DNA from: Thermoflexales bacterium
GTDB taxonomy: Bacteria > Chloroflexota > Anaerolineae > J036 > Brachytrichaceae
DNA: 39,583 bases
Assembly: GCA_025057935.1 (NCBI GenBank)
Contig: JANWUW010000102.1
Span: forward strand, 1 to 39,583
Direction: 5' to 3'
The notes beneath the pieces are model-generated. The model made no database searches. It had not been told where the DNA came from and was given only the letters and a program-made list of their open reading frames with translations. The position numbers and the translations under genes were made by a program. This document shows, in pieces, positions 1-39,583 of this stretch (position 1 is its first letter; every line of letters starts with the position of its first letter).

Positions 1-277
1 GCCGAAGCTGGGCATCGGTGATCGGTTCATCGCCTTGGTCCATGTTGCGCACGCCGCGCCGCACGTTGGCGATGCACGTGCGATGCTGCCACTGGAACAG
101 ACCGAGTGCGCCGCTGAGGAAGAAAGGCAAGGTGGCGATCCCTGCCCACCAAGGCGCGTTTGACCCAATCAAATACCCAGCCACTGCAAGCGCAGCAACC
201 ACGCCCACAACGCCAGCCGCGAGCCGCTTCTGCCGCTCGCGTGGTCCGATGTTCGCACACAAAAACTCTTGTTGCAC
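1..277 (-). CDS. Small two-helix membrane protein, 3' end beyond window
   Basis: This reading frame starts at a GTG and runs off the left edge, so at least 92 residues are encoded here. The GTG at 277 is preferred over the one at 283 because AGGAG (285-289) lies 7 nt upstream of it. The N-terminus contains a Cys and the pattern NIGPRERQKR. Two hydrophobic segments follow, separated by a short turn (Gly-rich valine/alanine helix, then a helix rich in Ala, Leu and Phe). Next comes a basic segment with QWQHRTC, and then NVRRGVRNMD. The layout resembles small uncharacterised membrane proteins seen in Chloroflexota, but I cannot name a function. Divergent from the reductase gene at 435. Confidence 0.65.
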   Translation of the reverse strand, partial: MQQEFLCANIGPRERQKRLAAGVVGVVAALAVAGYLIGSNAPWWAGIATLPFFLSGALGLFQWQHRTCIANVRRGVRNMDQGDEPITDAQLR

Positions 278-434
278 TGTCACGCTCCTCTCCAGTCTAA
301 GTCTAACGTTGACAAGCGCAGTGTAACGAGCGGGCGTGGAGAGATAAGCAGCAGGTGAGGATAGGATGCTAGAATCCTCGTGCTTTGAAACGGTTTACGC
401 ATCAGCCGCATCAGGCTGAAGTGAGGAATGAGCC

Positions 435-1454
435 ATGACAACAACCAACGGCGCTTCTTCCGATGAGCTGTATGAGATCACCATCATCGGTGCAGGTCCA
501 GCAGGGCTATTCGGCGCCTTCTACGCTGGCTTGCGCGAGATGAAGGTCAAGGTCATTGACGCGCTAGACGAGCTAGGCGGTCAGCTCGCCACCCTTTACC
601 CTGAGAAGTTCATCTACGACGTGCCGGGCTACCCTAAGGTGCTCGCTCAAGACTTGGTGAAGCACCTGGTGGAACAAGCCTCGATGTTCAAGCCGACCTT
701 TGTGCTCGGTGAGCGCGTCGAGACCTTGGAAAAGCAGCCCGATGGCACTTTCAAACTCGGCACCAACAAGGGCACCACTCACCACTCGCGCGTCGTGCTC
801 ATCTGCGCTGGCGTCGGCGCGTTCCAGCCTAAAAAGCTGCCGCAGCCCGAGCTAGCACAGTACGAGGGCAAAGGTCTGTACTACATCGTCAAGGAGAAAG
901 CTATCTTCCGCGGCAAGCGCATCCTCATCGTCGGCGGCGGCGACTCAGCCGTAGACTGGGCGCTCAACCTAAAGGACTACGCCAAGCACGTGACGCTGAT
1001 CCATCGTCGCGACCAATTCCGCGCCCACGCCGCCTCGGTCACCGAACTGCTTAACTCGCCCGTAGAAGTGAAGCTCTTCTACGAGCTGAAGACCGTGCGC
1101 GGCAACGGCAAGGTCGAGGAAGCGGTGATCTTCGACAACCGCACTAAGGAGGAGACGGTGCTGCCTGTGGATGCGGTGATCCTCACCTTGGGTTACAGCG
1201 TGGACTTGGGCCCCATTAAGAACTGGGGACTGGAGATGGAAGGATCGCGCTACATCCGCGTGAACAGCCGCATGGAGACCAGCATCCCCGGCGTGTATGC
1301 TGCTGGCGACATCTGCGCCGAGCCGGGCGTGGAGCCGATGAACCTCATCGTGGAGGGCTTCGCCCAAGCGGCGCGCGCGGTGAACTTTGCGTATCAGTAT
1401 TTGCACCCCGGCGCACGCGCCTTCCCGGGTCACAGCTCCGAGAAGAAGCTTTGA
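435..1454 (+). CDS. Ferredoxin/flavodoxin--NADP(+) reductase, type 2 (thioredoxin reductase-like)
   Basis: Flavoenzyme of 339 residues that moves electrons between NADPH and ferredoxin or flavodoxin in the cytoplasm. An FAD-binding GAGPAGL motif lies near residues 19-25, and the NADPH-binding GGGDSAVDWA lies in the middle of the protein. The C-terminal AAGDI motif closes the FAD site. The redox-active CxxC of true thioredoxin reductases is absent and the GGQLATLYPEK region fits the YumC-type FNR family, so thioredoxin reductase is the less likely reading. The length is normal for the family. The start ATG follows GAGG at 422-425. The gene stands alone, so its electron partner cannot be inferred from its neighbours. 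Confidence 0.88.
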   Translation: MTTTNGASSDELYEITIIGAGPAGLFGAFYAGLREMKVKVIDALDELGGQLATLYPEKFIYDVPGYPKVLAQDLVKHLVEQASMFKPTFVLGERVETLEKQPDGTFKLGTNKGTTHHSRVVLICAGVGAFQPKKLPQPELAQYEGKGLYYIVKEKAIFRGKRILIVGGGDSAVDWALNLKDYAKHVTLIHRRDQFRAHAASVTELLNSPVEVKLFYELKTVRGNGKVEEAVIFDNRTKEETVLPVDAVILTLGYSVDLGPIKNWGLEMEGSRYIRVNSRMETSIPGVYAAGDICAEPGVEPMNLIVEGFAQAARAVNFAYQYLHPGARAFPGHSSEKKL

Positions 1455-1489
1455 AGCCGCTGCGGGCGCAGCGAGCACGCTTGCGCCAG

Positions 1490-1533
1490 TTGACACGCCT
1501 GTTAAAAAACGCTTAACCTGCAACCCCTACACT
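1490..1533 (+). promoter_or_regulatory. Candidate pstB promoter region with GTTAA/TTAAC inverted repeat
   Basis: TTGACA (1490-1495) is followed after 18 nt by TAACCT (1514-1519). Further down TACACT (1528-1533) could be a second -10. An inverted repeat, GTTAA (1501-1505) and TTAAC (1513-1517), lies where a response regulator replacing the -35 contact of that second promoter would bind. A phosphate response regulator site is a guess from the downstream gene. The sequence does not match the E. coli pho box closely. Confidence 0.3.
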
Positions 1534-1556
1534 GCGTTGCGTAGGAGCTCAGGGCA

Positions 1557-2390
1557 ATGCCGACGCTGGTTCGGGTCACCGCAAGACAGCAAGCCGAAGC
1601 TACACAGGTTGCCGAGCGCGAAGCTGTGCTCGAGGTGCGCAACCTCAATGTGTACTACGGCGACTTCAAAGCCATCCACGAGGTTTCGCTGCCGATCTAC
1701 CGCAACCAGATCACTGCGCTGATCGGTCCTTCAGGCTGCGGCAAGAGCACGTTGCTGCGCGCGCTCAACCGCATGAACGACATCATCCCCGGCGCGCGCG
1801 TGGAGGGCGAGGTCATCTTCCACGGCATCAACCTCTATGACCCGCGCGTTGACCCAGTGGTGGTGCGTCGGCGCATCGGCATGGTGTTCCAGAAACCCAC
1901 GCCCTTTCCCAAAAGCATCTACGAGAATGTAGCGTTCGGGTTGCGCATCAACGGCTGGCGCGGCACGAAATCACAACTCGACGACCGCGTCGAGAAAGCG
2001 CTGCGCGACGCCGCACTCTGGGATGAGGTGAAAGACAAGCTCAAACAGCCGGGCACAGCCCTCTCGGGCGGTCAGCAGCAACGCTTGTGCATCGCGCGCG
2101 CCATCGCCATCGAGCCAGAGGTGATCCTGATGGACGAGCCGTGCTCCGCGCTCGACCCCATCGCCACGCTCAAGATCGAAGATCTGATGGTGGAGCTGAA
2201 AAAGAACTACACCATCGTGATCGTCACGCACAACATGCAACAAGCCGCGCGCGTGAGCGACTATACCGCCATGATGTTGATGCGCCCCGACCGTTCCGGC
2301 GAGGTGATTGAGTTCGATCGCACCGAGACGATCTTCACCAACCCCAAGGACAAGCGCACCGAGGATTACGTGAGCGGGCGCTTTGGCTAG
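1557..2390 (+). CDS. pstB: Phosphate ABC transporter ATP-binding protein PstB
   Basis: ATPase subunit of the high-affinity phosphate importer, on the inner face of the membrane; normally paired with PstA, PstC and the binding protein PstS. The 277-residue protein has a Walker A motif GPSGCGKST (residues 57-65), the Q-loop [10 protein letters not shown] that marks PstB, the signature LSGGQQQR and Walker B VILMDEP. The GARVEGEV and [10 protein letters not shown] segments also fit the family. A tail of about 22 residues precedes the ABC core. AGGAG (1543-1547) lies 9 nt before the ATG. No pstSCA or phoU is present nearby, so the gene is separated from the rest of its transporter. A terminator follows directly. 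Confidence 0.95.
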
Positions 2391-2416
2391 CACTAGCGCC
2401 ACATCGCAACGCCGAA

Positions 2417-2449
2417 GCCCGCGACCACCAACAGAGTCGCGGGCTTTTT
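2417..2449 (+). terminator. Intrinsic terminator after pstB
   Basis: A perfect 9-bp GC-rich stem (2417-2425 with 2436-2444), a 10-nt loop and a run of five T. Lies 27 nt after the pstB stop codon. Confidence 0.9.
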
Positions 2450-2490
2450 GCTTCGCGGCTGGAACGAATCAGGGCTGCAGCGCGTCTTCA

Positions 2491-2496
2491 TATCAT
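2491..2496 (+). promoter_or_regulatory. -10-like TATCAT before the DUF4349 gene
   Basis: TATCAT ends 13 nt before the chosen ATG at 2510. No convincing -35 was identified. It overlaps an upstream in-frame ATG at 2495, which argues against that ATG as the start. Confidence 0.4.
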
Positions 2497-2509
2497 GAGG
2501 TTTGACTCT

Positions 2510-3403
2510 ATGCGCCCTCTCCTAGCGTCTGTCTTCAGCAGCGCGCTGCTCCTGCTAAGCGCCTGCGCCGCGCCCAGCAGCGCCCCCTTGCCACCACAGG
2601 CACCACCCGAAGCGGCGTTTGCTGCGCCCACTCCCGTCCCGCCCGACGCAGCAGTGCGAGGCTTTGCGGCATCACCAACAGCGCCCAGCGCCGAGCGCTT
2701 GGTGATCCGCAGTGCCGATATCGGCATTGTCGTCACAGACACGCTGACGGCGCTGGCAGCGCTCACGCGCCTTGCCGAAGAAATGGGCGGTTACGTGGTC
2801 TCGTCTTCCACTTACCAAGCCGGGCAAGGCGCGCTGCAGGCGAACATCCAGTTCCGCGTAGAAGCGCGACGCTTCGACGAAGCGCTCAGCCGCATCCGCA
2901 CCCTAGCTGTTGAGGTGCAACGCGAAGCGATCACTGGGCAGGACGTGACAGCGGAGTACCGTGACCTCGAAGCTCAATTGCGCAACTTGGAAAACACTGA
3001 GGCGCAGTTGCGCAGGCTTCAAAGCGAGGCAGCTACCACGCAGGACGTGCTCGCAGTGTATCGCGAGCTGACCACTGTGCGCGGCGAGATTGATCGCATT
3101 AAAGGTCAAATGCAATATCTCGCGCAGTCGGCAGCGCTCTCCAGTATCACCGTCAGCCTCACGCCCGACGAATTGGCGCAGCCAATTCGGGTCGCTGGTT
3201 GGCGACCAGAGGGCGTTGCGCGCGACGCAGTGCAAGCTCTGATTGTCGTGCTCCAAGCGCTGGCAACACTCGCCATCTGGACTGTGATCGTGATCGCGCC
3301 TGTGTTCGCGCTCCTCGCCCTGCCCATTCTTGCCATCGCGGTCGTAATGCGGCGCTGGCAGCGACGGCGCCGCGCGACCATGCAGCAGCGAATGCAAGGA
3401 TGA
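2510..3403 (+). CDS. DUF4349 domain lipoprotein
   Basis: Predicted lipoprotein of 297 residues with unknown function. The N-terminus has a type II signal peptide with lipobox LSAC. A Pro/Ala-rich linker leads into a DUF4349 domain: RLVIRSADIGIVV, a coiled segment with EYRDLEAQLRNLENTEAQL, and a beta region ending SSITVSL. Near the C-terminus a long hydrophobic helix (about 30 residues) is followed by an Arg-rich tail. The ATG at 2510 is chosen over 2495 because GAGG (2497-2500) lies 9 nt upstream. The stop overlaps the start of the glycerate kinase gene (ATGA), so the two genes are probably translationally coupled, although no functional link is obvious. Confidence 0.85.
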   Translation: MRPLLASVFSSALLLLSACAAPSSAPLPPQAPPEAAFAAPTPVPPDAAVRGFAASPTAPSAERLVIRSADIGIVVTDTLTALAALTRLAEEMGGYVVSSSTYQAGQGALQANIQFRVEARRFDEALSRIRTLAVEVQREAITGQDVTAEYRDLEAQLRNLENTEAQLRRLQSEAATTQDVLAVYRELTTVRGEIDRIKGQMQYLAQSAALSSITVSLTPDELAQPIRVAGWRPEGVARDAVQALIVVLQALATLAIWTVIVIAPVFALLALPILAIAVVMRRWQRRRRATMQQRMQG

Positions 3404-4581
3404 GCGTCGCTTGGTCGTCTATCGTCGAGACGCTTGTCCGCGCAGCGCTCGACGCCGTGGTGCCAGAAGCCGCTGTGCGTCGGCACGTGCGCTGCGAGGG
3501 CGAGATGCTCGTGGTAGGTGAACAACGCTACGCCTTGCACGACTTCGACGACGTGCGACTGGTCGCAGCGGGCAAGGCGGCGGTGCCGATGGCGCGCGCC
3601 ATTGTTGCGTTGCTCGGCAACCGGCTTTCACACGTGGTTGTGGTGACCAAACACGGACACGGCGCACCCGTGAGCTGGGAAGGCGGCACTGCGCACGTGA
3701 TCGAAGCCGGCCACCCTATCCCCGACGAGCACAGCATGCGCGCCGGCGAAGCAGTGATTGACGCTTTGCAGGGCTGCACCTCGCACACGTTGGTGATCGC
3801 CTGCGTAAGCGGAGGTGCCTCGGCGCTGCTTGTTGCGCCTCAGCCAGGGATCACGCTGCGCACCTTGCAGGCAGTGAACGAGGCGTTGCTGCGCAGCGGC
3901 GCAAACATCCGCGAGATAAACGCTGTGCGCGCGCGGCTCGATCGGTTGAAAGGCGGCGGTTTGGTGGCGCTGGCGCAACCCGCCACCGTGGTCGCGCTCA
4001 TCCTCAGCGACGTAGTTGGCGACCCGCTCGACGTGATCGCCAGCGGGCTCACCTACCATCCAGCAGCGCACAACGTGCTGGTGGGCAACAACGCCCAAGC
4101 CTGCATTGCTGCCGCCAACGCCGCCCGTGCGCTCGGCTTCGCAGCGGAAGTCGTGACCACGCAGCTCACTGGCGAAGCGCGCGAGGTCGGGCGCGCGATC
4201 GCTGAAGCCATCTGCGCTGCGCCCGCGCGCACAGCGCTGATTTACGGTGGTGAGACGACCGTGACCTTGCGCGGCGACGGCAAAGGTGGGCGCAATCAGG
4301 AGTTGGCGTTAGCCGCAGGGCAAGTGTTTGCAGCGCTGCGCAGCCGAGACGATGTGTGTTTGTGCGCGCTGGGCACCGACGGCACAGACGGCCCTACAGA
4401 TGCGGCTGGTGCATGGGTCACGCCTGCAGTGATGTGGGCAGCGCGCGCGCTTGGGCTAGACGCTGACGCGCACCTCGCACGCAACGACAGCTATACCTTC
4501 TTCGAGCGCGCTGGCGCGCTGATCCGCACAGGGCCTACTGGCACAAACGTGGCAGACGTCGTCATTGCGCTGCGCGCGTAA
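3400..4581 (+). CDS. Glycerate 2-kinase (GckA/TtuD, MOFRL family)
   Basis: Class II glycerate kinase of 393 residues that phosphorylates D-glycerate to 2-phosphoglycerate, feeding serine-cycle, glyoxylate or tartrate intermediates into glycolysis. Family features are AAGKAAVPMARA near residue 55, CVSGGASALL (the nucleotide-binding GGASALL), NAVRARLDRLKGGGLV and LILSDVVGDPLDVIASG. The C-terminal MOFRL domain carries YGGETTVTLRGDGKGGRNQELAL and ALGTDGTDGPTDAAGA. The start ATG at 3400 overlaps the stop of the lipoprotein gene by 4 nt. The frame stays open upstream of it, but that part only shadows the lipoprotein gene. The gene is convergent with metW, 9 nt away. Confidence 0.92.
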   Translation: MSVAWSSIVETLVRAALDAVVPEAAVRRHVRCEGEMLVVGEQRYALHDFDDVRLVAAGKAAVPMARAIVALLGNRLSHVVVVTKHGHGAPVSWEGGTAHVIEAGHPIPDEHSMRAGEAVIDALQGCTSHTLVIACVSGGASALLVAPQPGITLRTLQAVNEALLRSGANIREINAVRARLDRLKGGGLVALAQPATVVALILSDVVGDPLDVIASGLTYHPAAHNVLVGNNAQACIAAANAARALGFAAEVVTTQLTGEAREVGRAIAEAICAAPARTALIYGGETTVTLRGDGKGGRNQELALAAGQVFAALRSRDDVCLCALGTDGTDGPTDAAGAWVTPAVMWAARALGLDADAHLARNDSYTFFERAGALIRTGPTGTNVADVVIALRA

Positions 4582-4590
4582 AGGTGAGCT

Positions 4591-5175
4591 TCACTCGCGC
4601 GTAAGCGCATACACCGCAATGCGCGCGCGCAACGAAGGCCAGATATGCACTCGATGCCCATCCGAGAGAAACACGCGCTGCTGCACGCGCGCGCCCAACG
4701 CCTGGCAGAATGCCTCAAATGCTGAAAGGGTGATGGCGCGCTCGCGCGGTTCGCCGGCGATCAAAGGTGCGCCAAATCCTTTGCCGCGCAGCATGTCCCA
4801 GCGCACGCGCCAGTAGCCCGCGTTGCGGAAGCTGATGATCGCGGTGCGCCCCACGCGCAGCATCTCCTGCACCACAGGCGCAGGGCGATTGAGATATGCG
4901 ATGGTCTCGCTGAGGATCACGAAATCGAACACGCCGTCGGGGAAATCGGCTAAGCCTTCTTCGATGTTGCCTTGGCGCACGGAAAGCCCTCGCGCAACGC
5001 ATGCGCGCACGGCAGCTTCGCTGATCTCCACGCCGCGCGCGTAGACGCCCTTCTGCGCCACTAGCTGCGCCAACAGCTCACCGTCGCCACAGCCGAGGTC
5101 GAGCACGCGTGCGCCCGGCGTCACCAACTCGACGATCGCGCTGAAATCATAACGGGGTTTTCTCACTCGGCTCAT
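4591..5175 (-). CDS. metW: MetW-like methyltransferase-fold protein
   Basis: Protein of 194 residues matching MetW, the methyltransferase-fold partner that helps MetX acylate homoserine in methionine synthesis. The SAM-binding motif VLDLGCGDGELLAQL lies near residues 25-40. The segments LSETIAYLNRP, GRTAIISFRNAGYWRVRW and the late VFLSDGHRVHIWPSLRA are typical of MetW. metX, its usual neighbour, is not in this window, so the assignment rests on sequence alone. The start ATG lacks a clear Shine-Dalgarno sequence. A perfect 11-bp hairpin lies between it and the upstream cyclase-family gene. Confidence 0.85.
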   Translation of the reverse strand: MSRVRKPRYDFSAIVELVTPGARVLDLGCGDGELLAQLVAQKGVYARGVEISEAAVRACVARGLSVRQGNIEEGLADFPDGVFDFVILSETIAYLNRPAPVVQEMLRVGRTAIISFRNAGYWRVRWDMLRGKGFGAPLIAGEPRERAITLSAFEAFCQALGARVQQRVFLSDGHRVHIWPSLRARIAVYALTRE

Positions 5176-5183
5176 GGTGCGAA

Positions 5184-5219
5184 ACAGGGGACGCCGCGCG
5201 TCTCAACAGCGTCCCCTGT
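5184..5219 (-). terminator. Hairpin between cyclase gene and metW
   Basis: A perfect 11-bp inverted repeat (5184-5194 with 5209-5219) with a 14-nt loop. On the minus strand it follows the cyclase gene, and only a short T-containing stretch comes after it. It could terminate that transcript or sit in the metW 5' UTR. Confidence 0.5.
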
Positions 5220-5245
5220 GGATTATCGACGAAAGCGCAGAGGCG

Positions 5246-6082
<837 letters not shown>

Positions 6083-6155
6083 CGCTCAAAACCTCCAGGT
6101 CGTGATCTTGGAGCGCCGTTAAGCATAGCGCATCGCGGCAGCTCGGCAAGCAAGC

Positions 6156-9107
6156 TCACGCTGCCACAGCGGGCACGCGACCGTCTAGCTCAGGCACAGT
6201 TGCAGCCTTATCGCGCTCGAGCACGCGCCGCAGGAATTGCCCCGTGTAGCTGTGCGGCACTTGCGCCACTTCTTCAGGCGTGCCCTCTGCAACAATGTAG
6301 CCGCCGCGCTCGCCACCCTCCGGACCAAGATCGATCACCCAGTCGGCTACTTTGATGATGTCGAGGTGATGCTCAATCACCACAACGGTGTTGCCGTCGT
6401 CAACGAGGCGATTGAGCACTTGGATCAGTCGGTGCACGTCAGCGTGATGAAGCCCAACCGATGGCTCATCGAGCACGTAGATCGTGCGCCCCGTGGGACG
6501 CTTGCTCAGCTCGCGGCTGAGCTTCACGCGCTGCGCCTCGCCGCCACTCAGCGTGGTCGCCGGCTGACCAAGGCGAATGTAGCCAAGCCCCACTTCTTCC
6601 AGCGTCTGCAGCTTGCGCGCGATCGCTGGGATTTCTTTGAAGAACTCCAACGCCTCGGTCACGGTCATGTCGAGCACCTCGGCGATGTTTTTACCTTTGT
6701 AGCGCACTTGAAGCGTCTCGCGGTTGAAGCGCGTGCCGTGGCACACATCGCACGTCACGTAGATGTCGGGCATGAACTGCATCTGGATCTGCAGCACGCC
6801 CTGCCCCTCGCACGCTTCACAGCGCCCTCCCTTGACGTTGAACGAGAAGCGCCCGCTCTTGTAGCCACGCAACTTGCTCTCAGGCAGGCTAGCGAACAGC
6901 TCCCGCAGCGGCGTCCACAAGCCAGTGTAGGTGGCGGGGTTGCTGCGCGGCGTGCGTCCAATCGGCTGCTGATCGATGTTGATCACGCGGTCGAGATGCT
7001 CCAACCCGAGGATGTCGTCCATGTCGCCAGGGTGTTCGAGCGCGCCATTCAAGCGGTTTGCTAGCGCCTTGTAGAGGCACTCGATGATCAGCGACGATTT
7101 GCCGCTGCCGCTCACGCCAGTGACCACCACGAACTTGCCAAGCGGGATGCGCACGTCAATGTTCTTCAAGTTGTTCTCGCGCGCGCCCTTGATGATGAGG
7201 TATTTGCCATTGCCAGCGCGGCGTTTTGCCGGCACAGGGACGCGCATGCGCCCGCTGAGGTAGGCGCCAGTGATCGAAGTTGGATGTTGCGTGATCTGCT
7301 CTGGCGTGCCTACAGCAACCACTTGCCCGCCATGCTCGCCGGCGCCTGGACCCATGTCAATGATCCAATCGGCAGCGCGCATGGTGTCATCGTCGTGCTC
7401 CACTACCAACACCGTGTTGCCGAGGTCACGCAGGCGCAACAGCGTGTTGATCAGGCGCTGCTGGTCGCGCTGATGCAAGCCAATGCTTGGCTCGTCGAGC
7501 ACGTAGAGCACACCAGTAAGCTGTGATCCAACTTGCGTCGCAAGGCGGATGCGTTGCGCCTCGCCGCCGCTTAGCGTCATCGCGCTGCGGCTGAGAGTGA
7601 GGTAATCCAGCCCCACATCCACGAGGAACTGCAGGCGGGCGCGAATCTCGCGCACAATAGGGCGCGCGATCTGCTTGTCGCGCGCGCTGAGCGCGTGGTT
7701 GTGCTCGTCGTCTACGCCGAGCGAGTCCACCCACGCCAACGCTTCACGGATGCTCAAGTCGGTGACCTCAGCGATGTTCTTGCCGCCCACGCGCACGCAC
7801 AGCACGTCTTCTTTGAGCCGCTTGCCGTTGCACGCCTCGCAAGTTTGATACGTCATCACCGACTCGATGGCTTGCTTGACGTGCTCGCCGGGGTTTTCTT
7901 GATAGCGGCGGTAGAGGTTAGGGATCACGCCCTCAAAGGGGATCTCGTAACGTCGGCGCTCGCCGTAGCGGTTCACGTAGTTCACGCGCACGCGCTCATC
8001 GCCGCTGCCGTAGAGGATGAGGTCGCGCTGTGCAGGCGTCAACGTGCGCCAAGGCACATCCATGGGGATGTCGTAAGCCTTGCACACAGCGCGCAGCATT
8101 TGCCAACCCCAGCTTTCCTCGTTCTCGCTGTTCCAGCCGATGGCATTGATCGCGCCCTCCTCCAAGGAGAGATCAGGATTCGGCACTACGAGCGCCGGGT
8201 CAATTACGCGCTTGCTCCCCAAGCCCTGGCACGCTGGGCACGCGCCGAGCGGCGAGTTGAACGAGAACAGCTTCGGCTCGAGGTCAGGGTAACTCTTGCC
8301 CGTGGCGGGGTCAACGCGCTTCTCGCTGAAGAGCACATCGCGCCATTGATCGCTGCCGGGGTCTTGGACCATGGCGATCATGAACCCGTCGCCTAATTTC
8401 AGCGCTGTCTCGACGGAATCGTTGAGGCGCGAGAGAAACGCGCGTCGCTCCTCCTCGTCCTGAGCTTCGCTCGGCACGACGAGGCGATCCACAACTGCCT
8501 CGATGGTGTGCAGCTTGTAGCGCTCGAGCTTGATCTCCTCGTCCAGCATGCGGATCTCGCCGTCCACGCGCACGCGACTGAAGCCCTGCTTGCGCAAGTC
8601 TTCAAAGACTTGTTGGTGGTGTCCCTTCTTGTCTTTGATCAGCGGCGCCAGCACCTGCACGCGCGTGCCGGGCGGCATCGCAGCGATCTGGTCCACAATT
8701 TGCTGCGCGCTTTGCGACACCAATGGCTGCCCCGTGACCGGCGAGTAGTACACGCCGACGCGCGCGAAGAGCAGGCGAAGGTAGTCGTAAATCTCCGTGA
8801 CTGTGCCCACAGTGGATCGCGGGTTGTGGCTGCTGCCCTTCTGGTCAATCGAGACCGCGGGCGACAAGCCATCAATCTGGTCCACATCGGGTTTTTCCAT
8901 CTGGCCGAGGAACTGGCGCGCATAGGCGGAGAGGCTCTCGATGTATCGCCGCTGCCCCTCGGCAAAGATGGTGTCGAAAGCAAGGGAGGATTTTCCGCTG
9001 CCGCTCAACCCGGTGATCACCACGAGCTTGCCGCGCGGGATCTCGACGTTGATGTTCTTGAGGTTGTGCACGCGCGCGCCGCGCACGACGATCTTGTCCT
9101 GAGCCAT
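6156..9107 (-). CDS. uvrA: Excinuclease ABC subunit A (UvrA)
   Basis: Damage-recognition ATPase of nucleotide excision repair, 983 residues, a normal length. It has two ABC modules: Walker [10 protein letters not shown] near residue 34 with signature [12 protein letters not shown], and Walker [10 protein letters not shown] with signature [12 protein letters not shown] in the C-terminal half. The C-terminal zinc finger is intact (CEAC and CDVC pairs). In the N-terminal finger the first Cys pair is replaced: D266-P-A-T269 stands where CPxC is expected, while C290/C293 remain. The start at 9107 is chosen because GAGG lies 9 nt upstream; the upstream in-frame start at 9179 would add 24 residues unlike UvrA. 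No LexA-type box was seen upstream. Confidence 0.97.
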
Positions 9108-9132
9108 GGCTCTGACCCTCGGGGCAAGAGAA

Positions 9133-9138
9133 ACTATA
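9133..9138 (-). promoter_or_regulatory. -10-like TATAGT upstream of uvrA
   Basis: TATAGT on the minus strand lies 25 nt before the uvrA start and leaves room for a short 5' UTR that includes GAGG. The -35 region is not convincing. Confidence 0.4.
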
Positions 9139-9305
9139 CCTGCCCGTGCTGCATCAGCCAGCGCGCCTAAGCCAAGCACAAGATGAGCTGCCCAAAGAGC
9201 CAGTGAGGTCCTCAGGTTTCGCAGGTTTGCAGGGCGCTGCCCGAGAGGAGTAAAGCAGGACGATGAGCATGCGCAAGGCGCGCATTCAGCGGCTTCATGA
9301 GGCGC

Positions 9306-11381
9306 TCACGGAATCTGGAAAGTCTGCAACATCAAGCTGTTCCCAGCGGCGTCGTTCTGTGGGTCATCAATCGCGCGGCGTACACCAGTTTGTCGGTCGT
9401 ACACGCCGACGCGCACTTGGTAAACGCCCGGCGGCAGATCGGGCGGCAAATTGACCCAGTGTGGGTCGCTCACCACCTCGCCGTAGACCCAGCGATTGAA
9501 CGGATAGTTGCCGTAAACAGGCTGCTTATCGGCAACGAGCACTACTGCGCCAGTGGCTTGGTCAACGATGTGCAGCAGAACTGTGTCGTCGGGCAATGGC
9601 TCGGCTTGCGACTGCCAGTGGAGCATCACGAATAGCTCGCGCGCGCTTGCATCGTAGCGCACTTCGCCGCCGAGCAGGCGCAAGCCGTGCTCGAAGCGCG
9701 CGTTGCGCAGCGGCAGGTTCGGCGGCGGCGCGAATTGTCGAGGCGCAGGATACGCGGCGTAGATGAGCGTGTTCGTCACGCCGTCGCGCTCGTGGAGCGC
9801 AGCTTCGAGCACAAGCCGCTTGTGTTGCTGAAGCGCCGCGCGCTCGAAGCGCTCCCAGCGCCTCGGGAAAGCAGTGTATTCGGGGGCGTGAAACAGGTAA
9901 ACGTTGTTCGGCTCGCGCATAAGCGCTGTAGCGAGCCGGTCAAACTCCTCTGTGGGCAGGAGAGTGTAGCCGAACGCCTCGCGCGGGCGCACTCGATTCG
10001 CAGTGAGAAACTCAATGCTGCGCCGAAAGCCCCAATCCATGGCGACGACTGTCTTGTCGGCAAATCGCTGTTCCAACAAGTCGGCGAGAGCATATATCGC
10101 ATCCGACCAGAATCCACGCCCGCCCGTCTCAGCGAAGAAGCGGTGCGTTGCGATGTTGATCGCCAAGTGATTCAGCAAAACACCAGCGAGAAGGAAGCGC
10201 AAGCCGAAGCGCCCACTTTCGCTTCGCAGGCGAGTTGTCCATTCGAGCGCAGCGCCTGCAACAAGCAGCCATGCAAACGGCAGCATCGTGAACAAGTACG
10301 TTGCGCCGATGCTGCTTGTGCTGACCGTGCTCTGCGGAAGCATGGTCAACGGCGTCAGCACGAGCACAACACGGGCAAGCGACGTGGGTCGCCGCACCCA
10401 GCGCCCGATTCCATACAGCAGGGCAGCGACAAACAACCCAGCCCCGATTGGCACGCCAGCCGGCGCTAGGAAGTGAATCGTGTCGCCGCCCATGACTCTG
10501 AGGAACTCGACAAGCACGACGCGCAGGTTGTTGAGGAAATCCAGATTGTTGTGGCCGTAAACGCGCGTTTGCACTGCATTCGCCGCGATGAAGCGGATCG
10601 TCTCGCCGTTGGGGAGGTTGTAAACAATGAGGGGCGCAGCCCCCAAGACGAAACCTAACGGCGCAAGCAGCCACGTTCCCCCGAGCGCGCAGAGACGTGC
10701 CTCTAAGTGCGATCGCCTGCGCCAAAGCGCGACCAGCCCGACAAGCACCGTCGGCGCAAGCCACCAGATGAACAAAATCTTCGTCATCAAGCCTAGCCCG
10801 AATAGGAATGCAGCGACGACCAGCGCCCAAGTGCTCCCCTTGCGCCACCAGTGCGTCAGCGCTAGCCACATGAACAACGCGATCGGCAGCAACGGCACAG
10901 TCCAGTTTGCACCAGCGCGACTCCACCACACAAACGGTGGCGAGGTGGCGCACAGCAAAACGGCGAGCGCTGCGACACGCCCATCAAACCAACTGCGCGC
11001 TAATAACCACACCCCCACTAACGCCAGCGCGCCGACCGTCAACTGGCTCACCCGCAACGCTTCGACCGAGATGCCCAGCACAGCCAACCCAACTAAGCTG
11101 GTGTAGATCGTCGTCGGCCCAATGTGATGCAACATCATGAGCGGCAAGCGCCTGCCAAATACGGTAAGGTTTCGCGCAGCGCTCGGCTCAGCACCCTGCA
11201 AGACCTCTATCGCAGGCACAGCGTCCGCCGCTTCGTCATACTGCAGCCCAGGGAGATGGAGATTGAACAAACCCACAGCGAAGTAAAGCGCCAATCCGGT
11301 GGCGAGGAGTAGCGCGCTGCAAGCAGAGCAGTTGCGAAGATGAATTAGCCGCTTATTGCGGCTCGGAGCGATTGCAGTCAT
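9306..11381 (-). CDS. GT39/PMT-type membrane glycosyltransferase
   Basis: Integral membrane protein of 691 residues resembling GT-C fold glycosyltransferases of the ArnT/PMT class, which move sugars from polyprenyl-phosphate donors onto targets outside the cell. After a first membrane helix (residues 22-42) the sequence LQYDEAAD places acidic residues in the first outer loop, where the catalytic Asp/Glu of this fold lies. About ten further hydrophobic segments follow up to about residue 400, including WWSRAGANWTVPLLPIALF. The last 250 or so residues are soluble, with a predicted beta-sandwich-like tail (PPDLPPGVYQVRVGVYD). Acceptor and donor are unknown. No good Shine-Dalgarno sequence precedes the ATG. 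Confidence 0.8.
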   Translation of the reverse strand: MTAIAPSRNKRLIHLRNCSACSALLLATGLALYFAVGLFNLHLPGLQYDEAADAVPAIEVLQGAEPSAARNLTVFGRRLPLMMLHHIGPTTIYTSLVGLAVLGISVEALRVSQLTVGALALVGVWLLARSWFDGRVAALAVLLCATSPPFVWWSRAGANWTVPLLPIALFMWLALTHWWRKGSTWALVVAAFLFGLGLMTKILFIWWLAPTVLVGLVALWRRRSHLEARLCALGGTWLLAPLGFVLGAAPLIVYNLPNGETIRFIAANAVQTRVYGHNNLDFLNNLRVVLVEFLRVMGGDTIHFLAPAGVPIGAGLFVAALLYGIGRWVRRPTSLARVVLVLTPLTMLPQSTVSTSSIGATYLFTMLPFAWLLVAGAALEWTTRLRSESGRFGLRFLLAGVLLNHLAINIATHRFFAETGGRGFWSDAIYALADLLEQRFADKTVVAMDWGFRRSIEFLTANRVRPREAFGYTLLPTEEFDRLATALMREPNNVYLFHAPEYTAFPRRWERFERAALQQHKRLVLEAALHERDGVTNTLIYAAYPAPRQFAPPPNLPLRNARFEHGLRLLGGEVRYDASARELFVMLHWQSQAEPLPDDTVLLHIVDQATGAVVLVADKQPVYGNYPFNRWVYGEVVSDPHWVNLPPDLPPGVYQVRVGVYDRQTGVRRAIDDPQNDAAGNSLMLQTFQIP

Positions 11382-11561
11382 AGGCGCGGAGGCGCTTGTT
11401 GACCACCTTGGCGATTATCAGCCCACTCCAACGCAACCGCTGCGCGCGCCCCGGCTATCAGCACAGCGCGGTTGGAACGGCAGTGCGCCCCTCTGCTCAA
11501 AGCGCCAGCTCTCTACACAGTGCCGGCAGTGCTTCGTTCGAGTGTGACTCACGAGAAGCGT

Positions 11562-11590
11562 TTGACAACCAGCCCCAACTTCGCTATGAT
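11562..11590 (+). promoter_or_regulatory. Sigma-70-type promoter of the aro operon
   Basis: A perfect TTGACA (11562-11567) and TATGAT (11585-11590) are separated by exactly 17 nt. The predicted transcription start is near 11597, about 10 nt before the leader-peptide ATG. It is the best promoter in the window and drives the attenuator and the four aro genes. The stretch 11382-11561 upstream holds no gene I can support. Confidence 0.88.
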
Positions 11591-11606
11591 CGCTGTAGCA
11601 AGCCAA

Positions 11607-11702
11607 ATGGCGAACCACGGGTTCTTCTACTTCTGGTTTAGCTACTTTGCCGACGGCAAAGCGAGCTTGCCGCCCCGCGGGTTCGCCCCAGCCAGCGTAT
11701 GA
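11607..11702 (+). CDS. Aromatic-rich leader peptide of the aro operon attenuator
   Basis: A 31-codon reading frame beginning about 10 nt after the predicted transcription start. Codons 6-14 (11622-11648) read Phe-Phe-Tyr-Phe-Trp-Phe-Ser-Tyr-Phe, so eight of nine specify aromatic amino acids and all three kinds occur. The stop TGA at 11700-11702 lies 26 nt before the terminator stem. The gene downstream makes the first step of aromatic synthesis, so this has the design of an attenuation leader such as pheL or trpL. The frame is open upstream to 11472, but that part lies ahead of the promoter. An alternative ATG at 11586 overlaps the -10 element. There is no clear Shine-Dalgarno sequence, so initiation may be near-leaderless. 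Confidence 0.82.
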   Translation: MANHGFFYFWFSYFADGKASLPPRGFAPASV

Positions 11703-11756
11703 CGCAGGCTAGTGCAGGCAAGGTGAAGAAGCGCGGAGCCGGCAAGCTCCGCGCTT
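11645..11756 (+). promoter_or_regulatory. Attenuator with mutually exclusive RNA helices
   Basis: Segment 1 (11645-11651) pairs with 11655-11661 as a 7-bp hairpin at the end of the aromatic codons. Segment 3 (11663-11672, GAGCTTGCCG) is exactly complementary to 11740-11749 (CGGCAAGCTC), which spans the loop and the 3' arm of the terminator. Forming that 10-bp helix excludes the terminator. 11654-11659 can also pair with 11667-11672, so segment 3 has a rival partner. Inferred logic: a ribosome stalled on aromatic codons leaves segment 3 free and lets transcription continue, while a ribosome that moves on covers it and the terminator forms. Confidence 0.75.
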
Positions 11757-11765
11757 TAAGTTTTT
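11729..11765 (+). terminator. Attenuator terminator before the first DAHP synthase gene
   Basis: A perfect 11-bp stem (11729-11739 with 11746-11756), a 6-nt loop, then TTTAAG and five T at 11761-11765. It lies after the leader stop and before the DAHP synthase Shine-Dalgarno (GGAG at 11772-11775), so it can end transcription only before the structural genes. Confidence 0.88.
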
Positions 11766-11786
11766 ATCAATGGAGTGATGCGCGCC

Positions 11787-12905
11787 ATGAAACGCTACCC
11801 GGTCGACGACGTTCGCATTCGCGAGATTAAAGAGCTTGCGCCGCCTATGCACCTCATGCGCGAGTTCGCCACCACCCCGGAGATCGAGCGGCTGGTGTAC
11901 GAAACGCGCCGCGCTGTGCACCGCATTATCCACGGAGAGGACGACCGCGTGTTCGTTGTGGTCGGGCCCTGCAGCGTGCACGACGTGGACGCAGCGTTTG
12001 AGTACGCCACGCGGTTACGCGCCGTGCGCGAGCGCACGCGCGACGCGCTGGAGATCATCATGCGCGTGTACTTTGAGAAGCCGCGCACCACGCTCGGCTG
12101 GAAAGGGCTGATCAACGATCCGGATCTCGACAGCTCATTTCGCATCAACAAGGGGCTGCGCCTCGCGCGCAAGTTGCTGCTGGATGTGAACTCCGTCGGC
12201 GTGCCTGCTGCGACGGAATACCTCGACACCATCGCCCCGCAATACTTCGCCGACCTCATCTCGTGGGCAGCGATCGGGGCGCGCACCACCGAGTCGCAAG
12301 TGCATCGCGAGCTTGCCAGCGGGCTCTCGTGTCCCGTCGGCTTCAAGAACGGCACCGACGGCAACGTGAAGATCGCCGTGGACGCGGTGATCGCCGCGCG
12401 ACATCCGCATCACTTCCTCTCAGTGACCAAGGGCGGCATCAGCGCGATCGTGCATACCGCCGGCAACACGGATTGCCATGTGGTGCTGCGCGGCGGCAAG
12501 ACGCCAAACTACGACAACACCAGCGTGCGCGCCGTCGCCGAGATGCTGCGACGCCACCACTTGCCCCCGCGTGTGATGGTGGACTGCTCGCACGGCAACA
12601 GCGGCAAAGATCACGAGCGCCAGCTCATCGTCGCTGAGGACGTGGCACAGCAGATCGCTGACGGCGAAGTGGCGATCATGGGCGTGATGCTCGAATCCAA
12701 CTTGGTCGCTGGGCGTCAGGACTTGTGCGCTGGCTGCACGCTCGAGTATGGCAAGAGCATCACCGACGCCTGCATCGGTTGGGAGGACACAGAGCGCGTG
12801 CTCGAGCGATTGGCGGACGCAGTGCGCACACGTCGCGCCCTGCACGCCGCGCAACACAACGGACACACGCCTGCGTTCACAACACTCACCAACCCTCTCG
12901 CGTAG
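11787..12905 (+). CDS. aroG: DAHP synthase, class Ialpha (AroG/AroF/AroH type)
   Basis: First enzyme of the shikimate pathway, joining phosphoenolpyruvate and erythrose 4-phosphate. The 372-residue protein follows E. coli AroG closely: [11 protein letters not shown] at the N-terminus, [57 protein letters not shown] and [14 protein letters not shown]. This subfamily is normally feedback-inhibited by an aromatic amino acid through its N-terminal extension, which is present. ATG 11787 fits the family start and lies 11 nt after GGAG; GTG 11775 and ATG 11778 are in frame but overlap or abut the GGAG. First gene of the operon. The symbol is by similarity; I cannot tell which amino acid inhibits it. 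Confidence 0.95.
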
Positions 12906-12931
12906 TGGACATGTCTATGGAGGTTAATAGC

Positions 12932-13957
12932 ATGGTGATCGTGATGAAAGCTGGCGCAACCGCTGCCGAGATCGCCAGCGTGATCAAGCACGTCGAATCA
13001 CTCGGCTTCCGCGCGCACCTCTCCGAAGGCGAAGAGCGCACCATCATCGGCATGGTGGGCGATGAGCGACCCATTGACCCGAGCAGCCTCGAAGTGCTCA
13101 GCGGCGTCGAGCGCGTGCTGCCCATCCTGCGCCCCTTTAAGCTTGCCAGCCGCGACTTCAAAAAGCAGAACACGGTCATCCACTTGCGCGTGAAGCAGCG
13201 CACCATCACCATTGGCAACAGCGAGATCGCCATGATGGCAGGTCCTTGCGCTGTGGAGAGCCGCGAGCAAATCCTCGAAACCGCGCGCCTGGTCAGAGAA
13301 GCCGGCGCGACGATCTTGCGCGGCGGCGCTTTTAAGCCGCGCACGTCGCCCTACTCGTTCCAAGGGCACGGCGAGATCGCGCTGGAATGGCTCGCCGAAG
13401 CGCGCGAGGCATACGGGCTTGCGATCGTCACCGAAGTGATGTCGCCAGAGCAAGTGCCGCTCGTGGCGAAGTACGCCGACATTCTCCAAGTCGGCGCGCG
13501 CAACATGCAAAACTTTGCGCTGCTGCACGCAGTGGGCGAGGCGCGCAAGCCCGTGCTGCTCAAGCGCGGCTTGAGCGCGACGATGGAGGAGCTGCTCATG
13601 GCTGCCGAGTACATCCTCTCGCACGGCAACTACGAAGTGATGTTGTGCGAGCGGGGCATTCGCACCTTCGAGAAGTACACGCGCAACACGCTGGACATTA
13701 ACGCAGTGCCAGTGCTCAAGCAGCTTTCGCACTTGCCGGTGATCGTTGACCCTTCGCACGGCACGGGCAAGTGGGAGTATGTGATCCCAGTTTCGCGCGC
13801 TGCCATCGCTGCAGGCGCTGACGGGCTAATCGTTGAAGTGCACCCGAACCCCGCAGAGGCATGGAGTGACGGCGCGCAGTCGTTGACCCCACAGAACTAC
13901 CGCGTGTTAGTGGAGCAAGTGCGCCGCGTGGCTGCAGCCGTTGATCGCGCGCTCTAG
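12932..13957 (+). CDS. aroF: DAHP synthase, class Ibeta, with N-terminal ferredoxin-like regulatory domain
   Basis: A second DAHP synthase of 341 residues from a different subfamily. Residues 1 to about 72 form the ferredoxin-like domain that binds Tyr or Phe in the Thermotoga-type enzyme ([19 protein letters not shown]). The barrel carries [46 protein letters not shown] and [13 protein letters not shown] 12932 is chosen because GGAGG (12919-12923) lies 8 nt upstream. It follows the class Ialpha gene by 26 nt in the same operon. Two non-orthologous DAHP synthases side by side suggest separate allosteric control within one transcript. Confidence 0.95.
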
Positions 13958-13973
13958 CGCCGACGCCCTCGAT

Positions 13974-13979
13974 TACACT
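13974..13979 (+). promoter_or_regulatory. -10-like TACACT before tyrA
   Basis: TACACT ends 7 nt before the tyrA ATG, which has no Shine-Dalgarno sequence. A possible internal promoter producing a leaderless tyrA-aroA transcript that would bypass the attenuator. No clear -35. Confidence 0.3.
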
Positions 13980-13986
13980 CCACGCG

Positions 13987-14832
13987 ATGATCGTTTGCAT
14001 CGTTGGGCTCGGCCTAATGGGCGCTTCGTTCGCTTCGGCGCTGCGCGAGAGCGGATTCGATGGGCGCATCGTTGGCGTCTCGCGCAGCGCCGAAACGCTG
14101 CACAAAGCCACCACGCGCGGATTAGTGGACAGCGCAGCTGATCACCTCAGCGTCGCGGCTGAAGCGGATGTGATCGTGCTCTGCACGCCCGTGCGCACGA
14201 TTGTGGCGCAGATCGAGCAGCTCGCCTCGCTGGCGCGCTCAGGCACTGTGATCACCGATATGGGCAGCACCAAGGCGGCGATCGTGCGCGCGATGAACGC
14301 GCTGCCGCCTCACCTGCGCGCGGTCGGCTCACATCCCATGTGCGGCAAGGAGACCAGCGGCATTGACGCCGCCGACCCAGCATTGTTTCGCGGCGCGCTC
14401 TGGCTGCTCACGCGCACGCAACGCACCGACGACGTAGCACTTGCAACAGTGCGCACATTGGCAGAGCGCGTCGGCGCAGTTCCGCGCGAGCTGAGCGCCG
14501 AGCAGCACGATGCATTGCTCGCCTTCGCTAGCCACTTACCCTACGCAGTCGCCGTGGGATTAGTGACCGCTATGGATCAGTTCAGCCTTAGCACGCCAGA
14601 GGCTTGGTCAGTCACTGCAGGCGGCTTCCGCGACACCTCGCGCGTCGCTGCAAGCGACGTGACGATGTGGCTCGACATTTTGCTCACCAACACCGATGCA
14701 GTGCTCGCCGCAGTGCGCGACTTTCAATTCGCCCTCGACCAGCTCACCGCCCTGCTTGAGCGACGCGACGAGGACGGGCTGCGCGCATACCTCACGGCTG
14801 CTGCTCAAGCGCGCCGCGCGCATTTCGCATGA
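13987..14832 (+). CDS. tyrA: Prephenate dehydrogenase
   Basis: Converts prephenate to 4-hydroxyphenylpyruvate in tyrosine synthesis, in the cytoplasm. The 281-residue protein has an N-terminal Rossmann fold with GLGLMGAS (residues 7-14) and an all-helical C-terminal domain. The catalytic-region motif GSHPMCGKETSG and FASHLPYAVA support prephenate rather than arogenate as the base reaction, though substrate and NAD/NADP preference cannot be settled. It has neither a fused chorismate mutase nor a C-terminal ACT domain, so feedback control would have to come from elsewhere. It follows the second DAHP synthase by 29 nt and overlaps aroA by 4 nt (ATGA). Confidence 0.93.
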   Translation: MIVCIVGLGLMGASFASALRESGFDGRIVGVSRSAETLHKATTRGLVDSAADHLSVAAEADVIVLCTPVRTIVAQIEQLASLARSGTVITDMGSTKAAIVRAMNALPPHLRAVGSHPMCGKETSGIDAADPALFRGALWLLTRTQRTDDVALATVRTLAERVGAVPRELSAEQHDALLAFASHLPYAVAVGLVTAMDQFSLSTPEAWSVTAGGFRDTSRVAASDVTMWLDILLTNTDAVLAAVRDFQFALDQLTALLERRDEDGLRAYLTAAAQARRAHFA

Positions 14833-16145
14833 ACCAGGTCATCCGCTCCGCCAAAGCGCTGCGCGGCGTGCTGCGCGTGCCGAGCGATCGCAGCATCACC
14901 GTGCGCGCTGCGCTGATCGCCGCCATCGCTGAAGGCACGAGCCGCATCCGCGCACCTCTGGACAGCGACGACACGCAAGCAGCGCTGAACTGCCTGAGCG
15001 CGCTCGGCGTGAACATTGAGCCGCTCAGCAGCGCCTGCGACACGCTCGGGCTGCAAGTGCGTGGGCAAGGGCTGCGTGGGCTGCGCGCGCCGAGCACCGC
15101 GCTGTTCTGCAACGCCTCGGGCACAACCATGCGCCTCATGGCAGGGCTGATGGCGGGGCAGGCGTTCGACAGCGTGTTGGATGGCAACGAGCAACTGCGC
15201 CGCCGCCCCATGCGCCGCGTCACTGAACCGTTGCGCCACATGGGCGCGCAGATTGAGGACACCGACGGTCACGCGCCGCTGCGCGTACGTGCTGCGTTGC
15301 ACCCGCTGCGCGGTTTGGACTACGCCTTGCCCATCGCCAGCGCGCAGGTAAAAAGCGCGCTGCTGCTCGCAGGGCTTTACGCCGACTCTGCTGTGATCGT
15401 GCGCGAGCCAGCGCCGACGCGCGATCACACTGAGCGCTTGCTGCGCGCCGTCGGCGTCGCGCTCGACGTGAACGCAGAAGGCGAGGCGACTGTGATCAAG
15501 CTCACGCCACCCAGCGAACCCTTACGCGCGCTTGACGTGCTCGTGCCGGCGGACTTTTCCTCCGCTGCCTTCTTCATTGTCGCAGCTTGCTTAGTGCCGA
15601 GCGCTGAGCTGCGCCTTGTGGAAGTGGGCATGAACCCAACGCGCACTGGCTTGCTCAACGCTCTACGTGCGATGGGCGCGCAGATACAAGTCGAGAACGT
15701 GCGCGAGGAAGGCGGCGAGCCAGTCGGCGACATTGTTGTGAAGGGCAGCGCGCTGCGCGGCATCGAAGTTAGCGGCGCCTTAGTGCCGCGCATGATCGAC
15801 GAGTTTCCCATCTTCGCCGTCGCCGCCACGCAGGCGCATGGCGTGACGGTGGTGCGCAACGCTGAGGAGTTGCGCGTGAAGGAGAGCAATCGCCTTGAGG
15901 GCTTCGTTGCAGAGCTACGCAAGCTCGGCGCGCGCATCGAGACCACTCCCGATGGCTTCATCGCTGAAGGTCCCACACCACTCAGCGGCGCAGTCGTGAG
16001 CGCGCTAGACGATCATCGTGTAGCGATGGCACTCGCGATTGCGGCGCTGCTCGCGCATGGCGAGACCACCATCCTCGGCGCCGACTGCGTGCGCAAGACC
16101 TACCCAACGTTCTTTCGCGACCTCGCGCAGATTGTTGAGGCGTGA
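14829..16145 (+). CDS. aroA: EPSP synthase (3-phosphoshikimate 1-carboxyvinyltransferase), atypical active-site motifs
   Basis: Sixth step of the shikimate pathway, joining shikimate 3-phosphate and PEP. The 438-residue protein has a normal length and keeps EQLRRRPMR, QVKSALLLAGLYA, IDEFPIFAVAA, ELRVKESNR, DDHRVAMA and CVRKTYPTFF. Two conserved N-terminal motifs differ. The usual P-G-D/S-K-S reads PSDRSIT (residues 18-24), so the PEP-contacting Lys is Arg21. The usual G-N-A/S-G-T reads N95-A-S-G-T. The start overlaps the tyrA stop by 4 nt, so translation is probably coupled. Last gene of the operon, followed by a long hairpin. Glyphosate response cannot be predicted from this alone. Confidence 0.94.
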   Translation: MNQVIRSAKALRGVLRVPSDRSITVRAALIAAIAEGTSRIRAPLDSDDTQAALNCLSALGVNIEPLSSACDTLGLQVRGQGLRGLRAPSTALFCNASGTTMRLMAGLMAGQAFDSVLDGNEQLRRRPMRRVTEPLRHMGAQIEDTDGHAPLRVRAALHPLRGLDYALPIASAQVKSALLLAGLYADSAVIVREPAPTRDHTERLLRAVGVALDVNAEGEATVIKLTPPSEPLRALDVLVPADFSSAAFFIVAACLVPSAELRLVEVGMNPTRTGLLNALRAMGAQIQVENVREEGGEPVGDIVVKGSALRGIEVSGALVPRMIDEFPIFAVAATQAHGVTVVRNAEELRVKESNRLEGFVAELRKLGARIETTPDGFIAEGPTPLSGAVVSALDDHRVAMALAIAALLAHGETTILGADCVRKTYPTFFRDLAQIVEA

Positions 16146-16146
16146 A

Positions 16147-16190
16147 AGCATGCTGCCCGTGAAGCAAGAGCGCCCCACGGGCAGCGTGCT
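16147..16190. terminator. Hairpin between convergent aroA and dps
   Basis: A 15-bp stem with one G-U pair (16147-16161 with 16176-16190) and a 14-nt loop, directly after the aroA stop. There is no long T run on either strand. Its position between convergent genes suggests a two-way transcription stop. Confidence 0.6.
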
Positions 16191-16209
16191 CACGAGAAGG
16201 CAGCGTTTC

Positions 16210-16683
16210 TCAGCGCAAGTGCGCCTCTAGGAACCACAGCCACTTGTCCAAGCCGCGCGAGACCTCGATCAGCAGATCGGCAGTATCTTGATCGCCGGCA
16301 TTGGTCGCCACGTCAATGTCGGCGCGCACATGCTTCGCCGCAAGCGCGTAACGGTCGGCAAGCGCAGCGACGCTTGCGAGAGCGTCGTAGTGCCCGCTAG
16401 GATACTCAGGCAGGCGCGAGGAAGCTGCTGCCATGCGCACCGTGCCACATGCCTCGCCGCCAAGCTGCACGGCGCGCTCCGCCACATCGTCAATGTAGCC
16501 CTCAAGCGCCTCGGCAAGCTCATCGTAAAGCTTGTGCAGCGCAGCAAATTCAGCGCCGCGCACGTTCCAGTGCGCATGTTTAGTCTGCGTGTAGAGGTCG
16601 GTGAGATCAGCCAAGTGACGGTTCAGCAACTCGACCATCTGCTCGCGCGTCGCCTGCGGGAGATCGTTGCGAGTCGCGTTCAT
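16210..16683 (-). CDS. dps: Dps family DNA-binding ferritin-like protein
   Basis: Iron-oxidising mini-ferritin of 157 residues that stores iron and protects DNA from oxidative damage as a dodecamer. The ferroxidase ligands are visible: KHAHWNVRG (His), ALHKLYDEL (His) and YIDDVAERAVQLGG (Asp and Glu). The four-helix-bundle length is normal. The short polar N-terminus (NATRNDLPQATREQ) has few Lys residues, so DNA binding is uncertain. GGAGG stands 5 nt before the ATG. It lies 55 nt after the aminotransferase gene on the same strand. No peroxide-regulator site was recognised. Confidence 0.93.
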   Translation of the reverse strand: MNATRNDLPQATREQMVELLNRHLADLTDLYTQTKHAHWNVRGAEFAALHKLYDELAEALEGYIDDVAERAVQLGGEACGTVRMAAASSRLPEYPSGHYDALASVAALADRYALAAKHVRADIDVATNAGDQDTADLLIEVSRGLDKWLWFLEAHLR

Positions 16684-16707
16684 GTCTACCTCCGCGTTCG
16701 ATCTTAG

Positions 16708-16727
16708 GCGCTGCCCATAAGCAGCGC
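16708..16727 (-). terminator. Short hairpin between aminotransferase gene and dps
   Basis: A 7-bp GC-rich stem (16708-16714 with 16721-16727) and a 6-nt loop in the 55-nt gap. No T run follows, so this is weak as a terminator. Confidence 0.3.
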
Positions 16728-16738
16728 ATGAGAAGCGC

Positions 16739-18073
16739 TCACTCCACGTAGCGGTCGCCGATCTCCAGCGCGCGGTCTATCACCTGCAATCCCTCCATCA
16801 GCTCCTCTTTGGTGATGCACAGCGGCGGGTTGACGAAGAAGTTGTTCCAGCGGAAGAAGGTGAACACGCCGTTGTCCAGCAAGTACTTCCTGATCTCGTT
16901 CATCACTTTCATCTGCTCGGGCTTGGCGTTGAAGGGCGCCATCGGCTCGCGCGTCTCTGGGTTCTTCACCAGCTCGAAGATACTAAACAAGCCGATGTGA
17001 CGCACCTCGCCAACGCAAGGGTGTTTCGCTTTCAGCTTGTCCTCCTCCTCAGCGAGGAACTTGCCCATCTCAGCAGCGCGCTCAATGAGGTTATCTTCTT
17101 GATACACCTGAATGCACGCGAGCGCGGCTGCGCAACTGAGAGCATGCCCGCCGTAGGTCAACCCTGACCACAGCACGTGATCGTCAAAGTATTCTGCGAT
17201 CTCCTCGGAGACGATGCAATTGCCGAGCGGCGCGTAGCTGCTGGTCAGCCCTTTCGCCATGGTCATGATGTCGGGCGCGATCTCATAGTGCTCGCAGGCA
17301 AACCACTTGCCGGTGCGCCCGAAGCCGCACATCACCTCATCAAGGATGAGGAAGATGCCGTATTTGTCGCAAAGCTGGCGCAAGCCTTGGTAGTACTCCT
17401 TCGGCGGGATGATGATGCCGTTGGTGCCGGTGATCGTCTCCATGATGATTGCAGCGATGGTGTGCGGTCCCTCGAACTGGATCACATCCTCGACGTGGTT
17501 GAGGCAGTTCAAGTTGCAAGCTTCTTCGTGCTGGCACCAGCGGCAGCGGTAATGGTAAGGGTCGTGCACGCGCACCACGCCAGAGATCGCTGGCTCGGCT
17601 GCCCAGCGGCGCGGGTCGCCTGTCAACGTCGCTGAGCCGAGCGTGGCGCCGTGGTAGGAGCGGTAGCGCGCGATGATCTTGTGCTTGCCGCTCACCATGC
17701 GCGCGATCTTGATCGCGTTCTCATTCGCCTCGCTTCCACCCAGCGTGAAGAAGGATTTCTTCAGGTTGCCCGGCGTGATCTGCGCCAACACCTCGCCGAG
17801 CCGCCCGCGGATCTCCGTCGCTGCATACGGATTGGCGTAGGGCAACTTGCACGCCTGCTCGTAGATCGCGCGGATCACGCGCTCATCCCCGTGACCAATG
17901 TTGACGCTCATGAGTTGCGAGTTGAAATCGAGGTAGCGCTTGCCGTCGGTCGTCCAGAAGTAAACGCCCTTAGCGCGCTCGATGGGCATCGGCAAGAAAT
18001 TCCCCTGGGCTGTCCATTCGAACAGGGTGTACTCTTTGTTCAGGCGAATGACTTCCTCAGCAGTCAGGCTCAT
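16739..18073 (-). CDS. Class III (fold type I) PLP-dependent aminotransferase
   Basis: Omega-aminotransferase family enzyme of 444 residues. It transfers an amino group from an amine or omega-amino acid to a keto acid. Key parts are GGSEANENAIKIAR (phosphate binding), YRSYHGAT, LDEVMCGFGRTG (Asp245 contacts the PLP ring) and AKGLTSSYAPLG with the Schiff-base Lys274. A Cys cluster C177-x2-C180-x5-C186-x3-C190 lies in the segment before the NHVEDVIQFEGP helix; comparable Cys-rich inserts occur in some relatives. Substrate candidates include taurine, beta-alanine and diamines, and the sequence does not decide. The start fits the family N-terminus. Confidence 0.85.
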   Translation of the reverse strand: MSLTAEEVIRLNKEYTLFEWTAQGNFLPMPIERAKGVYFWTTDGKRYLDFNSQLMSVNIGHGDERVIRAIYEQACKLPYANPYAATEIRGRLGEVLAQITPGNLKKSFFTLGGSEANENAIKIARMVSGKHKIIARYRSYHGATLGSATLTGDPRRWAAEPAISGVVRVHDPYHYRCRWCQHEEACNLNCLNHVEDVIQFEGPHTIAAIIMETITGTNGIIIPPKEYYQGLRQLCDKYGIFLILDEVMCGFGRTGKWFACEHYEIAPDIMTMAKGLTSSYAPLGNCIVSEEIAEYFDDHVLWSGLTYGGHALSCAAALACIQVYQEDNLIERAAEMGKFLAEEEDKLKAKHPCVGEVRHIGLFSIFELVKNPETREPMAPFNAKPEQMKVMNEIRKYLLDNGVFTFFRWNNFFVNPPLCITKEELMEGLQVIDRALEIGDRYVE

Positions 18074-18137
18074 GGGGGCTTCCTCTCCTTTTGTGCAAGG
18101 ATTGTAGCGTTTCCTGCTGCTGCGGCAGGCGTTGCGC

Positions 18138-18143
18138 TATGAT
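18138..18143 (+). promoter_or_regulatory. -10-like TATGAT before the baeRF gene
   Basis: TATGAT ends 12 nt before the ATG at 18156, which has no Shine-Dalgarno sequence. No good -35 at 17 nt. Consistent with a nearly leaderless mRNA. Confidence 0.45.
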
Positions 18144-18155
18144 TCACGCTGCACC

Positions 18156-19241
18156 ATGAACCGACGTGAAATCCAGCTTTTGCAGCAAATCACTGGTAAC
18201 CCTTGCGTCACCATTACGCTGCCGACGCATCGCACCTCGCCGGACAACAAGCAAGACCCCATCCGCTTGAAGAATCTGGTCCACGAGGCAACCGAGCGCC
18301 TCGTGCGTGATTACGGCAAGCGGGAGGTCGAGCCGCTGTTGCACAGGCTGGAGCAGGTCGCTAGCGAGATCGACCACGAGCACAACCTAGACGGGTTAGC
18401 GATCTTCGCCACGCGCGATTTCGCGCGTTTCTACCGCCTCCCTTTCAGAGTGCATGAGCGCGTGGTGATCGATCAGACCTTTGCGACGCGCGACTTGGTG
18501 TATGCGCTCAACCGCACTGCCCACTACTGGGCGCTGGCGCTCGCCGAAAAACCCACGCGCTTGTTTGAGGGCACGAACGACACGCTGGTCGAGGTCAACG
18601 AGGGCGGCTTCCCGCTCACGCCGAGCGACCCGAGCCAACGCACGCTCGCGCGCTTGCAAGGCAGCAGCCCGCGCATCGGCGAAAAACCTGACCTCGAGGC
18701 GCGTTTGGTGCAGGAGGTGGACGACGCCTTTGCCCTGTTTCATCAGCGCGAGCCGTTGCCTGTTGTGGTGATCGGCGTTGAGCGGCTGATCGGGCTGTTC
18801 CGCAAGTACTCGCGCTTTGCCGACGATGTAGTGCTCGAGATCCGCGGAAACCACGACACCACTCCTCCCCATGAGCTGGGCAAGCTGATCGGGCCGCGCA
18901 TCGAGCACGCGATCCTCGAGCGCAACCTGAAGGCGCTTGAGCGGCTCGAGGCAGCCATTGGCGCGCGGCGCAGCGCCTCCACGCTGGGTGAAGTGTGGCG
19001 CTATGCCCACGAGGGACGCGGCGACACGCTGTTCGTCGAGCAGAGCTACCACGCGCCCGCGCGCATTGATGCCGAGGGCTACCACCTCATCCCTGCTGAG
19101 GATGCCACCGCGCCCGACGTGCTGGACGATGCTGTTGACGACGTGATCGAGACTGTACTTAAGCACAACGGGCGCGTGATCTTCGTGCCTGACGGCTCGC
19201 TGAGCCAACACGGACGCATCGCGCTGATCCTGCGCTACTGA
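18156..19241 (+). CDS. Bacterial archaeo-eukaryotic release factor-like (baeRF) protein
   Basis: Protein of 361 residues resembling the baeRF family 3 proteins, which share the eRF1/Pelota-type domain architecture. The marker segment CVTITLPTHRTSPDNKQDPIRLKNL lies near the N-terminus (split here as CVTITLPTHR and QDPIRLKNL). The middle region (VVVIGVERLIGLFRKYSR) and the C-terminal segment DDAVDDVIETVLKHNGRVIFVPDGSL resemble the Rossmann-like and L7Ae-like parts. Roles in ribosome rescue have been proposed for the family, but none is shown. TTG at 18132 would add eight residues and overlaps the -10-like hexamer, so ATG 18156 is preferred. No functional partner is adjacent; recA is convergent. 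Confidence 0.75.
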   Translation: MNRREIQLLQQITGNPCVTITLPTHRTSPDNKQDPIRLKNLVHEATERLVRDYGKREVEPLLHRLEQVASEIDHEHNLDGLAIFATRDFARFYRLPFRVHERVVIDQTFATRDLVYALNRTAHYWALALAEKPTRLFEGTNDTLVEVNEGGFPLTPSDPSQRTLARLQGSSPRIGEKPDLEARLVQEVDDAFALFHQREPLPVVVIGVERLIGLFRKYSRFADDVVLEIRGNHDTTPPHELGKLIGPRIEHAILERNLKALERLEAAIGARRSASTLGEVWRYAHEGRGDTLFVEQSYHAPARIDAEGYHLIPAEDATAPDVLDDAVDDVIETVLKHNGRVIFVPDGSLSQHGRIALILRY

Positions 19242-19309
19242 CATGCAGAGGGGAGCAATGTGGCCCCCTCCATCGCCACACAGGCAGTGCGCGCTCAGCA
19301 GCTACACAT

Positions 19310-20377
19310 CTAATCTAACGGCTCCTCGCCGTCGTCCTCGCCAGGTTCTGGGCGCGTCGGCGTGGCGAATTTCTCGGCTGCACCGCTGGCGATCGCAGTG
19401 CGGATCTGCTTCTCGATAGCCTCAGCAACCTCTGGATGCTCGCGCAGGAATGCTTTGGCGTTCTCGCGCCCCTGCCCAATGCGGTTGCCCTCATACAGGA
19501 AGAATGTGCCGCGCTTCTCGATCAAGTTCATACCGATCGCGACATCGAGCAAATCGCCGAGCGTGCTGATGCCCTCGTTGTAGAGGATTTCAAATTGACA
19601 CTCGCGAAAGGGTGGGGCGACCTTGTTTTTGGTGACGCGCACGCGCGTCAAGCTGCCGATCACTTCGCCGCCGCTCTTGATGGCATTCACACGGCGCACG
19701 TCGAGCCGCAACGAGGCGTAAAACTTCAGCGCCATGCCGCCGGTGGTGGTCTCGGGGTTGCCAAACATCACACCGATCTTCTGGCGCAACTGATTGGTGA
19801 AGATCACCGCGGTGTTGGTCTGCTTGATCACGCCTGCGAGGCGGCGCAGCGCTTTGCTCATCAGCCGCGCCTGCACGCCGGGCTGCAGATCGGTGATCTC
19901 GCCCTCGATCTCTGCCTTGGGCACGAGCGCAGCCACCGAGTCAATCACCACCACATCAATGGCGTTGGAGCGGATAAGCTGTTCGGCGATGTCGAAAGCT
20001 TGCTCGCCGGTGTCGGGCTGGGAGATCAGCAACTCTTCGATGTTGACGCCGCAGCGCGCAGCGTAGGCAGGGTCGAGCGCGTGCTCCATGTCAATGTAGG
20101 CTGCCATGCCCCCGCGTTTTTGCGCTTGCGCCACGACGTGCAAACAGATCGTGGTCTTGCCCGACGACTCAGGGCCGTAGATCTCAGTGATGCGACCGCG
20201 CGGGATGCCGCCGACGCCGATGGCGATGTCCAACGCCAAGCTGCCGGTGGGGATCACGTCCACTTGCAAGCGCGAGGCTTCGCCCAGGCGCATCACCGCG
20301 CCCTCACCATGCGCCTTGATGATGGACGCTAGCGCGATGTCGAGCGCCTTCTTCTTGTTACCGTCTGCGGGTGGCAT
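19310..20377 (-). CDS. recA: Recombinase RecA
   Basis: Strand-exchange ATPase and SOS co-protease, 355 residues, typical length. Walker [10 protein letters not shown] is at residues 68-76 and Walker B is [10 protein letters not shown]. The L1 and L2 DNA-binding loops are represented by [21 protein letters not shown] and [20 protein letters not shown] (both given here as landmarks). The C-terminal tail is acidic ([12 protein letters not shown]), as in other RecA proteins. GGAGG stands 10 nt before the ATG. The 75-nt gap to purA holds a promoter and a LexA-type palindrome, so SOS control is likely. Confidence 0.98.
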
Positions 20378-20399
20378 GCGTTGCTGACCTCCAGGCTTT

Positions 20400-20436
20400 G
20401 AACAAGCGTTCTACATGCTACACGAAGCTGCGCCAA
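20400..20436 (-). promoter_or_regulatory. recA promoter overlapped by a LexA/DinR-type SOS box
   Basis: The perfect palindrome GAACAAGCGTTC (20400-20411) matches the Gram-positive LexA consensus GAAC-N4-GTTC. It lies 22 nt upstream of the recA ATG. On the minus strand TTGGCG (20431-20436) and TAGAAC (20408-20413) are 17 nt apart, and the box covers the -10, the expected position for a repressor. lexA itself is not in the window. Confidence 0.8.
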
Positions 20437-20452
20437 GCGCGCAAGCAAGCAA

Positions 20453-21748
20453 TCATGATTGTACGCCGTCGAGCTGCAAGAGCTGCGCGCGCTCTGGACC
20501 TGTGCTAAGCAACCGCACCGGAACACCGGCGAGTTGTGCTACACGCTGCACGAAAGCGCGCGCGTTTGCGGGCAGCGCTTCCCAAGCGCGCACTCCGCGA
20601 ATGTCTTCATCCCAGCCGGGCATCGTCTCGTAGATCGGCTCGCAAGCGTTCAAGATGGACGTGTCCTGCGGAAAGTCCTCTAGGGTTCGACCGCGATAGC
20701 GATACGCTACGCACACATTGACAGTGGACAAACCGCTGAGCACATCCAGTTTGGTCAGCGCCAGCTCAGTCACACCGTTGATCCAGACGGCGTAGCGCAG
20801 CGCCACAGCGTCCAACCAGCCCACACGCCGCGGACGACCCGTTGTCGCGCCGTATTCGTCCCATGGGTTCGCGCCAGTGCCGCGCAGCCGCAACGCCAAG
20901 TCGCCGTGCACTTCCGTGACGAACGGCCCGCTGCCCACGCGCGTGGTGAACGCCTTCGCCACCCCAATCACGCGCGTGATCGCCTGAGGCGGCACGCCTA
21001 AGCCGATCATCACGCCGCCGATGGTGGGATTGGAGGCGGTGACGAAAGGATACGTTCCGTGGTCGATGTCGAGCAGCGCGGCTTGGGCGCCCTCCGCGAG
21101 CACGTGCTTGCCTGCGCGCAGCGCTTCGCGCAGCACCTGCGTTGTGTCGTCAAGGTAAGCGCGCAGGTGTGTCGCCGCCTCGGCATAAGCCGACGCTGAC
21201 GCCTCGACGTCCAGAGGAGGGCGGTTGAATTCGTGCACGAGCAGGCGGTTTACGCGCTCGGTATGAGCGCGCACGGCGTCGGCGAATGCCTTGGGGTCCT
21301 CCATGACGCCGGCGCGCACACCGAGGCGCGCGGCTTTGTCGCTGTAAGCAGGACCTATGCCGCGCTGCGTGGTGCCGATGCCGCCTTGAGCCTCGCGCGC
21401 TGCATCCAAGGCAAGGTGACCAGGCAAAATCACATGCGCCGCGCGGCTGATGCGCAGGCGTCGGGGCGAGACCTCGATCCCAGCCGCGCGTATCTCCTCA
21501 ATCTCCTTGCGCAGGTTCAGGGGATTCACCACCGTCCCGTTGCCGATCACGTTGAGGCAGCGCTCGTGAAAGATGCCAGAGGGCACGAGGTGCAGCCGAA
21601 CCACGGCGCGCCCAATGGTGATCGAGTGACCCGCATTGTCTCCGCCGTTGTAACGTGCGACGAGATCAGCCTCGGCTGCGAGCGCATCTGTGATGCGCCC
21701 TTTGCCTTCGTCGCCCCACTGCACGCCAAGCAAGACTGTGATGGGCAT
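20453..21748 (-). CDS. purA: Adenylosuccinate synthetase
   Basis: First committed step from IMP to AMP, using GTP and aspartate. The 431-residue enzyme has the GTP-binding loop QWGDEGKGR with catalytic Asp13 and the second catalytic residue His41 in GGDNAGH, at the same numbering as the E. coli enzyme. Further family motifs are GTTQRGIGPAYSDKAAR, EGAQAALLDIDHGTYPFVTASNP and the C-terminal TGPER. The Lys that usually follows GKG is Arg here. GAGG lies 10 nt upstream of the ATG. It stands upstream of recA on the same strand, but recA has its own promoter in between. Confidence 0.97.
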   Translation of the reverse strand: MPITVLLGVQWGDEGKGRITDALAAEADLVARYNGGDNAGHSITIGRAVVRLHLVPSGIFHERCLNVIGNGTVVNPLNLRKEIEEIRAAGIEVSPRRLRISRAAHVILPGHLALDAAREAQGGIGTTQRGIGPAYSDKAARLGVRAGVMEDPKAFADAVRAHTERVNRLLVHEFNRPPLDVEASASAYAEAATHLRAYLDDTTQVLREALRAGKHVLAEGAQAALLDIDHGTYPFVTASNPTIGGVMIGLGVPPQAITRVIGVAKAFTTRVGSGPFVTEVHGDLALRLRGTGANPWDEYGATTGRPRRVGWLDAVALRYAVWINGVTELALTKLDVLSGLSTVNVCVAYRYRGRTLEDFPQDTSILNACEPIYETMPGWDEDIRGVRAWEALPANARAFVQRVAQLAGVPVRLLSTGPERAQLLQLDGVQS

Positions 21749-21782
21749 AGGCTTTCATCCTCGATGGTGTGCGTTGCGCGGG

Positions 21783-21788
21783 TATCAT
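21783..21788 (+). promoter_or_regulatory. -10-like TATCAT before the ADP-ribosylglycohydrolase gene
   Basis: TATCAT ends 13 nt before ATG 21802, which has no Shine-Dalgarno sequence. Divergent from purA, whose start is 34 nt away. Confidence 0.4.
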
Positions 21789-21801
21789 ACCCTTTCGGTT
21801 C

Positions 21802-22827
21802 ATGCTCGACGACGCGGCGCTTCTCGAACGCGTGCGCGGCGGCGTCTTCGGTCAAGCGCTCGGCGATGCGTTTTGCACGCCGGCGCTGGAGACGCCGGAG
21901 CGCACGCGCGCTCGCTTTGGGCGCATCACAACCTTCCTCGCGCCGCCAGCAGATCACCCCGTGCACGCTGGGCTGCGTGCGGGGCAATTCACCGACGACA
22001 CGGAGCAAGCGCTCTACCTCGCGCGCGCGATCGTCGAACACGAAGGGGCGCTCAATGCCGAGATCGCTGCGCGCGCGATCATGGCGTGGTACGACGCAGT
22101 GGACGGCGACCACTGCGCCTTCATCGGACCAAGCACGCGCCGCGCTGTGCAGCGCATGCGCGCTGGTGAGCCGCTGTCCCAGACCGGCTTAGGCGGTGAC
22201 ACTAACGGCGCAGCAATGCGCGCATCCGTCGTGGGCTTGATCCATCCTAGCGACGTTGAAGCCGCAGCGCGCGAAGCTGCGCTGAGCGCGCTGCCGACGC
22301 ACAACACGCGCCAAGCCTGTGCAGCCGCCGCCGCTGTGGCTGGCGCTGTGGCACAGGCGCTCGCGCCCGAGGCTGATCTTTCGCACGTTGTGCAAGCTGC
22401 TATTGAGTCCGCGCGCATCGGCGAGCAATACGGCGCGGCGTGGTTCGGAGCCTCGGTGCCCCATCGCATCGCCCTCGCGGTGCGCCTTGTCGCAGAACAA
22501 GCTGCGAGCGGAGAAGCAGCCCAACTTCAAGCGCTCGCCGACGTGGTCGGCAACTCCATGCTCGCTAGCGAGTCCGTGCCTGCCGCTTTCGGCATCGTTG
22601 TGTTAGCAGGGGGCGAGCCTTATCATGCAGCAGTGCTCGCCGCAGCACTCTCTGGCGACGCCGACACCATCGGCGCGATCGCATGCGCGATCTGCGGTGC
22701 CTTGCGTGGGTTCACCGCTATCCCCAGCGCGCTCGCCGAGCAACTGCGGCGGGCAAACCCAACCTACGACCTCGACGCTACAGCGCACGCTCTGTTTGCC
22801 ATCGCGCGCCGCCGCTTCCGAAGTTGA
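21802..22827 (+). CDS. ADP-ribosylglycohydrolase family protein (DraG/ARH-like)
   Basis: Protein of 341 residues in the family that removes ADP-ribose from proteins or small molecules using two Mg ions. The first metal motif is GQFTDDTEQAL (two Asp and a Thr). SNGAAMR-like sequence appears as TNGAAMRASVVG. The second metal motif is SGDADTIGAIACAICGA. These are the expected metal ligands, so the enzyme should be active, but the substrate is unknown; there is no nitrogenase or toxin gene nearby that would suggest one. GTG 21769 would extend the protein by 11 residues, but the -10-like hexamer lies within that part. Confidence 0.87.
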   Translation: MLDDAALLERVRGGVFGQALGDAFCTPALETPERTRARFGRITTFLAPPADHPVHAGLRAGQFTDDTEQALYLARAIVEHEGALNAEIAARAIMAWYDAVDGDHCAFIGPSTRRAVQRMRAGEPLSQTGLGGDTNGAAMRASVVGLIHPSDVEAAAREAALSALPTHNTRQACAAAAAVAGAVAQALAPEADLSHVVQAAIESARIGEQYGAAWFGASVPHRIALAVRLVAEQAASGEAAQLQALADVVGNSMLASESVPAAFGIVVLAGGEPYHAAVLAAALSGDADTIGAIACAICGALRGFTAIPSALAEQLRRANPTYDLDATAHALFAIARRRFRS

Positions 22828-22888
22828 GCAATCTTTGGACATTCGGCGCATCGCGGCTTGGGTAAGATTCACGCATTGGAGGTGAACA

Positions 22889-24586
22889 ATGTCCAACAAA
22901 ACGATTCGCCCTTCAAGTCTTATCCTCGCGCTGAGCTTGGCGCTGGCAGCCTGTGCAGTGCCTCAAGCCACGCCCGCGCCGCAACAGCCTGCGCCGCAGC
23001 AGCCGGCAGAGCAACCCCCAGCCGCCCAACCAACGCCACAGCCTCCCGCAGAGCAGCCAACGCAGCCGCCCCAAGCAGCCAACGTGCTCGTGGTAGGTTT
23101 GCCCAAAGCCGACACGCGCACCCTCGATCCGCACCGGCAATATGAGATCACCCCACCGCAGATTATGCGCGCCACTTACGAGACGCTGGTGACGTTGCCC
23201 GATAAAGGCAAAACGATCGACCGCGTGGAGCCGCTGCTTGCCGAATCCTTCGAGGTCTCCGAGGATGCGCTGGTATACACCTTCAAGCTGCGCAGCGACG
23301 TGAAGTTCGCCAGCGGCAACCCGCTCACCGCTGAGGACGTGGTGTTCTCGTTCAAGCGGCTGGGGAACTTGCAGGACAACCCTGCTTGGTTGTTCAATGA
23401 TCACGTCGCCTCGATCGAAGCCGCCGACGAGCGCACAGTGAAGATCACGCTGAAAGAGCCCAATGCTGCCTTCTTGGCGATGTTGGTCTCGCCGAACTTC
23501 GCCGTGGTGGACTCCAAGGTCGTGCGCGAAAAAGGCGGCACCGACGCGGATAACGCCAAGGAAGCTGACAAAGCCACCGACTGGCTCGACAGCAACTCCG
23601 CTGGCACTGGTCCCTACATCTTGAAAGAGTGGAAGCGCGGCGAGCAAGTGGTGCTGGAGCGCAACCCCAACTACTGGCGCGGCAACGTCCCCTTCGACCG
23701 CATCATCTTCCGCGAGATCCCCGATGACGCAGCGCGCCAGCAAGCGCTCGAGCGTGGCGACATTGACATTGCCGTCGGGCTCGATGTGGATGCCATTAAG
23801 CGCCTGCAAGGCAACGCCGACTTTCAGATCATTGTGGGCAACACACTCGATATGACCTATCTGGCGCTGACCACAAACGCTGAGCTTTCCAAGCCGCTGG
23901 CAGATAAGCGCGTACGCCAAGCGATCAAGTTCGCCATTGACTACGACGGCATCATCAACGGCTTGCTCGGCGGCACCGCGCTGCAACTGCCGACGATCAT
24001 CCCGCTAGGTCTGCTCGGCACTGACCCAGCACTGGCACCTAAGCGCGACGTGGAGAAAGCAAAAGCGCTGCTGAAGGAAGCCGGCTACGAGAACGGCTTC
24101 GAGCTTACGATGGTCTATCCCGGCGAGCGCAAGCTGAGCAATGTGATCCTCGCGGACACGCTGGTGGCGAAGCTACAAGAGGATCTCGCTGAGGTGGGCA
24201 TCAAGCTCAACCTTGAGCCGCGCGACGCCACTACTTGGCGCGCCGACTACCGTGGCGGCAAGCTCGCGGCGACCGTTGCTGACTGGACGCCAGACTTCCT
24301 CGACCCACACGGCTGGGCACCGGCATTCGCTGTCGAAGGTGCCTCTGCTGCTAAGCGCGTGTACTACGTGAACAAGGAGGCGGAGAAACTCGCGCTCGAC
24401 GCAGCGAAGACCACCGATGCCGCCAAGCGCGCCGAGATGTATCGCAAGGTGCAGGAGATCATTCTCGATGACGCAGTGTTCATCGGCTTGATCCAGCCCA
24501 AGGTGCAAATCGTCGCCTCGGCGAAGCTGAAGGACGTGATCTACAACCCGGTATACTTCCTCGACTACTATTTCATGTCGCGCTGA
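22889..24586 (+). CDS. Family 5 solute-binding lipoprotein of an ABC importer (oligopeptide/nickel type)
   Basis: Extracytoplasmic substrate-binding lipoprotein of 565 residues. The signal peptide ends in a lipobox LAAC near residue 22. A linker of about 40 residues made of Pro, Gln and Ala repeats follows, and then the SBP_bac_5 domain starts with [19 protein letters not shown]. Other family marks are [29 protein letters not shown] and RNPNYWRG. Substrate is probably a peptide, but nickel or other ligands are possible. GGAGG lies 6 nt before the ATG. No permease genes follow; a terminator ends the unit, and the ATPase downstream belongs to another transporter class. Confidence 0.9.
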
Positions 24587-24612
24587 CCGCTCCGAGCGCA
24601 TCTCAGCGAGGA

Positions 24613-24644
24613 AGCCCTGCCCTGCATGTAAGGGCAGGGCTTTT
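24613..24644 (+). terminator. Intrinsic terminator after the solute-binding protein gene
   Basis: A perfect 11-bp stem (24613-24623 with 24631-24641), a 7-nt loop and TTTTGTGTTT. Lies 26 nt after the stop codon. Confidence 0.9.
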
Positions 24645-24695
24645 GTGTTTCGTGAGAGCTTCTTAAGCGAAGGGTATTCCGCGAAGCGCGCTCGT

Positions 24696-24701
24696 TACCA
24701 T
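24696..24701 (+). promoter_or_regulatory. -10-like TACCAT before the ABC ATPase gene
   Basis: TACCAT ends 9 nt before ATG 24711. No Shine-Dalgarno sequence at that start and no clear -35. Confidence 0.3.
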
Positions 24702-24710
24702 TCGCGCACC

Positions 24711-25508
24711 ATGATCAGCGCGCTTCGCCCGCTGTTCTTCCGCGCTGCGCCGGCGCTTCGCGCCGCGCCTCGCGTCTACGCCGCTGAACCACAGTGCGCC
24801 AATCCTTACACGCATGGCAACTGCCATTTGATCGAGCTGCGCAACGTGGTGAAGGTGTACGAGACGCCCGCGGGGCGCTACCACGCGCTCAAGGGCATCA
24901 ACTTGTGTGTGGACACGCACGAGTTCGTAGCCATCATCGGCAAGAGCGGCAGCGGCAAATCCACGCTGATCAACATGATCACCGGCATCGATCGTCCCAC
25001 TGCTGGTGAGATCTACGTCGGCGACACCGCAGTGCACCGCCTCAGTGAAGGCGAGATGGCTGTGTGGCGCGGCAAGCATGTAGGGGTGATCTTTCAGTTC
25101 TTTCAGCTTTTGCCGACGCTCACGTTGGTAGAGAACGTGATGTTGCCGATGGACTTCTGCAACACCTTCCCCCGCCGCGAGCGCTACGAGCGCGCCATGC
25201 AACTGCTCGAGCACGTCGGCATGGCTGATCACGCGCACAAGCTCCCAAGCGCAGTCTCTGGCGGGCAGCAACAGCGCGTGGCGATCGCGCGCGCCTTAGC
25301 AAACGACCCGCCCATCATCGTTGCCGACGAGCCAACAGGCAACCTCGACTCAAAGACGGCAAACGCGATCTTCGATCTCTTCACGCGCCTCGTCGAAGAA
25401 GGCAAGACAATCGTAATGGTCACCCATGATCAAGACTTGGCGCGGCGCGTCACACGCGCAGTCACCGTCGCAGACGGTGAGATCAAAGACGAAGTGCGGC
25501 GCGCTTAA
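24711..25508 (+). CDS. ABC transporter ATP-binding protein, MacB/LolD type
   Basis: ATPase of 265 residues from the MacB/LolD/FtsE-like group that works with FtsX-type permeases in lipoprotein release or efflux. Walker [11 protein letters not shown]-loop [24 protein letters not shown], signature [16 protein letters not shown] and Walker [13 protein letters not shown] are clear. The core starts at [12 protein letters not shown], and about 38 residues precede it, including two Cys. That extension is odd for the family, so a TTG at 24827 could instead be the start. An open frame reaches 24645, but that part lies in and just after the upstream terminator. No permease gene follows; tRNA-Glu is next, on the other strand. 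Confidence 0.85.
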
Positions 25509-25523
25509 CTCCCTTGACCCCTA

Positions 25524-25596
25524 TGACCCCTACGGGATTCGAACCCGTGTTTGAGCCTTGAGAGGGCTCTGTCCTGGACCACTAGACGAAGGGGCC
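25524..25596 (-). tRNA. tRNA-Glu (anticodon CTC)
   Basis: A 73-nt cloverleaf. The acceptor pairs GGCCCCT with AGGGGTC (one G-U), the discriminator is A, the anticodon stem GAGCC/GGCTC encloses loop CTCTCAA with anticodon CTC, and the T arm is ACGGG-TTCGAAT-CCCGT. CCA is not encoded. A TAACAT hexamer (25613-25618) lies 16 nt upstream on the minus strand. Confidence 0.95.
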
Positions 25597-25698
25597 GCCT
25601 GCAACGCGAACAATGTTACCACAAGTTGCGCGCGCACTTTTGAATTCCTTGTCCGTGCAAGGATAATGGCGCTCCTGCTTTGCTCGCCTCGTGATGCG

Positions 25699-25726
25699 TT
25701 CACGCAAGACGCGAATCTTGTATAAT
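25699..25726 (+). promoter_or_regulatory. Promoter of the tRNA-Ala / T-box / leuS unit
   Basis: TTCACG (25699-25704), 16 nt, then a consensus TATAAT (25721-25726). The tRNA begins 13 nt further on. No other promoter is visible before the T-box, so this one probably drives leuS as well. Confidence 0.75.
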
Positions 25727-25739
25727 CACAGTTGCGACT

Positions 25740-25812
25740 GGGCCAGTGGCGCAGTTGGGAGCGCGTCTCAATGGCATTGAGAAGGTCAGGGGTTCGAGTC
25801 CCCTCTGGTCCA
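25740..25812 (+). tRNA. tRNA-Ala (anticodon GGC)
   Basis: A 73-nt cloverleaf. Acceptor GGGCCAG pairs with CTGGTCC (one G-U), and the discriminator is A. The anticodon stem TCTCA/TGAGA holds loop ATGGCAT with anticodon GGC at 25773-25775. The T arm is AGGGG-TTCGAGT-CCCCT. CCA is not encoded. The T-box stem I begins only 14 nt after its 3' end. Confidence 0.95.
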
Positions 25813-25826
25813 CTCCAGCAGAACAA

Positions 25827-26053
25827 CACGACAGCGACGACCGGAAGTAGTAAGCCATCCCTGCAGCGAGTCAGGAGAACGGTGCGAGCCTGGCACGGCG
25901 CCCACGGGGAGCGCGTTAGGCTGAACTCGTCCGCGAGCGTGAACGACACGGGTGCGCCCGTTATCGCGCAGCAACGAGGCTGCCACTGCATGGCGGCAAA
26001 TCAGGGTGGTACCACGGGGCCCACTCGTCCCTGAGCGGATGAGTGGGCTTTTT
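25827..26053 (+). promoter_or_regulatory. T-box riboswitch (tRNA-Leu-sensing) ahead of leuS
   Basis: Stem I spans about 25827-25941, closed by CACG/CGTG, GCG/CGC and GACGA/TCGTC. It contains GGAAGTAGTA near its base, the AG-bulge region CAGCGAGTCAGG and the distal loop GGTGCGAGCC. The 3' side of the specifier loop reads CTGAACTC, giving Leu codons CTG (25921-25923) or CTC (25926-25928); AGCC/GGCT pairing beside it favours CTC. The T-box sequence AGGGTGGTACCACGG is at 26003-26017, and its TGGT would pair with the ACCA end of uncharged tRNA-Leu. A terminator follows at 26019. The family is known from Firmicutes, Actinobacteria and Chloroflexi. Confidence 0.92.
26019..26053 (+). terminator. T-box terminator before leuS
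   Basis: A 12-bp stem with one G-U pair (26019-26030 with 26037-26048), loop CTGAGC, then five T. Its 5' arm abuts the T-box sequence, so antiterminator and terminator exclude each other. This makes it a transcriptional T-box. Confidence 0.92.
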
Positions 26054-26074
26054 GGTTGCAAGGTGAGATCGCCT

Positions 26075-28756
26075 ATGGACCGTTACAACCCACAAGAGAT
26101 CGAACCAAAATGGCAAGCGCGTTGGGAAGCGGATCAGCTCTATCGCACCGCGCCAGCGTGCGACAAGCCCAAATACTACGTGCTTGACTTTTACCCCTAC
26201 CCCTCTGGCGAGGGCATGTCAGTGGGTCATGCGCGCAACTATGTGCCAACCGACGTGATTGCGCGCTACTACCGCATGAAGGGCTACAACGTCCTTCATC
26301 CCATGGGCTTCGACGCTTTCGGCTTGCCCACTGAGAATGCCGCTATTAAGCTCAAGGTGGATCCCCATGAGCTGAACGAGCGCTACTCCGCGAACTACGT
26401 GCGCCAGTTCAAGCTCATGGGCTTGAGCTATGACTGGTCACGTCTGATCAACAGCGCGCATCCGGAGTATTACCGCTGGACGCAGTGGATCTTCTTGCAG
26501 CTCTTCAACGCCTGGTACGACCCGCGCAAGGACAAAGCATGCCCTATCGCCGAGCTGGAAGCCGAGCTTGCCGAGCGCGGCTCTAAGGCGATCTTCGACT
26601 ACATTGACGAGCACCCCGAGCACGTGGGTATTGTCACCAAAGGCACGCCTGTCATCACTGCTGAGCAGTGGCGCGCCATGAGCCGCCGCCAGCAAAACGA
26701 TTACCTCAACAACTTCCGCCTCGCCTTTCAGGCTGAGAGCGTAGTGAACTGGGACCCTGTGGATAAGGTGGTGGTCGCCGACGAAGAAGTGATCGATGGG
26801 CGTGCATGGCGCAGCGGCGCGTTGGTGATCAAGCGCACGCTCAAGCAGTGGTTCTTCCGCATCACTGCCTACGCAGAGCGGTTGATCAACGACCTCGACA
26901 CCGTGGACTGGCCGGAGCGCATTGTCACCATGCAGCGCAACTGGATCGGCAAGTCTGAAGGCGCTGAGGTGATCTTCCGCGTCGCTGGCAGCGGTCAGCC
27001 GATCCCCATCTTCACCACGCGCCCAGATACCTTGTGGGGTGCAACATTCATGGTGCTCTCGCCTGAGCACCCGCTCGTGCCCGAAATCACCACGCCAGAG
27101 CAACGCGACGCAGTCGAGCGCTACATCGCCTTCGCCAAAGGAGAAACCGAGGAACAGCGCACTGCCGAGAACAAGGAGAAAACTGGCGTCTTCACAGGCG
27201 CCTATGCCATTAACCCCGTCAACGGGGAGCACATCCCGATCTGGATCGCCGACTACGTGCTGATGAGCTATGGCACAGGCGCGATCATGGCGGTGCCAGC
27301 ACACGACCAGCGCGACTTCGAGTTCGCGCGCAAGTTTGGCTTGCCGATCCGCGTCGTCATTCAGCCGCCTGACCGCGTCCTCGACCCTGCGACCATGGAG
27401 CGCGCCTACGAGGACAAGCTTGGCACGATGGTGAACAGCGGACCGCTGACGGGGCAAACCAGCGGCGAGGATGGCAAAGCCGCCATCCGCGCGGCGATCG
27501 AGTATTGCCGACAGCAAGGCATTGGCAAGCGCCGCGTGAACTACAAGATTCGCCCCTGGCTAATCAGCCGCCAACGCTACTGGGGCACCCCCATCCCCAT
27601 CGTGCACACCGAGGACGGACCAGTACCCCTCCGCGAGGATGAGCTGCCGCTGCTGCTGCCGCGCGTGCAATCCTACGAGCCAGGACCAAACGGCGAATCA
27701 CCACTGGAGAGCATCCCCGAGTTCGTCAACGCGCCCAACGGGCGACGCGAGACCGACACGATGGCGACGTGGGCATGCTCGTCGTGGTATTACATCCGCT
27801 TTGCTGACCCTCACAATGACAAAGCCATCGGCGACCCCAGGGAGATCGATTACTGGCTGCCCGTAGACCTCTACGTGGGCGGTGCAGAACACGCCGTGCT
27901 CCACTTGCTGTATTCGCGGATGTGGACCAAGGTGCTCTACGACCTCGGCGTGGTCAAGTTCAATGAGCCGTTTAAAGCACTGCGCAACCAAGGTTTGATC
28001 CTCGCACCAGAGAAGAAGGTTGACCCCCGCACTGGGCGCGAGTACTACGAAAAGATGAGCAAGTCAAAAGGCAATGTGATCACGCCCGACGAGGTGATCG
28101 CCGAGCACGGCGCTGACGCGTTGCGCGGCTACGAATTGTTCATCAGCGACTTTGAGCAAACCGTGCCGTGGAACACGCAGGGCGTGCCTGGTGTGCGCCG
28201 CTGGCTGGATCGCATCTGGCGCATCGTGCTTTATCCCGAAGTAGACAAAGGCGCGCCCACGCACATGACGGCGCGCGAGTTGCGCCGCATAGCCCACCAA
28301 ACCATTTTGCGCTACGAGCGCGACCTCCATGCCTTCTCGTTCAACACCATTGTCGCCGCAATGATGGAGTTCACCAACGCGCTTTACAAAGCGCGCGACG
28401 CCGGCTTGCACGGCACACCAGAGTGGGACGAGGCTGTGGACATCTTGCTGCGCTTGCTCGCGCCGATCGCGCCGCACATCGCAGAGGAGTTGTGGCATCG
28501 TTTGGGCAAGCCTTACAGCATCACCATGCAGCCCTGGCCTCAAGCCGACCTCGAAGCCGCCAAAGAAGAGGAGATCACCATCGTCGTGCAAGTGAACGGC
28601 AAGGTGCGCGACCGTCTTGTGGTGCCCGCCGACGCCGATGAGGAAACCATCAAGGCGCGCGCGCTCGAGTCGCCCTCCGTGAAGAAGTTCCTCAACGGCG
28701 GGCAGCCGAAGCAAGTGCACTACGTGAAAGGGCGGTTGATTAACTTCGTGGTCTGA
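26075..28756 (+). CDS. leuS: Leucyl-tRNA synthetase, variant with insert and no zinc-1 cysteines
   Basis: Class I synthetase of 893 residues that charges tRNA-Leu. The HIGH-type site reads SVGH (residues 49-52), so its first His is Ser. Next come GFDAFGLPTENAAIK, the CP1 editing domain (TTRPDTLWGATFM, AVPAHDQRDFEFA) and the KMSKS loop EKMSKSKGNVITPDE. After FNAWYDPRKDKA an insert of about 60 residues contains TPVITAEQWRAMSRRQQ; I recall a similar insert from Bacteroidota enzymes. The four zinc-1 Cys are replaced (WDPVD and RAWRSG in place of two CxxC pairs). GGTGA lies 8 nt before ATG 26075, which follows the T-box terminator. The frame is open further upstream, but only through the T-box. 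Confidence 0.96.
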   Translation: MDRYNPQEIEPKWQARWEADQLYRTAPACDKPKYYVLDFYPYPSGEGMSVGHARNYVPTDVIARYYRMKGYNVLHPMGFDAFGLPTENAAIKLKVDPHELNERYSANYVRQFKLMGLSYDWSRLINSAHPEYYRWTQWIFLQLFNAWYDPRKDKACPIAELEAELAERGSKAIFDYIDEHPEHVGIVTKGTPVITAEQWRAMSRRQQNDYLNNFRLAFQAESVVNWDPVDKVVVADEEVIDGRAWRSGALVIKRTLKQWFFRITAYAERLINDLDTVDWPERIVTMQRNWIGKSEGAEVIFRVAGSGQPIPIFTTRPDTLWGATFMVLSPEHPLVPEITTPEQRDAVERYIAFAKGETEEQRTAENKEKTGVFTGAYAINPVNGEHIPIWIADYVLMSYGTGAIMAVPAHDQRDFEFARKFGLPIRVVIQPPDRVLDPATMERAYEDKLGTMVNSGPLTGQTSGEDGKAAIRAAIEYCRQQGIGKRRVNYKIRPWLISRQRYWGTPIPIVHTEDGPVPLREDELPLLLPRVQSYEPGPNGESPLESIPEFVNAPNGRRETDTMATWACSSWYYIRFADPHNDKAIGDPREIDYWLPVDLYVGGAEHAVLHLLYSRMWTKVLYDLGVVKFNEPFKALRNQGLILAPEKKVDPRTGREYYEKMSKSKGNVITPDEVIAEHGADALRGYELFISDFEQTVPWNTQGVPGVRRWLDRIWRIVLYPEVDKGAPTHMTARELRRIAHQTILRYERDLHAFSFNTIVAAMMEFTNALYKARDAGLHGTPEWDEAVDILLRLLAPIAPHIAEELWHRLGKPYSITMQPWPQADLEAAKEEEITIVVQVNGKVRDRLVVPADADEETIKARALESPSVKKFLNGGQPKQVHYVKGRLINFVV

Positions 28757-28759
28757 AGC

Positions 28760-28801
28760 GCAAGCGTAGGAGCGGGATCGCCCTTCTGCTCCTACGCTTG
28801 C
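28760..28801. terminator. Hairpin shared by convergent leuS and sdhB-like gene
   Basis: A perfect 14-bp inverted repeat (28760-28773 with 28788-28801) with a 14-nt loop. It starts 4 nt after the leuS stop and covers the last three codons of the opposing gene. No T run on either strand; probably a two-way stop or RNA-end stabiliser. Confidence 0.65.
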
Positions 28802-29475
28802 TGAAGCAGCCGCGCGCGCAAGCGGATGATGCTGCCGGCAGGGTCAACACCCATTGGGCACACTGCAGTGCACTGATACGACGAGCGACACCCCCATACG
28901 CCATCTTGCGTATCCACTAGGGCGCGCACGCGGTCGCGATCAGCCCCACGCGGTTCTTCCAACAGCCGTTCGGCTGCAGCCAGCGCTGCCGGCCCAAGGA
29001 ACCTGCCGTTCCGCATTGCAGGGCAGGCAGAGACGCACAATCCGCATTCGATGCAGTTCTCAAAGCGCAAGAGGGGCATCGGCACGCCCTCCGGGCGCGT
29101 CTCATCTTCGCGGATGAGCGGCATACCAATCGCCTGCATGCGCTCATAAAACGGCGAGAAATCCACCACGAGGTCGGCAATCTGTGGGAAGTGATCGAGC
29201 GGTTCAAGAGTGATTGGGCGGCTGAGGTCGTACTCGCTCAACGGCGTGATGCACGGCAAGCACTCGCGCCCGTTGATGCGCAAGCCACACGAACCGCACG
29301 AGGCGTGATGGCAGGCGTGGCGCCATACTAGGCGCGAATCAGGCTGGGCAAACACGCGCTCGATAGCATCAATCACATAGCTCCCCTCAGGCACAGAGAC
29401 GGTGTGCAGCGTGTAGTTGCCCGCGGTGCGGCGAATGCGCAGCGTAACGGTGATCATCGGGTCACTCTGAGACAT
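28792..29475 (-). CDS. sdhB: Succinate dehydrogenase/fumarate reductase iron-sulfur subunit
   Basis: Electron-transfer subunit of 227 residues that links the flavoprotein to quinone at the membrane. The 2Fe-2S site is CHHASCGSCGLRINGRECLPC. The 4Fe-4S site is CIECGLCVSACP, and the 3Fe-4S/4Fe-4S region is CRSSYQCTAVCPMGVDP. Length is normal. No sdhA or membrane-anchor genes adjoin it, which is unusual, so it may serve a complex encoded elsewhere. ATG 29475 has a TACAAT hexamer 9 nt upstream and no Shine-Dalgarno sequence; the frame extends further upstream to 29613 but that part overlaps the DegV gene. ATG 29457 is a possible shorter start. Confidence 0.9.
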   Translation of the reverse strand: MSQSDPMITVTLRIRRTAGNYTLHTVSVPEGSYVIDAIERVFAQPDSRLVWRHACHHASCGSCGLRINGRECLPCITPLSEYDLSRPITLEPLDHFPQIADLVVDFSPFYERMQAIGMPLIREDETRPEGVPMPLLRFENCIECGLCVSACPAMRNGRFLGPAALAAAERLLEEPRGADRDRVRALVDTQDGVWGCRSSYQCTAVCPMGVDPAGSIIRLRARLLQQA

Positions 29476-29484
29476 ACGTTGGCG

Positions 29485-29490
29485 ATTGTA
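29485..29490 (-). promoter_or_regulatory. -10-like TACAAT before the sdhB-like gene
   Basis: TACAAT ends 9 nt before the ATG at 29475 on the minus strand, in the 43-nt gap after the DegV gene. Suggests an independent, nearly leaderless transcript. Confidence 0.4.
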
Positions 29491-29518
29491 GGCAACGCCG
29501 CGAAGCAACTCGTCGAGC

Positions 29519-30361
29519 TCAGGCTTCGTCCAGCAACAGCGCTGCGCCCAAACCGCGCGGACCAAGGTGTGCGCCAATGGTCGGCGTGACAAGCTGCACC
29601 CACTGCATCTCAATTGGCACTTGCGCCTGCCACTGCGCTTGGAGCATCGCTAAGTCCTCATCCGACCGCGGACCTGTGTAGAGCACTGCTAGGCGCGCAA
29701 CGCGCAGATGCTGCTTCACCAGCGCGACCAACCGCTCCACGCCGCGCGACTTGAGGCGCACACGCTCGAGCAGATGCACTTCTCCGTCTTTCACGGCGAT
29801 GAGCGGCTTGATCTGGAGCATCTCGCCCAACCCTGCTGTGAGCGCGCCGACGCGCCCGCTCTTGTGCAAATACTTCAGCGTATCGAGCAGCGCATACACG
29901 CGCGTATGACTGCGAAGCACAGTGAGGCGTGTCAAAATCTCAGCCGCGCTAGCCCCCCGAGCTGCCATTTCCGCCGCCTCAACCACCAGCCAACCTGTGC
30001 CCATCGAGATGGATTGCGAATCGAAGACGTGCACATGCACCGCATCGCCTACCATCTCGGCAGCAAGGCGCGCGCTGTTGTACATGCCACTCAAGCGCTG
30101 CGAGAGGTGAATCGAGATCACCTCCGGCGCGCCTGCTTTGCGATATAGCTCCGCGAACGTCTCCGGCGAGGCGGCTGCGGTCTTTGGGAATGTGCGGAAC
30201 GACGGGAGATCGATGTAAAACTGCTCGCGGCTGAAACGCACATCGTCAAGGAAAGTTTGCCCGTCCACTTCGATGATCGCCGGCGCGATGCCGATGCCGT
30301 ATCGCTGCACGACCTCGAGCGGGACATCACAGGTGGAATCCGAGACAATAGCGCAGCGCAT
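29519..30361 (-). CDS. DegV family fatty-acid-binding protein
   Basis: Protein of 280 residues in the DegV/FakB family. These proteins hold one fatty acid molecule and, in Firmicutes, present it to the kinase FakA. The family start CAIVSDSTCDVP is at the N-terminus. TAAASPETF (the TSQPS-like fatty-acid loop region), ISIHLSQRLSGMYNSA and VFDSQSISMGTGW follow, then GALTAGLGEMLQIKPLIAVKDGEV. No FakA-like DhaK kinase is near, so its partner is unknown. The start ATG 30361 gives the normal N-terminus; TTG 30367 is in frame two codons earlier. No clear Shine-Dalgarno sequence is seen. Confidence 0.92.
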   Translation of the reverse strand: MRCAIVSDSTCDVPLEVVQRYGIGIAPAIIEVDGQTFLDDVRFSREQFYIDLPSFRTFPKTAAASPETFAELYRKAGAPEVISIHLSQRLSGMYNSARLAAEMVGDAVHVHVFDSQSISMGTGWLVVEAAEMAARGASAAEILTRLTVLRSHTRVYALLDTLKYLHKSGRVGALTAGLGEMLQIKPLIAVKDGEVHLLERVRLKSRGVERLVALVKQHLRVARLAVLYTGPRSDEDLAMLQAQWQAQVPIEMQWVQLVTPTIGAHLGPRGLGAALLLDEA

Positions 30362-30414
30362 GATCAACAGTACTGCCCAGCAGCATAACGCAACGCGTCC
30401 ACTTTGCGCGCTGA

Positions 30415-31434
30415 TCAGCTCAGGGCGCGCGCATTTTCAACGAGCCAGCGTTGTCGGTGCTGCTTTTCGGCGGCGCTCGCGCGCAGGACCGCCAGCGGGC
30501 TGTACCCTTCCACGGCAAACGAAGCCGAGACCGCGCCGCAGATCGCCGCCTGAAGTACATCATCGTCACGGGCAAGCGCAGCGGCAAAGCCGCCGCAGAA
30601 AGCATCGCCTGCGCCGGTCACATCCACAACAGTGGTCGGCACGGCGGGCAATTGCCACGCACGTTTGTGCCGATGGTCGTACGCAACCGCGCCCGCGCTG
30701 CCCAGCTTGATCACCACTAGGCGCGGTCCACGCTCAGCGAACCAGCGCGCACAGCGCAGCACGTCCCCGGGTGGATTCGCTCCGAAGAACGTCTGCACCT
30801 CCTGCCAACTTGGCAAGAAGGCGTCTGCCTCAGCAAGCACCTCTTCCACAAAGCTGCGCAGCGCTGGGCGCATGGCGCGCTCGCCGGGGTCAACGCTGAT
30901 CAGCGCGATGCCTGCGGCGCGCGCGGCTTTGGGCAGGTGTTGCTGCGTGCGAATGCTGATCGGCGCGATGTGCAGCACGTGTGGCACCAGCTCTGCAACG
31001 GCGAGGTAGTGCTCGAGATCTTCTGGGCGCACCGCAAGCGGCTCGTAGTGGTGCGGGTCATCTTGCCCCGGCGTGGAGTGCACGTAGCCCTGCAGCGCTT
31101 CGGGGAGCGGCAAACCCCAGCGCGCGAAGTGCGCATCCGGGTTAGTGTCGTCGCGCGTGTTATCGTCGAGATAGGCGTAGAACGTGCGGTGGTCGCAGGC
31201 GTAGGGAAGCCGACGCACGCCGCGCACATCGAACCCCCGCGCAGCGAGTGTCGCCAGCCACGCAGCGGGATAGTTGGCGCCAGCGCGCGCAAGCACGCCG
31301 ACCGACTCTGACCACAAACGCGCCCCGCATGCCGCGTAGAGGGCGTTGCCGCCCATCTCGCCGAGGTGCGGCTCGCCGCGCGCGGTGATCAGGTAATCCA
31401 CGCGCAAGCCGCCGCAGCACAGCACCTCAGCCAC
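30415..31434 (-). CDS. PfkB family carbohydrate/nucleoside kinase
   Basis: Ribokinase-like kinase of 339 residues. The N-terminal sugar-binding region has GEMGGNALYAACGARLW (the GGNA motif), and the C-terminal ATP/catalytic motif is DVTGAGDAFCGGFAAAL with the catalytic Asp in GAGD. VIKLGSAGAVAY is the preceding family strand. The sugar, nucleoside or other acceptor is not evident. It starts with GTG 15 nt after the stop of the BtpA-family gene on the same strand, so the two are very likely one transcript and may act on related compounds. Confidence 0.88.
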   Translation of the reverse strand: MAEVLCCGGLRVDYLITARGEPHLGEMGGNALYAACGARLWSESVGVLARAGANYPAAWLATLAARGFDVRGVRRLPYACDHRTFYAYLDDNTRDDTNPDAHFARWGLPLPEALQGYVHSTPGQDDPHHYEPLAVRPEDLEHYLAVAELVPHVLHIAPISIRTQQHLPKAARAAGIALISVDPGERAMRPALRSFVEEVLAEADAFLPSWQEVQTFFGANPPGDVLRCARWFAERGPRLVVIKLGSAGAVAYDHRHKRAWQLPAVPTTVVDVTGAGDAFCGGFAAALARDDDVLQAAICGAVSASFAVEGYSPLAVLRASAAEKQHRQRWLVENARALS

Positions 31435-31449
31435 GGCGCGCAGGCTGAA

Positions 31450-32250
31450 TCAACCGGCGAGGGCAACGATCTCGCGCACGCGCTCCACGTCCCACTCCAC
31501 CGGCACACCATTGCGTGGCGGCAAGCCGCGGCGCACAAACGCCGCGTGCACGATGAAGTGATCGGCGCGGTTCGCAAAGTACTTCATCGCCTGCACAGAG
31601 ACACCACCGCCGAGGATGAGCGGCACAGGCAACTTAAGCGGGCGCACTTCGTCGAACATGCGGATCGACTGCTCGGGGGTCCGGCCGGTGAGGATGATGG
31701 CGTCGGCGCGCCCGAACTCCACCGCTTGGCGACACATCTCCGGCAGCGGGATGTCGCCGAGCGGCGCGCCAAGGCGATCGTACACGTCTGCCAGAATCTT
31801 GATGTGCTCAGCGTTGAGGTGGTGCCGCGTGCGAATCGCATCGTAGGCGCAGCCCTGCACGATGCCCTCCGCTTTCACCATGGCGCCGACGTACACCTTG
31901 ATGCGCACAAACTGCGCGTCAATGGCGTGCGCGATCTCCAGAGGCGCCTTGCCGTCGTTCTGCATCAAGCAAACGCCCAGCGCCACATCTGGAAAGGCGC
32001 GGCGCAGCTCTCGCCCCACGGCGATCATGTGCGAGATGGTGTGCTCATTGACGTGCGGCGCTACGGGGGTGTCGTTCACGTCCTGGAAGTAGAACGCGCG
32101 CACGCCACCGTCGTAGGCAATCTGCGCGTGAATCAGGGCGTGCTCGATGATCTTGCTCAGTGGCTGTGCGTCAGGGCGGAACGACTCGCGCGATGGGAGG
32201 AGGTGAATAGCGGCAATCACGCGCGGCAGCTTGACGGCTTCCGTTGTCAT
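31450..32250 (-). CDS. BtpA/SgcQ family TIM-barrel protein
   Basis: Protein of 266 residues related to cyanobacterial BtpA, which is needed for stable photosystem I, and to E. coli SgcQ of a sugar gene cluster. Family landmarks are VIAAIHLLPSRES, the segment GGVRAFYFQDVNDTP, VALGVCLMQNDGKAPLEIA and ILTGRTPEQ, with a terminal glycine-rich phosphate-type loop ILGGGVSVQAMKYF. The fold is a predicted TIM barrel and no enzyme activity is established for the family. GAGG lies 7 nt before ATG 32250. It is followed closely by the PfkB kinase gene, which favours a sugar- or nucleoside-related job over photosystem assembly. Confidence 0.85.
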   Translation of the reverse strand: MTTEAVKLPRVIAAIHLLPSRESFRPDAQPLSKIIEHALIHAQIAYDGGVRAFYFQDVNDTPVAPHVNEHTISHMIAVGRELRRAFPDVALGVCLMQNDGKAPLEIAHAIDAQFVRIKVYVGAMVKAEGIVQGCAYDAIRTRHHLNAEHIKILADVYDRLGAPLGDIPLPEMCRQAVEFGRADAIILTGRTPEQSIRMFDEVRPLKLPVPLILGGGVSVQAMKYFANRADHFIVHAAFVRRGLPPRNGVPVEWDVERVREIVALAG

Positions 32251-32361
32251 GTGCGATCCTCTTCTCGGGTGATGCAGGATTGCATGCAGATTGTAGCTTG
32301 TGGCATGAAGCTTTGCGCCTGTTGGCTGCTCTGCCACGCCCTGCCCTCCCGCCGCCCTCGC

Positions 32362-32367
32362 TATACT
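32362..32367 (+). promoter_or_regulatory. -10-like TATACT before the biotin carrier gene
   Basis: TATACT ends 12 nt before ATG 32380. No Shine-Dalgarno sequence at that start. In the same 129-nt divergent gap, TACAAT on the minus strand (32290-32295) may serve the BtpA-family gene. Confidence 0.45.
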
Positions 32368-32379
32368 TCTCCCCTGCCC

Positions 32380-32880
32380 ATGAAGTATCTCACCACCGTC
32401 GGCGACCGAACTTTCGTCATTGACATCAACCGCGACGACACAGCTGTGCTCGATGGTGTATTGCGACACGTGGACCTGCGCGCCATTGACGACGGCGGCT
32501 CCTACTCGCTGCTGCTCGACAACCGATCGTATGACGTGCTCGTGGAGCGCGCAGGGGAAAGCGAGTATCGCGTGCTGATCAACGGCGTGCTCTACACCGT
32601 GCAGGTCGTAGACGAACGCGCAAAGCGGCTCGCCGAGGCAGCGGGAGCATTCTCGCCCACGAGCGGAGAGTTCGTGCTGAAATCGCCCATGCCCGGCTTA
32701 GTGGTCGCCGTGCCTGTGAGCGAAGGTCAGCGGGTGAACAAGGGTCAAGTGCTGGTGATCCTCGAGTCCATGAAGATGCAAAACGAGCTCAAGTCGCCCC
32801 GCGAAGGCATCGTCAGCGCTGTGAAAGTGCAAGCCGGGCAAAGCGTTGAGCAAAATCAGGTGATGGTCATCGTGTCTTGA
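32380..32880 (+). CDS. Biotin carboxyl carrier protein / biotin-lipoyl domain protein
   Basis: Protein of 166 residues whose C-terminal 70 residues form a biotinyl domain. The biotin-accepting Lys132 is in ESMKMQNEL (residues 129-137), and the domain opens with KSPMPGLVVAVPVSEGQ. The N-terminal part is beta-rich and resembles the segment before the biotin domain in acyl-CoA carboxylase alpha chains (for example YRVLINGVLYTVQV). It probably carries CO2 for an acetyl-, propionyl- or oxaloacetate-type carboxylase whose other subunits are not here. The reading frame runs far upstream, but the protein-like part starts at this ATG, just after TATACT. recJ follows after 19 nt. Confidence 0.88.
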   Translation: MKYLTTVGDRTFVIDINRDDTAVLDGVLRHVDLRAIDDGGSYSLLLDNRSYDVLVERAGESEYRVLINGVLYTVQVVDERAKRLAEAAGAFSPTSGEFVLKSPMPGLVVAVPVSEGQRVNKGQVLVILESMKMQNELKSPREGIVSAVKVQAGQSVEQNQVMVIVS

Positions 32881-32899
32881 GGCATTTCCTCCCGTAGCA

Positions 32900-35158
32900 T
32901 TGACGCAAGTACATGCAACCACGCCTGAGGCGTTGGCAGCAGCGCTCGGCGTGCACCCTCTCGTCGCTGCAGTGCTCATCGCGCGCGGCTGCACTACCCC
33001 TGAGCAGGCGCGCGCCTTCCTCGACCCAGCTCACTACGTGCCCATAAGCCCCTTCGCTTTGCCAGATATGGATCGCGCTGTCGCCGTGCTGCGCGAAGCG
33101 ATCGCGAACCGAGCGACGATTTGCGTGTGGGGCGACTTCGACGTAGATGGACAAACCGCGACCAGCGTGCTGCTGCTCGGCTTGCGCGCTCTCGGCGGTG
33201 ATGTGTTCTTCTACCTTCCCAGCCGTCAGCAGCACGGTCATGGCTTGAACGAGGAAGGACTGCGCGCGGTCCGCGCCAGAGGAGCAGCAGTGCTGCTCAC
33301 GTGCGACTGCGGTGTGAGCGACTTCGAGGCGGTGCGACTCGCCAAGCAGCTCGGGCTGCGCGTCGTGATCACTGATCACCATGATCCCGTGCGCGAGGAC
33401 GGCGCGCTACGTTTGCCCGATGCAGAGGCAGTGGTGAATCCAAAGCGCCTGCCCTCAGACCATCCGCTGATTCACCTGCCCGGCGTAGGCGTGGCGTACA
33501 AACTCGTTGAAGCGCTGCTGGGCGCTAAGGAGGCAGCGCCGCTGCTGGATTTGGTCGCGCTGGGCATCGTCGCGGATGTCGCTTGGCAACAGGGCGAGAC
33601 GCGCTACCTGTTGCAACGCGGGCTCGAACAACTGCGCCGCACACAGCGCGTGGGCTTGCAGGCGCTGGCGCGCAGCGCAGGCGTGACGCTCAGCAACGCC
33701 AACGAGGACGTCATCGGCTTTCAGCTTGGACCACGGCTGAACGCAGCAGGACGACTCAGCACCGCAGATCGCGCCGTGACGTTGCTCACTACGCAAGACG
33801 AGGTCGAGGCTGAGGCGATTGCCAGCGAGTTGGAGCTGCTCAACCTTCAGCGGCGTCAATTGCAAAGCGTCATTGAGGAAGAAGCGCTGGCGATGCTGCA
33901 GCGCGACGCGGCACTTGCGCAGGCGCCTGTCATCGTGCTGAGCTCGCCAAATTGGCACGTCGGCTTGATCGGCATTGCGGCATCGGCGCTGGTGAGTCGC
34001 CTCGGTAAACCAGTGATCCTGATCAGCACGCCGCCCGGGCAGATTGGGCGCGGCTCGGCGCGCAGCGTGGAGGGCGTGGACATTCACGCAGCAATCGCTG
34101 CACAGGCGCACCTTCTGGAGGAAAGCGGCGGACACCCCATGGCAGCAGGCTTCAGCATCCGCAGCGAGAACATCGCTGCATTTCGCCAGGCGATCTGCGC
34201 CTATGTAGCAAGCCAAGGCAGCACACCTGCGCCGCAGGCCCATGTTTTCACCGTCGCGTGGCGCGATGTCAACTTGGCGCTCGCGGATCAACTCGAGCAA
34301 CTAGCGCCGTTCGGCGCCGGCAACCCGCGCCCCCTGCTGCGCACAGACGGCTTGCGCCTAGTCCGCGCCGAGCCGCTTGGCGCTGACGGCAAGCACCGCG
34401 CTCTGTTTCTACAAGATGCGCAGGGCACGATCAACCGCGCGCTGTGGTGGCGCAGCAGCGAGATGCCCCTGCCTGAGCCTGAGCACGTGATCACGCTGCT
34501 GTTCACGCTGCGCCGCGAGCGGTTCAACGAACGCACGTATGCCCAGATTGTGGTACATGCGTTGACATTCGACGGCGAGCAGCGCTTCGGCGAGCCAACG
34601 CCTGCGCTCAACGCCCAATTCCTCATCACTGATCTGCGCGCTGCCCCCGATCGCCTTGCGGCGTTGCACACGCTGCTCGATGCTCACGGCGCATCTGCCG
34701 TGCAGGTGTGCAGCGTCATGGAGCGCCCGCACGATCTGCCATCAGCGCTGGCTTGGCACTCGCGTGCCCAACTCACGCAGCGCCCGCTGCTCGTGGTATG
34801 GGACGCACCGCCTGGGCCGCGCGAGTTTGCTGAGATGCTGCGCCGCGCCGAGCCGCAACACGTGGCGCTGCTGTGCACAGCGAACGAGACAGCAGACGAA
34901 GCGCAGAGCGTGATCACGCAAGTGCTGGGCATGATCAAGGTCGCCCAGCGCCGAGGCGACGCGCTCGACGACCCAGACGTGATCGCACGCATGGCTGCGC
35001 GCATCAATCAGCGCGAGGACACAGTGCGTGCTGTGATCCGCTGGCACCTCGGTGAAGCAAAGCAACGCGAAGTGCTGCGCTACTTGCTCGCCGAGACGCG
35101 CGCCTACCGCCGCTACGTGTGTGAAGCGCCGGCTGAAGACGTGCTGCGTCTGCCGTGA
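32900..35158 (+). CDS. recJ: Single-stranded-DNA exonuclease RecJ
   Basis: 5'-3' single-strand exonuclease used in recombination and repair. The DHH-family motif I reads GDFDVDG (residues 78-84) and the DHH motif is ITDHH (157-161). The DHHA1 domain contains SGGHPMAAGFSI. At 752 residues it is longer than the E. coli enzyme (about 577) and closer to long Gram-positive RecJ; the last 180 or so residues form an extra C-terminal region. The start is taken as TTG 32900, the first start codon in the frame, 19 nt after the biotin carrier gene. No Shine-Dalgarno sequence is seen, so the start is less certain than the product. Confidence 0.93.
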   Translation: MTQVHATTPEALAAALGVHPLVAAVLIARGCTTPEQARAFLDPAHYVPISPFALPDMDRAVAVLREAIANRATICVWGDFDVDGQTATSVLLLGLRALGGDVFFYLPSRQQHGHGLNEEGLRAVRARGAAVLLTCDCGVSDFEAVRLAKQLGLRVVITDHHDPVREDGALRLPDAEAVVNPKRLPSDHPLIHLPGVGVAYKLVEALLGAKEAAPLLDLVALGIVADVAWQQGETRYLLQRGLEQLRRTQRVGLQALARSAGVTLSNANEDVIGFQLGPRLNAAGRLSTADRAVTLLTTQDEVEAEAIASELELLNLQRRQLQSVIEEEALAMLQRDAALAQAPVIVLSSPNWHVGLIGIAASALVSRLGKPVILISTPPGQIGRGSARSVEGVDIHAAIAAQAHLLEESGGHPMAAGFSIRSENIAAFRQAICAYVASQGSTPAPQAHVFTVAWRDVNLALADQLEQLAPFGAGNPRPLLRTDGLRLVRAEPLGADGKHRALFLQDAQGTINRALWWRSSEMPLPEPEHVITLLFTLRRERFNERTYAQIVVHALTFDGEQRFGEPTPALNAQFLITDLRAAPDRLAALHTLLDAHGASAVQVCSVMERPHDLPSALAWHSRAQLTQRPLLVVWDAPPGPREFAEMLRRAEPQHVALLCTANETADEAQSVITQVLGMIKVAQRRGDALDDPDVIARMAARINQREDTVRAVIRWHLGEAKQREVLRYLLAETRAYRRYVCEAPAEDVLRLP

Positions 35159-35175
35159 TCGCGGGCGGACGCGCC

Positions 35176-35199
35176 TCAGTGGCTTTCTCAGTGGCTTTC
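35176..35199. repeat. Tandem 12-bp duplication at the topA stop codon
   Basis: TCAGTGGCTTTC occurs twice in direct tandem (35176-35187 and 35188-35199). On the minus strand this repeats the last codons and stop of topA (Glu-Ser-His-stop), so a second in-frame stop lies 12 nt after the first. Confidence 0.9.
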
Positions 35200-37656
35200 C
35201 CCGTCGGGCAAATCAAACACTAGCCCGCTCTCCAAGCACTTCGCCTTGCCCTTGCCAGCTTCGACCACAAGCCCGCTGGAGCCGTCAGGGCAGGGGATGG
35301 GCAACGGCTTGTTCCACGTCACAAAGTCGCACTGCGGGTAGTTAGTGCAGCCATAGAAGACGCGTCCCTTGCCTTTACGCGCACGACGCTCCACCAGAGC
35401 GCCTCCGCACTTCGGGCATTTCACGCCCGGCAGCGGCACGGGCGACACATAGCGGCAATTTGGGAAGTTGGTGCACCCGATGAACGTGCCGAAGCGTCCG
35501 CGTTTGTAAGCAAGCGGCGCGCCGCATTGTGGGCAACGCTCGCCTGTCAGCTCCACCTTACGCTCTGCTTTGGTGATGGCATGCGCTGCGTGCTCGACAG
35601 CGTGGCGAAACGGCTCGTAAAACGCGCGCAACACGGGGCGCCAGTCGCGCACACCGCTCTCGATCTCGTCCAGCTCCTCCTCCATCTTGGCAGTGAACCC
35701 CACGTCCACATACTCCGGGAAGTACTTCACGAGCAAGTCGTTCGCCAGAAAGCCCAACTCAGTGGGCACAAGGTGTTTGCCTTCGCGGCGCACGTAGTTG
35801 CGCGCCTGAATGGTGGTCATGATCGTCGCGTAGGTGCTCGGGCGTCCGATGCCGTGCTCCTCCAGCGCCTTCACCAAGCTCGCCTCGGTGTACCGTGGCG
35901 GCGGCTGGGTGAAATGTTGCTCTGGCACAAACTGCACCAGCAAGAGCGGCTCACGTGCGTTTAGAGGCGGCAGGCGATGACCCTCCTCTTCTTCCTCGCC
36001 AACCTCGCCTTCATCGCGCCCCTCCTCATACACGCGCAAGAAGCCAGGGAACTTGAGCACCGAGCCGCTCGCGCGGAACCAATAGCCCGGGATGAGCGGT
36101 GGCTCGGCGTCGCTGGCAAGCACAGGCACGCGCGATGGATCAACAGGCTGCGCTTCGATGTCCACCACCACAGTGTCGAAGACCGCGTTCGCCATTTGCG
36201 AAGCGACGAAACGCTTCCAGATCAAGTCATACAGGCGGTACTGATCGCGGTCGAGGTATGCCTTGATGGACTCTGGCGTGCGGAACACTGAGGTGGGCCG
36301 GATCGCCTCATGCGCTTCTTGGGCGTTCTTAGCGCGTGTGGTGTATTGCGGTGGCGCGGGCGGCAGGTAGGCGTCGCCGAAGCGCTCGCTGATGAACGCG
36401 CGTGCTTCCTGCTGCGCGCTAGCAGCGACATTGACGCTATCGGTGCGCATGTAGGTGATCAAGCCGACGTTGCCTTCGCCGACGTCAATGCCTTCGTAGA
36501 GCTGCTGCGCCACCGCCATCGTGCGGCGCGTGTTGAAGCCGAGCTTTCGGCTGGCTTCTTGCTGCAATGTGCTGGTGATGAAGGGCGGCGCAGGGCGTCG
36601 GCTGCGGTCCTTGCGCTCGACGCGCACCACAACAAACTGCGCACCCTGCAGCGCGTCCATGATCTGCTGCGCGTCCGCCTGGCTTTTGAGCTCCGGGTCG
36701 CGCCCGCCAATTTTGTGCAAGCGCGCCCGAAACACGCGCGGCTCGCCAGCAAACCCCTCTTGCTTAGCAAGGTCGACCTCAAGCGTCCAGTACTCCTCGG
36801 GGACAAACGCTTGAATCTCGCGCTCGCGCTCAACGACAAGGCGCACTGCCACCGACTGCACACGCCCAGCGCTCAATCCGCGCAAGCTCAGCTTGTCGCT
36901 GAGCAGTGGACTCAACTTGTAGCCGACTAGGCGATCAAGGATGCGCCGAGCTTGCTGGGCGTTGACGGCGCGCAGGTCAATGCCGCGCGGATGAGCGAAA
37001 GCGTGCTCAATCGCCTTTTGCGTGATCTCGTGGAACTCCACGCGATGCACGGGCTTGCCCTCGATCTCCGGCTTGAGCACATGGGTCAGATGCCACGAGA
37101 TTGCTTCCCCTTCGCGATCAGGGTCAGTCGCGAGCCAAACCGAGGGTGCCTGCCGCGCAAGCTGCTTCAGCATCTTCACTGTGTCTTTCTTGGCGGCAGG
37201 GATCACGTAGTGCGGCTCGAAATCGTGCTCAATGTCCACTCCGAGGCGATTCTTAGGCAGATCGCGGATGTGACCGATGGAGGCTTGAACATGGAAGCGA
37301 TTGCCGAGGAACTTGCCAATGGTCTTTGCCTTTGTAGGCGACTCGACAATGACCAGCGGCTTGCCATCTGCCTTGCCGTTAGCCTGGGTCATCTCGCCAT
37401 TCGAGCCGCCATCACCATCGCTGCCCTTGGCGAGCGTGGCGCGCGATGAGGCGCGCCTCACGGACGCAGGCTGCGAGAGCGCGTCATGCTCGGGTGTGCG
37501 CCCGATCTTGTAGACCTTGTCGTTGCCGCAATTTGCGCACGTCCCCTGAACTGCCGGCGTGCCGTTGGCAAGGAAGACCGGCTTCGGGTTCAGCAAGGCG
37601 TGTTTGCCGCGACACTTGATGCAATAGGCTTCCATAGGCAGGTGTTGCTTAGGCAC
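35188..37656 (-). CDS. topA: DNA topoisomerase I with an extra N-terminal zinc-ribbon-like domain
   Basis: Type IA topoisomerase of 822 residues that relaxes negative supercoils. TOPRIM begins near residue 101 (VIVESPTKAKTI, later DPDREGE). The catalytic Tyr is in GLITYMRTDSVN. The C-terminus has two four-Cys zinc fingers (CPQC...CTNFPNC and CPKC...CTNYPQC) and a degenerate third. Unusually, residues 1-55 form an extra domain with C12-x2-C15 and C40-x2-C43, similar to the small DUF5679 proteins of Chloroflexota, joined by a 45-residue polar linker. The GTG start at 37656 is supported by GAGGAG upstream; ATG 37635 would still keep all four N-terminal Cys. Confidence 0.95.
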   Translation of the reverse strand: MPKQHLPMEAYCIKCRGKHALLNPKPVFLANGTPAVQGTCANCGNDKVYKIGRTPEHDALSQPASVRRASSRATLAKGSDGDGGSNGEMTQANGKADGKPLVIVESPTKAKTIGKFLGNRFHVQASIGHIRDLPKNRLGVDIEHDFEPHYVIPAAKKDTVKMLKQLARQAPSVWLATDPDREGEAISWHLTHVLKPEIEGKPVHRVEFHEITQKAIEHAFAHPRGIDLRAVNAQQARRILDRLVGYKLSPLLSDKLSLRGLSAGRVQSVAVRLVVEREREIQAFVPEEYWTLEVDLAKQEGFAGEPRVFRARLHKIGGRDPELKSQADAQQIMDALQGAQFVVVRVERKDRSRRPAPPFITSTLQQEASRKLGFNTRRTMAVAQQLYEGIDVGEGNVGLITYMRTDSVNVAASAQQEARAFISERFGDAYLPPAPPQYTTRAKNAQEAHEAIRPTSVFRTPESIKAYLDRDQYRLYDLIWKRFVASQMANAVFDTVVVDIEAQPVDPSRVPVLASDAEPPLIPGYWFRASGSVLKFPGFLRVYEEGRDEGEVGEEEEEGHRLPPLNAREPLLLVQFVPEQHFTQPPPRYTEASLVKALEEHGIGRPSTYATIMTTIQARNYVRREGKHLVPTELGFLANDLLVKYFPEYVDVGFTAKMEEELDEIESGVRDWRPVLRAFYEPFRHAVEHAAHAITKAERKVELTGERCPQCGAPLAYKRGRFGTFIGCTNFPNCRYVSPVPLPGVKCPKCGGALVERRARKGKGRVFYGCTNYPQCDFVTWNKPLPIPCPDGSSGLVVEAGKGKAKCLESGLVFDLPDGESH

Positions 37657-37669
37657 GCATTGCTGCTCC

Positions 37670-38770
37670 TCAGCGCAGGGCTGCCAGCTCGCACATGAGC
37701 GCTTCGGCGAAGCGCGCAGTGCTGAATTGCTCCGCGTGCCTGCGAATCTCGGCGGGCGCGAATCTTACCCGATCCGCGCGTTGCACTGCCTCCGCGAGCG
37801 CCGCAGGCGTTTGCTCAGCGAACAGCACGCCGCTTATGCCGTCGACTACCGTGTCTAACGCGCCACCAGCAGCGTAGGCAACCACTGGCTTGCCATATGC
37901 CATGGCACGCACAGGCGCGATGCCGAAGTCTTCTTCGCCGGGGAAAACGAAGGCGCGGCAAGTGCGCAACAAGCGGTGCAGCTCCGCCTCATCCACGCGC
38001 CCCAGAAAGCGCACCCACCCTGACGCATGCTGCGCCGCAAGCCGCTCCAAGCGCGCGCGATCGCGACCCTCGCCCGCGATGAACAAAGGGCGTCGCAGTT
38101 GCCCAAACGCGAGCACTGCGAGATCAATGCGCTTGTAAGGCAGCAGCCGCGAGGCAATGAGGTAGAAGCCTTCGTCCGCGTTCTCTTCAGGCGACCACGG
38201 TGGCATGTCCACTGGCGGGTGGATCACCGCAGCATCGCGACGGTAAAAGCGCGCGATGCGTGCCTGGACGGCGCGCGAAATGGCGATCAGGCGCGTGACC
38301 CGTTGCGCAGCTTGTGTCTCCCAGCGCCGCAGATAAGCGTTGAGCGCAGCAAGGATTGCGCGACTGCCGGGCGGCAGGCGTTCGCGCTGCGCGTAATGCT
38401 CGAAGGTGTAAGTGAAGCGCGTAGGAGTTAAGCAGTAACACACATGGCGCGCTTGTGGGTTGGCGCTGCGCACACCGATGCAAAACGCGCTTTTGTTGCT
38501 CAGGATTAAGTCGTACTCGGCTGGCAAGCGGTAATGCGCCCACACCCACGCGAACAGCGGCATGTAGGGCTGGTGATAGCGATGGATGCCCGGCAGGCGG
38601 TCAAGCCAAGTGGAGTGGATCTCCCACGCTTGCCACGACGCAGGCATGCGCGCGCGATCGTAGATGCTGGTGAAGATTGGTGCCTGAGAGAAGAGCTGCT
38701 TGAGCACGCGCAAAACATCTTCTGCGCCGCCAAGCTGGTTGAGCCAATCATGCACAAGGGCAAGAGGCAC
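37670..38770 (-). CDS. Glycosyltransferase family 4 (GT-B fold)
   Basis: Retaining glycosyltransferase of 366 residues, likely adding a sugar from a nucleotide donor to a cell-surface glycan or lipid on the cytoplasmic side. The N-terminus is LALVHDWLNQLGGAEDVL (acceptor domain). The donor half contains FYLIASRLLPYKRIDLAV, and the EX7E-type motif is FPGEEDFGIAPVRAMAYGKPVVAY. The GTG start has TACAAT 6 nt upstream, indicating a leaderless transcript. The stop lies 13 nt before the topA start and provides part of the topA Shine-Dalgarno sequence, so topA is probably cotranscribed. Confidence 0.9.
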   Translation of the reverse strand: MPLALVHDWLNQLGGAEDVLRVLKQLFSQAPIFTSIYDRARMPASWQAWEIHSTWLDRLPGIHRYHQPYMPLFAWVWAHYRLPAEYDLILSNKSAFCIGVRSANPQARHVCYCLTPTRFTYTFEHYAQRERLPPGSRAILAALNAYLRRWETQAAQRVTRLIAISRAVQARIARFYRRDAAVIHPPVDMPPWSPEENADEGFYLIASRLLPYKRIDLAVLAFGQLRRPLFIAGEGRDRARLERLAAQHASGWVRFLGRVDEAELHRLLRTCRAFVFPGEEDFGIAPVRAMAYGKPVVAYAAGGALDTVVDGISGVLFAEQTPAALAEAVQRADRVRFAPAEIRRHAEQFSTARFAEALMCELAALR

Positions 38771-38776
38771 GCCGAG

Positions 38777-38782
38777 ATTGTA
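38777..38782 (-). promoter_or_regulatory. -10-like TACAAT before the GT4 gene
   Basis: TACAAT ends 6 nt before the GTG at 38770, so the predicted RNA start falls on or beside the start codon. It lies between the GT4 gene and the end of the coiled-coil gene. Confidence 0.5.
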
Positions 38783-38791
38783 GCCATGAGG

Positions 38792-39583
38792 TCACAGCGC
38801 AGCACTCAAGGCGCTCTCCCAGCCCGCTTCGTTGCCGTCTTGCACCACTACAACTCCGCGACGCTGCGGCAAATCCTTCACCATGTTTTCATCGAGTCGC
38901 TCTCCAGCAACCACGGGCACAACGCGCATCCCCACCGCGCGGCGCAACAATGCTGCGCGCTGCGCCACGCGCTCCACATCGCGCTCGTCAATCGTCGCCG
39001 AGACCTCCACAGCTAACAACACGTCGCCGCCTCCCTGATCTTTCGGCAACTGCCCCTTCACGAGGAGGTCGAGCGCGAGCAGATAGCGCAGTTCGTCGCG
39101 CGTCAAATTCGCTTCCAATTCGTCCCACAGCTCATTGAACGAGATCACACGCGGCCTGCGCACAAGGCCACCGAAGTAGGCGTAAGCCTTGTCGCGATAC
39201 TCCATCTCCAACCACTTTCCACGCAGCTTTGCCAAATCCTGCGTGTGCCTCTCTAGCACGCTCTGCATGCGTTCCATCTGCTGCGCGAGCTGATCAACGC
39301 GCACGGCAAGTTGATCCACACGCGCCGCAAGCTGATCCACGCGCGCCGTGAGCTGGTTCAACCGCTCAGTCAGCTCGTCCACTCGCGCCGTGAGCTGGTT
39401 CAGCCGCTCGGTCAGCTCGTCCACGCGCGCCGTGAGCTGGTTCAGCCGCTCAGTCAGCTCGTCCACTCGCGCCGTGAGCTGGTTCAGCCGCTCAGTCAGC
39501 TCGTCCACGCGCGCCGTGAGCTGGTTCAGCCGCTCAGTCAGCTCGTCCACTCGCGCCGCGAGCTGGTTCAGCCGCTCAGTCAG
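38792..39583 (-). CDS. Coiled-coil protein with C-terminal nuclease-like domain, 5' end beyond window
   Basis: At least 263 residues, open at the right edge. The N-terminal part is a long coiled coil built from two-heptad units DELTERLNQLTARV, then shorter heptads (DQLAARV). The C-terminal 150 residues contain YRDKAYAYFGGLVRRPRV, DELRYLLALDLLVKG and DVLLAVEVSATIDERDVERVAQRAALLRRA. The Asp...Glu-Val-Ser arrangement resembles PD-(D/E)XK-like domains in a group of coiled-coil proteins common in Chloroflexota and Cyanobacteria. Activity and partner are unknown. The lost 5' end may contain more repeats. Confidence 0.75.
   Translation of the reverse strand: MTERLNQLAARVDELTERLNQLTARVDELTERLNQLTARVDELTERLNQLTARVDELTERLNQLTARVDELTERLNQLTARVDQLAARVDQLAVRVDQLAQQMERMQSVLERHTQDLAKLRGKWLEMEYRDKAYAYFGGLVRRPRVISFNELWDELEANLTRDELRYLLALDLLVKGQLPKDQGGGDVLLAVEVSATIDERDVERVAQRAALLRRAVGMRVVPVVAGERLDENMVKDLPQRRGVVVVQDGNEAGWESALSAAL
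39350..39583 (-). repeat. 42-bp in-frame tandem repeats within the coiled-coil gene
   Basis: Five full 42-bp units begin at 39350, 39392, 39434, 39476 and 39518, and a sixth runs into the edge. Each encodes 14 residues (two heptads). A single T/G difference alternates strictly between units, giving an 84-bp higher-order period and pointing to recent block duplication. Confidence 0.93.

Follow-up and report, generated by a model that had tools for sequence, protein, structure and literature searches.

A tRNA-Ala(GGC) gene precedes or lies within leucine T-box leaders of Chloroflexota and Bacillota

In the window, by which we mean the whole stretch of 39,583 nucleotides from a Thermoflexales bacterium analysed here, a tRNA-Ala(GGC) gene, a leucine T-box riboswitch and leuS follow one another on the plus strand, and sequence comparison identifies this order as one form of a conserved association of tRNA-Ala(GGC) with leucine T-boxes. 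In the other form, the tRNA is nested within the T-box itself, where it follows stem II, precedes the antiterminator and occupies the stem III loop. Among the genomes of Chloroflexota and Bacillota that were sampled, 137 have this form. The parts, their order and conservation, the single-copy status of the tRNA and the existence of the nested form can be read directly from the sequences. Based on these data, we consider it probable that tRNA-Ala(GGC), leucine T-box and leuS constitute a single transcription unit, which represents one form of the wider nested architecture. The nested form is the more surprising of the two and the better object for experiments; its culturable carriers include Thermosyntropha lipolytica and Desulfofundulus thermosubterraneus.

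The tRNA-Ala gene of the window, whose anticodon GGC lies at 25773-25775 and whose CCA is not encoded, was called twice, by ARAGORN at 25740-25813 and as an Rfam tRNA at 25740-25812 with 63 bits. The discriminator A is position 25812; a sequence-only reading of the same DNA had placed the end of the mature tRNA at 25813, its coordinates being otherwise right. A spacer of 15 nt (25813-25827), which holds no promoter-like or terminator-like site, separates the tRNA from the leucine T-box (25828-26035). The latter is a full-length match to RF00230 (model positions 1-219, 65.6 bits, E = 7e-14); as this score is below the Rfam gathering score of 93, a default Rfam scan does not list the T-box. That threshold governs the search and does not describe anatomy. 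Its anatomy is complete. Stem I carries the conserved motif GAAGTAGTA (25844-25852), read from the sequence, and the leucine specifier CTC (25926-25928) lies within GAACTC (25923-25928) and fits the tRNA-Leu(GAG) of the genome, which is present in one copy. An ordinary stem III, GCTGCC...GGCGGC followed by AA (25979-25997), holds no tRNA at this locus. It is followed by the antiterminator with the T-box sequence AGGGTGGTACCACGGG (26003-26018, with AGGGTGGTACCACGG from 26003), the element AGGGTGGTACC and the UGGU bulge (26007-26010), and by an intrinsic terminator, GCCCACTCGTCC...GGATGAGTGGGC-TTTTT (approximately 26019-26053), which consists of a hairpin at 26019-26048 and a U run. The leucyl-tRNA synthetase gene leuS occupies 26075-28756 with its ATG at 26075 (NCBIfam TIGR00396, 955.5 bits), and its product is about 85% identical to LeuS of 'Candidatus Roseilinea' (Chloroflexota; L045). 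A tRNA-Glu(CTC) gene is located on the minus strand at 25524-25596, divergent from tRNA-Ala(GGC).

The genome of the window organism (G000) has a size of 2.27 Mb, is 97% complete and contains 42 tRNA genes according to Rfam, among which the tRNA-Ala beside the leuS T-box is the only GGC isoacceptor. A promoter-like site, TTCACG-16-TATAAT, precedes this tRNA at 25699-25726 on the plus strand; it matches the consensus at 10 of 12 positions, its -10 hexamer lies at 25721-25726 and the predicted start is at approximately 25733. A second promoter-like site with 9 of 12 matches is found farther 5' of the tRNA (25640-25667). The promoter scan returned no site between tRNA-Ala and stem I and none in the tRNA, with a chance expectation of 0.4 in 1.7 kb, in agreement with the earlier claim that the only visible promoter precedes tRNA-Ala; the promoter-like sites are consensus matches. 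At only 15 nt, the stretch that separates tRNA and T-box is too short to hold a promoter. In addition, all 25 distinct loci of the same family that have the tRNA, the window included, carry a -10-like hexamer (TATAAT, TAGAAT, TAAAAT or similar) roughly 10-20 nt before it, and several of these loci also have a TTTGACA -35 element. Two other T-boxes are encoded in the window genome, before valS and trpE (L194 on C74 and L195 on C29, respectively). Here, the -10 hexamer stands directly 5' of stem I and there is no tRNA; in the leuS leader, the tRNA fills that gap. The conserved -10 hexamer before the tRNA, the sole GGC copy and the valS and trpE T-boxes with their own -10 and no tRNA suggest that the window organism likely makes a single primary transcript, and it is plausible that 3' processing of the tRNA creates the 5' end of the leader.

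The promoter-tRNA-T-box order is conserved across the family, which answers the proposal to check synteny in relatives: the tRNA-to-stem-I pattern was found in 21 of 28 family genomes, and three more genomes (G156, G238 and G348) have it at longer spacing. This conservation and the nested form in other lineages rule out a chance adjacency of tRNA and T-box. Two relatives have retained only one of the partners. In G284, which belongs to the same genus, the leuS T-box lies behind its own TACAAT -10 hexamer and has no tRNA (L259, reverse strand, approximately 1060-1300), and tRNA-Ala(GGC) was not found elsewhere in this 92%-complete assembly. In G138, a member of the same family, promoter, tRNA-Ala, terminator and leuS are kept, and the T-box aptamer is gone (L256, 1262-1500). 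Both genomes fall within the well-supported clade of the upstream form in the LeuS tree and therefore look like losses. Hence, a T-box without the tRNA, which the sequence-only reading had named as evidence against the shared unit, does occur in one close relative, but the LeuS tree suggests that it is a derived state. In G208, G156 and G238, a terminator-like hairpin with a T run is present between tRNA-Ala and the T-box (L233, L254 and L255, respectively), and the coupling between the two may be weaker there. The G348 locus (L258) contains two near-identical copies of T-box stem I split by a run of N, either a tandem T-box or an assembly artefact.

For the search for nested leaders, a pattern was used in which the tRNA T-loop is joined to AGGGTGGTACC at a distance of 23-83 nt. 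It matched in 47 of the 396 genomes of the window's class (36 of 222 genera), in 28 further genomes from other classes of Chloroflexota and in 62 of 348 genomes of Bacillota, the phylum of Desulfofundulus, whereas the same pattern read backward gave no match in any of the three genome sets. Due to the exact matching, some cases are missed, for example L010, L027 and L044, which were found otherwise, and a few matches may not be tRNAs (the one on C52 of G533 is not Ala-like). A detailed set was formed by 92 loci with a tRNA readable by ARAGORN and enough upstream sequence (nested loci from Chloroflexota and Bacillota are L129-L158, L196-L225 and L261-L288). Each of the 92 is a complete tRNA-Ala(GGC) gene, and in nearly all of 79 sampled genomes there is no convincing GGC match besides the leader copy, on which grounds we rejected the idea that the nested tRNAs are false positives of ARAGORN. 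GAACTC is present within 420 nt upstream of the tRNA in 88 and the stem I motif in 82 of the 92 loci. The two arms of stem III that flank the nested tRNA pair with each other: across 71 dissimilar loci, the mean duplex energy was -12.0 kcal/mol in cis and -8.5 kcal/mol when arms were swapped between loci (permutation p = 5e-5). In the predicted fold of some leaders, including L217 and L222, stem III runs continuous with the acceptor stem of the tRNA. Most of the nested leaders of Anaerolineae have a tRNA-Ala(CGC) 5' of stem I as well, and in other Anaerolineae both tRNAs, Ala(GGC) and Ala(CGC), are located upstream. As the tRNA lies inside the leader in many relatives, it must be co-transcribed with the leader there, which, together with the -10 hexamer kept before the tRNA in the family, supports the earlier view that tRNA, T-box and leuS are one transcription unit.

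We propose the following course of events for the window locus. RNA polymerase would start approximately 7 nt before the tRNA and copy tRNA-Ala and then the T-box. Uncharged tRNA-Leu(GAG) would pair with the specifier CUC and, by its 3' ACCA, with the UGGU bulge; its binding would stabilise the antiterminator and leuS would be read. With charged tRNA-Leu, the terminator would form, yielding a short RNA that is still a precursor of tRNA-Ala. Since the terminator is located downstream of the tRNA, terminated and read-through RNAs would both carry pre-tRNA-Ala, so that the supply of the sole GGC tRNA would not depend on leucine and the terminated leader would not go to waste. leuS would thus be driven by the promoter of a stable RNA and throttled by the T-box. 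RNase P would trim the 5' end of the tRNA, and its 3' end would be matured by RNase Z or exonucleases. In the window, the T-box would thereby acquire a processed 5' end near 25813; in the nested form, the cuts would sever aptamer and antiterminator once the decision has been made. We infer the processing and the leucine response from the anatomy and the established T-box mechanism. The specifier is CUC for leucine, so that the T-box does not sense its own tRNA-Ala, and self-recognition was rejected. A pairing in cis between ACCA of the nested tRNA and the UGGU bulge was also set aside: CCA is unencoded in most of the Chloroflexota copies that were read, and an internal ACCA would offer no free 3' end.

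Does the tRNA govern leuS? The sequence-only reading had tied expression of the synthetase to transcription of the tRNA. This was overstated, as the T-box decision comes after the tRNA has been transcribed and as either partner has been lost in a relative: G284 has lost the tRNA and G138 the aptamer, neither partner needs the other and, judging from these genomes, the coupling is not obligatory. One might even argue that the locus consists of two adjacent units, a tRNA with its own promoter and a T-box-leuS unit that starts within or just after the tRNA gene. G284 and the valS and trpE leaders of the window genome do place a T-box promoter directly before stem I, terminator-like hairpins follow the tRNA in G208, G156 and G238, and an additional start site within the tRNA gene may be conceivable. 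We nevertheless regard two units as improbable, given that the spacer is too short for a promoter, that the scan finds none in the tRNA and that the conserved -10 hexamer stands 5' of the tRNA; in the nested relatives, such a division is impossible.

Within a single unit, the order of genes could be of little consequence, leuS having captured a strong tRNA promoter or the reverse, without a function beyond the shared promoter. The variety of arrangements, with the tRNA upstream, nested, in tandem with tRNA-Ala(CGC) or lost, speaks for such a neutral neighbourhood, as do the at least four changes between nested and upstream forms that the LeuS tree requires; this tree is unrooted and quick, and does not settle the direction of change between the two forms. 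On the other hand, the nested form persists in Anaerolineae, other classes of Chloroflexota and Bacillota, always with one isoacceptor in one position and with stem III pairing kept, and we see neutrality as a real possibility that falls short of an even chance. At the other extreme, tRNA maturation might be part of the switch, with leuS output depending on tRNA-processing capacity or on the supply of tRNA-Ala; in the nested form, a cut by RNase P or RNase Z would sever stem I and antiterminator, and in the window it would alter leader stability. In favour of this, two phyla always have the same tRNA at one position, the stem III loop, and the predicted fold of some leaders makes stem III continuous with the acceptor stem. 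Bacterial RNase P is inhibited by pairing that lengthens the acceptor stem (PMC9433436); stem III could then delay cutting until the decision has been made, and a kinetic role for RNase P is possible. In the window, however, stem III is of the ordinary kind and the T-box would remain intact after a cut, and relatives have lost either partner, so that we rate such regulatory coupling as rather unlikely. As a tentative proposal, to which we would give somewhat less than an even chance, the leucine T-boxes of Chloroflexota and Bacillota could be conserved composite RNAs, with the sole tRNA-Ala(GGC) built into the structure of stem III or, as in the window, forming a 5' module. The terminated leader would then act as pre-tRNA, and RNase P and RNase Z, in maturing the tRNA, would contribute to the switch or reset it.

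Operons that combine tRNA genes with a protein gene are known from bacteria, for instance thrU-tyrU-glyT-thrT-tufB in E. coli. Such operons give one primary transcript that is split by tRNA processing, as we infer for the window; here, however, a tRNA-sensing attenuator lies between the two, only the protein gene is regulated, and the sensed tRNA (Leu) differs from the encoded one (Ala). In the B. subtilis thrS T-box leader, RNases cleave upstream of the terminator, and processing inside a T-box leader can determine where the mRNA begins and how stable it is; whereas an endonuclease cuts an ordinary leader in thrS, the cuts here would be those of tRNA maturation. The window leader shares with transcriptional leucine leuS leaders of RF00230 the stem I motif, the CUC specifier, the UGGU bulge, a stem III with AA on its 3' side, the terminator and the synthetase gene downstream. 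A T-box as described encodes no tRNA (PMC7583486), whereas in the window a tRNA-Ala gene separates promoter and stem I, and in relatives it is found inside stem III. The sequence-only reading did not recall a description of this arrangement, and none was found in our limited literature search, which did not include two main T-box surveys and does not prove absence; the passages found of the TBDB paper do not mention tRNA genes inside leaders. If our reading is correct, a riboswitch leader doubles as the precursor of a single-copy tRNA, so that the 'off' product of attenuation has a job, and a tRNA-sensing switch carries another tRNA in its own sensing domain. The timing of RNase P and RNase Z relative to transcription attenuation would become testable, as would the question of why leucine control is tied to this particular alanine tRNA in two phyla. 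It would also explain leaders that annotation pipelines likely split into a 'tRNA' and a 'partial T-box', or miss.

The genes that follow the nested leaders are in line with leucine control. A LeuS-like sequence is encoded downstream in 72 of the 92 loci, and leuS is replaced by a gene for an IlvE-like branched-chain aminotransferase, named by sequence motif only, in L144-L151, L153, L157 and L158. In six Bacillota, an acyl-CoA-synthetase-like gene, likewise assigned by motif only, stands after the nested T-box; loci with such a gene are L092 and L218-L223, and in L092 it is followed by leuS, suggesting that the leucine T-box may also control an acyl-CoA-synthetase-like enzyme.
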